Assembly: GCA_031292255.1 (NCBI GenBank)
Contig: JARLHN010000032.1
Location: 32,108 to 96,107 of the forward strand
From: Oryzomonas sp.
GTDB taxonomy: Bacteria > Desulfobacterota > Desulfuromonadia > Geobacterales > Pseudopelobacteraceae
Length of the DNA stretch: 64,000 nucleotides
Direction: 5' to 3'
The notes under the pieces were generated by a model. That model saw only the letters and a program-made list of their open reading frames with translations. It had not been told where the DNA came from and made no database searches. The position numbers and the translations under genes were made by a program. Shown here piece by piece: positions 1 to 64,000 of this stretch; within the stretch, counting starts at the first letter, position 1; every line of letters starts with the position of its first letter.

Positions 1-364
1 CGTTTTTGTCCACCTTGAGGCCATAGCAGGTATCCTGCAGGTCGCATTCGCCGCCGGCATCGCACACCGGGCAGTCCAGCGGGTGATTGACCAACATGAG
101 TTCCAGGGTCTTCCTGCGGGCCTGCTCCAGCTTCGGCGACGTGGTGGTGACAGTGATGCCGTCCTTGACCGGCGTATTGCAGGCGGTCATGAACCGGTCA
201 ACCCCCTCGATTTCCACAATGCAGATGCGGCAGGCACCGGTGGTGGAAACCTTTTTCAGCCAGCAGAGCGTCGGAATCTTGATCCCCAGCTCCATGGCCG
301 CATCAAGGATGGTCGTCCCAGCGGGGACCTGTATCTGCCTGCCGTCAATCGTCAGCGTAACCAT
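1..364 (-). CDS. sfrA: SfrA / NuoG-like [2Fe-2S]-[4Fe-4S] oxidoreductase subunit, N-terminal part (runs off the window)
   Basis: Reading on the minus strand from an ATG at 364, the protein begins MVTLTIDGRQ and is open to the window edge, so about 121 residues are visible. It has a plant-type [2Fe-2S] ferredoxin domain (LCWL then GACRICIVE and a fourth Cys in TACNTP), followed by the start of the NuoG-type His/Cys [4Fe-4S] motif (NHPLDCPVCDAGGECDLQD). This is the N-terminus shared by NuoG, NAD-linked formate dehydrogenase and hydrogenase subunits, and SfrA. The gene just upstream on the same strand is an SfrB-type flavoprotein, and sfrB-sfrA pairing is known in Geobacter, so I call it SfrA by context. 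A stand-alone NuoG or formate dehydrogenase alpha subunit is possible, because the molybdopterin-like region lies outside the window. Confidence 0.72.
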   Translation of the reverse strand, partial: MVTLTIDGRQIQVPAGTTILDAAMELGIKIPTLCWLKKVSTTGACRICIVEIEGVDRFMTACNTPVKDGITVTTTSPKLEQARRKTLELMLVNHPLDCPVCDAGGECDLQDTCYGLKVDKN

Positions 365-605
365 ACGTAACTCCAAAGTTTAATTGCAATTTTTTCTCTT
401 AGCAGGCTATTAAAAAACTCAGGTTGTTCAAAAATAGTCAGATCGTCGCACCCGCAGAATGCCCAGCGGAGGCGTAGCAGCGCTACGCCGCACAATTTCA
501 CTTGTGAAATTGGACCGCGAAGGCGCCCGAAGGGTGAGGCCGCAGGCCGAAGTCACAAAAGGGCTTTCGAGGACGGCGGCGAGATGGCTGTTTTTCAACG
601 ACCTC
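365..605. repeat. Imperfect palindromic repeat element (type 1) between sfrB and sfrA
   Basis: This gap has no credible gene. Its centre is a perfect 8-bp inverted repeat with a 3-nt middle, GGCGTAGC-AGC-GCTACGCC at 471-489. Weaker outer arms flank it (GTTCAAAAATAG near 425 against GCTGTTTTTCAACG near 590), and a second small palindrome TTTCAC-TTGTGAAA lies near 496-509. The same core recurs at 41990-42007 and, in diverged form, near 11012, 13882 and 20236. It splits two genes that look cotranscribed, so it would be present in the sfrBA mRNA as a long structured spacer. Confidence 0.7.
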
Positions 606-2627
606 TTAGACCGCCACCATGGCCATGCGATAGCAACGCAGGCACCTGTCTGCCTCGGCTTGCGCCGCGCTGTCGCTGAAGCCCAGCTCGACCTCGCTGT
701 AGTTATTGAGGCTGGCCCGCTCTTTGCCGTGGACCTCTTTCTGGTGGGCACGCGCGGCCGAATCGAGCCATGCGACCTTCTCACCCTTGTCGTATACGCC
801 CAGGTAGGTCAACAGGTCGTCGAAGATGTCGTCTTCGGTGAGATAGGCCTTGCCTTCCTCCAGCCAGCGCTGGATGACCCGTGCGGCGCGGTGGGCGTTG
901 CCGACGCAGGCCACCACGGTCAGGGGGCCGATCTCGGCGTCGCCGCCGGCAAAAACGCCGTCGCAATCGGTCATCAGCGAGCGTGAGAGCGGGTTGCCCA
1001 TGCCGTCCTTGAGGTCCTTGCCGGCCGCATCCTTGAGCGGCAGGTACTTGGTGACCACGGTGTTCCACTTGGTGATGTCGATGCCCATGTCAGTGGGGAT
1101 GAACCCCAGGTCGGGGTCCTGGCCGATGGCCGGGATGACCGTATCGCATTCGATGACGAATTCACTGCCCGGCATCGGTTCGGGACGGCGGCGGCCCGAG
1201 GCGTCGGGCTCTCCCAACGCCATGCGGACACACTCCACACCGGTTACCTCGCTCTTGTCGTTGACGATGATCCGGGTAGGAAGCACCTGGAACTCGAACT
1301 TGACCCCCTCCTCGTCGGCGCCGTCCACCTCCCACACATCGGCCGGCATCTCCTTGCGGGAGCGGCGGTAGACCAGGTAGGAATCCTCGGCCCCCTCGCG
1401 CAGGGCGACCCGGACGCAGTCGATGGCGGTATTGCCCCCCCCGACCACAACGACCTTCTTGCCCATGCCGGTCGGCTTGCCCATATAGGCCTCGCGAAGG
1501 AAGTCGATCCCCCCCTTGAGGAAGCCCTTGTACCCCTTGTCCTCCCCTTCCACGCCCATGGGCTTGGAGCGGTGGGCACCGGGAGCTATGAACACGGAGT
1601 CATGTTTTTTCTTCAGTTCCGCCAGGGAGACGTCCGTGCCGATACGGCAGTTATAGACGATCTCGACCCCCAGGGACTGGATGATGTCGATGTCACGCTG
1701 AAGGACTGTTCGCGGCATGCGATAGGCCGGGATGCCGACCGCGATCATGCCGCCGCCGTAACCTTCCGGCAGAGCCTCATAGATAGTGCAGGGATACCCT
1801 TCCAGTGCCAGGTAATAGGCGGCAGCAAGGCCGGCCGGGCCGGCACCTACGATGCCTACCGTCTTGCTCTTCTTCGGCTTGGTCTGCATGGGGGGCGTCA
1901 GCTTGTGCAGACGCTCATAATCCGAGGCAGACCGCTTGAGCACCATGATATTGATTGCCTCGTCCACGTTTTTGCGACGGCAGGCGGTCTCGCAGGGGTG
2001 CGGGCAAACCCGTCCGCAGACGGCTGGGAGCGGCATATTTTCGCGGATGGCGACCAGGGAATCGGAAAAGCGGAGGTTCTTGATCTCCTCGATGTACCTG
2101 GGTATGTCGATATGGGACGGGCACTTGTCCATGCAGGGGGCGGTGATCTTGTGGATGTACCCGTCGAGGCTCTTGACCGCGCGGCGCTCGTGCAGGCGGG
2201 ACACGAAGTCGGCGCGGTAATGCTGCACCGCGTCGAAGACCGGCACCGTGGCACTCTGGCAGAGGGTGCACTTGCAATTCCTGAGCAACTCCGCCAGGTC
2301 CCCGACCATATCCAGATCAGCCTCGGCAGCCTTGCCGGCCACCACGTTCTGCAATAAGTCCATGAGCACCTTGGTGCCCTTCTTGCCCGGCGTACACTTG
2401 CCGCAACAGTACAAGGTCTGGACTCGTTTCATGTATTCGGCCGTCATGGCCGGAACATCTACGTCCTTATCGAACAGGATGATGCCGTCCCACCCCATGA
2501 ACGCCTTCAACGGACGCTCACCGTCAAAGGCCACCGGCAGCTTGAAGGCGACCGCCTGCGGTTCACCTGAAACATTCCTGTTGTCAACGACGTTTCTGCC
2601 CCACGTGGAAAAGACTACTGAAGCCAC
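606..2627 (-). CDS. sfrB: SfrB-type NAD(P)H oxidoreductase, NuoF-like/GltD-like flavoprotein
   Basis: A 673-aa protein. The N-terminal ~170 residues resemble the C-terminal 4Fe-4S part of NuoF (YCCGKCTPGKKG, then CKCTLCQS). The rest is a GltD-like module: a Cys-rich segment (APCMDKCPSHIDIPRY, CGRVCPHPCETACRR), an FAD Rossmann motif GIVGAGPAGLAAAYYL, an NAD(P) motif VVVVGGGNTAIDC and the late FAD motif CDGVFAGGDA. This architecture is that of the Geobacter cytosolic Fe(III)/NADPH oxidoreductase beta subunit SfrB, thought to link NADPH oxidation to other carriers in vivo. I chose the GTG start at 2627 (VASVVFSTWGR) because GGAGG lies 5 nt upstream; an in-frame upstream ATG at 2678 has no such site. 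sfrA follows after a repeat-containing spacer. Confidence 0.85.
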   Translation of the reverse strand: MASVVFSTWGRNVVDNRNVSGEPQAVAFKLPVAFDGERPLKAFMGWDGIILFDKDVDVPAMTAEYMKRVQTLYCCGKCTPGKKGTKVLMDLLQNVVAGKAAEADLDMVGDLAELLRNCKCTLCQSATVPVFDAVQHYRADFVSRLHERRAVKSLDGYIHKITAPCMDKCPSHIDIPRYIEEIKNLRFSDSLVAIRENMPLPAVCGRVCPHPCETACRRKNVDEAINIMVLKRSASDYERLHKLTPPMQTKPKKSKTVGIVGAGPAGLAAAYYLALEGYPCTIYEALPEGYGGGMIAVGIPAYRMPRTVLQRDIDIIQSLGVEIVYNCRIGTDVSLAELKKKHDSVFIAPGAHRSKPMGVEGEDKGYKGFLKGGIDFLREAYMGKPTGMGKKVVVVGGGNTAIDCVRVALREGAEDSYLVYRRSRKEMPADVWEVDGADEEGVKFEFQVLPTRIIVNDKSEVTGVECVRMALGEPDASGRRRPEPMPGSEFVIECDTVIPAIGQDPDLGFIPTDMGIDITKWNTVVTKYLPLKDAAGKDLKDGMGNPLSRSLMTDCDGVFAGGDAEIGPLTVVACVGNAHRAARVIQRWLEEGKAYLTEDDIFDDLLTYLGVYDKGEKVAWLDSAARAHQKEVHGKERASLNNYSEVELGFSDSAAQAEADRCLRCYRMAMVAV

Positions 2628-2705
2628 TCGTACCTCCGAAAACCGGACCCCTTGAATCCAGGGGTTAAGCTCTTGCAATTATTGTCCAAATCTACAATGA
2701 AAATG

Positions 2706-2720
2706 TGTATACAGTATGCA
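2706..2720. promoter_or_regulatory. Near-palindrome upstream of sfrB, GntR-like operator candidate
   Basis: TGTATACAGTATGCA is a 15-bp near-perfect dyad (one mismatched pair) about 80 bp upstream of the sfrB start, in the AT-rich gap between the divergent sfrB and M29 peptidase genes. GTATAC-type dyads resemble FCD-subfamily GntR operators. No regulator gene is adjacent, so the assignment is inference only. Confidence 0.35.
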
Positions 2721-2860
2721 TGAGTAGCATAATAATGTTCCAGAAATCAAGGGAAAAAAAATCTTTGCCTCCCCTTGCCTTTCAAGCGGTTTCACCTTTG
2801 CGCCATTCTGTGCTATAGAGAGGTGACTGTCGGCACTTCACGCAACGGAAGGATATCGCC

Positions 2861-3991
2861 ATGACTTCTCTCGACAAAGCATTTCGATCTCTTTTTGAAA
2901 CCAATATGGGCATTCGCGACAGCGAACGGGTCCTGGTATTCGGCGATACGATCCGGCCCGACGAAGCGATCTCCCCTGGCGACCGGGACCGGCGGTTGCG
3001 CCTGAATGCCACCGCCCGCCAGGCGGCGGCATTCGCGGAAAAAACTTATGGCAGCGGCGCTTTCGTGGAGTTCGCCGCCACTCCCGCCTCGGGCGCCGAG
3101 CCGCCCCGGGAACTCTGGCTGGCGACCTTCGGCGAGGAAACCATCGTTTTGTTGGAACAATCGGGATTGCTGGCAAAGCTCCTGGCAAAACAGGCCTCCC
3201 CCGATGAGATCGCCGCCGGCCGGGAGATCATCCTGGCCCGCAAAGAGGCAGTGGCGGACATCATCATCGCCCTTTCCAACAACTCCACCAGCCACACCCG
3301 CTACCGCGCCCTGGCCTGCGACGCCGGCTCGCGTGTCGCCAGCCTGCCGCACTTCGACCCGGACATGTTCCACAGCTCCATGACCGTGGACTGGCAAACC
3401 CTGGCGGCCCGCACCGCCCGGTTGGTGGCAGCGGTCAACCGGGCGGAGTGGGTACGTGTCGCCTGCCCCAACGGCACCGACATGATGATCTGCAAGCAGG
3501 GACGTCAGGCCGGTGGCGACGATGGCCTGTTGACCGCTGCCGGCAGCTTCGGCAACCTGCCGGCCGGTGAGGCGTACCTGGCGCCGCTGGAGGGGAAAAG
3601 CCACGGCGTCATGGTGGTCGAGTGGGGCTCGACCTGCAAATTGGACGAACCGCTGCGGCTCTTCGTGGAGAACGGCAGCGTGGCAAGCATCGAAGGGACA
3701 GACCCGCTTCGCGCCAAGCTGGAAGCCAAATTCGCCGAGAACACCAACTGCCGCAATGTCGCCGAACTGGGCATCGGCACCAACGAAAAGGCCAGCCGGC
3801 CGGACAACGTGCTGGAGGCCGAGAAGATTCTCGGCACGATCCACATCGCCCTGGGGGACAACTCCGGCTTCGGCGGCCAGGTCAGCGCGCCCTTCCACGA
3901 GGATTACGTCTTTTACCGCCCCACCCTCACATTGGTCATGGCGGATGGCGGCGAGCAGGTCATCATTGATGACGGGCACATGCTTGTTTGA
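2861..3991 (+). CDS. M29-family aminopeptidase-like metallopeptidase
   Basis: A 376-aa cytosolic protein matching the M29 (thermophilic aminopeptidase T/AmpS) family. The C-terminal half keeps the recognisable metal-site segments: ELGIGTN, an acidic residue before ILGTIHIALGDN, and a final HEDYVF. Family members are dinuclear metal aminopeptidases of 370-420 residues, which fits. A Shine-Dalgarno-like GGAAGGA precedes the ATG. The gene diverges from sfrB and is followed after 179 nt, holding a strong hairpin, by mqnD. The N-terminal half is less typical of well-studied members, so substrate range is unknown. Confidence 0.75.
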   Translation: MTSLDKAFRSLFETNMGIRDSERVLVFGDTIRPDEAISPGDRDRRLRLNATARQAAAFAEKTYGSGAFVEFAATPASGAEPPRELWLATFGEETIVLLEQSGLLAKLLAKQASPDEIAAGREIILARKEAVADIIIALSNNSTSHTRYRALACDAGSRVASLPHFDPDMFHSSMTVDWQTLAARTARLVAAVNRAEWVRVACPNGTDMMICKQGRQAGGDDGLLTAAGSFGNLPAGEAYLAPLEGKSHGVMVVEWGSTCKLDEPLRLFVENGSVASIEGTDPLRAKLEAKFAENTNCRNVAELGIGTNEKASRPDNVLEAEKILGTIHIALGDNSGFGGQVSAPFHEDYVFYRPTLTLVMADGGEQVIIDDGHMLV

Positions 3992-4022
3992 TTCTTATTT
4001 GGTCCTCTGCGAGGTACGCACC

Positions 4023-4121
4023 CGATGGAGCCTGGAGCCTCAACCACGCCTGTGACGCACCATGCGCGGATGCTCGGCATGGTGCGTCATGGGCAACGAC
4101 TGGCTCCGGCATGCCGCTCCA
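4023..4121. repeat. Cruciform-capable nested inverted repeat between the M29 peptidase and mqnD
   Basis: A perfect 13-bp inverted repeat, TGACGCACCATGC (4053-4065) against GCATGGTGCGTCA (4077-4089), encloses an 11-nt loop. An outer pair GATGGAGC near 4024 against GCTCCATC near 4113 continues the dyad. There is no T-run directly after it, so it is not a typical intrinsic terminator on the plus strand. Confidence 0.7.
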
Positions 4122-4170
4122 TCGGCCATTCAGTCATCACGGATTCAGGTATCAACCATAAGGAGCCATT

Positions 4171-5004
4171 ATGACCACTTCCCTGACCCTCGGTTTTTCC
4201 CCCTGCCCCAACGACACCTTCATGTTCTACCCGCTCGTCCACGGCCTGGTGGACACCGTCGGCATCTCCTACAAGGAACGGCTGGAGGACGTGGAAACCC
4301 TCAACCAATTGGCCATCAAGGGAGAACTGGACGTCACCAAGGTCTCCTACCACGCTCTGGGGCATATCCGCGACAAATACGCCCTGCTCCGCTCGGGCAG
4401 CGCCCTGGGCCGGGGCTGCGGGCCACTGCTGGTGGCAAAGGACTCAATCGATCCATCCGGCCTGCGGGGCAGGACCATCGCCGTTCCGGGACACCTCACC
4501 ACGGCGCTGCTCCTGCTGCGCCTGTTCGACCCCGCCTTGAAGAACTTCGTGGTGATGCCCTTCAACGAGATCATGGATGCCGTTTTGATCGGCAACGTCG
4601 ACGCCGGCGTGATCATCCACGAATCCCGCTTTACCTACCAGGGTTTCGGCCTGCACAAGATGCTCGACCTGGGCGAATGGTGGGAGAGGGAGAGCGGCTT
4701 GCCGATCCCCTTGGGCGGCATCGTTGCCAAACGTTCCCTGGGCGCGGTGACCATCGACGCCATCGAGCGCGCCCTGCGGGACGGGGTGGCCTATTCCCGC
4801 GCCAATCCCGCCTCTGCGGCCCATTACATCCATGAGCACGCCCAGGAGATGAACGAAGACGTCTGCTCGGCTCACATCGGCCTGTACGTCAACGATTTCT
4901 CCAGCGACCTGGGCGACGAGGGGGTCAAGGCCATTCAATGCCTTTTGGAGCGGGCGGAAAAAGCCGGCATCATCCCGGCCTCCACGGCGCCGCTCTTCAT
5001 TTGA
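4171..5004 (+). CDS. mqnD: 1,4-dihydroxy-6-naphthoate synthase (futalosine menaquinone pathway)
   Basis: A 277-aa MqnD. The family signature SPCPNDTFMFYPLVHG lies near the N-terminus, followed by ELDVTKVSYHALG and the GNVDAGVIIHESRFTY segment typical of this periplasmic-binding-protein-like fold. MqnD converts cyclic dehypoxanthine futalosine to 1,4-dihydroxy-6-naphthoate. The start has AAGGAG 7 nt upstream. Together with the mqnB-like gene at 18593 it indicates menaquinone synthesis by the futalosine route, as known for Geobacter. It is not in an obvious operon with other mqn genes. Confidence 0.92.
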   Translation: MTTSLTLGFSPCPNDTFMFYPLVHGLVDTVGISYKERLEDVETLNQLAIKGELDVTKVSYHALGHIRDKYALLRSGSALGRGCGPLLVAKDSIDPSGLRGRTIAVPGHLTTALLLLRLFDPALKNFVVMPFNEIMDAVLIGNVDAGVIIHESRFTYQGFGLHKMLDLGEWWERESGLPIPLGGIVAKRSLGAVTIDAIERALRDGVAYSRANPASAAHYIHEHAQEMNEDVCSAHIGLYVNDFSSDLGDEGVKAIQCLLERAEKAGIIPASTAPLFI

Positions 5005-5077
5005 TTCACCTCTTTACAAACAGCGTGAGCATGATTATCCTGCATCCGTAAAATTTCACCGTGCAGGAGGAACATGT

Positions 5078-5611
5078 ATGGCGGAAGAACAGAAGGAAAA
5101 ATGGCAGGGGTGGCTGGCGCTCTCCATGGCCATCGTGGCGGTCATGGCCGCGCTGACCACGCTCTATATGGGGAAATACTCGTCCCGCGCCATCATGGCC
5201 CAAGGACAGGAGAGCGATCAGTGGGCCTTTTACCAGGCCAAGGGCATCAAGCAGCACAGTTTTGAGATGAGCAAGAGGGCGCTGGAGTTGCAGTACCATT
5301 CCCAGAAGGGACTGCCGCCCCAGGTTGCCGCAGACTACGAGAAAACGCTCGCAAAATACGGCGAGGAGATCAAGCGCTACGACGGGGATAAAAAGGAGAT
5401 CAAGGACAAGGCGGAGGGTCTCGCCAAAATAAAACTCAAGGCCCAGGAGATGAGCGGGAACTTCGCCTATGCCCTCATATTCCTCCAGATAGCCATAATG
5501 CTCTCATCCCTGGCCAGCCTGACCAAGCGGCACTACCTCTGGTACATCGCCCTGGGGTGCAACCTCGGCTGGCTGTACTTCTTTCTGGATGCCTGGATGC
5601 TTTTTAGTTGA
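5078..5611 (+). CDS. DUF4337-family membrane protein
   Basis: A 177-aa protein. A cytosolic start (MAEEQKEKWQGW) is followed by a TM segment at about 12-32, a charged helical stretch with a coiled-coil tendency (about 60-130, KKEIKDKAEGLAKIKLKAQ), and two closely spaced C-terminal TM segments (AYALIFLQIAIMLSSLASL and YLWYIALGCNLGWLYFFL). This arrangement and the sequence match DUF4337, a family of unknown function. AGGAGG precedes the ATG at a normal distance. A terminator follows at 5634, so it appears monocistronic. Confidence 0.8.
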   Translation: MAEEQKEKWQGWLALSMAIVAVMAALTTLYMGKYSSRAIMAQGQESDQWAFYQAKGIKQHSFEMSKRALELQYHSQKGLPPQVAADYEKTLAKYGEEIKRYDGDKKEIKDKAEGLAKIKLKAQEMSGNFAYALIFLQIAIMLSSLASLTKRHYLWYIALGCNLGWLYFFLDAWMLFS

Positions 5612-5632
5612 CCGCGTCTCCTCCCCGGCGCA

Positions 5633-5665
5633 GAAAAGGCCGTCCGGTCTTCGGGCGGCCTTTTC
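5633..5665. terminator. Bidirectional-type intrinsic terminator between the DUF4337 gene and nuoN
   Basis: AAAAGGCCG - CCGGTCTTCGGG - CGGCCTTTT forms a GC-rich stem flanked by A-run and T-run, so it can stop transcription from both convergent genes. It lies 20 nt past the DUF4337 stop and about 20 nt past the nuoN stop. Confidence 0.85.
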
Positions 5666-5683
5666 CCATTTATTGCCGGTCTC

Positions 5684-7081
5684 TCACCCCATAATCCGTG
5701 CCAGCAGGTCGAGTAGCGGGGAGGGGTAGACTCCCATGACAACCGTTACCAGGGTAGGAATGGCCAGTGCCAATGCTTCGGAACCCGTAAGCCGCCGGGC
5801 CGCCGCTTCCGCCCCGTCAACGGGCCGCATATAGAGCGCGACCACCACCCGCAGATAGAAGAATACCGCCACCAGTGCCGTGAGGACGCCGACCATGGCC
5901 AAGGCGATTTCGCCCGCCCGCAGCGCAGCGCTGAAGACCGCAAACTTGGCCATGAAACCGGCCGCCGGGGGGATACCGGCCAAGGAGAACAACGCCACTG
6001 CCAGGACCGCTCCGGCCAGCGGATTGCGGTACCCCAGGCCGCGGTACTGCTCGATTGCGTCCCGATCCGATCCATCCGACAGAATGGACACCGCGCCGAA
6101 GGAGGCCAACCCTGCTGCCGCATAGGCCACGACGTAGAAGATCGCGGCCCGCCCCCCACCGGCCGGCAGGGCCACAAAGGCCAGGGCAACGTACCCCATC
6201 TGTGCCACCGACGACCAGGCCAGCAGGCGCTTGATGCTGGTCTGCACCAGCGCCGCCAGGTTGCCGCAGACCATGGTGGCGAGCGACAGGCACCAGAGGA
6301 TGTCGTGACCGCCGCGCCATCCGGCCATAAGCGGCAGGATGAGGAGCACGGCCGCAACCGAGGCCCCCTTGGATGCGGTGGAGAGCAGCGCCGTCACCGG
6401 GGCAGGTGCTCCCTGGTACACATCAGGCGTCCAAAGATGGGCAGGGACCAGGGAGAGCTTGAAGGCCAATCCCACGAGGATCAGGCAGACACCAGCCAGG
6501 AACAGCGGCTCAAGGGAAGCGGGTTGCCGAGCCAGCTCAGACAGCCTGAGCGTCCCGCGGCTGCAATAGACCAGGGCGATCCCCATGGCCAGGACAGCCG
6601 CCGACAGGGTGCCGTTGAGAAGGTACTTCAGCCCCGCCTCCCCTCCCCGGACCGAATCCCGCTCAATGGCGACCAGAAGGTAAAAGGCGAATGTAAATGC
6701 CTCCAGGCCGAGGAACAGCATCAGCAGGTCGCTGGCGGCGCAGGCCGCACCCATTCCGGCCAGGGCGAAAAGGAGGGTAGCCGGATACTCCTCCCCCACG
6801 ATGCCGCGCCTTTTATTATAGCCGGTGGCCATCAGCAGGGCCACCAGACCGGCACTGTCGAGAAAGACGGCAAAGAAACGGGCAAAGGGGGTAATGGCAA
6901 GGCCCGGCATGACGACTGTTGCGGGCACGGCAATCGTCCACGCGAGGGCAGAGACAACCACAGTGATGGCAAGCCCGTACAGGTAGCCGCCCGGACGCAC
7001 CGCGCCGGCCAGCAATACCAGCACACTGCCGCCGGCCAGGATAATCAGAGGCATGAGTGCCATCATGTCGGCCTTAGTCAT
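5684..7081 (-). CDS. nuoN: NADH-quinone oxidoreductase subunit N
   Basis: A 465-aa polytopic membrane protein, the antiporter-like subunit NuoN and the last gene of this complex I block. The proton-antiporter (Proton_antipo_M) core is visible: FLGLEAFTFAFYLLVA, the AFKLSLVPAHLWTPDVYQGAPAPVTALLS helix region with its conserved Lys, and KRLLAWSSVAQMGYVALAF. The ATG at 7081 overlaps the nuoM stop by 4 nt (ATGA), indicating translational coupling and fixing the start over a long upstream open frame. Confidence 0.95.
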   Translation of the reverse strand: MTKADMMALMPLIILAGGSVLVLLAGAVRPGGYLYGLAITVVVSALAWTIAVPATVVMPGLAITPFARFFAVFLDSAGLVALLMATGYNKRRGIVGEEYPATLLFALAGMGAACAASDLLMLFLGLEAFTFAFYLLVAIERDSVRGGEAGLKYLLNGTLSAAVLAMGIALVYCSRGTLRLSELARQPASLEPLFLAGVCLILVGLAFKLSLVPAHLWTPDVYQGAPAPVTALLSTASKGASVAAVLLILPLMAGWRGGHDILWCLSLATMVCGNLAALVQTSIKRLLAWSSVAQMGYVALAFVALPAGGGRAAIFYVVAYAAAGLASFGAVSILSDGSDRDAIEQYRGLGYRNPLAGAVLAVALFSLAGIPPAAGFMAKFAVFSAALRAGEIALAMVGVLTALVAVFFYLRVVVALYMRPVDGAEAAARRLTGSEALALAIPTLVTVVMGVYPSPLLDLLARIMG

Positions 7082-8571
7082 GGCACTCCCCCCGTCAGAA
7101 GCCGCACCGGCCCATGGATCAGCTCCAGAAGCGGCGCGGGGTGCACCCCCATCCACACCACCAGCAGGGCCAACACGGCCAGAACGCAAATTTCCCGGCG
7201 ATCCAGATCCGCCAGCGGCAAGGGCCGGCGTTCCACCTGGAAGACCACCTCCTGCACCAGCCGCACCATGTAGACCAGGGTCAGGACGATGCCGACGAAG
7301 GCCAGACCCGCCGCCAGCGGTGCCTTGGTAAAGGTGCCGGCCAGCACAAGGAACTCGCCCACGAAATTGTTCAGTCCCGGCAGGCCGACCGAGGCCATGG
7401 AGAAGATCAGAAAGAAGAACGACCAGAGCGGGATCTTGCCCCACAACCCGCCGAAAGCGCCGATCTCCCTGGTGTGCGCCCGCTCGTCCAGCATCCCGAC
7501 CATGGCGAACAGTGCACCAGTGGTCACCCCGTGGTTGGCCATCTGAATGATGGAGCCGGACAGGGCCACCGGCTCCCAGGCGGCGATGCCGATGGCCACG
7601 TACCCCATGTGGCCGATGCTGGAATAGGCGATCAGTCGCTTCATGTCCTCCTGGGCAAAGGCCACCAGCGAGGCGTAAATGATGCCGGCGATGGCCAGGG
7701 TGTAGATCAGGGGCGTCAAGGTCTGGGCCGCCTGGGGGAAGAGCGGGTAGCCGAAGCGGATCAGGCCGTAGCTCCCGGTCTTGAGCAGAAGCCCGGCCAG
7801 GATCACGCTCCCCGCGGTGGGGGCGTCGGTGTGTGCATCCGGCAGCCAGGTGTGCAACGGAAAGAGCGGGAACTTGATGGCAAAGGCCAGGAAAAAGGCG
7901 GCGAACAGCCAGAGCTGGGTGCCGGCAGGCAGGGGGGTCGCGATCAGCTCAAACAGCCCGAAGGTGGTCACGCCGCTCTGGCGGGCATGGAGCAGGTGCA
8001 GGGCGATGATCGCCAGGAGCATCAAGAGCGAGCCGAACATGGTGAAGAGGAAGAACTTGACCGTGGAGTAGATGCGCCGGCCATGCCCCCAGATGCCGAT
8101 CAGGAAGAACATGGGGATCAGCATCACCTCCCAGAACAGGTAGAACAAGGCCAGGTCCAGCGCCAGGAAGACCCCCATGATGCCGGTTTCCATGGCCAGG
8201 AGCAGCGCCAGGAACAGGCCGACCTTTTCGCCGACGGCCCGCCATGACACCGCCAAGGCGATGCAGAAGCTGAAGGCGGTCAGCATGACCATCAGGAGCG
8301 ATAGGCCGTCCAGGCCCAGGGTGTAGCGGATGCCGAAAGCGGAGATCCAGGGGGCGTCCTCCACCAGCAGGTAACCGGGCAGGGCCGGTTTCAGCGCCGC
8401 CAGCCCCTGCCACGATGCGTACAGCCATAGCGCCAGCAAAAGCTCCCCGCTCATCACGCCCAGGGCCAGCGACCGTGCGGCCGCGGGGCACTTCCAGGCC
8501 GGCAGCATCAGCAGGCAGCCCGCCAGAGGGAAGAAGACCAAAACGGTGAGCAGGTGCAGGTCGGCCATCAT
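7078..8571 (-). CDS. nuoM: NADH-quinone oxidoreductase subunit M
   Basis: A 497-aa proton-translocating antiporter-like subunit. Signature regions include FYLFWEVMLIPMFFLIGIWG, FPLFPLHTWLPDAHTDAPTAGS and KRLIAYSSIGHMGYVAIGI, with about 14 hydrophobic segments. The start at 8571 (MMADLHLL) overlaps the nuoL stop as ATGA; the in-frame ATG at 8568 is the only close alternative. It is coupled in the same way to nuoN downstream. Confidence 0.96.
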   Translation of the reverse strand: MMADLHLLTVLVFFPLAGCLLMLPAWKCPAAARSLALGVMSGELLLALWLYASWQGLAALKPALPGYLLVEDAPWISAFGIRYTLGLDGLSLLMVMLTAFSFCIALAVSWRAVGEKVGLFLALLLAMETGIMGVFLALDLALFYLFWEVMLIPMFFLIGIWGHGRRIYSTVKFFLFTMFGSLLMLLAIIALHLLHARQSGVTTFGLFELIATPLPAGTQLWLFAAFFLAFAIKFPLFPLHTWLPDAHTDAPTAGSVILAGLLLKTGSYGLIRFGYPLFPQAAQTLTPLIYTLAIAGIIYASLVAFAQEDMKRLIAYSSIGHMGYVAIGIAAWEPVALSGSIIQMANHGVTTGALFAMVGMLDERAHTREIGAFGGLWGKIPLWSFFFLIFSMASVGLPGLNNFVGEFLVLAGTFTKAPLAAGLAFVGIVLTLVYMVRLVQEVVFQVERRPLPLADLDRREICVLAVLALLVVWMGVHPAPLLELIHGPVRLLTGGVP

Positions 8572-10550
8572 GGCAGCGTCACCCAAACAAGATAAGCCAG
8601 TACCACGCACACCCCGCCTGCCAGTCCGAACAGGGATGTGGCCACCCGGCCGGTGCACCAGCCGGCAGGCAACCCGCCCAGGCGGGCAATGAAACGGGCC
8701 AAACCGTCCAACGCGCCGTCGATGCCTGCCTCATCCCCTTGTTTCCAGAAAAAACGCGCCACGTATTTGAACGGGTTTATGATCAGCGCCCCGTAAAGGT
8801 TGTCCAGGCGCCAGCCGTTCAGCAGGAACCCGGCGCCGGGAAGCCCTGCCTCCTCGCGGGCCAGGGCTTCGGCCCGGCGGCTGCCGGTGTAGCGGAACCA
8901 CGCCAGCCCAAGTCCCGTCAGGCTGAGAATGGCGGCGACGATCTGCAGGACGATCTCCCCGCCCTGGGATGCCTTCTCACCCCCGCCAAAACCGGGGATG
9001 GAACCGAGGAAACCGTCAAGAATACCCTGATGCCCCAGGTAGGAGGGAAGATTCAGCATGCCGCCGCACAGGCCCAGCAGGGCCAGCGGGACAAGCGCGA
9101 GGGTCATGATCTTCGGGAGTTCCAAGTGTTCCCCCTCCCTTGACGGGAGGGGGTGAGGGGGTGGGTGAAGTATATTGGCGGCGGAGTTGTCGCTTCCCCC
9201 CCTCCCTAACCCTCCCCCGCCAGGGGGGAGGGGATTTTTTTGTTCTCCGTGAAAAACCACGAAGACCATGCGGAAGGTATAAAAAGAGGTCAGAAATGCC
9301 GTAATGAGGCCCAGCAGCAGCAGACCGCCGTACAGGGGACCACCCTGGGCGGCCACCCCTGCCAGGATGGCGTCCTTGCTGAAGAAACCGCCGGTCAGGG
9401 GAAACCCGGCCAGGCAGAGCGCACCAGCCAAAAACGGCCAGTAGACAGCAGGCAGCTTTGCCCTGAGCCCACCCATGCGGAAGATGTCCTGCCGGTGGTG
9501 CAGGGCGGTGATGGCGCAGCCCGCCCCCAGGAACAGCAGCGCCTTGAAGAAGGCGTGGGTAAGCAGGTGGAAGGCGGCGCCGGTCAGTGCCCCGGCCCCC
9601 ACGCCGAGCACCATGTAGCCGATCTGGCTGATGGTCGAGTACGCCAGGATGCGCTTCAGGTCGCGCTGGCAGCAGGCGCAGGTGGCGGCATAGAAGGCGG
9701 TGATGCCGCCGGTCAGGGCGATGGCGGCCCGCACCGTCCCGGAGCCGCCGATCAGCGGGAACATGCGCGCCAGCAGGTAGACCCCGGCCGTGACCATGGT
9801 GGCGGCGTGGATCTGGGCCGAGACCGGCGTGGGACCGGCCATGGCGTCCGGGAGCCAGACGGACAGCGGCAACTGGGCCGATTTTCCGGAAGCTCCGGCC
9901 AGCAACAGCAGGCCGAGGGTCGTGACGACGGCCGCGGGGATGAGCGTGCCCATGGTGTTCAAATGGGTTATGGAGACGGAGCCCGAGAGTTGGTACATCC
10001 AGACGATGGCGATACCGAAGGCGGTGTCGCCGATGCGGGTGGTAATGAAGGCCTTGCGCCCGGCGGTGGCATTCTGCTCCTCCGTGTACCAGAAGCCGAT
10101 CAGGGCGTAGGAGCAGAAGCCGACCCCCTCCCACCCCAGGTAGAGGAGCGGCAGGTTTTCGGCCAGCACCAGCACCAGCATGGCGAAAACAAAGATGTTC
10201 AGCAGGGCAAAGTAGCGGGCATGGGCCGGGTCGTCCTGCATGTAGCCCACTGAGTAGAGATGGATCAGGCCGCAGACAAAAGTGATCATCAGGGTCAGCG
10301 ACAGGGAGAGTTGGTCCAGGTACAGGGCAATGGGAGCCTGGAATTCGAAAGCGGCCAGCCAAGAGCCGAACTCCACCCGCACCGGGCCGTTGAAGCCGGC
10401 AAAGGCCAGCACGGCGCAGGCGAACGCGCTCCAGATCACTCCGCAGGCCACCACCTCGCCCACGCGGCGCGGCAGCGTCCGGCCGAGCAGGGCGTTGAAA
10501 ATGCCGCCCATGAGCGGCAACAGGAGTATGAAGGCGAGGTAGAGTTTCAT
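8568..10550 (-). CDS. nuoL: NADH-quinone oxidoreductase subunit L, carrying an in-frame repeat insertion
   Basis: A 660-aa NuoL, somewhat longer than the usual ~620-650. The N-terminal Proton_antipo_N and core regions are normal (YLGWEGVGFCSYALIGFWY, LPLSVWLPDAMAGPTPVSAQIHAATMV, KRILAYSTISQIGYMVLG), with a lateral C-terminal helix region after about residue 500. After FRMVFVVFHGE there is a low-complexity, non-hydrophobic stretch (NPLPPGGGGLGRGG ... HPPPHPLPSREGE) encoded by a C-rich/G-rich palindromic repeat at 9132-9235. It then resumes as PKIMTLALVPLALLG. The frame is intact across it, so the gene probably stays functional, with the repeat in a variable loop. Confidence 0.95.
   Translation of the reverse strand: MKLYLAFILLLPLMGGIFNALLGRTLPRRVGEVVACGVIWSAFACAVLAFAGFNGPVRVEFGSWLAAFEFQAPIALYLDQLSLSLTLMITFVCGLIHLYSVGYMQDDPAHARYFALLNIFVFAMLVLVLAENLPLLYLGWEGVGFCSYALIGFWYTEEQNATAGRKAFITTRIGDTAFGIAIVWMYQLSGSVSITHLNTMGTLIPAAVVTTLGLLLLAGASGKSAQLPLSVWLPDAMAGPTPVSAQIHAATMVTAGVYLLARMFPLIGGSGTVRAAIALTGGITAFYAATCACCQRDLKRILAYSTISQIGYMVLGVGAGALTGAAFHLLTHAFFKALLFLGAGCAITALHHRQDIFRMGGLRAKLPAVYWPFLAGALCLAGFPLTGGFFSKDAILAGVAAQGGPLYGGLLLLGLITAFLTSFYTFRMVFVVFHGEQKNPLPPGGGGLGRGGSDNSAANILHPPPHPLPSREGEHLELPKIMTLALVPLALLGLCGGMLNLPSYLGHQGILDGFLGSIPGFGGGEKASQGGEIVLQIVAAILSLTGLGLAWFRYTGSRRAEALAREEAGLPGAGFLLNGWRLDNLYGALIINPFKYVARFFWKQGDEAGIDGALDGLARFIARLGGLPAGWCTGRVATSLFGLAGGVCVVLAYLVWVTLP
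9132..9235. repeat. C-rich/G-rich double-hairpin repeat (type 2) inside nuoL
   Basis: Two short G/C palindromes face each other: CCCCCTCCC-TTGA-CGGGAGGGGG (about 9132-9154) and CCCTCCCCC-GCCA-GGGGGGAGGGG (about 9210-9235). They are separated by a ~50-bp linker containing GTGAGGGGGTGGGTG and CCCTCCCTAA. Single hairpins of the same kind lie at 10580-10604, 22661-22684 and 38857-38880. The length here keeps the nuoL frame open. Confidence 0.85.
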
Positions 10551-10579
10551 CGGACCTTTCGTTTAAAATCGCCCTAAAC

Positions 10580-10604
10580 TCCCCCTCCCCTTGCGGGAGG
10601 GGGC
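10580..10604. repeat. C-rich/G-rich hairpin (type 2) between nuoK and nuoL
   Basis: CCCCCTCCCC-TTG-CGGGAGGGGG is a near-perfect hairpin in the 76-nt gap between the nuoK stop and the nuoL start. It lies within the operon and would be part of its mRNA. Confidence 0.7.
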
Positions 10605-10626
10605 ACTTAAAAACAATTTGCTTATC

Positions 10627-10935
10627 CTACCCCTTCATCTCGCTGAATTGATCCGTATCCACCGTTTTGCGCCGCCGGTGCAGATAGACCACCATGGCCA
10701 GGGCCAGGGATACTTCGGCCGAGGTGAGGGCCATGATGAAGATGGCGAACAGTTGGCCGTCCGCACTGCCCCAGCGGGCCGAGCCCCCCACGAAGGCCAG
10801 CATGACGGCGTTCAGCATGACCTCGATGCAGACCAGCATCATGATCAGGTTGGCGCGCCAGGCCAGAAGTCCGCCCATGCCCAGGAAAAAGAGCAGGCCG
10901 TCCAGGAGCAGGATATGTTCGAGGGGGACGATCAT
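10627..10935 (-). CDS. nuoK: NADH-quinone oxidoreductase subunit K
   Basis: A 102-aa three-helix membrane subunit. It matches NuoK in length and in RANLIMMLVCIEVMLNAVMLAFV, which carries the conserved membrane Glu in helix 2, and in FAIFIMALTSAEVSLALAMVV with the second conserved Glu. It starts MIVPLEHILLL at the ATG at 10935. The gap to nuoJ (145 nt) is much longer than normal for nuo operons because it holds a type-1 palindromic element. Confidence 0.95.
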   Translation of the reverse strand: MIVPLEHILLLDGLLFFLGMGGLLAWRANLIMMLVCIEVMLNAVMLAFVGGSARWGSADGQLFAIFIMALTSAEVSLALAMVVYLHRRRKTVDTDQFSEMKG

Positions 10936-11080
10936 ACTTCATTCTCCGGGGAAGGCCCCCATGACACGGCAAAAAACTTCGGATGCCAGGCGCGCGAGGA
11001 ACGGCATGCGAGGCATAGCGGCGCTACGTTGAGCGCTACGTGACGAGTGCAACGCCGCAGACGGACTTTTGGCGAAGACG
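10936..11080. repeat. Type-1 palindromic repeat between nuoJ and nuoK
   Basis: There is no gene here. A diverged core GGCATAGC-GGC-GCTACGTT sits at 11012-11030 and is followed by a second GCGCTACGTGACG half. Outer arms GGCAAAAAACTTCGG near 10970 and GGACTTTTGGCGAAG near 11060 can pair imperfectly. It interrupts the nuoJ-nuoK junction. Confidence 0.6.
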
Positions 11081-11569
11081 TCATTTCTGCCGTCCCAGAT
11101 ACAGCGCACCAACCAAAGCGAACAACAGTTGCAGTGAGATCAGCTCCACCGCCAGGCCGTGGTCCTGAAACAGGTGCCGGGCGACCTCACGGATCGGCAG
11201 GGACGCGGCTGCGGGCGAGGCAGTGGAGCCGTGGCGGGCAACGATGACGATTGCCAGGCATGCGGCGCTCACCCCGACCAGCGCCAGGGCCGGCAACCAT
11301 TCGCGCCAATGGGGCGACACCCCCTTTTCCGGGTGCCCCAGGTCGAGCATCATGATCACGAACAGAAACAGCACCATGATGGCGCCGGCGTAGAGGATCA
11401 CCTCAAAGGCCGCCACCAGGGGCGCCATCAGCAGGTAAAAGATCACCGCGATGGAGAACAGGGAAGTGACCAGGTACAGGATGGCATGCACCGGGTGTTT
11501 CTCGGTAATTGCCAGGATCGTCCCGATAACGGCCACCCCGGCCAGTATGTAGAAGAGGGTCTGTTCCAT
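11081..11569 (-). CDS. nuoJ: NADH-quinone oxidoreductase subunit J
   Basis: A 162-aa protein with five predicted membrane helices. The NuoJ signature APLVAAFEVILYAGAIMVLFLFVIMMLDL is present. I start it at the ATG at 11569 (MEQTLFYILAGVAVIG), which fits family N-termini. An in-frame GTG at 11590 (MAKRIEN...) would add seven residues taken from a repeat arm, and neither start has a strong Shine-Dalgarno. It lies between nuoI and nuoK in normal order but is separated from each by repeat-bearing gaps. Confidence 0.93.
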   Translation of the reverse strand: MEQTLFYILAGVAVIGTILAITEKHPVHAILYLVTSLFSIAVIFYLLMAPLVAAFEVILYAGAIMVLFLFVIMMLDLGHPEKGVSPHWREWLPALALVGVSAACLAIVIVARHGSTASPAAASLPIREVARHLFQDHGLAVELISLQLLFALVGALYLGRQK

Positions 11570-11584
11570 ATTTTCAATTCGTTT

Positions 11585-11706
11585 TGCCACGGAGTCATAG
11601 AGACGCAGAGAAGTTCAACGGCAAAAGGTAACTATACCCGAAAAAGGCTCCCTGCTTTTCTCTGTATTCTGTTCTTGCTTCCCCTGTGTCTCTGTGGCTC
11701 TGTGGC
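11585..11706. repeat. Long inverted repeat of the CACAGAG type (type 4) between nuoI and nuoJ
   Basis: The left arm TGCCACGGAGTCATAGAGAC... (11585-11610) pairs imperfectly, about 21 of 26 positions, with the right arm ending ...CTCTGTGGCTCTGTGGCA (11681-11706). The spacer is about 70 nt. Related CACAAAG-type elements lie at 24407-24525 and 60498-60591. This one fills the whole nuoI-nuoJ gap. Confidence 0.75.
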
Positions 11707-11723
11707 AGATTCGTTCTTGAACA

Positions 11724-12254
11724 TTACGGCATCAATGTTCTGATATCCGCCGGCGGTGCCTCCTCCAGCCCCTCGCCTCGCGGCTGGGTCACGGCGATGC
11801 CGGCGTGGCGGTAAAAGTTGTAGGAATCGTCCTTGCCGCAGCCGTCGATCAGCAAGTCCTCCTTTTCAGCGACCAGGTCCATGATATCCCGCTTGCAGAT
11901 CTCGTAATCGGGCGTCATCTGGATGGCCAGCGTAGGACAAGCTTCGGCGCACAGGCCGCAGAAGATGCAGCGGGAGAAGTTGATCCGGAACCATGCGGCA
12001 TAGCGGCGGCCATCCTCCCGTTCGGCGGCCTGCATGGAGATACAGTCCACCGGGCAGGCGGCGGAACAGAGGTAACAGGCCACACAGCGCTCGCCGCCGT
12101 CCGGGTCGCGGGTCAGCACGATGCGCGCCCGGTAGCGCGGGTACGGGGTGCGCTTTTCCTCGGGATACTGAATGGTGACCGGCCGTCGCAGCATGTGCGA
12201 CAGGGTGATGCTGAAGCCGCCCAGAATGGCCTTTATGTCGGAGAATATCGGCAT
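11724..12254 (-). CDS. nuoI: NADH-quinone oxidoreductase subunit I (2 x [4Fe-4S])
   Basis: A 176-aa ferredoxin-like subunit with two Cys motifs, [15 protein letters not shown] and [15 protein letters not shown], which ligate clusters N6a/N6b that carry electrons towards the quinone site. The [10 protein letters not shown] and [12 protein letters not shown] contexts are typical of NuoI. It starts [13 protein letters not shown] at 12254. It is followed in the operon by nuoJ and preceded by an ankyrin-repeat gene rather than directly by nuoH. Confidence 0.95.
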
Positions 12255-12317
12255 GGATGCGCTTTCCCAAAAAAAGAGACGCCCGGGTAGGGCGTCTCTG
12301 CACGGGGTCGGAATGGA

Positions 12318-12740
12318 TCAGGCGTTGCCGTGTTTGGCCCGCTCGGCCTTCTTGAGCAGCGCCGAAGCCAGGGGGTGGCTGTTGTTTTCGGCATAGCGGC
12401 TGGCGGTATTGCCGGTGGGCGTCTTGAGTCCTGCATCGGCACCGCCGTCCAGCAGGGCCTGCACGGTCTGGTTGCAGCCGTAAATGGCAGCCAGCATCAG
12501 GGGAGTATGCCCTTCCAGGTCGCGGACATCAACGTCGGCGCCCTTGTCGAGCAGCATCTTGACAATTTCGGTATGGCCGTTGGCGGCGGCGTAATGGAGG
12601 GCCATTTTGCCTTTGTCGCTGCTGGCGGTCAAGTCCGCGCCCCGGTGCAGCAGGTCCTGAACAAAGTCCTTCTGCCCCTCTTTCGCGGCATTGATCAGAG
12701 GGGTGTGGCCGTGACGGTCTTTGGCGTTCACACTTTCCAT
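12318..12740 (-). CDS. Ankyrin-repeat protein inserted between nuoH and nuoI
   Basis: A 140-aa soluble protein, almost wholly four ankyrin repeats (GHTPLINAAKEGQKDFVQDLLHRGADL, KMALHYAAANGHTEIVKMLLDKGADV, GHTPLMLAAIYGCNQTVQALLDGGADA, then a degenerate fourth GNTASRYAENN) with a short basic C-terminus. No signal peptide or TM is seen. GGGAGGAG precedes the ATG at 12740. It is codirectional with and tightly placed between nuoH (59 nt) and nuoI (63 nt), so it is probably cotranscribed. Ankyrin repeats mediate protein-protein contact; a role in complex I assembly or regulation is only a guess. It is not a standard complex I subunit. Confidence 0.88.
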   Translation of the reverse strand: MESVNAKDRHGHTPLINAAKEGQKDFVQDLLHRGADLTASSDKGKMALHYAAANGHTEIVKMLLDKGADVDVRDLEGHTPLMLAAIYGCNQTVQALLDGGADAGLKTPTGNTASRYAENNSHPLASALLKKAERAKHGNA

Positions 12741-12799
12741 GTTCGACTCCTCCCGTGGTTGATTTATGTTCCGGACGGCAATGTCCGCAGTTTCATCGG

Positions 12800-13795
12800 T
12801 TATGCAGCCTTCAGCACCAGCCACCAACCGGTGACCAGGATATTCGCCAACGCCAGCGGCGTCAACACCTTCCATCCCAGGTGCATGAGTTGATCATAGC
12901 GCAGACGGGGCAGGGTTCCGCGCATCCAGATGAAAAAAAAGGCAAAGGCCAGGGTCTTGAGGGAAAACCATATCACCGGGGCCAGAAAGGGCCCGTGCCA
13001 CCCTCCCAGGAAGAAGGTCGTGGCCAGCCCGCCCAGCACGATAATGTTGATGTACTCGCCCACAAAGAACAGGCCGAAGCGCATGCCGGAATATTCGGTG
13101 TGAAAACCGGCCACCAGTTCACCCTCGGCCTCGGGGATGTCGAAGGGGATGCGCTTGCACTCTGCCGTGATGCTGATCAGAAAGATGAGAAAGGCCAGCG
13201 GCTGGTAGACGATGAACGGGATGGGGGACTGGGCGGCGACGATGTCTGCCAGGCTCAAGGAGCGGGCCAGCATGACCACCGGCACCAGCGACAACCCCAT
13301 GGACAGTTCGTAGGAGATCAACTGGGCCAGGCCACGGATCCCCCCCAGCAGAGAATATTTGGAGTTGGAGGCCCAGCCGCCGATGGCGACCCCATACACC
13401 GCGATGGAGGAGAGCGCCAGAAAGAACAGCAGCCCGACGTTCAGATCGGCCACCAGCATCGGCACTTGATGGCCGGCAATGGCAACCGGAGCGCCGAACG
13501 GGATGACGGCAAAGGTCAGGATGGCCGGAATTGCGGCCATGGCCGGTGCCAGATAGAACAACCATTTGTCGGCGGCTGCCGGGATGAAATCTTCTTTGGT
13601 GAGGAGCTTGATCAGGTCTGCGAGAGGTTGGAGAAGTCCGAACGGGCCGACGCGGTTTGGTCCCTTACGGTCCTGGATCCAGGCCAAGATCTTCCGTTCG
13701 GCAAATACCAAGTAGGCGGCCAAGGTGAGAATAACGAAGAAGACGATCCCCAGTTTTGCCGCAAACAGCGCTATGTCCACAGTCGATGCCGTCAT
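12800..13795 (-). CDS. nuoH: NADH-quinone oxidoreductase subunit H
   Basis: A 331-aa polytopic quinone-site subunit. Signatures are ERKILAWIQDRKGPNRVGPFGLLQPLADLIKL near residue 35 and the SEGEL-like loop FDIPEAEGELVAGFHTEYSGMRFGLFF, which carries the conserved acidic residues of the quinone pathway. I chose the ATG at 13795 (MTASTVDIALF), preceded by CAGG. An upstream in-frame ATG at 13852 would add 19 residues encoded by the edge of a repeat. It is the first gene of the block: nuoA-G are not upstream in this window. Confidence 0.94.
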   Translation of the reverse strand: MTASTVDIALFAAKLGIVFFVILTLAAYLVFAERKILAWIQDRKGPNRVGPFGLLQPLADLIKLLTKEDFIPAAADKWLFYLAPAMAAIPAILTFAVIPFGAPVAIAGHQVPMLVADLNVGLLFFLALSSIAVYGVAIGGWASNSKYSLLGGIRGLAQLISYELSMGLSLVPVVMLARSLSLADIVAAQSPIPFIVYQPLAFLIFLISITAECKRIPFDIPEAEGELVAGFHTEYSGMRFGLFFVGEYINIIVLGGLATTFFLGGWHGPFLAPVIWFSLKTLAFAFFFIWMRGTLPRLRYDQLMHLGWKVLTPLALANILVTGWWLVLKAA

Positions 13796-13844
13796 CGGAA
13801 CCTGGTCGGTAACTATGTAGTTTCCGTCCGAAAAAGGTCCTTTT

Positions 13845-13960
13845 CCGCCCATGCGGCGTCAATCTTCGGGCTTGCTTGTGCGGCGTACCGATGTACGCCT
13901 CCGCGCAATCCCTTGATTTCCTTGCCTGGACAAAAAAGTCCTCCTTTCCGGATGGAAACT
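13845..13960. repeat. Type-1 palindromic repeat at the head of the nuoH-N block
   Basis: The core is a perfect 7-bp dyad, GGCGTAC-CGAT-GTACGCC at 13882-13899. It keeps the palindrome while changing the bases relative to the GGCGTAGC/GCTACGCC version at 471. It lies just upstream of nuoH, at the place where nuoG would normally end. The remaining 13961-14117 is AT-rich and probably holds the divergent nuoH and engB promoters, but no convincing boxes could be fixed. Confidence 0.65.
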
Positions 13961-14117
13961 ATGTAAGAGGACAACAACGGAATTGATACCCTTATATCAC
14001 AAAAATGTGTCGAACGTCACCGACTAAATTACCGACAAATAACTACGCAGGAGAAATAAGCGCTTGAACAGCCATGACGCGGCGAACTATAATGCCTTCA
14101 CCAAGGAGAGCGATGAC

Positions 14118-14717
14118 ATGGATGTACACCAGACCGAATTCATCAAGAGCGCCGTAAAGCCGAAGGATTACCCTGAGATAACCCTGCCCGAGGTGGCTTT
14201 CGTGGGCCGTTCCAATGTCGGCAAATCATCGCTCATCAACGTGCTGGTCAACCGCAAAAGCCTGGTACGGACCAGTTCCACCCCCGGCAGGACACAGTTG
14301 ATCAACTTTTTCGACGTTAACGGCCGTCTGGTCCTCGTGGACCTGCCCGGCTACGGCTACGCCAAGGCGCCGCCCGAGCTGCGCAAACAGTGGCAACCGA
14401 TGATCGAGACCTATCTGGCTCAGCGCGAGAACCTGCGGGCTGTGGTCCTGATCCTGGATATCCGCCGCATCCCCACGGACGGGGACCTGCAGATGCTGCG
14501 CTGGCTCGATACCTACGGCATCCCGCCGATCATCGTGGCGACGAAGTGCGACAAGCTCTCGAAAAACGAGCAAGCCCGACAGGCAGGCCTGATCGCGGCG
14601 GCTATCGGCCGCGGCCGGGAGGAATTGCTCCCCTTCTCGGCCCTGTCGAAAGCCGGGCGCGAAGGGATATGGCAGGCGATCACGGAGTTGGCCGGCCTGG
14701 ACAGCGCCGCTACCTGA
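14118..14717 (+). CDS. engB: Ribosome biogenesis GTPase EngB/YsxC (YihA)
   Basis: A 199-aa TRAFAC GTPase. G1 is GRSNVGKS, G2 region STPGRTQ, G3 DLPGYGYA, G4 ATKCDKLS and G5 SALSKAG, all in the normal EngB order. The family assists late assembly of the 50S subunit. AAGGAG lies 8-9 nt before the ATG at 14118 (MDVHQTEF). An in-frame TTG at 14064, also with a GGAG, would give a 217-aa form. Its last 8 nt overlap the convergent acylphosphatase gene. Confidence 0.95.
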
Positions 14718-14982
14718 TGGAGAAGTCCCGGAATTCACCGCTGCAGACCTCCTGGCGGAGGTCGAGCCGTTCCACCACGGCCGCGGACGGCCCCTGACGG
14801 CACCAGTCAACCAGGACATTCACGGCGTTCTCATCGCCCTCGAACACGCCGGCGACGGAACCGTCCGGCAGGTTCCGGACCCAGCCGCTGACGCCAAGCT
14901 CCATGGCGCGCAAGCTGGTGTAGTGGCGAAACGCCACCCCTTGAACACGGCCGTAAACCGTGACGGAAACCCTGATATTCAT
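14710..14982 (-). CDS. acyP: Acylphosphatase
   Basis: A 90-aa small alpha/beta protein. The acylphosphatase pattern [23 protein letters not shown] holds the catalytic Arg, and [17 protein letters not shown] holds the catalytic Asn. It hydrolyses acyl phosphates such as carbamoyl phosphate. The start at 14982 (MNIRVSVTV) has AAGGGGG upstream. It is tail-to-tail and slightly overlapping with engB and divergent from folE2. Confidence 0.93.
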
Positions 14983-15034
14983 ACCGTATCCCCCTTGAAT
15001 ATGTGAACATATTTCAACCCCGAAGGCACAACCC

Positions 15035-15859
15035 ATGGCGCATCAAACAACGAAAACGGCAACGGAAAAGACGGCCAAACCGACCATGCCGGACATGCAG
15101 AAACGTCCCGACAGCCGCAGGATACCTATCGCAAAGGTAGGCGTCAAGGACATCTCCTATCCCATCGTGGTGATGGACAAGAACCATTCGCTGCAACACA
15201 CCGTGGCGCGTATCAACATGTACGTGGACCTGCCTCACCATTTCAAAGGCACCCACATGAGCCGCTTCGTGGAGATTCTCAACCGGCACCGCGAGCAGAT
15301 CGGCCTGGACAAGCTCGAAACGATCCTGGACGAGATGAAGGCCCGTCTTGGGTCTGCCAGCGCCCACCTGGAGATCCAGTTCCCCTACTTCATCGATAAG
15401 AAGGCGCCGGTTTCGGGCGCCAGGAGTCTGATGGAGTACAGCTGCGAGTTCAAGGCATCCATGACCGACACCCTGGATTTCATGCTGGTGGTCAAGGTGC
15501 CGCTTACCTCGCTCTGCCCGTGCAGCAAAGAGCTCTCGCGAGCCGGCGCCCACAACCAACGCAGCATCATGACCGTGCGGGTGCGCTACCGCGAGTTCAT
15601 TTGGATCGAGGACTTGGTGGAGTTGATCGAACAATGCGGCAGCAGCCCGCTCTATTCGCTGCTTAAACGGGAGGATGAGAAGTTTGTGACCGAGCAGGCC
15701 TACGATAATCCTCGCTTTGTGGAGGACATGGTACGGGAGGCATATTCCCGGCTGGTAGCCGAGGAAAGGGTTATTTGGTTCTCGGTGGAGACGGAGAATT
15801 TCGAGTCTATCCACAACCACTCGGCTTATGCAGCCGTAGAGTTCGACCGCAGGGCATGA
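15035..15859 (+). CDS. folE2: GTP cyclohydrolase FolE2 (GCYH-IB)
   Basis: A 274-aa member of the FolE2/MptA family (formerly DUF198/COG1469), which makes 7,8-dihydroneopterin triphosphate from GTP for folate or queuosine synthesis. The metal/active-site segment PLTSLCPCSKELSRAGAHNQRS and FKGTHMSRFVEIL are intact, and the C-terminus NHSAYAAVEF is typical. FolE2 can use metals other than Zn and often serves where FolE is absent. It is translationally coupled (ATGA) to the next gene. Confidence 0.95.
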   Translation: MAHQTTKTATEKTAKPTMPDMQKRPDSRRIPIAKVGVKDISYPIVVMDKNHSLQHTVARINMYVDLPHHFKGTHMSRFVEILNRHREQIGLDKLETILDEMKARLGSASAHLEIQFPYFIDKKAPVSGARSLMEYSCEFKASMTDTLDFMLVVKVPLTSLCPCSKELSRAGAHNQRSIMTVRVRYREFIWIEDLVELIEQCGSSPLYSLLKREDEKFVTEQAYDNPRFVEDMVREAYSRLVAEERVIWFSVETENFESIHNHSAYAAVEFDRRA

Positions 15860-16539
15860 CCAGGGGGCTGATCATCTTTGCCCGGGAACCGCGTGCCGGC
15901 ACGGTAAAAACCCGTCTGGCCCGGGATCTGCACAGCCATCGAGCCGCAACGGACCTATATGCTGCCATGCTGGCCGATGTGCTGGCATCGGCCGCCACCC
16001 TGGACGATACCCGACTGCTGCTCTTCTGGGCGCTGAAAAGTGGCGCTGTTCCCGCCTCCCCCCCCCTGTCGCGACTGGAGATGTTCGATCAACAGGGGCG
16101 GGATCTGGGCGAACGCATGGCAAACGCCTTTGGCAGAGCCTTTGCCAATGGTTGCGAAACCTGCTGCATCATTGGCAGCGATGCTCCCGACCTCCCTCCG
16201 GACTTCATCCGGCAGGCATTTGGCTTTTTGGAGCGGGATGAAGCCGAGGCCGTCTTCGGCCCGGCCGAAGACGGCGGCTATTATTTGCTCGGTCTGCGGC
16301 ATGTGCCGCAACAGCTGTTCGAGGAGATCGCCTGGAGCGGCCCCGAGGTCTTGCGGACCAGCCTCGAACGTGCCCGTCTCTGCGGGCTCAGAACAGCCCT
16401 CCTGCCGCTGTGGCGGGATATCGACACCTCTAAGGATCTGGATGCGTTCCTGGAACGGCCGGCCCGCCATACGGCGCCGCGCACCCTGGCCTTGGCGCAG
16501 CGCCTGAAAGGAAATACGAGCACATGTCCTACCATCTGA
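15856..16539 (+). CDS. TIGR04282-family glycosyltransferase-like protein (DUF2064)
   Basis: A 227-aa nucleotidyl/glycosyltransferase-fold protein. FAREPRAGTVKTRLA near the N-terminus, GSDAPDLPPDFI and FGPAEDGGYYLLGL are the hallmarks of the CofC-related TIGR04282 family of unknown substrate. The start overlaps the folE2 stop (ATGA), so translation is coupled. The 3' end overlaps the downstream kinase by 16 nt. Confidence 0.87.
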   Translation: MTRGLIIFAREPRAGTVKTRLARDLHSHRAATDLYAAMLADVLASAATLDDTRLLLFWALKSGAVPASPPLSRLEMFDQQGRDLGERMANAFGRAFANGCETCCIIGSDAPDLPPDFIRQAFGFLERDEAEAVFGPAEDGGYYLLGLRHVPQQLFEEIAWSGPEVLRTSLERARLCGLRTALLPLWRDIDTSKDLDAFLERPARHTAPRTLALAQRLKGNTSTCPTI

Positions 16540-18560
16540 TGGCAATACTGGTCATGTTCGTCATCTCGATCTTCGGCTATATCTACGGCCGTAGACAATG
16601 GGCACGCCACGTAACGGCAGAAAGGGAGGTGCTCCGCTTCCGGGAACGCTACCGAAAACTGGTGGATACGGTCGAAGGGGTCGTCTGGGAAGCGGAGACT
16701 GCCGTTGATACGCTCCGCTTCACGTTTGTCAGTGCTCGGGCCGAACGGCTGTTGGGCTACCCGGTGACGGAATGGCTGTCCGATCCGGACTTCTGCCATA
16801 ACCATATTCACCCGGAAGACCACGACCGGGTGATGGACTCCTGCCGGGTGATGGTGAGGGAAAAAAGATCCCGGCAATTCGATTTCCGCATGATCGGCGC
16901 CAATGGGTGCACCCTATGGCTGAGGAATACCGCATCGGTGATTACCGAAGACGGTCATAGTCCGATCTTGCTTGGCTTGATGGTCGATATCACCGAACGC
17001 CGGGAAATGTTGGATTCGGTTCGGGAAAGCGAGGCCAAGTTCCGTTCGTATATCGAGTTTGCGCCCATTGGCGTGTCGGTTGCTGACCTCGCTGGGCGGT
17101 ACGTCGAGGTAAACCGTACCGGAGCTGCGATGCTGGGGTATTCCGAAGCGGAACTCATTGGTATGTCCATCACGGATCTTATGCCCCTCGAATCCCGGGA
17201 AACAGGGCTGCGAAATTTCGAGAAGCTAAAAGAGGAAGGCTCCGCCATGCGCGAGTCGCTCATGGTACGCAAGGATGGAAGCCTGGCCTGGGTGTCCCTT
17301 CAGGCCGTCAAACTCGACTCAGACCGCTTCATCGGGTTCTTTCAGGACATTACCGAACGGAAACAAACGGAACAGGCCCTTATTTCGGCCAAGGAGGCCG
17401 CCGATGCGGCCAATGCAGCCAAGAGCCAGTTTCTGGCCAACATGAGCCACGAACTCCGTACCCCCCTGAACGGCATCATCGGCATGAGCGGACTCCTGAT
17501 GGATACGGACCTGACCCCGGAGCAGCTCGAATACGCCAGGATTGCCCTCAAAAGCAGCAAGGAGTTGTTGGACCAGATCGACGAGCTTTTGGACTTTGCC
17601 CGCATCGAGGCCGGAAAACTCCTGTTTGAAAAGAGCGACTTCAACCTGCGGACCGTCATGAAGGATACCATGCAGATACTTTCGCTGCAGGCCGAGGAGA
17701 AGAGCCTGCAGCTGGCCTGGCAGGTAGAGCCGGATGTGCCGCTGCACCTCCGGGGCGATCCGGGCCGCCTTGCCCAGATCATTAGAAACATCGTGGGCAA
17801 CGGCATCAAATTCACCCGGCAGGGAGGCGTGACGGTCCATGTGAATCGAGTGGCCGAAGAGACACAGTCGGTAACCCTCCGCTTCGCCGTAACCGATACC
17901 GGGATCGGCATCCCCCCGGAGTACCAGGGCAGCATCTTCACCCCGTTCGTACAGGTTGACGACTCAAGTACAAACCAATACAGGGGCACCGGGCTGGGGC
18001 TGGCAATCAGCAGCCAACTGACTGAACTGATGGGCGGCTCCATCGATGTTGCAAGCAGCGAAGGTTCGGGTTCAACATTCCACGTCACCCTGCCGTTTGA
18101 AAAACAGGGGCAGAAGCCCGTTACCGTAAAGGAGGACGAGACAGAAGCCATCATCGTCAACCATGACGCCAGCGCACCCCAACGCGCCCGCATCCTGTTG
18201 GCTGAAGACCATGCCACCAACCGGCGGGTCATCAGGATGATACTCAACAAGCTGGGCTATGAGACAGATGCCGTGGCCAATGGTTTCGATGCGGTCAAGG
18301 CCCTGGAAAAGGCCTCCTATGACCTGGTGCTGATGGACTGCCAGATGCCGGAAATGAACGGCTACGATGCCACCGCCGTCATCCGCGACCCGAAATCGGG
18401 CGTACTCAACCACGCGACGCCGGTGATAGCCTTGACAGCCAATGCCATGGCCGGTGAGCGGGAAAAATGCATCGAAGTGGGCATGGATGACTACCTGTCA
18501 AAACCGGTATTGGTCCAGGATCTGGAAACAATCCTGAAAAAATGGCTGGGAAACAAATAA
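16524..18560 (+). CDS. Hybrid sensor histidine kinase (TM-PAS-PAS-HisKA-HATPase-REC)
   Basis: A 678-aa membrane-anchored hybrid kinase. One N-terminal TM (MAILVMFVISIFGYIYG) is followed by two PAS domains (about 45-160 and 170-285, the second ending FFQDITERK), a HisKA domain with the phospho-accepting His in FLANMSHELRTPLNGIIG, and a HATPase_c domain (GNGIKFT, DTGIGIP, GTGLGLAISSQL). A C-terminal receiver follows, with the Asp in DLVLMDCQMPEMNG and Lys in YLSKPV. There is no periplasmic sensor, so the PAS domains probably sense inside the cell. No output domain or HPt is encoded next to it, so its partner is unknown. Confidence 0.93.
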   Translation: MSYHLMAILVMFVISIFGYIYGRRQWARHVTAEREVLRFRERYRKLVDTVEGVVWEAETAVDTLRFTFVSARAERLLGYPVTEWLSDPDFCHNHIHPEDHDRVMDSCRVMVREKRSRQFDFRMIGANGCTLWLRNTASVITEDGHSPILLGLMVDITERREMLDSVRESEAKFRSYIEFAPIGVSVADLAGRYVEVNRTGAAMLGYSEAELIGMSITDLMPLESRETGLRNFEKLKEEGSAMRESLMVRKDGSLAWVSLQAVKLDSDRFIGFFQDITERKQTEQALISAKEAADAANAAKSQFLANMSHELRTPLNGIIGMSGLLMDTDLTPEQLEYARIALKSSKELLDQIDELLDFARIEAGKLLFEKSDFNLRTVMKDTMQILSLQAEEKSLQLAWQVEPDVPLHLRGDPGRLAQIIRNIVGNGIKFTRQGGVTVHVNRVAEETQSVTLRFAVTDTGIGIPPEYQGSIFTPFVQVDDSSTNQYRGTGLGLAISSQLTELMGGSIDVASSEGSGSTFHVTLPFEKQGQKPVTVKEDETEAIIVNHDASAPQRARILLAEDHATNRRVIRMILNKLGYETDAVANGFDAVKALEKASYDLVLMDCQMPEMNGYDATAVIRDPKSGVLNHATPVIALTANAMAGEREKCIEVGMDDYLSKPVLVQDLETILKKWLGNK

Positions 18561-18592
18561 TACAACTCACCGGAAAGGGCGCCAAAACAGAC

Positions 18593-19357
18593 ATGGAACC
18601 GATTCTCATCATCACGGCAGTTCCGCAGGAAATGGCCCTGCTGGAGCACGCCCTGGTCAACGCCGTCCGGCAGACGACAACCGCATTCGAGTATGCGGAG
18701 GGCACCATCGGCACGCTGCACGTAACGCTCTGCGCCGGCGGAATCGGCAAGATCAACGCCGCCGCCGCCGCTGCCACCCTGATCGAGCTTCAGCGACCGC
18801 GTTTGGTGATTAATACCGGTTGCGCCGGGGCCTATCCGGGGAGCGGACTTTCCGTCGGCGACCTTGCCGTCGCCAGCGACGAAATCCTGGGAGATGATGG
18901 CGTTCAGACACAGGGGGGGTGGCGGGATCTGCGTTTCATGGGGCTGGCCTCCTTCGTGCGAGGCAAACATACCTACCACAACGAACTTCCCCTTTCCAAA
19001 CACGCCGCTGAAAAGGCGATGCAACTTGCCGATTATTGCGGGGTGATCCTGATGCGGGGGCGCTTCGTGACCGTTTCGACTTGCAGCGGGACCCGACAAC
19101 GCGGCGAGACCCTGGCGCGGCATTTCAACGCCATTGCCGAAAGCATGGAAGGTGCTGCCGTGGCCCAGATCTGCGTACGCTCGGGTGTGGATTGTCTGGA
19201 GATCCGTGGCATCAGCAACCTGGTGACCGATCGGGACATGAGCGCTTGGGACATCCCGCGGGCCGTGGAATCGGCGCAACGCTTCGTGCTTAAATACCTG
19301 GAAGACCTGGACCGGACCGAGCCGGGTACCTTCGTACAGGTGGCGCCCGAGCTGTAA
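18593..19357 (+). CDS. mqnB: Futalosine hydrolase-like nucleosidase
   Basis: A 254-aa purine nucleoside phosphorylase/MTAN-fold protein. It begins PILIITAVPQEMALLE, with VTLCAGGIGKINAAAAAATL, INTGCAGAYPGSGLSVGDLA, the signature ESMEGAAVAQIC and EIRGISNLVTDRD. This matches MqnB, which removes hypoxanthine from futalosine, and the mqnD gene at 4171 supports the assignment. A related MTA/SAH nucleosidase is the alternative. I use the ATG at 18593; an in-frame ATG at 18542 inside the kinase gene would add 17 atypical residues. Confidence 0.82.
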   Translation: MEPILIITAVPQEMALLEHALVNAVRQTTTAFEYAEGTIGTLHVTLCAGGIGKINAAAAAATLIELQRPRLVINTGCAGAYPGSGLSVGDLAVASDEILGDDGVQTQGGWRDLRFMGLASFVRGKHTYHNELPLSKHAAEKAMQLADYCGVILMRGRFVTVSTCSGTRQRGETLARHFNAIAESMEGAAVAQICVRSGVDCLEIRGISNLVTDRDMSAWDIPRAVESAQRFVLKYLEDLDRTEPGTFVQVAPEL

Positions 19358-19390
19358 TATCGAAGCCGCCGCCATTATGCTTCGATCCTA

Positions 19391-19408
19391 GTGTCCCGTG
19401 CGGGACAC
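19391..19408. terminator. Perfect hairpin between convergent mqnB and yggS
   Basis: GTGTCCCG-TG-CGGGACAC is a perfect 8-bp stem with a 2-nt loop in the 58-nt gap between two convergent genes. There is no clear T-run, so a terminator role is inferred from placement. The flanking CTAGTGTCC also resembles the end of the AGTGTCC repeat type seen near 35147 and 62146. Confidence 0.5.
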
Positions 19409-19415
19409 CAGGGCG

Positions 19416-20099
19416 TCACCGCTCCCCAAAGATGGCGGTGCCGACCCGTACCAGGGTTGCCCCTTCCTGGATGGCAGCCTCAAAGTCACCGGACATGCCC
19501 ATGGAAAGCTCCTTCATCTCAACGCCTGGAACAGCTTCCCCGGCGATCAAATCCGACAGCCGTTTCAATTCCGCAAAATAGGGGCGAGCCGCCTCGGGGT
19601 CGTCGAAAAAGGGGGGCATGGTCATCAACCCCCGCACCCTGACGTTGGGCAGCAGGGCGATGTCGCGCACCAGTTGCAACGCCCCGGTTTCGGTCGTGCC
19701 CGACTTGCTGGCCTCGCCGGCGATGTTCACCTGTACCAGTACGTCACAGCACCGCCCAAGCCTGCCCCAATGGCGGCTTATCTCCTCTGCCAGGGAGAGG
19801 CGGTCAACCGAGTGGACCAGCGTCACCAGCCCGGCCAGGTATTTGGCCTTGTTGCTCTGCAGATGGCCGATGAAGTGCCATTCCAGCGGCTCCGGTATTC
19901 CGGCCGCCTTCGCGGTCAACTCCTGGACGTAGTTCTCGCCGAAGATGACCTGTCCTGCCCGGCATGCCGCCACAACATCCTCCGGGGGGCGGGTCTTGGA
20001 AACCGCCACCAGACGCACCGTCCGTGGATCACGGCCTGCCTCGGCGGCTGCCTCTTCGATCCGCGACCGTATCTGGTTGAGTCGTTGTGCAATCGACAT
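19416..20099 (-). CDS. yggS: YggS-family PLP homeostasis protein
   Basis: A 227-aa fold-type III PLP-binding protein (COG0325). The PLP-Lys motif is in VRLVAVSKTRPPEDV, and EWHFIGHLQSNKAKYL and SMGMSGDFEAAIQEGATLVRVGTAIFG are diagnostic. Family members buffer free PLP and affect amino acid metabolism rather than catalysing a racemase reaction. It is the last gene of the glcD-maf direction, separated from maf by a repeat. Confidence 0.95.
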   Translation of the reverse strand: MSIAQRLNQIRSRIEEAAAEAGRDPRTVRLVAVSKTRPPEDVVAACRAGQVIFGENYVQELTAKAAGIPEPLEWHFIGHLQSNKAKYLAGLVTLVHSVDRLSLAEEISRHWGRLGRCCDVLVQVNIAGEASKSGTTETGALQLVRDIALLPNVRVRGLMTMPPFFDDPEAARPYFAELKRLSDLIAGEAVPGVEMKELSMGMSGDFEAAIQEGATLVRVGTAIFGER

Positions 20100-20305
20100 G
20101 GTTGGTTTTCCTGTTCCGGGCGGATTACCACAGCCGGAATCAAAAATAATAAGAACTCGTTCGTAAATAATTTTGTTCAGGTATCGCGCCCGGCTTTGGG
20201 GGAGATTTTCCTGGCCCGATTGAGTAAAACCGCAGGCGTAGCCCGGCTACGTCGAGGATTTTACGATTGAGGGACAGGGAAAGATGCCCCAAAGACGGGA
20301 TGCGA
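20100..20305. repeat. Type-1 palindromic repeat between maf and yggS
   Basis: The core GCGTAGC-CCG-GCTACGT lies at 20236-20252. Inner arms (GAGTAAAACC / GGATTTTACG) and outer arms (CGGCTTTGGGG near 20190 / CCCCAAAGACGGG near 20288) give an overall ~110-bp imperfect hairpin. No open frame or other feature is seen in the gap. Confidence 0.7.
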
Positions 20306-20884
20306 TCAGGGCAGCGCCTCGACCGTTTGCAGCACCTCGTATAGCTCGGCCATCGGCAGGCCGACCACATTGGTGTACGATCCGCAGATGGAGCGGACGA
20401 AATGTACGGCGCCCCCCTGGATAGCGTAGGCCCCCGCCTTATCCCTGGGGCAGCCGCTGTCCACATAGTCCAGGACCTCTTTCTCCGTGAGGTTGCGGAA
20501 GGCCACCTCGGTATGCACGCTCCGGCTCAGATGGATGCCGCTCACCTTGTCGAAGACCGTAAAGCCGGTAATGACCACGTGGTTCCTGCCGGACAGGGCG
20601 GTCAACATGCGGAAGGCATCGGCATCATCCGCAGGCTTTCCCATGATGGCATCGTCCAGAACCACCACGGTGTCGGCACCGATGAAGAAGCGGCCGGCCG
20701 TTGTCCGCGCCACGGTATCGGCCTTCCCGCGTGACAGGCGGATGACGTGCTCGGACGGTTTTTCACCGGGCAGGATATTCTCACAGATATCCGCCGCCAC
20801 CACCGTGAATTCGATGCCGGCCAAGGCCAGCAGCTCCGAGCGGCGCGGCGAGGCAGAGGCCAGAATGATTGCTCCATGTTTCAT
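20306..20884 (-). CDS. maf: Maf-family nucleoside triphosphate pyrophosphatase
   Basis: A 192-aa Maf protein. ILASASPRRSELLALAGI is the N-terminal phosphate-binding signature, with GADTVVVLDDAIMGKPADDADAFRMLTALSGR and GCPRDKAGAYAIQGGA also present. Members hydrolyse dTTP/UTP or modified nucleotides and have been linked to septum control. The stop of the upstream small gene is 4 nt before its start, so it is operonic with glcD. Confidence 0.95.
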   Translation of the reverse strand: MKHGAIILASASPRRSELLALAGIEFTVVAADICENILPGEKPSEHVIRLSRGKADTVARTTAGRFFIGADTVVVLDDAIMGKPADDADAFRMLTALSGRNHVVITGFTVFDKVSGIHLSRSVHTEVAFRNLTEKEVLDYVDSGCPRDKAGAYAIQGGAVHFVRSICGSYTNVVGLPMAELYEVLQTVEALP

Positions 20885-20888
20885 ACGG

Positions 20889-21173
20889 TCACTTCTCCGA
20901 TGGCGTATCCGAAGGGGGGGCTTTAAGCCCGTTGCGGGCTTTTTGCTCCGCCTCCAGATCCTGCCTTTGTTTTTGCCAGTCTCTTCTGCGGACCTTCATC
21001 AGGATGAAAACACCGGAGATTATGACGATCCCCAACAGGATACTGGTTTCCACGCCGTTGACGATGCCGTAGATGAGCGACGCCACCCCCATCATGAGCA
21101 GCATGGTTTCCAGCGACAGTATCCGCCCGACGAGGGAGATTTCCTGACGTTCCTTACCGCTATTGTGCGGCAT
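20889..21173 (-). CDS. Small two-TM membrane protein of unknown function
   Basis: A 94-aa protein with two hydrophobic segments (SLETMLLMMGVASLIYGIVNG and ILLGIVIISGVFILMKV) followed by a basic, then Glu/Lys-rich cytosolic tail (RRRDWQKQRQDLEAEQK). Its start overlaps the glcD stop by 14 nt and its stop is 4 nt from maf, so it is part of that operon. I do not recognise a named family. Confidence 0.8.
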   Translation of the reverse strand: MPHNSGKERQEISLVGRILSLETMLLMMGVASLIYGIVNGVETSILLGIVIISGVFILMKVRRRDWQKQRQDLEAEQKARNGLKAPPSDTPSEK

Positions 21174-22563
21174 GCGGATTCTCCTCCCAGGGGAACATCT
21201 TGCCCGGATTAAGAATGTTGTTGGGATCGAGTGCGTGCTTGACGGCTTTCATGACCGCAATCTGGTCCGGGGTCAACTCCAACTCGATATAGGGCGCCTT
21301 GGAAAGCCCCACACCGTGTTCGCCCGACATGGTTCCCCCCAGATCGAGGGCGGCTTGGAAGATCTCCCTGATCGCTCCCTCGGCCCGTTCCGACATGCCG
21401 GGTATCTGTTTGTCAATCATCACGTTGACGTGGATGTTGCCGTCTCCGGCATGGCCGAAATTGACGATGGGCACGTCGAATTTCTGCTGGATGGCCTCGA
21501 TCCGCCTGATCACATCGGGAACCTTGCTGCGGGGCACGACGATGTCCTCGTTGGCCTTGTCGGGATTAACGTCCCTGAGCGACGGCGACACCAGGCGGCG
21601 CACCTTCCAGAGCTGCTCCGACTCGGCGGCGTTTGCGGCGGCACGGAACTGGACCAGACCCAATGGTTTGATTATATCATGAATCTGGCCTGCCTGTTTC
21701 TCGATCAACTCCCGGTCCCCGTCCACCTCGATCAGCAGCACGGCGCGCCCCTCGGGAGGGATGCCCAGGTTGAAACGGCGCTCGACGCATTGCAGGGTGG
21801 CATGGTCCATGAATTCCAGCGTGGTGGGGATGATCTTGCCGCCGATTATGGCCGAAACAGCCTTTGCGGCCCCATCGATGGAATCGAAGATCGTCAGCAT
21901 CGTCTTTTTGGCGTCGGGATAGGGGAGCAGTTTGAAGATGATGCGGGTAATGACCCCCAGCGTCCCTTCGCTGCCGCACAGGAGCTTGGTCATATCGTAA
22001 CCGACCACCCCTTTGTAGGTCTCACCGCCGGTACGGATGATGACGCCGGTAGGCAGGACGACCTCCAGCCCCATGACGAAATCCTTGGTGCAGCCGTACT
22101 TGACGGCACGCGGCCCCCCGGCGTTCTCGGCCACGTTGCCCCCCAGGGTGGAAAATTTGAGCGAGGCAGGGTCGGGCGGGTAAAACAGACCCAGTTTTTC
22201 CACCTCCTGCTGAAACAACTCCGTGACAACCCCCGGCTCCACCTCGGCAATCAGGTTCTCGGTATCGATGCGCAGGATGCGGTTCATGCGCGTGGTAACC
22301 AGTACGACGCCGCCCGCCTTGGGAAGGGCGCCGCCCGAAAAACCGCTGCCGGCACCCCGGGGGAAGACCGGGAAGCGTTCGCGGTTTGCCAGTTTGAGCA
22401 CGGCGGACACCTCAGAGGCCGTTGCGGGATGTACGACGGCTGACGGCAGGAATTCCATCTGGGTGGCATCATAAGAGTAGCAGAGCATATCCTGCTTATC
22501 GGTAAGGACGTTGTCCCTCCCCACGATAGCGGCGAGTTCGTCAAGAATCCGTGAGTCAAGCAT
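21160..22563 (-). CDS. glcD: FAD-linked glycolate/D-lactate oxidase subunit GlcD
   Basis: A 467-aa FAD-binding oxidase of the GlcD family. The PCMH-type FAD-binding segment FPVFPRGAGSGFSGGALPK is followed by GGNVAENAGGPRAVKYG and the C-terminal substrate region VNFGHAGDGNIHVN and GTMSGEHGVGLSKAPY. D-lactate dehydrogenase and glycolate oxidase members cannot be told apart here. I start at the ATG at 22563 (MLDSRILDELA), with GAAAGG upstream. An upstream ATG at 22599 would translate a repeat arm. No glcE/glcF partner is adjacent. Confidence 0.88.
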   Translation of the reverse strand: MLDSRILDELAAIVGRDNVLTDKQDMLCYSYDATQMEFLPSAVVHPATASEVSAVLKLANRERFPVFPRGAGSGFSGGALPKAGGVVLVTTRMNRILRIDTENLIAEVEPGVVTELFQQEVEKLGLFYPPDPASLKFSTLGGNVAENAGGPRAVKYGCTKDFVMGLEVVLPTGVIIRTGGETYKGVVGYDMTKLLCGSEGTLGVITRIIFKLLPYPDAKKTMLTIFDSIDGAAKAVSAIIGGKIIPTTLEFMDHATLQCVERRFNLGIPPEGRAVLLIEVDGDRELIEKQAGQIHDIIKPLGLVQFRAAANAAESEQLWKVRRLVSPSLRDVNPDKANEDIVVPRSKVPDVIRRIEAIQQKFDVPIVNFGHAGDGNIHVNVMIDKQIPGMSERAEGAIREIFQAALDLGGTMSGEHGVGLSKAPYIELELTPDQIAVMKAVKHALDPNNILNPGKMFPWEENPHAAQ

Positions 22564-22619
22564 CGGCACACCTTTCGGAGAATTCCAATTCCAAATCAAA
22601 GCGGCATCTTGATGTCATC

Positions 22620-22732
22620 GTAACTATTCAGCACAGTGCTGCAATCTGCACGTCTTTAACCTCCCCTCCCGCAAGGGGGGGGAGACTTTTCAGAATCATT
22701 TTAGTCACGTTCAGAATATGCTGAATAGTTAC
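22620..22732. mobile_element. MITE-like 113-bp element with 14-bp TIRs and 8-bp target duplication
   Basis: The ends GTAACTATTCAGCA (22620-22633) and TGCTGAATAGTTAC (22719-22732) are perfect inverted repeats. ATGTCATC flanks it directly on both sides (22612-22619 and 22733-22740). It is non-coding and contains a C-rich/G-rich hairpin at 22661-22684. The segment at 24319-24355 is a related sequence without the insert and with a single copy of the target, supporting real insertion. The mobilising transposase is not in the window. Confidence 0.85.
22661..22684. repeat. C-rich/G-rich hairpin (type 2) nested in the MITE
   Basis: CTCCCCTCCC-GCAA-GGGGGGGGAG is the same hairpin type as in nuoL (9132-9235), at 10580 and at 38857. 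Confidence 0.65.
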
Positions 22733-22892
22733 ATGTCATCTTTGATTTGAAACCGGAATAAGTTCATTTGAAATCTACGATACATGATTACCCCTCTCCG
22801 ACGCAAGGCAGATTTGCGGCGATAGAGCCAACAATCCTGTTGATTACGCATACTTCATGCCGTAGAATGGGTTTCATTTAGGAGGAGACCAC

Positions 22893-24320
22893 GTGACCGA
22901 CCTGCTGCTGATAACCGATGTGCCGCGCCTCAGGAAGATCTTCAACCGGCTCTCGGATGACAAGGGCATCACGCTGCGCACGGCATCCAACCTTGAAAAG
23001 GGAGGCGAGGAGTTGATCGCCAGGAAGCCGGCCATGGTCTTTGTCCAGACCCACCTCTCCGGGCTTTCCGCGGACATACTGCTGATGCACCTCAAAAAGC
23101 AGCTCGGCAGGAAGCGTAGCCGCTTCGTACTGCTTTGCTCTCCCTCCCAGGTCAGCGCCGATACCATCAAGCTCTACCACGGGCACATCGACACCTCGCT
23201 TGACGAGAGGACGTTGCTGGACGCTGTCCGGCGTACGGTTGCCACCCTCACCCCCCAAAAAGGCCGAAGCGGGCTGGAAGCAGCCCTGGAGGTGGAGGAT
23301 ATCGTTGCCACGTCCGCCGCTGCCCAAGCCGCTCCGGCTGCGACGCAGAGTGCCGAGCCTGCTATCGAACCCGATCGGGAACCGCCGCCAACCCCGGACA
23401 TCCTGGCCATTACCGGGCCGTCAGTCGATCCTGCCGAGCCGTCCCTGGTGGATCAGGGCATCACCTATGCCCCCCGCTCACGGGTCAACGTCTACTCGGA
23501 GTTTACCAGTTCCTTCGACAGCGCCGTTGAGAGCATGCAGGAACCGGAACCGCCCCAGGAACCGGCTCGTCACCCGTTTTCGGGATGGGATATGGAACAC
23601 CTTGAGACGATCGAACCTGAAAAAAAGCTCTCCAAGCGTTTTTCCTTCCTGCTCTGGATAGCACCGGTCCTGGTCGCTGCCGTGGTCGTTACGGTGATCC
23701 AGAACCGCAAACCCCAGCAGAAGCCGGTCGCCGTCATCACAGTAAACCCACTACAGCAGGCGAAACCACTCCCTCAGCAGGCCGCCCCGGCACTGTCCAC
23801 GGCTGCCTCTTCACCGAAGCCGGCCGTTTTTCCCGCGCCCCCCGCCGCCCCCCCGGGAACGGGCAAGGATGCCTCGATGCAATTGAGCGACAAGGCCGTC
23901 CTGTCCGACATCGCCGGGGATCACAGCCGCAAGGAGAAGCCCGGTTCGGCCCAGGCAAGCGCCCGCCCCACCAGATTACCGGAGTTCATCCCCAGCTACG
24001 GCAAGGACAAGCAATACAGCGCCGCCAATCCTGGGTGGGAGCGCTACAAAGGACAGGTTACCGAGTTCAAGGTGTTCCGCGAGAAGGGGTCCATCAAGGC
24101 TATCCAGGTAATCGACCGGGGCGGGCAGGGCGTGCCCGAATCATTCATGAAAGGCGTACTCCGCCAGGTGGCAAAAAAACCGGCCTTTATCCTGGAATCA
24201 TCCGAGAAAAAGGACGGCTACGAGATCCAGCGCGGCAGCATAGCCGACAATCTCAAGGTGGTCTATTACCGGGACGAGCATGGGGGCCACCTGCGCGCCT
24301 TTGTCATGACGTGGCAGTAA
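22893..24320 (+). CDS. Receiver-like protein with a single TM and a C-terminal domain of unknown function
   Basis: A 475-aa protein. Residues 1-120 look like a degenerate response-regulator receiver (TDLLLITDVPRLRKIFNRL, KPAMVFVQTHLSG where the phospho-Asp would be, then a late segment HIDTSLDERTLLDAV). A Pro/Ala/Glu-rich linker follows, then one TM (FLLWIAPVLVAAVVVTVIQ, about 252-270), a second Pro/Ala/Gln linker and a C-terminal ~90-residue domain (GWERYKGQVTEFKVFREKG...). The missing Asp suggests a pseudo-receiver. Topology implies a cytosolic receiver and a periplasmic C-terminal domain. AGGAGG precedes the start. No known family is recognised for the C-terminus. Confidence 0.78.
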   Translation: MTDLLLITDVPRLRKIFNRLSDDKGITLRTASNLEKGGEELIARKPAMVFVQTHLSGLSADILLMHLKKQLGRKRSRFVLLCSPSQVSADTIKLYHGHIDTSLDERTLLDAVRRTVATLTPQKGRSGLEAALEVEDIVATSAAAQAAPAATQSAEPAIEPDREPPPTPDILAITGPSVDPAEPSLVDQGITYAPRSRVNVYSEFTSSFDSAVESMQEPEPPQEPARHPFSGWDMEHLETIEPEKKLSKRFSFLLWIAPVLVAAVVVTVIQNRKPQQKPVAVITVNPLQQAKPLPQQAAPALSTAASSPKPAVFPAPPAAPPGTGKDASMQLSDKAVLSDIAGDHSRKEKPGSAQASARPTRLPEFIPSYGKDKQYSAANPGWERYKGQVTEFKVFREKGSIKAIQVIDRGGQGVPESFMKGVLRQVAKKPAFILESSEKKDGYEIQRGSIADNLKVVYYRDEHGGHLRAFVMTWQ

Positions 24321-24642
24321 TACCGGTTTCGAATCAAAGGTGACATCAAGGCGGCGTGGATTGGGGCGACGTAGGCGTACAGATAATTCTAATAAAAACA
24401 TTTGAGCCACAAAGAACACAAAGTAATATCAACAAGTTGCCCCACCAAAGTCATTCAACAAGTTGGTTCGAGTCTTTATCTTCATAAGCATTTGTATTTG
24501 CTTTGTGCTCTTTGTGTCTTTGTGGTTAATACTTGCAGTTTATAGGCCAAGACGTTGAGAAGACGAATTTGCAGAGCTGATTGGACCGCGAAGGCGCCCT
24601 GGAGGCCTCGTCAAGATAGCGCCTTGGTATGGAATTGGTATT
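24319..24642. repeat. Composite repeat: type-3 ends enclosing a CACAAAG inverted repeat
   Basis: The left end TAATACCGGTTTCGAATC overlaps the stop of the upstream gene. The right end TATGGAATTGGTATTA lies at 24627-24642, just after the stop of the LysM gene. Inside, CCACAAAGAACACAAAG (24407-24423) pairs with CTTTGTGCTCTTTGTGTCTTTG... (24501-24525). TTGGACCGCGAAGGCGCCC near 24580 repeats a segment of the 365-605 element. No gene is seen in this 320-nt gap. Confidence 0.7.
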
Positions 24643-25477
24643 ACTGGTTGGAGAGCTTCAAATAACACTCCGCCTTGTAGAGACTGGCATCGGCCGCCAG
24701 GGGCGAGCCGGGGTTGGCTGTCAGGAAACGGTCGAACAAATCCAGGGCTGTGCGGAAATCGTCCTGACGATAGGCCTTGACCGCCTGGTTGAACAGCTTC
24801 TGTCCGGTCTCCTCGCCTGATAAGGGAGCAGTAGATGCGCCCGGGGCTCTTTCAGCCGCCCGTTCCTCGCCAACTGTCCGTTTCGCCTTCTGTGGCCTCT
24901 CACTCACATTCTTATACTGCTCAGGCGCTCGCTTTCTCCGAACCCCGGCCTTCTTTTCGCGATCGATCTCCAATTTCTTCAGGTCACTGGGGGAAAGCTC
25001 CATCGTCTGGTCGCCTGAGGGAGCCTTGCCGGTTGCCGGCCGCTCTTTATGCTTGGACGGCAGCACCGCGGACGGCGCGGCCTGAACGGCACTAGACGCT
25101 TTTTTTCCGGCATGCCGCGCGGCCTTTTTCCTGGCGGATGGGGTCGGCCTTGCCTCGGGAGTTTCAGCCGCCGGCCCTTTGCCGACCGGAACCCTGAGGG
25201 TTGAGCCTGCATAGATGAGATTCGGGTTTTTCACATCGTTGAAGAGCAGTATCTGTGGATAGTAGGTACCGTGCCCACTGAACCTGCGTGAAATACCGGA
25301 GAGCGTGTCCCCCTTCTCCACCGGCACCTCCCGGACCAGGATACCCTCCTTGCCCTGGCCCTGTTCCTCCGGGCCCGCCGGCTTGGGCGAATAGAGGTAC
25401 TGCTGCTCACCCCAGACCGGCACGGCAAACGAAAAAATCAGCGCTGCTACAGCAGTTCCCCACGGGCATCGCGCCAT
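24641..25477 (-). CDS. Exported LysM and TPR-like protein
   Basis: A 278-aa protein starting MARCPWGTAVAALIFSFAVPVWG, a likely signal peptide. A LysM domain spans about 50-100 (VEKGDTLSGISRRFSG, ILLFNDVKNPNLIYAGSTLRVP). A Lys/Arg/Ala/Pro-rich disordered middle leads to a C-terminal TPR-like tail (LFNQAVKAYRQDDFRTALDLFDRFLTANPGSPLAADASLYKAECY), as in YbgF/CpoB-like proteins. LysM suggests peptidoglycan binding. The start is 1 nt beyond the stop of the 977-aa upstream gene, so they are cotranscribed. An ATG at 25507 inside that gene is an alternative. Confidence 0.82.
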   Translation of the reverse strand: MARCPWGTAVAALIFSFAVPVWGEQQYLYSPKPAGPEEQGQGKEGILVREVPVEKGDTLSGISRRFSGHGTYYPQILLFNDVKNPNLIYAGSTLRVPVGKGPAAETPEARPTPSARKKAARHAGKKASSAVQAAPSAVLPSKHKERPATGKAPSGDQTMELSPSDLKKLEIDREKKAGVRRKRAPEQYKNVSERPQKAKRTVGEERAAERAPGASTAPLSGEETGQKLFNQAVKAYRQDDFRTALDLFDRFLTANPGSPLAADASLYKAECYLKLSNQ

Positions 25478-25478
25478 G

Positions 25479-28412
25479 TCAGTACCTGTTCCCCAGTTGA
25501 TCTTCATAGGTCAGGACATTCTTGACCTGAATATTCGTCCCAACCCCGATGCCGTGCTTGACCCTGAACGAGACCTTGATGGCCCTCTTTTCTCCCGCGC
25601 CCAATTCCTTGAACTTCCAGAGGATATTCCCATTGGAGATGGAGCTGTTGGAAGGATCGGCGCCAACCAGCTCAAGCTGCTCGGGCCAGGTGCTCTGGAG
25701 TTCCACTGTCCGGGCCAGGTTGGAGCCGCCATTTGTGATAACCATGTCAAAGGATGCCACCTCTCCGGGCTTGAGCCGACCGTCACGGGCTGTGACAGCC
25801 ATCTTCAGCACCGGACGGGAATAGAACAGGTGGGCAGAGGCGGAAGCCGAGCGAGCGGTGTCGCCTTCGGGCGTGAGGCTGAGCAGCACGTTGTCTTCCG
25901 TGCCGTCGCTGACGCTCCGCGGGGTTTTGAACTCTACAATGATAGAGGCCTCTTCCTTGGGTCCCAGTGGGCCGATCTCGGTGATGGCCGGCTCATTCGC
26001 CTGGTGGATGCCGTCGCGGTTGATATCGTGGTAGATGACCACCGTTTCCTGGGGCGACTTCAGAGTGGCGGCAATTCGATATTTCTCACTCAAGTTGCCG
26101 GTATTGGTCACAACGAACGGGATCGACGTGGTCTGGCCCGGAATGACCACCAGCCGTTCGGAAGCAGTGTGGATCGCGACGCCGTGCTGCGGGTCAATAT
26201 AGGCCACGTTGGAGACAAAGGTAGCCGAAGTCTTGAGCGGGTTATCAACCAGTTCCGCACGGGTTGTCAGTTCCTGGCCGGCCAGGGAATCATCCTTCAG
26301 GCGAAAGGCGACACTGAACTCCCGGCTTTCGCCGGACCTTATCTGCAGGCCGTCGCTGACCATCACGGATTTCATCCCCTGCTTGAACCCGGTGGCGGAA
26401 TAATCGAGCGGTTCGAGTTGCGGGGGATAATTCAGGTTAAGGGTTACATCCTTGGCAGCCATGGTCCCGATGTTGAGGACGATAATGCGGTAGGCGACCT
26501 GCCCACCCGGCAAGAGGTGAGTCTTATCGGCCTTCAGCACGGCCCGCAGGAGCGGAGCGGAGGCGGTCATGGCGACTTCCCGCGACTGGCTCGCCTCGGC
26601 CATCAGGGTAGATGAGGCCTTGACGGGATACGTAATCTTCAGGCCATCAATGCTGGCCGGCGGGATCTCGAAACTCACGACCCCTCGAAATACCTCGCCA
26701 GGGGCCAGTTTCGGCGTTTCCTTGATAGTCTTTTCGGGTGTGTCGGCTGCGGCGAATTCGGCCCTGAATCCAGCCGGGAAGGCAGATTCAAACGCAAAGG
26801 AATCGCTGCCGTTGCCCCGGTTGATAACTTCGAACGGTATGCTGGTCCGGCGCGCGACCTCGTATGCCGTGGGTCGGGCCAGCAGGTTGAATTCGAAGCC
26901 AACGTACTGCCCCACCTCGAATCTCAGGACCTGGGCGTTTTCTTGGTGCTCATCTTGAGCGGCCTGGGGCGGCAGAGCGACCGCAACCCCCAACTCCTTC
27001 AGCTTGGCGGCGGCAGTGATTGCGGCACCGCTGGCGGGATAGTTCTCGATGATCGACTTGTACTGGGCAATGGCCTTTTCCCGCAGCATCGCCTTTCCAG
27101 TACGCGCCTTTTCCTCTGCCTGGCGACTTTGAGCCTGGAGCAGCTCTTCCGCCTTGGCGGCAGCCGCTTGCTGCTGCGCCGCGCTCGCTTCGGCGGCGCT
27201 GGCGGCCTCGGCGGCTGCACGCTCTTCTTCGGCCTTCTTTTTCGCCAGATGTTCGCGTTCGGCCGCTACCGCCGCCTGACGTTGCAGCGCAGCCTTTTCA
27301 GCCGCCAGCTTTTCCAGCTCAGCCGTTTCTGCGGCCTTCTCGGCAGCCATACGCTCCTGATCGGACTTCCGCTTTGCAAGGCGTTCTTTTTCAGCCTGCT
27401 GACGGGTAAGCTGTTCCTTGGCCTCCTGTTCCGAGGCCAGCCGTTCCTGCTCCGCCTTTTCCGAGGCTATGCGCTCCTGCTCGGACGTCAGCTTTGCAAG
27501 GCGCTCTTTTTCAGCCTGCTGGCGGGCAAGCTGTTCCTTGGCCTCCTGTTCCGAGGCCATCCGTTCCTGCTCCGCCTTTTCCGAAGCTATGCGCTCCTGC
27601 TCGGACTTCAGCTTTGCAAGGCGCTCTTTTTCAGCCTGCTGCTTGGCTAACTGTTCCCCGGCAGCCTGTTCCTTTGCCTGCTGTTCCTGTTCGATCTTCT
27701 CGGTGGCTTGGCGCTCCTGATCCGCCTGCTGCTTGGCAAGACGTTCCTTCTCGGCCTGCTGCTTGGCAAGTTGCTCCCTGGCCGCCTGTTCCTTTGCCTG
27801 CTGCTCCTGTTCGACCTTCTCGGCACCCTGGCGTTCCTGATCCGCCTGCTGCTTGGCAAGCTCGGCCTTTGCCGCCTGTTCTTTCGCCTGCTGCTCCTGT
27901 TCTGCCTTCAGGGCGGCTTGGCGTTTTTGCTCGGCCTGCTGCTCGGCAGACTGCACGGCGGGCTGTTCCGCTTCCGGCTGCACCGTCGGGGCTTGGGCCT
28001 GTTTGGCAGCCGCTTCGCCGATCGGCAGCGTTTCTCCCTTGTCGTAGCGGTCCACTAAAGCGAGGAGTTCATCCTCCACGGTCGCCCTCAAGGGGTTATC
28101 GGGGTATTCCTTGGCGAACTGCGACATATAGCGGGCAGCATCCCGCTGATCGCCGTTTTTGTAATAGGAGCGGGCCAGCCAGAAGATGGTCATATCACGC
28201 AGGGGGGAGTCGGGATACTTTTGCAGCACCTCGTTCATCCTCTTGATAGCGGTGGCGTAATTCTTTTGTTGGTAGGCGTTGAAGCCCGACATGAAGATCT
28301 GCGAGTCTTCGGTTTCCAGACAGAACCCGGGAGGGACAATGAGAGATGAAATAATTGCCACTACGAGGAAAAACCGAAACAGGATATTGCGGCAAAATTT
28401 CATTGAAATCAC
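25479..28412 (-). CDS. Large exported TPR / coiled-coil-repeat / CARDB-like adhesin-type protein
   Basis: A 977-aa protein. A signal peptide (FRFFLVVAIISSLIVPPGFC) is followed by TPR-like repeats (about 38-130: FNAYQQKNYATAIKRMNEVLQKYPDSPL). A long Gln/Glu/Ala/Lys-rich coiled coil (about 150-450) is built of near-identical 40-residue units. The C-terminal half (about 490-977) contains several beta-rich DUF11/CARDB-like domains (TNTGNLSEKYRIAA, VITNGGSNLARTVELQSTWP). The layout suggests a periplasm-spanning or surface stalk protein. The start is GTG at 28412 with AGAGG upstream; an ATG at 28403 is possible. It is operonic with the LysM protein, consistent with cell-envelope anchoring. Confidence 0.8.
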   Translation of the reverse strand: MISMKFCRNILFRFFLVVAIISSLIVPPGFCLETEDSQIFMSGFNAYQQKNYATAIKRMNEVLQKYPDSPLRDMTIFWLARSYYKNGDQRDAARYMSQFAKEYPDNPLRATVEDELLALVDRYDKGETLPIGEAAAKQAQAPTVQPEAEQPAVQSAEQQAEQKRQAALKAEQEQQAKEQAAKAELAKQQADQERQGAEKVEQEQQAKEQAAREQLAKQQAEKERLAKQQADQERQATEKIEQEQQAKEQAAGEQLAKQQAEKERLAKLKSEQERIASEKAEQERMASEQEAKEQLARQQAEKERLAKLTSEQERIASEKAEQERLASEQEAKEQLTRQQAEKERLAKRKSDQERMAAEKAAETAELEKLAAEKAALQRQAAVAAEREHLAKKKAEEERAAAEAASAAEASAAQQQAAAAKAEELLQAQSRQAEEKARTGKAMLREKAIAQYKSIIENYPASGAAITAAAKLKELGVAVALPPQAAQDEHQENAQVLRFEVGQYVGFEFNLLARPTAYEVARRTSIPFEVINRGNGSDSFAFESAFPAGFRAEFAAADTPEKTIKETPKLAPGEVFRGVVSFEIPPASIDGLKITYPVKASSTLMAEASQSREVAMTASAPLLRAVLKADKTHLLPGGQVAYRIIVLNIGTMAAKDVTLNLNYPPQLEPLDYSATGFKQGMKSVMVSDGLQIRSGESREFSVAFRLKDDSLAGQELTTRAELVDNPLKTSATFVSNVAYIDPQHGVAIHTASERLVVIPGQTTSIPFVVTNTGNLSEKYRIAATLKSPQETVVIYHDINRDGIHQANEPAITEIGPLGPKEEASIIVEFKTPRSVSDGTEDNVLLSLTPEGDTARSASASAHLFYSRPVLKMAVTARDGRLKPGEVASFDMVITNGGSNLARTVELQSTWPEQLELVGADPSNSSISNGNILWKFKELGAGEKRAIKVSFRVKHGIGVGTNIQVKNVLTYEDQLGNRY
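27361..27960. repeat. Intragenic 120-bp minisatellite encoding 40-residue coiled-coil units
   Basis: Blocks starting TCGGAC(T/G)TC.GCTTTGCAAGG at 27361, 27481 and 27601 are almost identical over 120 bp. A related 120-bp period joins 27661 and 27781 (GCCTGTTCCTTTGCCTGCTG). Further degenerate units run to about 27960. The period is a multiple of three, so unit gain or loss would keep the frame. Confidence 0.85.
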
Positions 28413-28703
28413 GGAATTAACCTCTTCTTAGCCGACACGCGATGCAATGGCGCACGGAGAGCTGCAATATGTCAGGTAAAATAGGCTTTTAGATAGCATC
28501 TCTCCGTGGCCTTGTCAACGAAAGAAAAGGTTATTTCCATGTGTTAGGCGGTTCCTTGCGGCAGAAAGCTGAACACGACTCTGCCGGTCGGGAATATAAT
28601 TTTAAGGATAGGAGCCGATCATTTAGGCAGATGCATTCAAAGGTTTGTGCAACGCTCACTTAAAAAGTTGAGCTTTGCATTCATCCCGTAAGCCGCTAGT
28701 ATT
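28413..28703. other. Divergent intergenic region with an inverted repeat
   Basis: The 291-nt gap separates the divergent 977-aa gene and uvrC. It holds CACGGAGAG (28453-28461) and CTCTCCGTG (28500-28508), a perfect 9-bp inverted repeat with a 38-nt AT-rich spacer that is too long for a simple terminator. No other gene is seen. Confidence 0.5.
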
Positions 28704-30560
28704 ATGCCCATGAACCTGGATGACAAAATACGGCAACTTCCCACCTCGCCCGGCGTGTACCTGATGCGCGACGGGAAGGGAGAGATCATCTACATCGGCA
28801 AGGCCCGCAACCTGCGCCAGAGGGTACGCACTTATTTCGGCGCAACCGGCGATGGGCGCTACCACGTCAGGTTCTTGGTGGCCAGGGTGGCTGACATCGA
28901 GGTGATGCTGACCGACACCGAAAAAGAGGCGCTGCTTCTGGAGAACACCCTCATCAAGCAGCACCATCCCCGTTACAATCTGGACCTGAAGGACGACAAA
29001 ACCTATTTTTCCCTGCGCCTCGACCCGCGGGAAGAATTCCCCCGCTTCAGCATCGTGCGCAAGGTACCCCGCGACGGCGCCCGCTACTTCGGTCCCTATT
29101 CATCAGCCACGGCGGCCCGTGAGGTGCTGCGCCAGCTTACCCGCATATTTCCGCTGCGCCATTACCCGTTCAAGACCTGCATGGCCCGCAAGCGCCCCTG
29201 CCTCTACCATCAGATCGGCCAATGCAGCGCACCCTGCCACGGCCTGATCTCCGTTGCCGACTATGCCGCCCTCGTGGAGGGGGCCACCCTGTTCCTGGAG
29301 GGGAAGGGAAAGCAGTTGGTGGCGGAATTCAAGCGGCGCATGACCGAGGCGGCCAACGCCATGCGCTACGAGGAGGCGGCCCGCTGGCGCAACCTGCTCC
29401 GTTCCATCGAAGTCACGGTGGAAAAGCAGAAGGTCGTCATGCGGGAGGGCGGGGACAGCGACGTTTTGGGATATTTTCGCGATGGGACGCGGCTGGAGCT
29501 GGCGCTCCTGTTCATCCGCGGCGGCGTGCTGAGCGGCAGCCGCCTGTTCCATCTGACCTGGGAGTTGGACGATGCCGAGGGGGTGGCCTCGTTCCTGCGC
29601 CAGTTCTACAGCGGCGAGGCGTTCATCCCTGACGAGATCCTGCTGCCGCTGGAGGTAGAGGCAGCCGGAGCGTTGGCCGAACTGCTGGGCGAGGCCAGGG
29701 GAAAAAAGGTCGTCATTGCCCGGCCCCAGCGGGGCATCAAGCGGGAGTTGGTGGAGCTGGCCGGCAAGAATGCCGCGGCCGCCTTGCGCGAGCGGGATGA
29801 GGCCGCCGCCTCGGCCGAAGCGGTGCTGGAGGAACTGCGGCAATGCCTGCACCTGTCGCGCCTCCCGAAACGGATCGAGTGTTACGATATCTCCACCATC
29901 CAGGGACGCCACTCCGTCGGGAGCGGCGTCGCCTTTGCCGGCGCCAGGCCGGACAAGGCCAACTACCGCCGCTACCGCATCCGCGACGTGCAGGGGCAGG
30001 ACGATTTCGCCATGCTGTCCGAAGTTTTTTCCCGCCGGTTCCGTGATGAGAAGGTAGCCAAGGAGGGGCTCCCGGACCTGGTGGTGGTGGACGGCGGCAT
30101 CGGCCAGTTGAACGCGGCCCTGGAGATCGTCGCCGGCCTGGGGCTGGCCGGACGTTTCGACCTGGTATCCCTGGCCAAGAGCCGCACAGCTCGGGAAGCG
30201 GAGTCGCCCATTATTACCAGAAGCAACGAGCGGGTCTTCCTGCCGGGACGCAAGAACCCGGTGGTGCTGCGCCAAAACTCGGCCCCGCTGCTGCTCCTGG
30301 CTGCCATCCGCGACGAAGCTCACCGTTTTGCCATCGAGTATCACCGAACCCTGCGCGGCAAGGCGGGCGTCACCTCGGGCATCGAGCGGATTCCCGGCAT
30401 CGGCGCCAAGCGGCGCACCGCCCTGCTCAAGCGCTTCGGCAGTCTGCAACGGCTCAAAGAGGCGAGCGTGGAGGAGATCGCCGGTGTGGAGGGGATGAAC
30501 CCCACCATCGCCGCAACGATCTTCGCGGAATTGCACGGGGAAGACACCGCCCATGACTGA
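28704..30560 (+). CDS. uvrC: Excinuclease ABC subunit C
   Basis: A 618-aa UvrC. An N-terminal GIY-YIG nuclease ([27 protein letters not shown]) is followed by a Cys cluster [20 protein letters not shown], a UVR motif ([20 protein letters not shown]), an RNase H-like nuclease ([18 protein letters not shown]) and C-terminal helix-hairpin-helix motifs ([19 protein letters not shown]). It makes the dual incisions of nucleotide excision repair with UvrAB. Start 28704 or the in-frame ATG at 28710; neither has a strong Shine-Dalgarno. It overlaps miaA by 8 nt. Confidence 0.96.
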
Positions 30561-31500
30561 CGCCCCTTCCCCCTTCAACCTCCTCACCATCCTCGGCCCC
30601 ACCGCCTCGGGCAAAACCCGCCTGGCCGTGGCACTTGCCGGGGAGCTGAACGGCGAGATCATCTCGGCCGATTCGCGCCAGGTGTTCCGCGGCATGGATA
30701 TCGGCACCGGCAAGGACCTGCACGAGTACGGCACGATTCCCTGCCACCTGATCGACATACAGGATGCCGGAGGGGAGTTCAGCGTCTTCGCCTTTCAGCG
30801 CCTGTTCATCGAGGCGTTCGAGTCGATCACGGCCCGCGGCCGCCTGCCGCTTTTGTGCGGCGGCACCGGCATGTATCTGGACGCGGCCCTGCGCGGCTAC
30901 CGGCTGGTGGAGGCGCCAGCGGACGAAGCCCTGCGGGCGGAACTGGCCGCACGAAGCGACGCCGAACTGGCGGCCATGCTGCGGGAGTTGCGGCCGGGGC
31001 AGCACAACACCACCGACCTCGCGGACCGGCAGCGCACCATCCGCGCCATTGAGATCGCCCGTCACGAGCGGGACCGTACGACGGAACCGGAACCGTTCCC
31101 CCAGATGCGGCCCCTGGTGATCGGCATCCGTTGGGAACGGGCTGAATTGCGGCGCAGGATCACGGAGCGCCTCAGGCAGAGGCTGGACAGCGGCATGATC
31201 GAGGAGGTGCAACGGCTCCACGATGGGGGAATCGCCTGGGAACGCCTGGATTACTACGGCTTGGAGTACCGCTACGCAGGGGCTTTTCTGCGGGGGGAAA
31301 CGACACGAAACGACCTGTTCCAGAAGCTGAACAGCGCCATCCACGACTTTGCCAAGCGCCAGGAGACTTGGTTCCGCAGGATGGAACGGAATGGGGTGTC
31401 CATCCACTGGGTGGACGGGGCGGGCGATCCGCTTGGCGAGGCGCGGCGGATCGTCGGGAAAGACATCGCACGCGGATCAAATCTGATAACTTCGGATTAA
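30553..31500 (+). CDS. miaA: tRNA dimethylallyltransferase
   Basis: A 315-aa MiaA. The P-loop [17 protein letters not shown], the [16 protein letters not shown] segment and the tRNA-binding region [13 protein letters not shown] and [11 protein letters not shown] are present. It adds the isopentenyl group at A37 of tRNAs reading UNN codons. Coupled to uvrC by overlap. A terminator follows after about 80 nt. Confidence 0.96.
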
Positions 31501-31582
31501 AATCAGATTATTATCAGAATTGATCCGATGTTTATCCGCGTGAAGCAGATTTCAATTTTTCTCCGCAACCGGAAATTACAGT

Positions 31583-31612
31583 AAAAAAGGCCCTCCAAAC
31601 GAAGGGCCTTTT
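31583..31612. terminator. Bidirectional intrinsic terminator between miaA and ndk
   Basis: AAAAAAGGCCCT-CCAAACG-AAGGGCCTTTT makes a stem flanked by A and T runs, located between two convergent genes. Confidence 0.88.
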
Positions 31613-31638
31613 CTGATCAATTCCGGGAAAAGGTCGGA

Positions 31639-32052
31639 TTACACCAGTTCCAGGGCGCTGAAGAAGTAGGGAATCTCGAAGGCGGCCGTCTCGGGTGCAT
31701 CGGAACCGTGGGCCGAGTTTTCCTCGATATTGACGGCGAAATCCTTGCGAATGGTGCCCGGCTCGGCGTTGGCCGGATTGGTGGCCCCCATCAGGGTGCG
31801 CCAGTCGGCGATGGCATTTTCCTTTTCAAGCACAAGAACGATCACCGGGCTGCGCGACATGAAGCTGCACAGGTCGTTGAAAAAGGGGCGCTCCTTGTGC
31901 ACGTAGTAGAACCCCTCGGCGCGGGTTTTACAGAGCTTGATCTTCTTCATGCCGATGATCTTGAAACCGGCGGCTTCGATCCTGTCCAGAATCTTTCCGG
32001 CCAGCTTGCGCTCGACGGCATCCGGCTTGATGATGGCAAATGTACGTTCCAT
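31639..32052 (-). CDS. ndk: Nucleoside diphosphate kinase
   Basis: A 137-aa Ndk. [20 protein letters not shown] is the N-terminal signature and [20 protein letters not shown] includes the phospho-His of the active site. It balances NTP pools. GGAGG precedes the ATG at 32052; an upstream frame to 32112 is promoter DNA. It is monocistronic with its own promoter. Confidence 0.97.
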
Positions 32053-32087
32053 TGTTTCCTCCGATAGTCTCAAAAATGTGAATATTT

Positions 32088-32117
32088 TAAATAGCATCGT
32101 CATAACGCGCATGTCAA
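32088..32117 (-). promoter_or_regulatory. Sigma-70-type promoter of ndk
   Basis: On the minus strand TTGACA (32112-32117), an 18-nt spacer, then TATTTA (32088-32093) lie about 36 nt upstream of the ndk start. Confidence 0.6.
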
Positions 32118-32144
32118 GTTTTTTAGCCGGTTAGGCCAACCGCA

Positions 32145-32173
32145 GCCGCCCTCCCCTTGCGCTTTTGGGCGGC
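32145..32173. other. GC hairpin in the ndk-htpX divergent gap
   Basis: GCCGCCC (32145-32151) and GGGCGGC (32167-32173) form a 7-bp stem with a 15-nt loop. It lies between divergent promoters, so its role is unclear. Confidence 0.4.
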
Positions 32174-32233
32174 AATGATTATTATGGGTTAGATAGATTG
32201 ACCTGCCTATTTTGAACGTTGCGAGGTACTCAT

Positions 32234-33088
32234 ATGAATATGCTGAAGACAACCCTTCTTATGGGGCTCTTAACCGTCCTGTTGGTAACCATCGGGGGCG
32301 CCCTGGGAGGGAGGAACGGTATGACCATGGCCTTTCTGCTGGCCGGCGGAATGAACTTCTTCTCCTACTGGTTTTCGGACAAGATCGTCCTCTCCATGTA
32401 CGGCGCCCGGCAGATCGAAGAGACGGATAACCCGCGCTTTTACGGGATTGTGCGCCGTCTGGCCCAACGGGCCAACCTGCCCATGCCCAAGGTGTACCTG
32501 ATCGACTCCGAAACCCCCAACGCCTTTGCCACCGGCCGCAACCCGGAACATGCGGCCGTGGCCGCAACCAGCGGCATCATGCGAATACTCGGCGATGATG
32601 AACTGGCCGGCGTCATGGCCCATGAACTGACGCACGTCAAAAACCGGGATATCCTCATCTCGACCATTGCCGCAACCTTTGCCGGAGCGATCACCTACTT
32701 GGCCCACATGGCCCAATGGGCCGCTATCTTCGGCGGCGGCCGACGCGATGACGACGAGGGGGGCGGCGTCTTCGGCATGCTCTTCATGGCCATCCTGGCG
32801 CCAATCGCCGCCATGCTGGTACAGATGGCCATCTCCCGGTCGCGAGAATTCGGCGCCGATGCCGGCGGAGCAAGCATCTCAGGCAATCCGCTCTCCCTGG
32901 CCAACGCCCTGCAGAAGTTGGAGATGGCCAATCAGCGCATCCCCATGGAAGCCAATACGGCCACGGCCCATATGTTCATCGTCAATCCCCTGACCGGCGG
33001 CGGACTGATGACGCTTTTCTCCACCCACCCCCCCATCCCCGAACGGGTGGCGCGCCTGCAGGACATGTCCCGGACACACAGCTTTTGA
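32234..33088 (+). CDS. htpX: Membrane protease HtpX homologue
   Basis: A 284-aa M48 zinc metalloprotease. Two N-terminal TM segments precede [12 protein letters not shown] (the HExxH zinc motif), and two more hydrophobic segments ([39 protein letters not shown]) precede the third zinc ligand region [10 protein letters not shown]. It takes part in inner-membrane protein quality control. Start ATG at 32234 with GAGGT upstream. It overlaps the rsmB TTG start by 4 nt. Confidence 0.95.
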
Positions 33089-34443
33089 GCGGCCGGGATT
33101 TAGCCACCGCCAACCCTCGTGAAGCTGCCTGCCGGGTCCTGCTCCATATCGCCAAGGAGGGGGGCTACGCCGACCGGCTGATCGACCGCGAATTGGAGCA
33201 AGGCCTATTGACCGGCCCGGACCGGGGGTTGTTCCCGGAGTTGGTCTTCGGTGTGCTCCGACGTCGGGGCAGCCTCGATCACCTCCTGGCGCAGCTTGTG
33301 GATAAACCGCTTGCTACGCTCCAGCCCCAGCCCCTGATGATCCTGCGCCTGGGCCTGTACCAGCTCGTCTATCTCGACCGGATCCCCGATTCAGCCGCCG
33401 TTAATGAGTCGGTCAACCTGGCCAAGGAGATGGTTCCCCGCGCCGGCGGCCTGGTGAACGCCGTGCTGCGCAATTATCTGCGCCGCAAAGACACCCTTGC
33501 CTTTCCCGACCCCGTCTCTGCTCCGGTCGCCTCGATTGCCGCCCGCCACTCCGTGCCGGAATGGCTCGCAACCCAGTGGCTCGACCAGCTTGGTTTTTCG
33601 GAAACAGAGTCCCTGGCAGAGGCCTCCTCACGGCAACCTCCCCTCACCCTGCGCGCCAACACTTTGCGGACGACACGGGACGGATTGCTGCGCCTCTTCG
33701 GGGAGGGCGGCGTTCCCGCAGTGCCCTGTGCCCACTCCCCCCACGGCATCCTTGTGCAAGGACGGCACCAGATCCCCAGCCTGCCCGGCTACCGCGAAGG
33801 CCTGTTTGCGGTGCAGGACGAAGCGTCCCAGATGGCCTCCCTGCTGCTGGACCCGCAGCCGGGCGAACGAGTGTTGGACTGTTGCGCCGCACCCGGCGGC
33901 AAGGCGACCCACTTGGCGCAACTGATGGCAAACAGCGGAGAGTTGGTTGCCACGGACATCTCACGCGCCAAGCTCCCTTTGATCCTGGATGCGGCCCATC
34001 GACTCGGCATCTGCTGCCTTGCCGTCGCATCCGCCGACCTGCGCCGGCCCGAGACGCTTCCGGCAGGGGGCTTCGACCGGATACTCCTGGACGCGCCCTG
34101 TTCCGGTCTCGGGGTCATCCGCCGCAACCCGGAGGCAAAGTGGCGACTCACGCCGGACGATATCCTGCGGCTTGCCGCCGCCCAGAAGGACATGTGCGCC
34201 AGTGCCGCGAACATGCTGAAAAGGGGGGGCATTCTCGTATACTCCACCTGCTCGACCTCCCGGGAGGAGAACGAACTGGTGGTACAGGATTTTCTTTCGC
34301 GCCGCCCCGATTATGTGCTAGAAGACCTGAACGGACTTTTTCCGGACAATCGCGAGCTTTTCACTGCCGAGGGGACGTTCCGCTCCTGGCCCCACCGCCA
34401 CGGCATGGACGGTTTCTTCGCGGCCCGGATGCGCAGGGTATAA
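33085..34443 (+). CDS. rsmB: 16S rRNA (cytosine-967-C5)-methyltransferase RsmB
   Basis: A 452-aa protein with an N-terminal NusB-like RNA-binding domain (about 8-145) and a C-terminal SAM-dependent methyltransferase. Motifs are [38 protein letters not shown] and the nucleophile segment [12 protein letters not shown]. It starts at a TTG overlapping the htpX stop, implying coupled and probably low translation. It forms an operon with htpX and rpe. Confidence 0.94.
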
Positions 34444-34480
34444 AAGCATTTAAAAACAAATCGAATCTGGAGTTTGCTCT

Positions 34481-35146
34481 ATGAAAAAAATCGCCCCTTC
34501 GATCCTCTCGGCAGACTTCACCCGTCTCGGCGACGAGATCCGCGCAGTGGAGGCTGCCGGCGCCGATTACATCCATATCGACGTCATGGACGGCCACTTT
34601 GTCCCCAACATCACCATCGGCCCGCTGATCGTCGAGGCAGCCCGCCGGGTGACCAGCCTGCCGCTGGACGTTCACCTGATGATCGAAGCCCCTGACAGCT
34701 ACATTCCCGCCTTTGCCGCCGCCGGCGCCGATATCATCGTGATACACGCCGAGGCGGTACACCACCTGCACCGCACCGTGCAGTTGATCAAATCGCTGGG
34801 GAAGAAGGCCGGCGTATCCCTCAACCCGGCCACGCCTCTCAATATTCTGGATTATGTGATTGCCGATCTGGACTTGGTGTTGCTGATGACCGTAAACCCC
34901 GGTTTCGGCGGCCAAAGTTTCATTGAGGCGTGTCTGCCCAAGATCCAGGCCCTGCGCGCAATGCTCGACCGGCGTGGCGGCGAGGCGGAACTTGAGGTGG
35001 ACGGCGGCGTCAAGGCCTCCAATATAGCCCGCATCGCCCATGCCGGTGCGGATGTCTTCGTGGCCGGCAGCGCCGTGTTTGGCAGCCCGGACTACGCCGC
35101 GACCATTGCCGAGATGAAGCGCCTGACCACGGGGCCGTTACTCTAG
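34481..35146 (+). CDS. rpe: Ribulose-phosphate 3-epimerase
   Basis: A 221-aa TIM-barrel epimerase. [53 protein letters not shown] and [10 protein letters not shown] are the family's metal and phosphate-binding motifs. It interconverts ribulose-5-P and xylulose-5-P in the pentose phosphate pathway. It follows rsmB by 37 nt. Confidence 0.97.
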
Positions 35147-35310
35147 TGTCCGGCCCCGCTACTTCATTCCTTGTAATTCCTGTCCGTTTGGCCCCTGGCT
35201 ACGTTACGGCCCCTTTGCACAATCCTGCCATGCCTGCGTCGTCGCCGCGCCGTGCCATGAGCCAAACCCCCTTGGAATTACTGCGGCGAACCAGCCGCAT
35301 AGAGCACTAG
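35147..35310. repeat. AGTGTCC-type repeat region (type 5) between rpe and the Nudix gene
   Basis: The region starts TAGTGTCCGGCCCCGCTACTTCATTCC and ends with AGAGCACTAG. CTACTTCATTCCTTGTAATT resembles TTACTTTATTCCTCGTAATT at about 38946-38966. TTAGTGCCC...GGACACTAAC at 62146-62190 is a shorter relative. No gene is seen. Confidence 0.5.
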
Positions 35311-35877
35311 ATGGACCTGCCGGAGCGTGCCCGTACAGCCCTTGCGGAACGCTGCCGCCGAACCATGGAGGCGGGGCCGGTACCTGCCGCGGTGCTGTTG
35401 CCGCTTTTCCTGCGTAACGGCACATACCACCTGCTTTTCACCAAACGGACCAACCACCTGCTTCACCACGGCGGGGAAATATCGTTTCCCGGTGGCGCCC
35501 TCAACCCGGAAGAGGAGCCTGAACAGGGCGCCCTGCGAGAAACCTGGGAAGAGGTCGGCATCCATCCCACACACGTGGAGATTCTGGGGCTTCTGGACGA
35601 TTTCTATTCCATTCATCATTACCTTGTGACTCCACTCGTAGGCCTCATACCGGGTGATTACCCCTACTCTGTAAACCCTGACGAGATCGAACGCATCATC
35701 GAAGCGCCGGTCTCCCACTTTCTCGATCCCGCGGTCCTGCGCATCGAGCCGCGCCAGTGGCAGGGACGGTCTTTCATGGTGCGCCACTACGACTTCCGCG
35801 GGGATGACATCTGGGGCTTGACCGCAGCCATATTGGCCCAATTTTTAGAAATTGTGTTTACCGATGAATTAGGGTAG
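35311..35877 (+). CDS. Nudix hydrolase, CoA pyrophosphatase (NudL)-like
   Basis: A 188-aa Nudix protein. The Nudix box GGALNPEEEPEQGALRETWEEVGI is intact and is preceded by HHGGEISFPGG, the UPF0035-type context seen in CoA diphosphatases. Likely substrate is CoA or a similar nucleotide diphosphate. It is followed 10 nt later by a diguanylate cyclase. Confidence 0.85.
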   Translation: MDLPERARTALAERCRRTMEAGPVPAAVLLPLFLRNGTYHLLFTKRTNHLLHHGGEISFPGGALNPEEEPEQGALRETWEEVGIHPTHVEILGLLDDFYSIHHYLVTPLVGLIPGDYPYSVNPDEIERIIEAPVSHFLDPAVLRIEPRQWQGRSFMVRHYDFRGDDIWGLTAAILAQFLEIVFTDELG

Positions 35878-35887
35878 ATTTATCCGC

Positions 35888-36814
35888 ATGTCCAACAGCG
35901 TTTTAATCATAGACGATTCAGATACTGTCCGGGAACGCATCATTCATACGCTGGAGTCGTATGATCTTTTCGACCGTTACCATGAGGCCGACGACGGGCT
36001 GGAGGGGTTCAAGAAGCTGCTCTCGGCACCGGTGGACGTCATACTCTGCGATCTGGAGATGCCTCGCATCGACGGTTTCAAGTTTCTGAACATGATCAAG
36101 GCGCGCCCCGACCTGCAGGATGTGCCGGTTATCATCCTGACTGGGATGAACGACCGGGAACTGAAGATCAAGGGGCTCGAAAAGGGCGCCAGCGACTACA
36201 TCACCAAACCTTTCGACCCCGAGGAGTTGGTGGCGCGGGTCAAGATCCACCTCAAGATCAAGCACCTGCAGGACGACCTCAAGCGAACCAACGAACTGCT
36301 GCTGGAGCTGTCCAACACCGACCATCTGACCGGCCTCTTCAACCGCCGTTACCTGATGGAAGTCCTGGAAAAGGAATTCCAGCGCAATCTCCGCAAGGGG
36401 GGCAACCTTTCCCTGATCCTCCTCGACATCGACCATTTCAAAAAGGTCAACGACACCTACGGTCACCTGCAGGGCGATGTCGTGCTGAACAAGGTGGCGC
36501 TTCAACTCCAGAAAGAACTCCGCAGCTACGACATCGCCGCCCGCTACGGCGGCGAAGAGTTCGTCGCCCTCTTGCCGGACGCGATGCTCACGGATGCGCT
36601 GTTCGTTGCCGAACGGGTTCGCCTAGCGGTCCAGGGGGCCAAGTTCAACGGCTCGCTGGCTTCCCTCGCAATCACTGTCAGCATGGGCATCGCTACGCTG
36701 CCGTCACCTGACGCCACGACGGTTGACAACTTCATCAAGATGGCCGATGACGCCCTCTACCGGGCCAAGGCCAATGGCAGGAACCGGGTGGAATATCTCA
36801 CCAACACCCTCTGA
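35888..36814 (+). CDS. Response regulator diguanylate cyclase (REC-GGDEF)
   Basis: A 308-aa protein. A receiver domain (DDS acidic pair, phospho-Asp in VILCDLEMPRIDG, Lys in ITKPFDPEE) is joined to a GGDEF domain with the active-site motif RYGGEEFVALL. An inhibitory I-site RxxD (RSYD) sits five residues before GGEEF. It should make c-di-GMP when phosphorylated and be feedback inhibited. The kinase is not adjacent. Confidence 0.95.
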   Translation: MSNSVLIIDDSDTVRERIIHTLESYDLFDRYHEADDGLEGFKKLLSAPVDVILCDLEMPRIDGFKFLNMIKARPDLQDVPVIILTGMNDRELKIKGLEKGASDYITKPFDPEELVARVKIHLKIKHLQDDLKRTNELLLELSNTDHLTGLFNRRYLMEVLEKEFQRNLRKGGNLSLILLDIDHFKKVNDTYGHLQGDVVLNKVALQLQKELRSYDIAARYGGEEFVALLPDAMLTDALFVAERVRLAVQGAKFNGSLASLAITVSMGIATLPSPDATTVDNFIKMADDALYRAKANGRNRVEYLTNTL

Positions 36815-36905
36815 GCAGACTTCGCTCCGGTGTCTGCCGACATGTCACGCCATACCGAGACATCCCGGACATTAAGCCCGTGCAGGATCAGAAGGAGAAA
36901 AGGAT

Positions 36906-37112
36906 ATGGATCTCACCCTTGATGAACAGAGGCTGATTGCCGAATACCGAAGACTGACCCCAGCGGGCAGAGATGATCTGCTGGCCTACGCATCTACACT
37001 GGTGCGCCGGGCCGGTGGCGAAAAAGAGAACGACACCGCCACGGACCAATGCCGCCTGAAGAGCGCCGAACTGCGTCCGGAAGCCGAGAAAACCCCCGTC
37101 TTCACCGAATGA
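36906..37112 (+). CDS. Small hypothetical protein
   Basis: A 68-aa hydrophilic protein (MDLTLDEQRLIAEYRRLTPAGRDDLLAYASTLV...). AAGGAGAAAAGG lies just before the ATG. The first 35 residues look like a small helical unit reminiscent of the helical hairpins in short HTH-associated proteins. I do not recognise a family. It lies 91 nt after the diguanylate cyclase on the same strand. Confidence 0.6.
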   Translation: MDLTLDEQRLIAEYRRLTPAGRDDLLAYASTLVRRAGGEKENDTATDQCRLKSAELRPEAEKTPVFTE

Positions 37113-37375
37113 CCTTCCATACATGAAAAGCGCCGACATCTGAAATACCGAGAATTGCGGTGCGTCATGGAACTTTGAAAAATGGAGATACACTTTTGTA
37201 ACGACCTGTTGAATTTGTTGTAACAAAATGCAAATCTCTTCCGTCTAAATTTTATATCCTGCGGCGATTATAGCCTTTGATTCAGTCGGGCTACAAACCT
37301 TCCATCATCCCTGAGCGCAGCAGCGGCACAGCCGACGGTGTCATCCGCCGCACCCCTACTCGAAAAGGAGTATTC
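37113..37375. other. Non-coding leader region upstream of the transglutaminase-like gene
   Basis: A 263-nt gap, AT-rich until about 37265 (probable promoter zone). A GC-rich leader follows with a possible stem GGCGGATGACACCG near 37335-37355, close to the start codon. I searched it for a c-di-GMP (GEMM) core and found none. Confidence 0.4.
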
Positions 37376-38824
37376 ATGAGAATTGTTCTTTGTGCACTCA
37401 TTGCCATGATCCTCACCTTGGCGGCCGTATTCCCGGCCGCAGCCGCCCCATTCAAAAAACTGGATAAACCACCGCTCTCGGAACGCTGGTTCGGGATCTA
37501 CGTGGATAAGGAACGGGTTGGCTTTTATCGCCAGGCGATCTCGGAAACCCCCGACGGTTACCGGATGGAGGGTGACGGCAGCGTGCGCATGAAAGTCATG
37601 GGATTTGCCAAGGAAGCGGCAATGCGCGAAACCTACTTGGTGGGCAAAGACCTCGCCCTGCACTCCTTCGATGTGGAGCAGACCGTCAACGGCAGCGCTT
37701 CCCGCCTCAAAGGCTTGGTCGCAAATAACATCATCCGCATCAAGAGCGTAATCAAAGGCAAATCAACGGAGAAACAACTCAAATACAAAGGCGAGGTCTA
37801 CCCTGGCCCGGCGCTCAATCTCTATCCCCTGATGCATGACGTCACTCCCGGCAAATCCTACTACGTCCAGACCTTTGACCCAGAAGAGGTCAAGGTCAAG
37901 GAGGTCAAGATCAGCATCCTGGGGGAGGACAAAACACCCGATTCCCAGCCGGCCGTAAAGCTGCGCAACAACCTGTACCCCTTCGTCAACAATGACATCT
38001 GGGTGGACAACCAGGGCAACACCCTTCTGGAGTCGGTGCGCGAGGGATTGGTAATAACCAGGGCCGAAGATCCCGAACATCTCGGATCGTTTGTGGGGGG
38101 TGTGGCGCTGGCCAAGAGGGATCTGATCTATGATTTCAGCTTGGTGCGGTCCGAGCCCCCCATCAATGATTCCAAAAAATTGACCGGGCTCAGCGTGGAG
38201 ATCAGTGGCTGGAACGATAGTCTGCCACTCCTGCAGGATGGGAGCCAGACGGCTGAGAAGAGTGGCGAAGGCAGGGTTGTCATCAAAACCGGACGGACCA
38301 TTCCGGAGACGACGGCGCAGGCCAAGGTAGCTACCCCCCAGGAGAAATACCTTAAACCGGCAGAAAAGATCGAGTCCGATGCGCCGGAGATCGCGGCCAA
38401 GGCCAAGGAACTTGCGGCAGGCAGGAAAGGGCCGGAGGAGATCGTCAAAGCCCTTGCGGCATGGACGTCCAACTGGCTGCGCGACACGGTGGATGACGGC
38501 GGGGGAGCTGTTGCCAGCTTCAAGTCCCGTAACGGCAATTGCCAGACCCATGCCCGCCTCTACACGGCCCTGGCACGGGCAGCCGGCATCCCGACCCGTT
38601 TCGTTTCGGGCCTGGTCTATCTGGACGGCAAGGGATTCCTCTACCATAGTTGGGCCGAGAGCCTGCTGGACGGGCGCTGGGTGGCCATTGATCCGACCTA
38701 TGACCAGGTGCCGGCCGACCCGACCCACCTGAAGCTACTGGAAGGGCAATTGCCGGAGGACATGGCACCGATCATCACCATTATCGGCAGGATTCATATC
38801 AAGGTGCTGGAAGCCAAGTATTAG
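37376..38824 (+). CDS. Exported transglutaminase-like (cysteine protease fold) protein
   Basis: A 482-aa protein. A signal peptide (MRIVLCALIAMILTLAAVFPAAAA) is followed by a ~330-residue beta-rich region resembling DUF3857/YiiX-associated modules. A C-terminal transglutaminase core carries the catalytic Cys in RNGNCQTHARLYTALARAAGIPTR, His in FLYHSWAE and Asp in WVAIDPTYDQ. It should act in the periplasm, perhaps on peptide or peptidoglycan bonds. AAGGAG precedes the ATG at 37376, which sets the start within a longer frame. Confidence 0.88.
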   Translation: MRIVLCALIAMILTLAAVFPAAAAPFKKLDKPPLSERWFGIYVDKERVGFYRQAISETPDGYRMEGDGSVRMKVMGFAKEAAMRETYLVGKDLALHSFDVEQTVNGSASRLKGLVANNIIRIKSVIKGKSTEKQLKYKGEVYPGPALNLYPLMHDVTPGKSYYVQTFDPEEVKVKEVKISILGEDKTPDSQPAVKLRNNLYPFVNNDIWVDNQGNTLLESVREGLVITRAEDPEHLGSFVGGVALAKRDLIYDFSLVRSEPPINDSKKLTGLSVEISGWNDSLPLLQDGSQTAEKSGEGRVVIKTGRTIPETTAQAKVATPQEKYLKPAEKIESDAPEIAAKAKELAAGRKGPEEIVKALAAWTSNWLRDTVDDGGGAVASFKSRNGNCQTHARLYTALARAAGIPTRFVSGLVYLDGKGFLYHSWAESLLDGRWVAIDPTYDQVPADPTHLKLLEGQLPEDMAPIITIIGRIHIKVLEAKY

Positions 38825-38982
38825 TGTTTTGCAACACTTGAAGTTGCGCATATAGTCCCCTCCCCCCCGCTGGGGGGAGGCCCCTCTGGGGCCTAAAGGG
38901 ACTTTTCCGAAAAAAGTTAATGTTCAATGTACCAGGTTCCGTGCGGTTACTTTATTCCTCGTAATTGCGGTTCTTTCCGCCG
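38825..38982. repeat. Type-2 hairpin and type-5 fragment after the transglutaminase gene
   Basis: CCCCTCCCCCCC-GCT-GGGGGGAGG lies at 38857-38880, followed by CCCCTCTGGGGCC. A TTACTTTATTCC segment near 38946 is similar to 35158-35177. No gene is present between the two convergent coding regions. Confidence 0.6.
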
Positions 38983-39510
38983 TTAACGTCGGCCGCGGCG
39001 CTTGCCGCCGATCTCCTGGGCATGGCGAAACTCCCAGGGGGGCAGCGGGTTGTCGTCCCGCCAGAGCCCTTTGTGCCGGGCACGGGCCACCTCCTCCGCG
39101 CCGACATACTCCGAGGCGTACGGCCCTTGCAAGTACTGGCGGTAGGCCCAGGCCATCCCCTCGGCCACCATCTCGCGGTTGATGTCCCGGCCGGCATAAC
39201 GGATAACCGCCACCGTGCGGCGGTACCGGTCCATATCCATGATTTCCACGGAAACCTGGCGTCCCATGATCTTGTACATCAGGGTCCGCCGGGCGACCTC
39301 TCCGAAGGGTTGTCCGGGGCTGTCCGGCTTAGCGGTCTCAGGGGCATCGATGCCGTACAGGCGCACCTTGAGCCGGTTATCCTCGCGGGTGGCCAGCAAA
39401 ACGGTGTCGCCGTCGTAGACCGCCCTCACCATCCCGTCGATGAGACGCCCTGCGTGGGCATCGGCAACGAGTAACAGGAGCAACACTGAAGCGGCGAGGA
39501 CCCTTTTCAT
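38983..39510 (-). CDS. Exported thermonuclease (SNase)-family protein
   Basis: A 175-aa protein. The signal peptide MKRVLAASVLLLLLVADAHA is followed by an SNase-like OB fold: VRAVYDGDTVLL, KVRLYGIDAPETAKPDSPGQPFGE and DRYRRTVAVIRYAGRDINREMVAEGMAWAYRQY. The catalytic Arg/Glu/Arg set appears present. A secreted or periplasmic nuclease is likely. It lies 5 nt after the U32 peptidase stop, so it is operonic. Confidence 0.92.
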   Translation of the reverse strand: MKRVLAASVLLLLLVADAHAGRLIDGMVRAVYDGDTVLLATREDNRLKVRLYGIDAPETAKPDSPGQPFGEVARRTLMYKIMGRQVSVEIMDMDRYRRTVAVIRYAGRDINREMVAEGMAWAYRQYLQGPYASEYVGAEEVARARHKGLWRDDNPLPPWEFRHAQEIGGKRRGRR

Positions 39511-39515
39511 CGAAA

Positions 39516-41888
39516 TCACACCAATTCCGCAGCGTAATTGAATTCCGTCGTGCCGGGTATCTCGCGGCCCGCCTTGAAGGCCGCCAGGATCTCGTTCCAA
39601 CTCTCGCGGGGCGCATGGCGCAGATCAATCAAGTAGGAGCCGCATCCCGCGCGGCGCAGTTCGCCGTGGCGGGCGGTCAGGGAAAAGGGGGTTGCGGCGG
39701 AGATGGTTTGGAGGCCGTCGCGACTGGTGACACTATACGCTTCTCCCCGGTCCGAGTGTAATGGAATATTGCTGTGTACGTCCTTGAGACGGATCTTGGT
39801 GGTCATGACCGGAAGCGGCGCATAGGCGATCACCCTGCGCTCCACGTCGATGCCCGCAGCCAAAAGTTCCGCCAGATTGGCTGCGTCATCCTCGATGTAG
39901 AGCGTGCAGACGCGGGCTCCCAACTCGTGCCAGACGGCCAGGGCCTGGCTGTTGAGGGAAAAGCAGCGGTGCCAGGTGGAGATGTGCACATCCGCCAGCC
40001 CTTTCAGCAGGTAAAAATGGGAGAGGTTTGCCGCCTCGAAGCGCCGGAATCCGGCTAGGTGCAACTGGCGCAGGGTATCGCGATACAGGGGCATGTCCCG
40101 GTCGAAGATCATGAAAGGAAGTTGCCAGATCACGCGCTCCTCAAAACCGCGCATGCGGGGGAGCGCCCCGGGGAGCTGATGGATGGCCGCCCTGGAGAGC
40201 GGGAGGATGGTTGCATCGGCACCGCTTTGCAACGGGAAGCGCCAGTCGCGGGGCTGGTCCATGACCACGGCCAGGGTCTCTTGGGTGCAGGCATGCGGAG
40301 GGCCGGCGCGAAACGCCGCCACATCACGCAGGGCCGCCGCCCGGGCCGAGGCGATCCGCTCCCGGAAGCCCGTGGAAAGCGCCTCGTCCAATTGCTGGTA
40401 AAACTGGCGCCGCACCTCCTTGAAGGTGGCGGACGGTATCAGCACCGCGGGAAAATCGGGCGCTTCCAGCGATTCCAGGCGGAATGGAGTCTCGCCGGTC
40501 TTGGCGAACTGCCCCCGCAGCACCGACTGCATGTCGCCGCTGCGGGCCGGTTCCAACAAGCCAAGGGGAAACTCGAACGGGTGGCGCGACCCGCCGACCT
40601 CGGCGTCGATCCGCATGACACCGTCCTGCAAGGCAACCCGCAGCCGGCACGGCATCTTATCCCGCTGCACCGATTCCAACCGCCGCAAGCAGGCGTTCTC
40701 GCTCAAGGTGAAGGCCTCGCGGGACGAAACCTTGTAGACCGCATCACCGGCACTGAAGCGGAAGGGCGTTTCCACCTCCACGACACTGCCCGCCCTGGAC
40801 TCCATTACCTTTTTGCGGCCCACGAACAGCTCGCGCACGGTCCACGCCTGGCCGGCCATATCACTCTTCGGCTGGGCCCGCAGCCGGTCCCCGACGGACA
40901 GGGCGTCGCGGCACTCAAAGGTCAGGCGGGTGCCCTTGACGGCCTTGATGTGGCCGACGAAACGGCCGGTGCCCCCTTTCTGCCAGGGGTTGGCGATGTC
41001 GTCCGGCTGCTGGGAGGCCAGAAAGCCCTTGGTCGGGGTGCGGCCGAAGGAGTATTTCAGGATTTCCTTGGCAGCCCCCAACGCCTCATTGCGTGAACGT
41101 TCCGGCGCATTCAGGACCAGGCGGTAGGCCTCGACCACGCTGGCCACATACTCGGCCGATTTCATGCGCCCCTCTATCTTGAGGGACTTCACCCCGGCCC
41201 GGGCCAGTTCCGGCAGCATGTCGATGGCCGACAGGTCGCTTGTGGAAAAGTAATGCCCCTCTTTGCCGCGATGGCTGTACAAGCGGCGGCAGGGTTGGGC
41301 GCAGCGTCCGCGGTTGCCGCTGTGCCCCCCCAGGTAGGAGGAGAAAAAACACTGCCCGGAGACGGAGAAGCAGAGTGCGCCATGGACAAAGGTCTCGATC
41401 TCGACCGGGCTGGCCGCGGCAATGGCCGCTACCTCGTCCAGGGCCAGTTCGCGGGCAAGTACCGCCCGCTGAAACCCCAACTCCTCCAACATCTTGACGC
41501 CGGCCGTGTTGTGGATGGTCATCTGGGTCGAGGCATGCAGCGGGATGAAGGGGAAATGGCGGCGGATCAGCCGGGCCACGGCCAGGTCCTGGAGGATCAC
41601 CCCATCCACCCGCATGCCTGCCAGGGCGGCCAGGGTTTCCACCAGTTGGGGCAGCTCTTTCTCATTCACCAGGGTATTGAGGGTTATATAGACCCGCCGG
41701 CCGTGGGCATGAGCATAGGCCAGCATCCGCTCCATCTGGCCCAGGGTGAAATTCTTGGCCCGGGCCCGGGCGGAGAAATCGCGCAGCCCGGCATAGACCG
41801 CGTCGGCCCCTTTTTCCATGGCGGCGAAGAAGGATTCCAGAGACCCGACCGGGGCCAGGAGTTCGGGTTTTTGTGGTGAAATAGACAT
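39516..41888 (-). CDS. U32-family peptidase-like protein (RlhA/YdcP type with DUF3656)
   Basis: A 790-aa protein. The N-terminal U32 domain (PELLAPVGSLESFFAAMEKGADAVYAGL, FVHGALCFSVSGQCFFSSYLGGHSGNRGRCAQPCRR) carries the Cys cluster thought to bind Fe-S. A DUF3656-like central region and a second U32-like half follow. In E. coli RlhA hydroxylates C2501 of 23S rRNA; other members are annotated as collagenases. A role in RNA hydroxylation is more likely than proteolysis, though this is inferred from family work. It is followed by the SNase gene. Confidence 0.88.
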   Translation of the reverse strand: MSISPQKPELLAPVGSLESFFAAMEKGADAVYAGLRDFSARARAKNFTLGQMERMLAYAHAHGRRVYITLNTLVNEKELPQLVETLAALAGMRVDGVILQDLAVARLIRRHFPFIPLHASTQMTIHNTAGVKMLEELGFQRAVLARELALDEVAAIAAASPVEIETFVHGALCFSVSGQCFFSSYLGGHSGNRGRCAQPCRRLYSHRGKEGHYFSTSDLSAIDMLPELARAGVKSLKIEGRMKSAEYVASVVEAYRLVLNAPERSRNEALGAAKEILKYSFGRTPTKGFLASQQPDDIANPWQKGGTGRFVGHIKAVKGTRLTFECRDALSVGDRLRAQPKSDMAGQAWTVRELFVGRKKVMESRAGSVVEVETPFRFSAGDAVYKVSSREAFTLSENACLRRLESVQRDKMPCRLRVALQDGVMRIDAEVGGSRHPFEFPLGLLEPARSGDMQSVLRGQFAKTGETPFRLESLEAPDFPAVLIPSATFKEVRRQFYQQLDEALSTGFRERIASARAAALRDVAAFRAGPPHACTQETLAVVMDQPRDWRFPLQSGADATILPLSRAAIHQLPGALPRMRGFEERVIWQLPFMIFDRDMPLYRDTLRQLHLAGFRRFEAANLSHFYLLKGLADVHISTWHRCFSLNSQALAVWHELGARVCTLYIEDDAANLAELLAAGIDVERRVIAYAPLPVMTTKIRLKDVHSNIPLHSDRGEAYSVTSRDGLQTISAATPFSLTARHGELRRAGCGSYLIDLRHAPRESWNEILAAFKAGREIPGTTEFNYAAELV

Positions 41889-41937
41889 GTGTCTCCTTAA
41901 ACAGAAAGCGCCCCATGAAGGGGCGCTCCGACGCTAC

Positions 41938-42065
41938 CTAAAGAACGTGATTTTTGTGCAAGATCAAGGCTGTCGAAGGGATACGCCGAGGCGTAGCAGC
42001 GCTACGTCGCAGGCGGAAACCCGAAGACTTACGCAGAGCTTGCGCAAAAGGCGCGTGCTCAAGCG
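41938..42065. repeat. Type-1 palindromic repeat between asd and the U32 gene
   Basis: The core GGCGTAGC-AGC-GCTACGTC at 41990-42008 shares 17 identical bases with the 471-489 copy. Outer arms TTTTTGTGCAAG (about 41952) and CTTGCGCAAAA (about 42042) can pair. Confidence 0.75.
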
Positions 42066-43166
42066 CTACTTCTCTGCCAGAATACGCAGCATCCTGCGCA
42101 GCGGCTCCGCCGCACCCCACAGCAACTGATCGCCGCAGGTGAATGCCTGCAGGTACTGGGGCCCCATCTTCATCTTGCGCAAGCGGCCGACCGGAACCGT
42201 CAAGGTGCCGGAGACCGCTGCCGGGGTGAGCTGTGCCAGAGTGTCGGCCTTGGTGTTGGGCACCAACTTGGCCCATTGGTTGTCGTTGGCGATCAACTGC
42301 TCGATGTCGGCCAGCGGCACATCCTTATTCAGCTTGATGGTCAATCCCTGGCTATGGCAGCGCATGGCGCCGACCCGCACGCAGATGCCGTCCACCAGGA
42401 TCGGTGTGGCCGTGCCCAAGATCTTGTTGGTCTCGACAAACCCTTTCCATTCCTCGCGGCTCTGGCCGTCCTCCACCTCGCGGTCGATCCAGGGGAGCAC
42501 GTTTCCGGCCAGGGGGTAGCCGAACTCCTTCTTGGGCATGGCATCGCTGCGCAGGGTGGCGGTCACCTTCCGGTCGATCTCCAAGATGGCCGACGAGGGG
42601 TCCTTGAGCAGGTGCGACACCGAGTCGTGGAGGACCCCCTTCTGGGCGAGCAATTCCCGCATGTTGGGGGCGCCGGCGCCGGAAGCCGCCTGGTAGGTCA
42701 TGGAGGAGAGCCATTCCACCAACCCGGCCCGAAACAGCCCCCCCAGCCCCATCAGCATCAGGCTGACGGTACAGTTGCCGCCGATAAAATCCTTCTGACC
42801 CTTGGCCAGGGCGTTATCGATGACATTGCGGTTGACCGGGTCGAGGATGATCACGGCCTCCGGCTCCATGCGCAGCGTGCTGGCCGCGTCGATCCAGTAG
42901 CCGTTCCACCCCTGTTTGCGCAGCTCCGTGTGGACCGCCTTGGTGTAGTCGCCCCCCTGGCAGGTGAGGATGACGTCCAGCTTCTTCAACTCGGCGATAT
43001 CGTCGGCGTTCTTCAGGGTGCCGGCATTCATGGGGGCCGGCTGCCCGGCCTGTGACGTCGAAAAGAATACCGGTTCAATACCAATGGCAAAATCACCTTC
43101 CTCCTGCATCCGCTGCATGAGGACCGAACCGACCATACCGCGCCAACCGACGATTCCGACTTTCAT
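42066..43166 (-). CDS. asd: Aspartate-semialdehyde dehydrogenase (E. coli-type)
   Basis: A 366-aa enzyme beginning [19 protein letters not shown] (NADP-binding). The catalytic Cys is in [17 protein letters not shown], and [15 protein letters not shown] and [17 protein letters not shown] are present. Length and motifs match the Gram-negative Asd group. It reduces aspartyl phosphate for lysine/diaminopimelate, methionine and threonine synthesis. It lies 30 nt downstream of leuB in one operon. Confidence 0.96.
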
Positions 43167-43196
43167 AGCCTGTTCCTTTTCCGAATGTATTGGATT

Positions 43197-44285
43197 CTAC
43201 AGCGCCGCGATGATCGCGTCGCCGATCTCTTTCGTATTCACCAGTTTTTCGCCTTCCTTCTTCTGAAAGATGTCGCGGGTGCGGAAACCCTGGTCCAGCA
43301 CCTTGGCCACGGCATTGTCGATGGCGTCGGCTGCCTCGACCATGCCGAAGGAGAAGCGCAGCATCATGCCTGCCGAAAGGATCTGGGCGATGGGGTTGGC
43401 GATCCCCTGCCCGGCAATGTCCGGGGCCGAACCGCCGGACGGCTCGTACATGCCGAAGGTTCCCTCGGCCAGCGACGCCGACGGGAGCATGCCCAGGGAG
43501 CCGGTCAGCATGGCGGCCTCATCGGAGAGGATGTCGCCGAACATGTTCTCGCACAGGATCACGTCAAACTGCTTGGGCCAACGCACCAGTTGCATGGCAG
43601 CGTTATCCACATACATATGGGACAGCTCCACGTCCGGGTACTCCTTGGCAACGGTGGTGACGATCTCGCGCCACAGCACCGAGCTGGAGAGGACATTGGC
43701 CTTGTCGATGGAACAGACCTTCCTGCCCCGCTTGCGGGCCGCCTGGAAGGCTACGTGGGTGATGCGCTCGATCTCCGGTACGGAGTAGCGCATGGTATCC
43801 ACGCCGATACGGTCCCGTCCGCTCCCTTCGATCCCTTTGGGTTGCGAGAAGTAGATGCCGCCGGTTAGTTCGCGGATGACCAGGACGTTGAAACCGCCCC
43901 CGATGACCTCCTCCTTGAGCGACGACGCGCCGGTCAGGGACGGAAAGATGATGGCCGGGCGCAGGTTGGCGTAGAGGCCGAAGATCTTGCGCAGGGGAAG
44001 CAGCGCCCCGCGCTCCGGCTGTTCGTCGGGCGGCAGGGTCTCCCACTTCGGCCCACCCACCGAACCGAACAGGATGGCGTCGCTGGCCTTGCAGATGTTG
44101 ACCGTCGTCTCGGGCAGAGCCTTGCCCTCGTTGTCGATGCCGGCCCCGCCCACATTGGCGTGGGTCCGCTCGAAGGTCACCTGGTATCTCTTTTCAACGG
44201 CGTCCAGCACCCGCAACGCCTCGGCCATCACCTCGGGACCGATGCCGTCGCCCGGCAGGACTGCTACCTTATGTGTCTGTGCCAT
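43197..44285 (-). CDS. leuB: 3-isopropylmalate dehydrogenase
   Basis: A 362-aa enzyme. [21 protein letters not shown] at the N-terminus, the SLEEE-like region [26 protein letters not shown] and [22 protein letters not shown] mark it as LeuB rather than isocitrate dehydrogenase. It oxidises and decarboxylates 3-isopropylmalate in leucine synthesis. GAGGAG precedes the ATG at 44285. Confidence 0.96.
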
Positions 44286-44402
44286 GCAAATCTCCTCTGC
44301 AAGTTTCATAATATACTAATTTCCAAACCACTGTTTTGTCAACAGCGGGTATCTTCCCGTTTCTTATCCGGAGTCTCTGGATGGGAAACCAAGGAACAGA
44401 AC

Positions 44403-44424
44403 GGGGCGGTTTTGTAACCGCCCC
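44403..44424 (-). terminator. Hairpin downstream of metK
   Basis: GGGGCGGTT-TTGT-AACCGCCCC is a perfect 9-bp stem 53 nt past the metK stop and before leuB. The following tract on the minus strand (GTTCTGTTCC) is only weakly T-rich, so a terminator or attenuator is likely but not certain. Confidence 0.65.
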
Positions 44425-44476
44425 GGCCTTGTCCATCCATCAGCAGGATGTATGCAAAGCTGTGCGGCTGAGGCGC

Positions 44477-45643
<1,167 letters not shown>

Positions 45644-45737
45644 GAAACAGAACTCCTCTCTTTGTGTCAATTAATATGCTAAGCTCTGAAACCGCAGGTA
45701 ACCGAGTATCGGTAGAATCATGGGCAACGAACCTGTT

Positions 45738-45766
45738 AATTTATAAATATGTATCTGTTTTGTCAA
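45738..45766 (-). promoter_or_regulatory. Sigma-70 promoter of metK
   Basis: Minus-strand TTGACA (45761-45766), a 17-nt spacer and TAAATT (45738-45743) lie about 95 nt upstream of metK. This is a consensus -35 box with optimal spacing. The rest of the 45644-45951 gap holds the promoter region of the HlyD gene, but I see no clear boxes there. Confidence 0.65.
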
Positions 45767-45951
45767 GCAAAGATAGTCAAGCTTCATTCCGTTTGACTCG
45801 CGGCCGCAACTTACAGCACAATGACGCGATTTTTTCGGAATTTCATGCCCATGGGTTTGCCTCATTCCATGGTCGCGTGTCATCGCCCACGCCCTTTGAA
45901 ACACTTACCGGCAAGCATGACCCAGTGATGTAGCCCCAGGGAGGTCCTTCG

Positions 45952-46968
45952 ATGCAGAGAAAGATGATTATCGGCGCCGTCATTACCGCTGTGCTGGCAG
46001 TCACGGCCTTTCTCGTCACACACCACAAGCCCGTTGAATCAGCCACTCTCAAGGTCTCCGGCACCATTGAGGTTACCACGGTCGAGCTGTCGTTCAAGGT
46101 CGGCGGCCGCATGGCCCAACGCCTGGTTGATGAGGGCGAGATGGTCACGGCCGGCCAATTGGTGGCGCGCCTGGAGGATGACGAGTTAAAGGAGGACAAA
46201 AATGCGCGGGCGGCCGAAAAGCGGGCGGCCCAGGCGGCCTTGGCCGATCTGCAGGCAGGCAGCCGCCGCGAGGAGATTGCCCAGGCAGAGGCGGTCCTGG
46301 CGCGGATGAAGGCCGAAGCCGAACGCCTGAAAAAGGACGCCCTCCGATCGGAGGCCCTCTTCAAGCGCGACGTGATCCCCCAAAAGGATCTGGACGCGGC
46401 CCGGGCCGGACGCGATGCGTCGGCAGCCTCGGTGCACGAGGCCGAGCAGCATCTGAAACTGCTGCGGATCGGCCCTCGGCCGGATGCGGTGCATCAGGCT
46501 AAGTCGCAAGTAGAAGCCGCCGAGGCAGGATTGGCCCTGACCGAAACACGCCTCTCCCAGAGCATGCTGACAGCCCCCCTGGCCGGCCTGGTCTTGGCCA
46601 AGCATGCCGAGCCTGGCGAGATGCTGGCCGTGGGTGCGCCGGTCGTTACCATCGGAAAGATGGATGACGTCTGGCTGCGGGCCTATATCCCGGAATCCGA
46701 GATGGGACGGGTCAAGGTCGGGCAGCTGGCGCGCGTCACGGTGGACACCTGGCCGGGACGCCCTTTCGAGGGGAGGGTTTCCTTCATCTCGCCCGAGGCG
46801 GAATTTACTCCCAAGAACGTCCAGACCGAAAAGGAACGCGTCAAGCTGGTCTACCGCATCAAGATCACCCTGGCGAACCCCGGGATGGAGCTGAAGCCGG
46901 GCATGCCGGCCGATGCAGAGATCGAGACGGGAAGCCGGAAGGGGTTGCCGCAGGGGGCCAACCATTGA
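45952..46968 (+). CDS. HlyD-family periplasmic adaptor (YbhG-like) of an ABC exporter
   Basis: A 338-aa membrane fusion protein. An N-terminal TM anchor (KMIIGAVITAVLAVTAFLV) is followed by a split lipoyl/biotinyl-like domain (VGGRMAQRLVDEGEMVTAGQLVARLEDDELK), a coiled-coil hairpin (about 85-215) and a beta-barrel domain (IGKMDDVWLRAYIPESEMGRVKVGQLARVTVDTWPGRPFEGRV). It links the inner-membrane ABC transporter encoded by the next three genes to an outer-membrane channel. GGGAGG precedes the ATG. No TolC homologue is in the window. Confidence 0.92.
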   Translation: MQRKMIIGAVITAVLAVTAFLVTHHKPVESATLKVSGTIEVTTVELSFKVGGRMAQRLVDEGEMVTAGQLVARLEDDELKEDKNARAAEKRAAQAALADLQAGSRREEIAQAEAVLARMKAEAERLKKDALRSEALFKRDVIPQKDLDAARAGRDASAASVHEAEQHLKLLRIGPRPDAVHQAKSQVEAAEAGLALTETRLSQSMLTAPLAGLVLAKHAEPGEMLAVGAPVVTIGKMDDVWLRAYIPESEMGRVKVGQLARVTVDTWPGRPFEGRVSFISPEAEFTPKNVQTEKERVKLVYRIKITLANPGMELKPGMPADAEIETGSRKGLPQGANH

Positions 46969-46991
46969 GGTTCATGACGACAGGTATTGTA

Positions 46992-47017
46992 GGGGCGGGT
47001 TACCCCCGCCCGCTTTT
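46992..47017. other. GC hairpin between the HlyD and ABC ATPase genes
   Basis: GGGGCGGG-TTAC-CCCCGCCC is followed by GCTTTTC. It sits inside the apparent operon and could act as an attenuator or be another dispersed GC palindrome. Confidence 0.45.
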
Positions 47018-47095
47018 CTCACACGGGACCAACCGTTGACGTCACCCCCGACAGGTGAAGCCCTTGCCATACATCCCACCCCCATGAGGAACGGC

Positions 47096-49024
47096 ATGAC
47101 CATTGTAGCCACCGGCCTTACCCGCCGCTTCGGCGGCTTGACCGCCGTGGACGGCCTAACCCTTTCCGTGGCTCCCGGAGAGCTCTTCGGGCTGGTGGGC
47201 TCGGACGGCGCCGGCAAGAGCACCACCATCCGCATGCTGACCGGTGTGATGGACCCCAGCGCCGGGGAAGCCCGGGTGCTGGGATGCCCCTGCCGCGACC
47301 TGGAGCCGGTACGGGGCGAAATCGGCTACATGAGCCAGCGCTTCGGCCTGTACCCCGACCTGACCGTAGCCGAGAACATCCGTTTCTATGCCGACATCTT
47401 CGGCGTGGCGCGCCGCGACCGGCTGGAGCGGACCGAACACCTGCTCGCCTTCAGCAATCTTGTCCCGTTCCGCGACCGTAAGGCCGCCAACCTTTCCGGC
47501 GGCATGAAGCAGAAGCTGGGGCTGGCCTGCGCCCTGATCCACACCCCCAAGGCGCTGTTCCTGGACGAGCCTACCAACGGGGTCGATCCGGTCTCGCGCC
47601 GGGACTTCTGGCGTATCCTCTATGGCCTGTTGCGGGAAGGTGTGACCATCTTCGTGGCTACCGCCTACCTGGATGAGGCCGACCGCTGCCACCGGGTCGG
47701 TTTGATCCACAAGGGACGGCTTCTGGCCTGCGACAAGCCGTCCGCCCTGCGACGGCTGGCCGGCGGCAGCGTGCTGGAACTGGTCACCCCCGATGCACGC
47801 GCGGCGTCCCTGATGCTGCGGCAACAGCGCCCCGACCTCACCGTCTCCCTGTTCGGCGACCGGCTCCACCTGACCGGCGATACAAAGGCACTGTCCGACC
47901 ACGAGTTGCGGGAGCTATTTCGGCAGGCCCGCATGGAGTTGCAGGCCTTGGAACGGGTCGAACCGTCGCTGGAGGATGTCTTCGTCTCCATGATCGGCGG
48001 AGAAGACGGCCAGCGCCAGCCGTCGCCCGTCACCACAGCACCCGTCCCTCCCCCGGGAAAGGATGCCGAAGAGCAGGCCGTCTCGGTGCGGGGCCTTACC
48101 CGCCGCTTCGGCGACTTCATTGCCGTCAACGCCATCGATCTGGAGGTGTCCAGGGGCGAGATCTTCGGTTTCCTCGGCCCCAACGGCGCAGGCAAATCAA
48201 CCACCATCCGCATGCTGTGCGGCATTCTGGAGCCGAGCGCCGGCGAAGGACGGGTGGCCGGGTGCGACATCATGCGTCAGCCGGAACAGATCAAGACGCG
48301 GATCGGCTACATGAGCCAGAAATTCTCCCTGTATGAAGACCTGACCGTGGAGGAGAACATCGCCTTTTACGGCGGCATCTACCGCATCCCCCCCAAAAAA
48401 CTGGCGCAGCGGGCAGAATGGGTGATCACCATGGCCGGGCTGGAAGAACGGCGCCGCTCCAAGGCGGGTGAGCTATCCGGCGGCTTGAAGCAGCGCCTGG
48501 CCCTGGGATGCGCCATGCTGCACGAACCGCCGGTGATCTTTCTCGACGAGCCGACCTCGGGAGTGGATCCCATCAGCCGCCGTGCATTCTGGGATCTGAT
48601 CAACCGCCTGGCAGCGGGGGGCGTGACCGTCTTCGTCACCACCCATTACATGGACGAAGCCGAATACTGTGATCGCCTGGCCATGATCTACCGGGGGGAA
48701 CTGGTGGCACTGGGGAGCCCGACGCAACTGAAGCGGGGGCACATGGCCGAAGAGGTCCTGGAAGCCGCCTGCGAACGCCCCCAGGATTTTCTGGTAGAGC
48801 TGGAACGGCTGCCCGGCGTGCGCCATGCGGCCCTGTTCGGCCGAGGAGCCCACGTGGTGACAGAGGACAGCGTTGCCACCGAGACGGCCCTGGCCGCCTC
48901 TCCCATGGCCGGGCAGGTACGCCTGCGCCGGGTGCTTCCCTCCCTGGAGGATGTCTTTGTTTCCTTGATCGAGGCGCGGAACCGGGCCGAAGGAGCGAGT
49001 CGGCTGCAAAGGGAGACCCCATGA
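47096..49024 (+). CDS. Tandem ABC ATPase (YbhF-like, two nucleotide-binding domains)
   Basis: A 642-aa protein with two fused ABC ATPase domains. NBD1 has the Walker A SDGAGKSTT, signature LSGGMKQKL and Walker B ALFLDEPTNGVD. NBD2 begins near residue 330, with GPNGAGKSTT, LSGGLKQRL and VIFLDEPTSGVD. Each NBD1/NBD2 has a D-loop and a switch His or equivalent (VATAYLDEAD in NBD1, where Ala-Tyr replaces the usual Thr-His; VTTHYMDEAE in NBD2). NBD1 also has SDG in place of the usual GPNG. NBD1 is therefore probably catalytically weaker. Start at 47096 because GAGGAACGGC precedes it. It overlaps the first permease by 4 nt. Confidence 0.93.
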   Translation: MTIVATGLTRRFGGLTAVDGLTLSVAPGELFGLVGSDGAGKSTTIRMLTGVMDPSAGEARVLGCPCRDLEPVRGEIGYMSQRFGLYPDLTVAENIRFYADIFGVARRDRLERTEHLLAFSNLVPFRDRKAANLSGGMKQKLGLACALIHTPKALFLDEPTNGVDPVSRRDFWRILYGLLREGVTIFVATAYLDEADRCHRVGLIHKGRLLACDKPSALRRLAGGSVLELVTPDARAASLMLRQQRPDLTVSLFGDRLHLTGDTKALSDHELRELFRQARMELQALERVEPSLEDVFVSMIGGEDGQRQPSPVTTAPVPPPGKDAEEQAVSVRGLTRRFGDFIAVNAIDLEVSRGEIFGFLGPNGAGKSTTIRMLCGILEPSAGEGRVAGCDIMRQPEQIKTRIGYMSQKFSLYEDLTVEENIAFYGGIYRIPPKKLAQRAEWVITMAGLEERRRSKAGELSGGLKQRLALGCAMLHEPPVIFLDEPTSGVDPISRRAFWDLINRLAAGGVTVFVTTHYMDEAEYCDRLAMIYRGELVALGSPTQLKRGHMAEEVLEAACERPQDFLVELERLPGVRHAALFGRGAHVVTEDSVATETALAASPMAGQVRLRRVLPSLEDVFVSLIEARNRAEGASRLQRETP

Positions 49025-50169
49025 CGGGCCGCATCGCCGTGAAACTGCGCCGAACCCGGGCCGTGGCCCGCAAGGAGAGCCTGCACCTGCTGCGCGACCC
49101 CCGCAGCCTGATCATGGGGCTGGCCATCCCCATGCTGATGCTGTTTTTGTTCGGTTATGCCCTCAATCTGGACATCGAGAAGGTCAAACTGGCGGTGTGG
49201 GACCGGAGCGATACGGTGGCCAGCCGGGATTTCGTATCCCGCTTCGCCTCGTCCCGCTACTTCCGGCTGGTGGAACGCGCCTCATCCTACGGCGAGATCG
49301 AGCGAGCCATCGACAGCCGTAGCGCCATCATCGCCCTGGTGGTGCCGGAAGGCTTCAACCGCACCCTGGAAGGACGAGGAAGCGATGTACAGGCCATCCT
49401 GGACGGCAGCGACGCCAACACCGCCACCATCGTGCTTGCCTATGCCGATGCGGTGGCCCGCACCTTCTCCGCCGAAATCATGCTGCAACGCCTCAACCGG
49501 GCCGGCCGGCCCCCAACCGCACCGCCGGTGGACCTGCGGCCCCGGGTCTGGTTCAACACCGATCTGGTGTCGCGCTACTACATCTTTCCCGGTCTCATTG
49601 CGGTGATCATGATGGTCATCGCGGCACTGCTCACCTCTCTGACCGTGGCCCGGGAATGGGAGACCGGCACCATGGAGCAACTCATCGCCACGCCGCTTAC
49701 CAGCGGGGAAATCATTGCCGGAAAACTGCTCCCCTACTTCATGATCGGGATCATTGACCTGGTCCTGTGCGTGCTGGTGGGATATTTTGTCTTCGACGTG
49801 CCGTTCCGGGGGAATCTGGCGCTCTTGTTCGTCATGTCCCTGGTCTTCCTGACGGGGGCGCTGGCCTTGGGGATACTGATCAGCATCCTGGCCAAAAGCC
49901 AGCTCCTGGCAAGCCAGATCGCCCTGGTCACCACCATGCTGCCGGCCTTTCTCCTCTCCGGCTTCATGTTCCCCATCGACAACATGCCCCAGGTGATCCA
50001 GGTCGTCACCAACGTGGTCACGGCCCGCCATTTCGTCCACATACTACGCGGCATCTATCTCAAGGATGCGGGCATCCGGGAACTGGTCCCACAGGTGCTG
50101 GTGCTGGCCCTGTTCGGCGTGATAGTGCTGACGCTGGCGGTGAAAAATTTCAGGAAAAAGATCGATTAA
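49021..50169 (+). CDS. ABC-2 type permease (YbhS-like)
   Basis: A 382-aa permease. It has an N-terminal TM (LIMGLAIPMLMLFLFGYAL), a large extracytoplasmic domain and a C-terminal ABC-2 membrane bundle of about five helices (RYYIFPGLIAVIMMVIAALLTSLTVAREWETGTMEQL is the conserved entry). It pairs with the next gene to form the transmembrane heterodimer. Start ATGA overlap with the ATPase gene. Confidence 0.94.
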   Translation: MTGRIAVKLRRTRAVARKESLHLLRDPRSLIMGLAIPMLMLFLFGYALNLDIEKVKLAVWDRSDTVASRDFVSRFASSRYFRLVERASSYGEIERAIDSRSAIIALVVPEGFNRTLEGRGSDVQAILDGSDANTATIVLAYADAVARTFSAEIMLQRLNRAGRPPTAPPVDLRPRVWFNTDLVSRYYIFPGLIAVIMMVIAALLTSLTVAREWETGTMEQLIATPLTSGEIIAGKLLPYFMIGIIDLVLCVLVGYFVFDVPFRGNLALLFVMSLVFLTGALALGILISILAKSQLLASQIALVTTMLPAFLLSGFMFPIDNMPQVIQVVTNVVTARHFVHILRGIYLKDAGIRELVPQVLVLALFGVIVLTLAVKNFRKKID

Positions 50170-50199
50170 CCCCAAAACCCGGGTCAGAGGCAACATCAC

Positions 50200-51327
50200 A
50201 TGATTGAACGACTGAAAGCCATGTTGATAAAGGAGTTCATCCAAGTGCTGCGGGACCCGCGCACCCGTTTCGTGATCTTCGTCTTCCCGGTGTTCCAGGT
50301 GGTGGTCTTCGGATATGCGGTCAACACCGACGTACGCAACAGCCGTACCGCCGTGCTGGACCGGGACAACAGCCGTGAGAGCCGCGAAATCGTAGAACGT
50401 TTCCAGAGCTCCGGTTACTTCGAGATCACCGAGCGAATCGAGGACGAGCGCCGTGTCAGGTATCTGCTGGACCGGGGCATGGTGCGGGCGGCCCTGGTAT
50501 TCGACCACGGCTTCGGGGGACGGCTGAAAAAGGAGGGCGCGGCTCCGCTGGCCCTGATTCTGGACGGCAGCGACGCCAACTCGGCCGGGATCGTGCTGGA
50601 CTACGCCACCTCGCTCATCGGCAGCTACAACACCGAATCGCTGGCGGCCAGGCTGGCCCGTAGCGGGGTTGCCGACCGGCCGGAAGGGGTGACGTTACGC
50701 TCCCGGGCCTGGTTCAACCCCAACCTGGAAAGCCGTGTCTATTTCGTGCCTGCGGTCATCGCCATGCTGGTGATGGTGGTGACCATGCTCCTCTCCAGCA
50801 TGGCCATTGTGCGGGAGAAAGAGATCGGCACCATCGAGCAGGTGGTGGTCACGCCCATCAGCAAGGGAGAATTCATCCTCGGCAAGACGATCCCCTTCAT
50901 CCTTATGGGCTATGCCAACGTGATCATTGTCGCCTTCGTGGCGGTGCTCTGGTTCGACATCCCCATACTGGGGAGCTTGGGGCTTTTGGCCTTCAGCACC
51001 GGCCTGTTCCTGATGAGCTCGCTGGGGGCAGGGCTGTTGATCTCCACTGTCAGCGATACTCAGCAGCAGGCCATGATGACGGCCTTCTTCGTCATCTTTC
51101 CCTGCATGTTGCTCTCCGGCTTCTCCTTCCCCATCGACAACATGCCGGTTGCGGTGCAGTACATCACCCTGATCAATCCGTTGCGATACTTCATGATCAT
51201 CCTGCGTTCCATCTTTCTCAAAGGAGTGGGTATCGAGGTGCTCTGGCCGGAGTTGGCGGCCCTTGCCACCATCGGCTTGACCGTGCTCATGGTGGCGGTG
51301 TGGCGATTCAAAAAGACAGTGGGATAA
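50200..51327 (+). CDS. ABC-2 type permease (YbhR-like)
   Basis: A 375-aa permease paralogous to the preceding one, with the same topology (TM1 FVIFVFPVFQVVVFGYAV, long periplasmic loop, then RVYFVPAVIAMLVMVVTMLLSSMAIVREKEIGTIEQVVVTP). The four-gene set matches E. coli YbhGFSR, a drug or cation efflux system. The natural substrate here is unknown. Confidence 0.94.
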   Translation: MIERLKAMLIKEFIQVLRDPRTRFVIFVFPVFQVVVFGYAVNTDVRNSRTAVLDRDNSRESREIVERFQSSGYFEITERIEDERRVRYLLDRGMVRAALVFDHGFGGRLKKEGAAPLALILDGSDANSAGIVLDYATSLIGSYNTESLAARLARSGVADRPEGVTLRSRAWFNPNLESRVYFVPAVIAMLVMVVTMLLSSMAIVREKEIGTIEQVVVTPISKGEFILGKTIPFILMGYANVIIVAFVAVLWFDIPILGSLGLLAFSTGLFLMSSLGAGLLISTVSDTQQQAMMTAFFVIFPCMLLSGFSFPIDNMPVAVQYITLINPLRYFMIILRSIFLKGVGIEVLWPELAALATIGLTVLMVAVWRFKKTVG

Positions 51328-51349
51328 GGGGGCAGGGAATGCCCTCCTG

Positions 51350-51538
51350 TCACCCTTCCCTTTTTTCCCTCCGGTAGAGGTCAATCAGGAAGTCGGCATC
51401 CCTGGGGGAGAGATCGAATTTGAAGACCGCTTCTTGGACGAGCGGCGGCAACGGCTGTCCGGGGTTTTCCTGAAGACAGCCGGCGATCCACTTCACGGCG
51501 CGCCGCAAGTCTTCTCCATCTGGTAACATATCGTGCAT
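51350..51538 (-). CDS. Small hypothetical protein
   Basis: A 62-aa protein (MHDMLPDGEDLRRAVKWIAGCLQENPGQPLPPLVQEAVFKFDLSPRDADFLIDLYRREKREG), mostly helical, with a C-terminal charged tail. AAAGGAG lies 10 nt before the ATG. Its ordered sequence and codon use support a real gene. I do not recognise a family. It is convergent with the permease and 69 nt downstream of the histidine kinase on the same strand. Confidence 0.65.
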   Translation of the reverse strand: MHDMLPDGEDLRRAVKWIAGCLQENPGQPLPPLVQEAVFKFDLSPRDADFLIDLYRREKREG

Positions 51539-51607
51539 GGCGATAGCGCTCCTTTACCTATAAGGTATGATACTGAAATCGGAAGTTCTGCCACAGAGAT
51601 GCATATG

Positions 51608-53614
51608 TCAGACTGCCTCTTGTTTTTCTGGGGCTTGTCGAAGCGGCAGGATGACGCAGAAGATCGTGCCCTGGCCCGGTTCGCTCAAGACCTCGATCTC
51701 GCCGCCGTGGTCCCTGACGATGCCGTAGGATACGGCCAGCCCCAGGCCGGTCCCCTGGGATTTGGTGGTATAGAAGGGGGTGAACAGTTTTTCCACCTCC
51801 TCTTCGCCGATGCCCGGCCCGGTATCCGCTACCGCCACCCGGCACAACCCGCCTTCCGGATCGGCGCCGATATCCACAAAGAGCGCCCCGCCCCCTTCCA
51901 TGGCCTGCAGGCCGTTCACGATCAAGTTGGTGAAGACCTGCCGCAACTGGTCTTCGTCCGCCTCGATGATGATCTCCTTCCCCCGGTAATCGCGTGTCAC
52001 GCTATAGGGGTCGAGCGACACCTGGTGCCCCACCTGGTCCAGAATATCCTCCAGCACCTCCCCCAGGGAAAACCGGCTGAGCGTTTTGGAGCCGCTGCGC
52101 GAGAATGCCCGCAGATTCTTGACGATCCGCTCGATCCTGGCCACTTGGCGCATGATGGTGTCGAGTTCCTCGGGGCCGTGATCACCGGCACTGTTGTTCA
52201 TCTCCAGAAGTTCCACATTGCCCCGGATGATGGCCAGGGGGTTATTTATCTCGTGGGCCACGCCGGAGGCCAAGAGCCCGATGGCCGCCAGGCGTTCGGC
52301 CTGGGCCAGTTCCTTTTGGGCGAGCAGCAATTGTTCGTTTTTTTCCTCCAACTGGGTGGTGCGCTCGGTCACCTTTGCTTCCAGCGTGTGATTGAGCGCC
52401 AGAATTTCATGCTCCCGTTCCTTAAGCCGACGATTCATGACGTTGAACTCGCTGGCCAGCGAGGCGATCTCGTCACGGCTGTCCACCGTGATATCGGACT
52501 GTTTCTCGCCTGCGGCAATCCTGCGGGCCCCCTCTTCCAGCGCCTTGATCGGTCGGGCCATACTGGAACCGAGCCAGGCCGAAAGCGGGACCCCGAACAG
52601 GGTAACGAAGATCAGGACACCGGAAAAGATGGTGTTGATCTGTGAACGAAGCTCAGCATACGGCTGTTCCGGCATCCCCACATAGAGCGCCCCGACCACT
52701 GCGCCGCGGTAGTCCCTGAGCGGCTCGTAGGCAGTAAAGTTCCACTTGTCGAGAACGAACGCCTTGCCGTTCCATTTCTCTCCCCGGCTGATGGCATTAT
52801 ACACCTCCGTGGACATCATGGTGCCGATGGCCCGTTCGCCCCGCTCGTTCATCACGCTGGTGGCGATGCGGACATCATCCAGAAAAATCGTCGCACTGCC
52901 GACCGGCTGACCGGCACTCTCCCGTGGCTGGAAAATGACCCGTGTGATGCGGTCTACGAGCCTGTTTTCCCCATTCAGCAGCAGGCCTCCATAAACCACG
53001 CCGGCAACGGTGCCGTCGGCAGCCATCACCGGCGCGGCGCAGACCAGAAACAGCCCGCGGTTTTCGATCTGTTTGGTGTAGATCCGGGCAAGGGGGGTGG
53101 GTTTGATAGGGATATTCATCAGCGGGGGCAACTGCGGATTTTCACGAAAGGCTTCTTCGGAGCGCAGCAGGGAGATGCCGCTGCAGACGATCCCCTTGGA
53201 GGCATCGGCGATGATCTTTTCCGCTTTCAGCGAGTCGCCCGTACTGCCGGGATTGGCGGCCCGATAGCGGACAAAGCCGTAACGGTCCACCAGGGTCAGA
53301 AAGCTGAGGCGGTCGTTCCTGAGTATGGACCGGAGCGGGAGAGCGGCAGGCAGGTTTTTGTCGTCACGCAGGGCGGCCGACAATTCCGGGGACAGGCCGG
53401 CCAGGCGAATGACATCGCTTAGGCGCGCCAACTCGCCCACGAACATCTCGTTGGCCGAACTAAGGTTTGTTTCCACCGTCTGTTGGGCCTCGCTGAGGAA
53501 ACGCGTGATGATGATCGAGGAGCCGATCACCCAGCAGACTGCGATGGCGGCCACCAGCGGCACCATGGTGCCCACCGTCAGCTTGACGCGTATCGAGGTG
53601 CGCAGGAATTTCAC
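51608..53614 (-). CDS. Cache-domain sensor histidine kinase (partner of the sigma-54 regulator)
   Basis: A 668-aa membrane kinase. TM1 (about 10-30) is followed by a periplasmic double/single Cache-type sensor (to about residue 310; GVVYGGLLLNGENRLVDRI, ATIFLDDVRIATSVMNERGERAIGTMMS, YEPLRDYRGAVVGALYVGMP), TM2, HAMP, a coiled coil (LEEKNEQLLLAQKELAQAE), HisKA (ASGVAHEINNPLAIIRG) and HATPase_c (DTGPGIGEEE, GTGLGLAVSYGI). Start GTG at 53614 with GAGG upstream; an ATG at 53668 overlapping the regulator gene is the alternative. It follows the regulator in one transcription unit. Confidence 0.92.
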   Translation of the reverse strand: MKFLRTSIRVKLTVGTMVPLVAAIAVCWVIGSSIIITRFLSEAQQTVETNLSSANEMFVGELARLSDVIRLAGLSPELSAALRDDKNLPAALPLRSILRNDRLSFLTLVDRYGFVRYRAANPGSTGDSLKAEKIIADASKGIVCSGISLLRSEEAFRENPQLPPLMNIPIKPTPLARIYTKQIENRGLFLVCAAPVMAADGTVAGVVYGGLLLNGENRLVDRITRVIFQPRESAGQPVGSATIFLDDVRIATSVMNERGERAIGTMMSTEVYNAISRGEKWNGKAFVLDKWNFTAYEPLRDYRGAVVGALYVGMPEQPYAELRSQINTIFSGVLIFVTLFGVPLSAWLGSSMARPIKALEEGARRIAAGEKQSDITVDSRDEIASLASEFNVMNRRLKEREHEILALNHTLEAKVTERTTQLEEKNEQLLLAQKELAQAERLAAIGLLASGVAHEINNPLAIIRGNVELLEMNNSAGDHGPEELDTIMRQVARIERIVKNLRAFSRSGSKTLSRFSLGEVLEDILDQVGHQVSLDPYSVTRDYRGKEIIIEADEDQLRQVFTNLIVNGLQAMEGGGALFVDIGADPEGGLCRVAVADTGPGIGEEEVEKLFTPFYTTKSQGTGLGLAVSYGIVRDHGGEIEVLSEPGQGTIFCVILPLRQAPEKQEAV

Positions 53615-53648
53615 GCCGCCTCGCGCCCGCACGGGCCGTTGTCCGCCA

Positions 53649-55019
53649 TTATTCGGCCCGGCCGGCATTCAGTCCGAATTCGACGATCTTGCGGTCCAGC
53701 GTCTTGCGGGAGATGCCGAGGATCTCGGCCGTGCGGCTCTTGTGGAAACCGGTACGCTTCAATACCGCCTTGATATGCAGCCGCTCCACCTCATCCAGCG
53801 CCACCATGGGGGGCGCTCCCTTGGGAACGGCCGCCGGTTCGCGCCGCCTCCCGATGGGAAGCAAGGCGGCAGTGATGGTGTTGGAACGGGCCAGGATGAC
53901 GGCGCGCTCCATGACGTTTTCCAGTTCGCGCACATTTCCCGGCCAATCGTAGTCCATCAGCATCGCCAGGGCCTCATCCTCGAAATCGCGCACCTCCTTC
54001 TTCATCTTGGCGGTGTAGATTTCCAGAAAGTGGCGCGCAAGCGGCTCGATGTCCTCGCGCCGTTCGCGCAGGGAGGGGAGATTGACGGTGATGACGTTCA
54101 AGCGGTAATAGAGGTCCTCGCGAAACCGCCCGTCCCGGACCTCGTTTTCCAGGTTCTTGTTGGTGGCGGCGACAAAGCGCACATCCACCTTGCGGGGCCG
54201 GGTCGTGCCGACGGCGATGAAATCCTTTTCCTGGATGACCCGGAGCAGTTTGGCCTGCACCGTCGGGCTGACATCGCCGATCTCGTCCAGAAAAAGCGTC
54301 CCGCCGTCCGCCTCCTCCACCAGCCCCTTCTGGTTGATCACCGCCCCGGTAAAAGCGCCGCGCACATGGCCGAAAAGTTGGCTTTCCAGGAGGGTATCCG
54401 AGAGGGCGGCGCAGTTGAGGGAGACAAACGGTTTGTCGACGCGCGGGCTGTTGGCGTGAATGGTGCTGGCGATCAATTCCTTGCCAGTGCCCGATTCTCC
54501 CAGGATCAGGATGTTGGCATCGCTGGAGGCAACCTGCAGGGTCAGGTCGTATACCTCGCGAAAACGGGCGCTCCTGAAAACCATTGTTTCGGCACGGCCG
54601 GTCCCCCGCTGCAACTCCTTGCGCAGCATGAGGTTTTCACTGGCCAGCCGGTGGTGGTCGAGCACCCGCTCCAAAACCGTCAAGAGCTTCTCTTTGGGAA
54701 AAGGTTTGGTGATATAGTCGTAGGCCCCCAGCTTGATGGCCTGGACAGCGTCGTCGATTGTGCCGTGGGCGGTCATGATAACCACCGGCACTTCCGGGCG
54801 CTTGCTGCGGAGATGTTTGAGAACTTGAAGGCCGTCCATGTCGGGCATGCGCACATCCTGGAGGATCACGTCACACTCCGTGCTCTCCGCCGTTTTCACG
54901 CGCTTCAAAAGCTCGTTGCCGCGCATAAAGGTCTCAACCCGGTAGCCGTTCGCACTCAGGAGCTTATCAAGATAGCGCAGGATATCCGCTTCATCGTCAC
55001 ATACAAACACCGTTGGCAT
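53649..55019 (-). CDS. Sigma-54-dependent response regulator (NtrC family), divergent from hyb
   Basis: A 456-aa REC-AAA-HTH activator. The receiver has the phospho-Asp at residue 55 (VILQDVRMPDMDG). The AAA domain has GESGTGKE, the sigma-54-contacting GAFTGAVINQKG loop, GGTLFLDEIGD and VRFVAATNKNLE. A Fis-type HTH ends it (RTGFHKSRTAEILGISRKTLDRKI). AAGGAG precedes the ATG at 55019. The hyb operon starts 359 nt away in the opposite direction with a sigma-54 promoter, so it is the likely hyb activator (inference). Confidence 0.94.
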   Translation of the reverse strand: MPTVFVCDDEADILRYLDKLLSANGYRVETFMRGNELLKRVKTAESTECDVILQDVRMPDMDGLQVLKHLRSKRPEVPVVIMTAHGTIDDAVQAIKLGAYDYITKPFPKEKLLTVLERVLDHHRLASENLMLRKELQRGTGRAETMVFRSARFREVYDLTLQVASSDANILILGESGTGKELIASTIHANSPRVDKPFVSLNCAALSDTLLESQLFGHVRGAFTGAVINQKGLVEEADGGTLFLDEIGDVSPTVQAKLLRVIQEKDFIAVGTTRPRKVDVRFVAATNKNLENEVRDGRFREDLYYRLNVITVNLPSLRERREDIEPLARHFLEIYTAKMKKEVRDFEDEALAMLMDYDWPGNVRELENVMERAVILARSNTITAALLPIGRRREPAAVPKGAPPMVALDEVERLHIKAVLKRTGFHKSRTAEILGISRKTLDRKIVEFGLNAGRAE

Positions 55020-55378
55020 GCCATGTGCTCCTTGTTCCGGGATAGGGCCGGCTTTTCTCCGGCCTCCCGTGTAAATCAGCGGGAAAACGGGTTCGTAATC
55101 TCTTACGTTGTGCAAGGGAGGATAAAAGTTTTTTCCCTTTTGATGAATCAAGGGGAGCAAGAGGGGCGCTTGGACAAAAAGATACATCATGTGGCAAAAA
55201 GACGCAACCGTTGATTTGTTTTGCCGACTTCCCGCCGAAACCCATACATACAAATACGCACAATTACACACAGTTGCAACAAATGGCCCCAAAAAACCGG
55301 ATTGGCACGCCTGTTGCCGTATACTAAAAGGTTTAAAACCAGCCACATACTCAAGCACATGAAACAGCGGAGGATGCA
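55020..55378. other. Regulator-hyb divergent intergenic region with candidate activator sites
   Basis: The 359-nt gap contains two similar blocks, GACAAAAAGATACA (about 55174) and GGCAAAAAGACGCA (about 55195), and a GTTGCAAC palindrome at 55273-55280. Any of these could bind the divergent NtrC-type activator. The sigma-54 promoter is annotated separately. Confidence 0.45.
55302..55318 (+). promoter_or_regulatory. Sigma-54 (-24/-12) promoter of the hyb operon
   Basis: TTGGCACGCCTGTTGCC matches the sigma-54 consensus TGGCAC-N5-TTGC. The GG (55304-55305) and GC (55316-55317) dinucleotides are spaced 12 bp apart. Predicted transcription start is near 55329, about 50 nt upstream of the hybS ATG. 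Confidence 0.85.
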
Positions 55379-56491
55379 ATGACAAAAGAGGGCCTTTTCC
55401 CCGGCGTTACCCGTCGAGACTTCATGAAGACCTGTATGACCGTATCAGCCATGCTGGGACTTCCCTACGGGATGGTTACCAAAGTTGCCCAAGCGGCCCA
55501 GAAGAGCGACAGCAGGCCAACAGTAATCTGGCTCCATTTCCAGGAGTGCACCGGTTGTTCCGAATCGCTTCTGCGTTCGACTCATCCCACTGTCTCCAAC
55601 TTGATCTTCGACATGATCTCCCTTGACTACCACGAGACTCTCATGGTCGGCTCCGGACATCAGGCCGAAAAATCCTTGCACGACTCCATGATGGCCAACA
55701 AGGGAAATTACATCCTGGTCGTCGAAGGCGGCATTCCCACCAAAGACAACGGCATTTACTGCAAGGTATCCGGAAAAACAGCCCTGGAGTCGCTGACACA
55801 CGCCGCCGACGGCGCCGCCGCCATAATCTCCATAGGCACCTGCGCCAGCTACGGCGGCATCCAGTCCGTCGGCCCCAACCCCACCGGCGCCGTCGGGGTA
55901 CGCGACATCGTCAAGGACAAGCCGATCATCAACATCCCCGGCTGCCCCCCCAATCCTTACAACTTTCTCTCAACCGTTCTCTACTACGTGACGTTCAAAA
56001 AGCTGCCCGAGCTGGATCAGATGGGCCGCCCCAAATTTGCTTACGGCCGCAGGATCCACGAACACTGCGAGCGGCGCGCCCATTTCGACGCCGGCCGTTT
56101 TGCCCGCGCCTTCGGCGACGAGGGGCACAGCCAAGGCCACTGCCTCTACAAGCTTGGTTGCAAGGGGCCGGCCACCTATGCCAACTGTTCGGTGCTGCGT
56201 TTCAACGATGGGGTGGCATGGCCGGTGGGCATCGGCCACCCCTGCATCGGCTGCACCGAGCCGGATCTGCTTTTCAAAACCGCCATCGCCGACAAGGTCC
56301 AGATTCACGAACCGACGCCGTTCGACAGTTATGCCCCGATTGACCTGAAGGAAAAAGGCAAGGGTCCCGATCCTCTGACCACCGGCGTCATCGGTCTGGC
56401 AGCCGGAGCCGCCATCGGTGCGGGTATCATGATGGCCAAAAAGCTGCCGGACGGCCCGGAGAAGGGAGATGATCATGGCAAAACCGAGTAG
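55379..56491 (+). CDS. hybS: Uptake [NiFe] hydrogenase small subunit
   Basis: A 370-aa small subunit. A twin-arginine signal (TRRDFMKT followed by a hydrophobic stretch) exports it with HybL. The proximal cluster Cys lie in ECTGCSES (Cys57, Cys60), GTCASYGG and GCPPNPY. Medial and distal cluster ligands lie in HCLYKLGCKGPATYANC and HPCIGCTEPD. The C-terminus has a hydrophobic anchor (LAAGAAIGAGIMMA). It passes electrons from the active site to HybA. GGAGG precedes the ATG. It overlaps hybA by 17 nt. Confidence 0.96.
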   Translation: MTKEGLFPGVTRRDFMKTCMTVSAMLGLPYGMVTKVAQAAQKSDSRPTVIWLHFQECTGCSESLLRSTHPTVSNLIFDMISLDYHETLMVGSGHQAEKSLHDSMMANKGNYILVVEGGIPTKDNGIYCKVSGKTALESLTHAADGAAAIISIGTCASYGGIQSVGPNPTGAVGVRDIVKDKPIINIPGCPPNPYNFLSTVLYYVTFKKLPELDQMGRPKFAYGRRIHEHCERRAHFDAGRFARAFGDEGHSQGHCLYKLGCKGPATYANCSVLRFNDGVAWPVGIGHPCIGCTEPDLLFKTAIADKVQIHEPTPFDSYAPIDLKEKGKGPDPLTTGVIGLAAGAAIGAGIMMAKKLPDGPEKGDDHGKTE

Positions 56492-57422
56492 ACGCCAGTT
56501 TCTCAAGATCATGGGCGCCACCGGCGCGGCCCTGCTGGCCGGCAAGAATGCCTCGGCCCATGAGGAGCACAAGATCAACAATGAAACCATCGGCATGCTG
56601 TACGACGCCACAAAGTGCGTCGGCTGCAAGGCCTGCATGTCGACGTGCAAGCGGGTCAACGGCGATTACGGCAGCCTTTCCTACGAACGCGCCAAGTTCG
56701 ACACCGACGGCCTGTGGGATGCACCCCAGGACCTGTCGGGCAGCACTCGCACCCTGATCAAGCTCTTCAAGCAGTCCGAGCAGGAATGGTCCTACGTCAA
56801 ATACTCCTGCATGCACTGCCAGAAGCCATCCTGCGTTTCGGTCTGCCCGGTCGCCGCCATGACGCGCGACCCGGAAACCGGCATCGTGGACTACAACAAG
56901 AATACCTGTATCGGCTGTCGCTACTGTCAGGTCGCCTGCGCCTTCAACATCCCCAAATTCCAGTGGGAAAAGGCGATCCCCCAGATCGTCAAGTGCGACC
57001 TGTGCAAGAACACCAACCTGCCGAAGAAGGGCATCAGTGCCTGCGCCGAGGTATGCCCGGCCGGCGCGATCATGTTCGGCAAACGTAAGGACCTGCTGGA
57101 AGAGGCTGAAAAGCGGCTGCGGGAGAATCCGGGCAAGTACATCAACCACATTTATGGCGCGCACGAGGTGGGCGGCACCAACCACATCTACCTCGCCGGC
57201 ATGCAATTCAACAAGCTCGGCCTGCCGACGCTCAAGGAGGAGGCGCCCGCCGAATTCTCCGAAAAAATACAGCACACCATCTACAAGGGCTTCATCGCGC
57301 CGGTTGCACTCTACGGAACACTCTGCTTCATCGCGGTCAAAAACATCAAGGGGAACGATGAGGACGAGAAGGGGCATGAAACAAAAACCGACAAGGGGGG
57401 CGATACCAATGGGACACGATGA
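56475..57422 (+). CDS. hybA: Hydrogenase ferredoxin-like subunit HybA
   Basis: A 315-aa exported Fe-S protein. A Tat motif (SRRQFLKI) is followed by four [4Fe-4S] Cys groups (CVGCKACMSTCKR, CMHCQKPSCVSVCPV, CIGCRYCQVACAF, CDLCK...CAEVCP) and a C-terminal TM anchor (GFIAPVALYGTLCFIAV). It relays electrons from HybS to HybB. ATG at 56475 with AAGGGAG upstream. It overlaps hybB by 14 nt. Confidence 0.95.
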   Translation: MAKPSRRQFLKIMGATGAALLAGKNASAHEEHKINNETIGMLYDATKCVGCKACMSTCKRVNGDYGSLSYERAKFDTDGLWDAPQDLSGSTRTLIKLFKQSEQEWSYVKYSCMHCQKPSCVSVCPVAAMTRDPETGIVDYNKNTCIGCRYCQVACAFNIPKFQWEKAIPQIVKCDLCKNTNLPKKGISACAEVCPAGAIMFGKRKDLLEEAEKRLRENPGKYINHIYGAHEVGGTNHIYLAGMQFNKLGLPTLKEEAPAEFSEKIQHTIYKGFIAPVALYGTLCFIAVKNIKGNDEDEKGHETKTDKGGDTNGTR

Positions 57423-58731
57423 GTACCAGAAACATGATGCAAAGATACTGACCCCCTCGTTCATAGTCCTTTTGACCCTGGCCATGATCGGGTTTGCCCT
57501 GATCCTTCTCCGTTTCGTAAAAGGGATCGGCGCAGTCTCCAACATGAGCGACGGCTATCCCTGGGGGATCTGGATCACCTACGACGTTGCCACCGGCACG
57601 GCCATCGCCTGCGGCGGCTACGCCATGGCGATCCTTGTCTATATCCGCAACCGCATGCACTACCACCCCATGATCCGCTCCGCCATCCTAACCAGCATGT
57701 TCGGCTACGGACTGGCCGGCTTCTCTGTCATGGTGGACGTTGGACGCCCCTGGAACGCCTATAATTTCTTTGTCCCCTCAAAATGGCAGGCCAACTCGGC
57801 CATGTTCGAAGTAGCCGTGTGCGTCATGGCCTACACGACGGTGCTGATCATGGAGTTTTTGCCCGCCATCCTGACGGCGCTGGAGAGGACCGAATGGAAA
57901 ACCCTGCAGTATATGCTGGACCGGGCATATTCCCGCCTGGGCATGGAGCGGCCCGAACGGATCGGCGACCGGCTCGACAAGGTCAAGGAATTGGCCGCCT
58001 GGGCCCGCCCCCGGCTCGACAAGATCCTGATCTTCATCATCGTGCTGGGCATCACCCTGCCGACCATGCACCAGTCATCGCTCGGCTCGCTCCTGCTGAT
58101 TGCGTCAACCAAGCTGCACCCGCTGTGGCATACCGGCTTCCTGCCGCTTCTGTTCCTGATCAACTGCATGTATATCGGCTACTCCATCGCCATCCTGGAG
58201 TCGGTCCTCTCATGCTACGCATTCAAGCGACCCTTTGAGACCAAAGAGCTTTCCGGACTGGCACGCATCATCCCCTGGCTGACGGCAATCTGGCTCAGCG
58301 TCGTCATCGGCGACCTGGCCTGGCGCGGACAATTGGGCACCGCAGTCTCCTTTAACTTTTACTCGCGCTTCTTTCTGCTGGAGTTCTGCCTGATCGCCGG
58401 CGGCTCGCTGCTCCTGTTCAACAAACGCAGACGGGAATCCATCCGCTGGCTGTTCGTTTCAGCCGCCCTGATCGTTCTGGGCGGTGCCCTGTACCGCTTC
58501 AACGTCTACCTGATCGGTTTCAATCCGGGCAAGGGATGGCATTACTTCCCGGCCCTTGCGGAAGTGATGATCACGGTCGGAATCGTGGCCTTCGAGATCC
58601 TGGGCTACCAGGTGCTGGTCAAGCTGCTGCCGGTTCTGCCGAAGCTGCACACCCGGGAACAACTCGCGGCGAAAACGGCAACGGATACGGCAATCCGCCA
58701 CACCATTGGGCACAAGGCCCTGGAACACTGA
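57409..58731 (+). CDS. hybB: Hydrogenase integral membrane subunit HybB (NrfD-like)
   Basis: A 440-aa polytopic membrane protein of the NrfD/PsrC family with about 10 TM segments (SFIVLLTLAMIGFALILLRF, YPWGIWITYDVATGTAIACGGYAMAILVYI). It hands electrons from HybA to menaquinone. The correct frame starts at ATG 57409 (MGHDEYQKHD), overlapping the hybA end; AAGGGGGG lies upstream. Confidence 0.93.
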   Translation: MGHDEYQKHDAKILTPSFIVLLTLAMIGFALILLRFVKGIGAVSNMSDGYPWGIWITYDVATGTAIACGGYAMAILVYIRNRMHYHPMIRSAILTSMFGYGLAGFSVMVDVGRPWNAYNFFVPSKWQANSAMFEVAVCVMAYTTVLIMEFLPAILTALERTEWKTLQYMLDRAYSRLGMERPERIGDRLDKVKELAAWARPRLDKILIFIIVLGITLPTMHQSSLGSLLLIASTKLHPLWHTGFLPLLFLINCMYIGYSIAILESVLSCYAFKRPFETKELSGLARIIPWLTAIWLSVVIGDLAWRGQLGTAVSFNFYSRFFLLEFCLIAGGSLLLFNKRRRESIRWLFVSAALIVLGGALYRFNVYLIGFNPGKGWHYFPALAEVMITVGIVAFEILGYQVLVKLLPVLPKLHTREQLAAKTATDTAIRHTIGHKALEH

Positions 58732-58797
58732 ACACCGAGACACAAACCGACACGCTGCAGTATCCTTATTACCAAAAACCGATAACGGAGGAAATAC

Positions 58798-60477
58798 ATG
58801 GCCCGCATTACCCTTGACCCGATCACCCGCATCGAAGGCCACCTGAGAATCGATGTTGAAGTAAACGGCGGCTCCGTCAGCAACGCCTGGTCGTCCGCCC
58901 AGATGTGGCGCGGCATCGAAACCATCCTGAAAGACCGCCCCCCCCAGGATGCCTGGATCTACGCCCAGCGCTTCTGCGGCGTCTGCACCACCGTCCACGC
59001 CATCTCCTCGATCCGCTCGGTGGAGAATGCCCTCAAGGTAGATGTTCCCCTGAACGCCCAGTATATCAGGAATATCATCATGGCCCAGCACTCGGTGCAG
59101 GACCATATCGTCCACTTCTACCACCTGTCCGCCTTGGACTGGGTGGATGTCGTCTCGGCCCTCAAGGCCGACCCCAAGAAGACCGCCCAATTGGCCCAAT
59201 CCATCTCCAACTGGCCGGGCAACAGTGAAACCGAATTCAAGGCTGTCCAGCAGAAACTGAAGTCCTTCGTCGAAACCGGCCGCCTCGGCATCTTCGCCTC
59301 GGGCTACTGGGGCCACCCGGCCATGAAGCTGCCGCCCGAAGCCAATCTCATGGCGGTCGCCCATTACCTCAAGGCCCTGGACTACCAGCGCAAGGCCTCC
59401 CAGGCGGTTGCCATCCTGGGAGGCAAGAACCCCCACATCCAGAACCTGTGCGTCGGCGGCGTCGCTACCGCCATCAACATGGACAACCTGGCCACCCTCA
59501 ACATGGAGAAGATCGCCACCCTGAAGACCCTGATGGAAGAGACCCGCGAATTCGTCCAAGAGGTCTACTATCCCGACATGGTCGCCATCGCCTCCATCTA
59601 CAAGGATTGGTTCAAATATGGCCGGGGCGTGGTCAATTACCTGGCCGTACCGGAGATGGCCGAAGACACCAAGAATACCAAGTTCGCCCTGCCGGGCGGC
59701 ATCGTCAGCGGCGGCGACATCAAGAAGGCCCGTATCATCACCAACCACCAGGATCTGGACCTGATCGCCAACATCAAGGAAAACGTAACTCACGCCTGGT
59801 ACGACGGCAACGGCACCCTGCATCCCTGGGACGGCGAAACCAAGCCCAATTACACCGACTTCCAGGATAACGGCAAATACTCCTGGTGCAAGGCTCCCCG
59901 CCTGGACGGCAGACCGGTCCAGGTCGGCCCGCCGGCGCAACTGTTCGCCGCCTATGCCGGCGGCAACGAAAAGGTCAAAAAGCTGGTGGACGCAAGCTGC
60001 GCCAAGATCGGCGTCACGGTCAACGACCTGCATTCCACCATGGGCCGCCTCGGCGCCCGTGCCATCCGCGCCCACCTGATGGCCGACTACTCCCTGGAGT
60101 ATCTGGACAAGCTGGTGGAAAACGTGGGCAAAGGCGACAAGGTCTATGCCAATCCCACCGAGATCCCCAAGGGCGAGTTCAAGGGTGTCGGTTTCCACGA
60201 AGCGCCCCGCGGCACCCTTTCCCACTGGGTGGTGATCGAAAATCGCAAGATCAAGAACTATCAGGCCGTTGTCCCCTCGACCTGGAACGCCTCGCCGCGT
60301 GACGATAAGGGTGCGCTCGGCCCCTATGAAGCCTCGCTTATCGGTAACCCCGTGGCGGTGGCCGACAAGCCGCTTGAGGTACTGAGAACCATTCACTCCT
60401 TCGACCCCTGCATCGCATGTGCGGTGCATACCATCGATCCGGAGGGGAAAGAGATCACGAACGTCAAGGTGATGTAG
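58798..60477 (+). CDS. hybL: Uptake [NiFe] hydrogenase large subunit
   Basis: A 559-aa catalytic subunit. The Ni-Fe ligands are RFCGVCTTVH (Cys60, Cys63; the common RICGVC has Phe here) and the C-terminal DPCIACAVH (Cys538, Cys541). The 15 residues after His544 are the peptide removed by the HybP protease during maturation. GGAGG lies before the ATG. It oxidises H2 in the periplasm after Tat export with HybS. Confidence 0.97.
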   Translation: MARITLDPITRIEGHLRIDVEVNGGSVSNAWSSAQMWRGIETILKDRPPQDAWIYAQRFCGVCTTVHAISSIRSVENALKVDVPLNAQYIRNIIMAQHSVQDHIVHFYHLSALDWVDVVSALKADPKKTAQLAQSISNWPGNSETEFKAVQQKLKSFVETGRLGIFASGYWGHPAMKLPPEANLMAVAHYLKALDYQRKASQAVAILGGKNPHIQNLCVGGVATAINMDNLATLNMEKIATLKTLMEETREFVQEVYYPDMVAIASIYKDWFKYGRGVVNYLAVPEMAEDTKNTKFALPGGIVSGGDIKKARIITNHQDLDLIANIKENVTHAWYDGNGTLHPWDGETKPNYTDFQDNGKYSWCKAPRLDGRPVQVGPPAQLFAAYAGGNEKVKKLVDASCAKIGVTVNDLHSTMGRLGARAIRAHLMADYSLEYLDKLVENVGKGDKVYANPTEIPKGEFKGVGFHEAPRGTLSHWVVIENRKIKNYQAVVPSTWNASPRDDKGALGPYEASLIGNPVAVADKPLEVLRTIHSFDPCIACAVHTIDPEGKEITNVKVM

Positions 60478-60497
60478 CTATTACACGGCAACTCTCA

Positions 60498-60591
60498 CAA
60501 CAAAGGCACAAAGGATGCCGACAACAGTGAAGAGATTTGGAGCACGCGAATCGATGCTCCCTGTTGTCAGCCGCCTTTGTGCCATTTGTGT
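60498..60591. repeat. CACAAAG-type long inverted repeat (type 4) between hybL and hybP
   Basis: The left arm CAACAAAGGCACAAAGGATGCCGACAACAG (60498-60528 region) pairs with the right arm CTGTTGTCAGCCGCCTTTGTGCCATTTG (60561-60591 region). An inner GGAGCA/TGCTCC stem lies at about 60539-60560. It would make a strong stem-loop in the hyb mRNA, just upstream of hybP. Confidence 0.78.
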
Positions 60592-60616
60592 CTTCGGCAA
60601 AAAAAGGAACACTACA

Positions 60617-61099
60617 ATGAAAATACTTATCTTTGGCGCCGGCAACCTGCTCCTTTCCGATGAAGGCTTTGGCATTCACTTAATTCAGTACCTGCAGAAA
60701 CACTACCTATTTCCGCCTGACATTACCCTGTACGACGGCGGCACGCTCGGCATCATGGTCTCCCACATGTTGGAAGATGCCGACCAGGTTTTCCTGGTGG
60801 ATGTCATCGAGGCCAAGGGCGAGCCGGGGGATATCTATCGCTACGAGAAAGACGACTTCATGCTGGGCAAGCTGCCGATCAAGATGTCGCCGCACCAGAT
60901 CGGCATCCAGGAGGTGCTGGCGCTCTCCGAGATCCGAGATCGCTGCCCCGGGAAGATCACCCTGTTCGGCATCATCCCTGCGTCCTATGAAGCGGGCGTC
61001 GAACTTTCCCCCCTGTTGGCCGGAAAGCTTCCCGGCTTGGCCGAGTTGCTGGTGGCAGAGATTACGGCGTCGGGTTTTTCTGTCGAGAGATGTTCCTGA
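60617..61099 (+). CDS. hybP: Hydrogenase maturation protease HybP (HyaD/HybD family)
   Basis: A 160-aa endopeptidase. [35 protein letters not shown] and the [12 protein letters not shown] segment hold the Glu, Asp and His that bind nickel in this family. It clips the HybL C-terminal tail after nickel insertion. AAGGAA precedes the ATG at 60617. It is last in the hyb operon. Confidence 0.95.
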
Positions 61100-61163
61100 T
61101 GGCAGTGGCACCCGGGTAACACCGCATACTTTCAAACAATCTGCAAGGGAGCAACTTACGATT

Positions 61164-62147
61164 ATGGCTTATACTGGTCCAGCGCCTTCCCCCCTCAAAT
61201 GGATTTTCGGCATCGGCGCCTTTATGACCGCGCTTATTTTTTCGCATTTTTTTCCTTTCTGGATTACAATCATATTTGCTCTGGGGCTTGCGGGCATACA
61301 TGTCTACCTTGCCGCAACCCGCCGATCGCCTGAGGAGGAGACCGGCGAGCCCACCCCCTCCATGCCGGCCGAGCAGCCCCTGCCGGTGCAAGCCCCTGCT
61401 CTGGATCTCGATCCTTTGAAGCGATCCATGATCCAGGTATCCGACCAGGTTGCCACAACGGTCGGCATCGTCTGCGAAATAAGCGCAAACATGCTGGGCG
61501 ACACCGATACATTGGAGGCTTCGAGCCAGCGCCTTGAGGAACTCGCCGCCACGGGAAACACCATGGCCGCCCAGGCCCATGAGGCCAAGTCCGGCATTGC
61601 CGATGTCGTTTCGGAGATTGCCGTGGCATCCGGCGGCGCGCAGCAGCTGGATGAGGCGATGCGCGCCATTTCCACCGCCACCGAGCAGATCTCCGGCATG
61701 GTGGATGTGATCAGCGACATTGCCTCCATGACCAACCTCCTGGCACTCAACGCCGCCATCGAGGCCGCCCACGCCGGGACGGCGGGACGCGGATTTGCCG
61801 TGGTGGCGGACGAGGTGAAGCGGCTCTCGCAGAACGTTGACGCCAGCACGAAAAACGTTACCGCTATCATCAAGACCACCAACAGCACGGTTGCGGAAGG
61901 CATGCGGATCGCCCAGACCGTGATACAAAGCGCGACGAAACTCGCCAGCCGCTCCAATAACGTCTCCAGGTCGGTCGATTCACTGGTTACGGCAGTGGCG
62001 GAGCAATCCCAAAACCTGTCGTATGTCGCAGAAAAGCTGACCAAGGAATGCGGTTCCATGCATGAGTCGATCAACTCCATCAGCGAGGCGGTCATCGCCA
62101 CCGCCGAGGCCGCCGATGAAGCGTGCGGCATCGCTGACGGGCTTTAG
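61164..62147 (+). CDS. Short MCP-like signalling protein
   Basis: A 327-aa protein. It has two close hydrophobic segments (about 12-50: [38 protein letters not shown]), a Pro/Glu linker, and a methyl-accepting chemotaxis signalling helix hairpin (about 90-327) with no HAMP and no ligand domain. The tip is [36 protein letters not shown], in which the usual R-A-G-E is replaced by H-A-G-T. It should be a cytosolic-facing receptor for CheA/CheW, but the altered tip makes coupling uncertain. It starts 64 nt after hybP and may sense redox or H2-related state by context. Confidence 0.82.
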
Positions 62148-62405
62148 TGCCCAGTGCGATTAATTCGGCAAGGTAACCGGACAGGACACTAACAGATCAA
62201 TAGAAGGCGCCATCCGACTCTAAGCCCCGAACTCGCAACGTACCGGGCCGCATCCTGCGGTGTATGCGAGATCGCCCTGACAAATATGGACGAGGCGCTC
62301 CTAAAGGCCGATGCCTATTTGACATCATGTTCTGCCCATGCCTCCTGGTCGGCTCGAAACGGTCTTCTGCGGCTTGGCATCAATCACACCACACGGAGGT
62401 TAGCA
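62148..62405. repeat. Gap with a small AGTGTCC-type element (type 5)
   Basis: TTAGTGCCC (62145-62153) and GGACACTAAC (about 62182-62191) are imperfect inverted repeats ~30 nt apart. The rest of the gap to the tusA-like gene has no supported gene. Confidence 0.5.
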
Positions 62406-62630
62406 ATGGCCACACAAATACTTGACTGCCTGGGGATGAAATGCCCGCAACCGACCTTGAAAGTCAGCATCCTGGCGACGAAGATGAAGCCCGGCGATAT
62501 TCTGGAAGTCGTCGCCGACTGCTCCACATTCGAGAATGATGTCCGTGAATGGTGCGCCCGCTCGAAGAAAACCCTGCTCTGGCTCAAGGATGAAGGGGGC
62601 GGCAAAAAAAGGGTCCAGATCAAGTTTTGA
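62406..62630 (+). CDS. TusA-like sulfur-carrier protein
   Basis: A 74-aa SirA/TusA/YeeD-type domain. The CPxP motif is in LDCLGMKCPQPTLKV, with an added Cys four positions earlier. GGAGG precedes the ATG at 62406. TusA-like proteins carry persulfide for thiolation or other sulfur transfer. It follows the MCP gene after 258 nt and is followed by a terminator. Confidence 0.9.
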   Translation: MATQILDCLGMKCPQPTLKVSILATKMKPGDILEVVADCSTFENDVREWCARSKKTLLWLKDEGGGKKRVQIKF

Positions 62631-62652
62631 TCCTCTCCGCCTCGGCAACATC

Positions 62653-62685
62653 AAAGGCCGGTTCTTGACTGAGAGCCGGCCTTTT
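62653..62685 (+). terminator. Intrinsic terminator after the TusA-like gene
   Basis: AAAGGCCGG-TTCTTGACTGAGAG-CCGGCCTTTT forms a 9-bp GC-rich stem with a following T-run, 22 nt past the stop. Confidence 0.85.
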
Positions 62686-62741
62686 ACGTACAGGCTTCCA
62701 CCGCTGCCGCCCCCACTACCCGTACCGCACCCATCTGTGCT

Positions 62742-62871
62742 ATACCAATATCAAATCAAGGATCAAATCAAGTCGGCGAGGAGCGCGGCGGCGAAGACGT
62801 GCCGATATAGTACATTGAGAAGCCGGGGACGAGCCGACAAGGAATAGCGCCTGATTTGGAATTGGTATTAC
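62742..62871. repeat. Type-3 element between the TusA-like gene and the DUF2062 gene
   Basis: The left end TATACCAATATCAAATCA and right end TGATTTGGAATTGGTATTA are inverted repeats with few mismatches, and an inner duplication ATCAAATCAAG/GATCAAATCAAG lies near 62752-62771. No gene is seen between 62686 and 63040. Confidence 0.72.
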
Positions 62872-63040
62872 TCCGGTGCCAACGTACGCCCGATTGCCAC
62901 CCATCCGGGCTAAAACCGCCGCAGCGCACGTGACACTCGTACGAGAAGATGCCAAATATCAACTATTTTAGCTCGACATGACCGGAAAAGTTGACAAGGC
63001 CGGCAAGCAGGCTTTAGAGTTACACGCATCCGGAGAGAGC

Positions 63041-63523
63041 ATGTTCAATAAGAAAAAAATCATACAACGGTTCAAAACCATCCTGACGCTGGACAATCAT
63101 CCTGCCCACATCGCGGCCGGTTTTGCCGTCGGCGTCTTCATAAGCTTCACCCCCTTCTTCGGGCTCCACACCCCTTTGGCCATCGCGCTGGCCTTTATCT
63201 TCCGCCTCAACAAGCTTACCTGCATCAGCGGCGCCTGGATCAACACCCCCGTTACCGTGGTACCGGCCCTGGCGTTCAGTTACAAACTCGGCCGCTTCCT
63301 GCGGGGGAAGCCGGTCAATGAATTGGCGTTCAGAGGCTTGGAATGGCAGCACCTCAAACCCTATGCCAAGTCCTTGCTGTTGGGATGTTCGATCATGGGG
63401 TTCGTAGCCGCAGTAGCGGCCTATTTTATCTGTTACTGGATGGTGATCTTCTTCAGGCGCAGGGATGCCACAATGGCGGAGATAACGCGGGAGATGGAAG
63501 AGGTAGGGGAAGAGCTGGAGTAA
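63041..63523 (+). CDS. DUF2062 membrane protein
   Basis: A 160-aa protein. A short N-terminal amphipathic stretch is followed by three hydrophobic segments (PAHIAAGFAVGVFISFTPFFGLHTPLAIALAFIF, INTPVTVVPALAFSYKLG, LLLGCSIMGFVAAVAAYFICYWMVIFF). The pattern HPAHIAAGFAVGVFISFTPFFGLHT is the DUF2062 signature. Function is unknown. GGAGAG lies before the ATG at 63041. An ATG at 62978 would add 21 residues without support. Confidence 0.85.
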   Translation: MFNKKKIIQRFKTILTLDNHPAHIAAGFAVGVFISFTPFFGLHTPLAIALAFIFRLNKLTCISGAWINTPVTVVPALAFSYKLGRFLRGKPVNELAFRGLEWQHLKPYAKSLLLGCSIMGFVAAVAAYFICYWMVIFFRRRDATMAEITREMEEVGEELE

Positions 63524-63543
63524 AGGCTGTCAGGGAGGAGGTC

Positions 63544-64000
63544 ATGGGCGGCGGAATCAAGGAATGGCCCCAGGATGAACGTCCTCGGGAGAAGTTGCTC
63601 AATCAGGGGGCCGCTGGCCTGACCGACGCAGAACTCCTGGCCCTGATCGTAAGGAGTGGGGACCCGACCACCGGCCAGAGCGCCATCGACCTGGGACGCA
63701 AGCTGATCGGCCACTTCGGCAGCAACCTGCGCGAACTGGGCAATGCCGACATCGCCGAGCTCACCGCCATCAAGGGGATGGGGTTGGCCAAGGCTGCCGG
63801 CGTCAAGGCCGCCTTTACGCTGGCTTCGCGTTTCCAGGCCCGAAAACTGGAGCGTTTCGACCGTTTCACCTCGCCGCAGCAGGTCTTCGACTACTTCCAC
63901 CACGAATTTCGCGACAGCCGCAAGGAGTATTTCCTGGCACTGCTTCTGGACGGAAAGAATCGCATCATCCGCCGTGTTCAGGTTTCCGAGGGTTCCCTCA
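63544..64000 (+). CDS. radC: RadC/MPN-domain DNA repair protein, N-terminal part (runs off the window)
   Basis: 152 residues are visible and the frame is open to the edge. It has an N-terminal HhH-type RuvA-like domain (DERPREKLLNQGAAGLTDAELLALIVRSG, LTAIKGMGLAKAAGVKAAF) and the start of the JAB/MPN domain (FHHEFRDSRKEYFLALLLDGKNRIIRR). The metal-site HxH and the C-terminus lie outside the window. GGAGGAGGTC precedes the ATG at 63544. It follows the DUF2062 gene by 20 nt. Confidence 0.92.
   Translation, partial: MGGGIKEWPQDERPREKLLNQGAAGLTDAELLALIVRSGDPTTGQSAIDLGRKLIGHFGSNLRELGNADIAELTAIKGMGLAKAAGVKAAFTLASRFQARKLERFDRFTSPQQVFDYFHHEFRDSRKEYFLALLLDGKNRIIRRVQVSEGSL

Follow-up and report, generated by a model that had tools for sequence, protein, structure and literature searches.

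A 113-bp stretch in an intergenic region of an Oryzomonas genome carries perfect inverted ends set between direct repeats, and the question that it raises is what moved it there. The window, by which we mean the whole 64,000-nucleotide stretch of DNA that was analysed, belongs to contig C12 in a draft assembly of 3.72 Mb that is 88% complete. The preliminary description of the window had proposed the insertion of a non-autonomous element and had left its transposase unnamed. We find that this reading was right, and that the question of the transposase is now answered at the family level. Judging from its ends and from the direct repeats around it, the element at 22620-22732 is very probably a type II MITE moved in trans by an IS66-family DDE transposase, of the one-gene kind with GTAACTATTCAGC-type ends. 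The features of the locus are listed here in order of position.

22582..22759, plus strand: insertion target, an internally deleted interspersed inverted repeat of about 125 bp interrupted by the element (arms 22582-22601 and 22740-22759)
22612..22619, plus strand: left target-site duplication ATGTCATC (8/8 identity with 22733-22740)
22620..22732, plus strand: non-autonomous element (MITE) with IS66-type ends, 113 bp; its sister copies have exact 8-bp direct repeats
22620..22633, plus strand: left terminal inverted repeat GTAACTATTCAGCA; L067:447-2149, an IS66-family element, ends in these 14 bases too
22661..22684, no strand assigned: G+C hairpin core with a 10-bp stem and a GCAA loop
22719..22732, minus strand: right terminal inverted repeat, GTAACTATTCAGCA on the minus strand (14/14 match to the left end)
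22733..22740, plus strand: right target-site duplication ATGTCATC (8/8 identity with 22612-22619)
24319..24355, minus strand: diverged right half of the interspersed repeat, uninterrupted (30/37 identical to the joined flanks)

The element runs from GTAACTATTCAGCA to TGCTGAATAGTTAC (113 bp) and sits between a minus-strand open reading frame (21160-22599) and a plus-strand open reading frame that begins at 22893. The perfect 14-bp terminal inverted repeats and the exact 8-bp copies of ATGTCATC on either side are present as first described. So is the stacking of three repeat types, with the G+C hairpin inside the element and the element inside the inverted repeat at 22582-22759. The window holds two perfect 14-bp inverted pairs whose members lie within 1 kb of each other, of which the pair at 22620-22732 alone has an exact 8-bp repeat at its edges; 50 dinucleotide shuffles of the window gave a mean of 0.34 perfect 14-bp pairs, and none with an 8-bp direct repeat. 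The element has the properties of a MITE: it is short, has terminal inverted repeats and a target duplication, and occurs more than once in its genome, and insertion into a formerly empty site can be read from a sister copy with single-target sites in congeners G052 and G053. At 113 bp it is too short to encode a transposase, as an autonomous IS66 insertion sequence would. Its ends start with GTAA and match an IS66-family element, and its 8-bp target duplication also agrees with an IS66-derived MITE. An Rfam search of the window at gathering scores returned no match, a tRNA scan found no tRNA, and a consensus promoter and terminator scan of 22500-22950 found nothing within the element and one promoter-like site at 22840-22868 (0.5 expected). 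A terminator role for the element, also considered, is unsupported by the scan of that region, which returned zero terminator-like sites.

The ends of the element point to the IS66 family. The exact 14-mer was found in 28 of 76 genomes of the family (reversed control, 0/76) and in 37 of 395 genomes of the phylum (reversed control, 7/395 by a hand count of the control columns), the phylum-wide places being those among the matches listed, that is, the first places per genome. Among the places listed for family and phylum, three face-to-face end pairs lay 1-3.5 kb apart, all with the identical 14 bp at both ends, and each of the three enclosed an IS66-family transposase gene whose NF033517 score exceeds the curated cut-off:

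G039 long element: 1703 bp, CATTTTTT duplicated, gene product of 476 aa (PF03050 2.4e-45, NF033517 1.1e-83)
G320 long element: 1757 bp, AAAACGCC duplicated, gene product of 471 aa (NF033517 6e-88)
G312 long element: 1566 bp, no duplication (4 of 8 bases differ), gene product of 472 aa (NF033517 7e-81)

G038 has a 1701-bp element, with AAAAATTC duplicated, whose gene is a 92% relative of the G039 gene, and another relative, in G044, lies in an element that reaches the contig end, where the duplication is unreadable. Two plasmid genes annotated as ISGka4 and ISGst1, both IS66-like, belong to units of 1635 bp (AACTCGTC) and 1613 bp (AAAAGAAC), each with an exact 8-bp repeat, and in both units GTAACTATTCAGC stands at one end and a version with one mismatch at the other. 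Around IS66-like genes elsewhere, an Oceanisphaera plasmid has perfect ends without a direct repeat, and the L300 pair has six mismatches in the 8-bp repeat. Thus a transposase-bearing element with the same ends, which the preliminary description had suggested looking for, is found in G039, G320 and G312, and the transposase that it had called unknown can be placed in the IS66 family by the three long pairs recovered from their ends alone and by ISGka4 and ISGst1.

The assignment holds for the family rather than for a particular parent. At either end, the element resembles the G039 element over 15-16 bases and no further, and therefore no single IS is shown to be its ancestor. When IS66 loci were instead found by protein or family searches, such ends with an 8-bp repeat were seen in 2 of 17 loci of one set and in 4 of 36 of a second set (up to 4 mismatches per end). 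The ends of a 2347-bp IS66-family element (L272) are of another kind, GTAAGCG, although its genome contains a short element as well, so GTAACTATTCAGC-type ends mark part of the IS66 family. At L090 and L093 (G016:C48), an IS66-family gene was seen in two adjoining parts on opposite strands, as if part of it had been inverted.

Those three long pairs bear directly on the alternative that a different transposase family with 8-bp duplications owns the element and that its likeness to IS66 ends is secondary. They came from an unbiased search with the 14-mer alone, and among the places listed all of them held IS66 and two of the three had exact 8-bp repeats. The alternative draws on the fact that the shared bases are limited to 13-16 at the ends, and on 19 of 39 genomes with short elements of this kind that gave no IS66 match at E <= 0.001. 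Several transposase families make 8-bp duplications, which also favours it, and five loci (L089, L278, L302, L303 and L305) came from IS66 searches and could not reveal another owner. On balance, we consider ownership by another family very improbable.

We propose that an IS66-family transposase would bind the 13-14-bp ends of the short element, which would then be excised or copied by the enzyme and inserted into a resident repeat of about 125 bp already without its interior. The source of the transposase may later have been lost, or may never have settled in the genome, which would leave the element stranded. A search for IS66 transposases found none in the window's genome (88% complete) or in five congeners (G049 to G053), and a match in 12 of 76 genomes of the family. 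The element therefore looks stranded, although the part of the genome absent from the assembly could encode a transposase. In the passages of PMC10969869 on type II MITEs, such elements resemble an IS in their ends alone, and because the likeness seen here is limited to the ends, the element is a type II MITE in those terms.

The genome of the window holds three full copies of the element, the window copy and two others, plus one found with partial extent by DNA search:

C14:166235-166449: sister copy, 215 bp, GTTTCGGT on either side as an exact 8-bp repeat
C32 from 175329: sister copy, 199 bp, TTTCCATT on either side as an exact 8-bp repeat
C36:74010-74070: truncated copy, from the DNA search of the own genome

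An end-like match at C14:13097 (L005) showed no partner end and was left out of the copy count. All three full copies thus have exact 8-bp duplications, each of a different sequence (ATGTCATC, GTTTCGGT and TTTCCATT), and the search for same-ended copies, on which the preliminary description had made its reading depend, turned up other copies that share both the ends and flanking 8-bp repeats. In their matched parts the own copies are 87-94% identical, a divergence from which no recent movement is shown. The 215-bp and 199-bp copies contain a core of about 120 bp with two hairpins; the window copy keeps one hairpin, so that the hairpin at 22661-22684 is the short form of this core, and the segment between two CCTCC-like repeats is absent from it. 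Comparison of the copies favours a deletion over the reverse, so the window copy has probably been shortened.

The sister copy on C32 also shows the insertion itself. At the orthologous place in congener G053 the sequence reads ...CCTTTTTCCATT-GGGCCTCCTGCAAAACTATTGCGGG..., with a single target and no element, and G052 has the same empty site with one base changed (TTTCTATT). These single-target sites are direct evidence of an insertion that duplicated 8 bp. Clean empty sites for the C32 copy come from G052 and G053 only; G049, G050 and G051 are without both the element and the adjoining repeat. With two sister copies having their own exact 8-bp duplications, and one of them having empty sites, the insertion of a non-autonomous element holds.

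The hairpin core is shared more widely than the ends. The preliminary description had classed the hairpin inside the element as a type-2 repeat of the window, and this hairpin is the core common to elements with different ends. The two-hairpin core of the 215-bp copy matched the core of a CAGCRNTGTCCGGTT-ended element in the same genome with 86% identity over 131 bp (E 2.8e-36). The 30 loci with the core in the own genome represent 28 distinct places (L009 and L011 are the same place, as are L010 and L012). Full IS66-type ends frame the core at three of them and truncated ones at one (L013), IS4-type ends at ten (up to 3 mismatches per end) and a third kind at three (up to 2 mismatches), and 11 places stayed unassigned. 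At the ten IS4-type places the 9-bp repeat was exact in three, had one mismatch in two, two mismatches in one and at least five mismatches in four; in another set of 30 loci, 10 of 12 short pairs with CAGCRNTGTCCGGTT ends had an exact 9-bp repeat. The third kind of end, GGCTCTTGCAAAAGTC, frames related cores at its three places (L027, L031 and L036) without clear duplication. A longer element with the second kind of end was also found:

L335:1501-2836: IS4-family element, 1336 bp, CAGCRNTGTCCGGTT ends, AAGAAAACT duplicated (9 bp), encodes an IS4-family transposase (NF033592 1.2e-59, above the cut-off)

From this IS4-family element a second MITE family, abundant in the own genome and in G051, is likely to derive.

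Since the core outnumbers the IS66-type ends in the genome, one may ask whether the core itself is the mobile unit, REP-like and moved by a RAYT-type enzyme, with the IS66-like ends as bystanders. The direct repeats, however, stand at the outer ends, and they are 8 bp long where the ends are IS66-type and 9 bp long where they are IS4-type. The repeat length thus tracks the type of end, so that the ends go with the duplication, and we give the core as mobile unit very little weight. A chance or convergent arrangement of inverted ends and a direct repeat in a repeat-rich intergenic region is the least credible explanation of all, and in our view already refuted by the sister copies and their empty sites: the region is indeed stacked with repeats, but 0 of the 50 shuffles gave a pair with an 8-bp repeat, and the two sister copies have different exact 8-bp repeats, one of them with empty sites in congeners.

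It remains to consider how one core came to stand between different ends. Cores and ends could possibly have been joined by template switching in gap repair, by recombination at hairpins or by selection for a folded core. More tentatively, and we would sooner bet against it than for it, hairpin cores may be interchangeable cassettes framed by unrelated IS ends, with a strong hairpin perhaps needed in very short elements, where it would bring one end to the other in a DNA too stiff at that length to bend readily. If this is true, a good many of the hairpin repeats scattered through bacterial genomes would be cores left stranded from such short elements. Hairpins like GTCATTCCCG, which we take to be scattered repeats in many bacteria, might be stranded cores of this kind. 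One hairpin core stands, in a single genome, between the ends of two or more unrelated transposase families, which provides a testable case for the birth of such elements and for the need of a folded core in movement.

The repeat into which the element was inserted gives a second view of the event. This interspersed inverted repeat measures 81-253 bp across the copies compared, and its right arm (the equivalent of CTTGATGTCATC-TTTGATTTG) is uninterrupted in 32 of the 68 matches listed (by a hand count; the scoring covered 40 of 58 candidates). The preliminary description had taken the segment at 24319-24355 as a paralogous empty site. The match of this segment to the joined flanks is confirmed (30/37), but the bases adjoining it resemble the interior of the interspersed repeat, and it is a diverged half-copy of the target repeat rather than an empty copy of the same locus. 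The uninterrupted right arms elsewhere hold as a stronger form of the same argument. In the window's copy of the repeat, the left arm meets the right arm at CTTGATG, and by comparison with the other copies the interior seems for this reason to have been lost before the arrival of the element.

Four of the five congeners (G049, G050, G052 and G053) have neither the repeat nor the element at the locus orthologous to the window copy. In G051 (L127) this spot holds instead some 175 bp of unrelated, repeat-like sequence with GACGTAC...GTACGCCT, and two congeners therefore differ at one intergenic position. None of the five congeners thus offered a clean empty site for the window copy at this locus. 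The enclosing repeat, type 3 of the preliminary description, has dozens of partial matches in the own genome and G051 (L096-L125), and at E <= 1e-5 the four other congeners match it solely at the orthologous locus. Longer forms of this repeat hold a further nested hairpin (GAGGCCTCCGGCCTCC...), which is doubled in L106.

Among known systems, the one-gene IS66-family elements ISGka4 and ISGst1 have GTAACTATTCAGC-type ends and an 8-bp target duplication like the window element, and differ from it in being 1.6 kb long and transposase-coding, whereas the window element is 113 bp and non-coding. One-gene IS66 elements of this type are called ISBst12-like. The type II bacterial MITEs of the passages concerned in PMC10969869 are likewise short, with inverted ends, target duplication and a folded core; those passages describe no IS66-type ends, and the core of the window element also occurs between other ends. 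The word IS66 is absent from the text of that review. Its passage on Chunjie, a MITE of Geobacter uraniireducens, describes mostly intergenic copies of 178-235 bp with conserved ends and direct repeats, and the window family, compared with it by description only, is also mostly intergenic and variable in size, with conserved ends and direct repeats. TIMEs (PMC4133298) are short, non-autonomous and equipped with transposon ends, as the window element is, but are derived from Tn3, unlike the IS66-type window element. Our literature search did not find GTAACTATTCAGC in print, and such repeats may stand in supplementary alignments of Geobacter genome papers; in passages of two papers that name both MITE and IS66, the mentions of IS66 are unrelated to the MITEs described there. 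The 113-bp element taken alone is an ordinary MITE of little-noticed parentage, and it is the interchangeable folded cores that merit follow-up.

Short elements with these ends recur far beyond the family. A scan of genome contigs for the same ends 107-167 bp apart gave at least 111 stretches with at least 115 elements, and the 80 titles listed include Gammaproteobacteria, deltaproteobacterial groups, Lachnospiraceae, Prevotella and Spirochaetes. All 111 listed stretches were used to count duplications: among the 113 flanked elements in the matches listed, the 8-bp repeats were exact in 55, had one mismatch in 17 and at least two mismatches in 41. When the frame was shifted by 1, 2, 3 or 4 bases, the same 113 elements gave 2, 0, 0 and 0 exact repeats, and by our estimate from base frequencies about 0.01 such pairs would be expected by chance in the collection. 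Four further short pairs of 108-218 bp, taken from the phylum list outside the window's genome with both ends listed as exact, had an exact 8-bp repeat in two cases. A class of short elements that share these ends across several phyla can now be given a parent transposase family.

What stands out is that constant ends enclose unrelated folded cores. We compared 90 elements, 82 of them from 80 of the at least 111 stretches and 8 from the own genome and family, and among these matches listed they fell into 38 sequence clusters. Interiors without the end repeats were folded with RNA energy parameters against 40 dinucleotide shuffles each, with one representative per cluster and lengths set to 107-167 bp by the search pattern. 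A fold at z <= -2 was reached by 33 of the 38 representatives (median -5.7) versus 10 of 72 adjacent stretches (median -0.2; p 1.4e-14), leaving five representatives that did not reach z <= -2. That transcripts of MITEs form stable folds is generally known, according to the passage on this point in PMC10969869. At six loci (L038, L062, L071, L080, L163 and L184), short elements with these ends carry hairpins like GTCATTCCCG.
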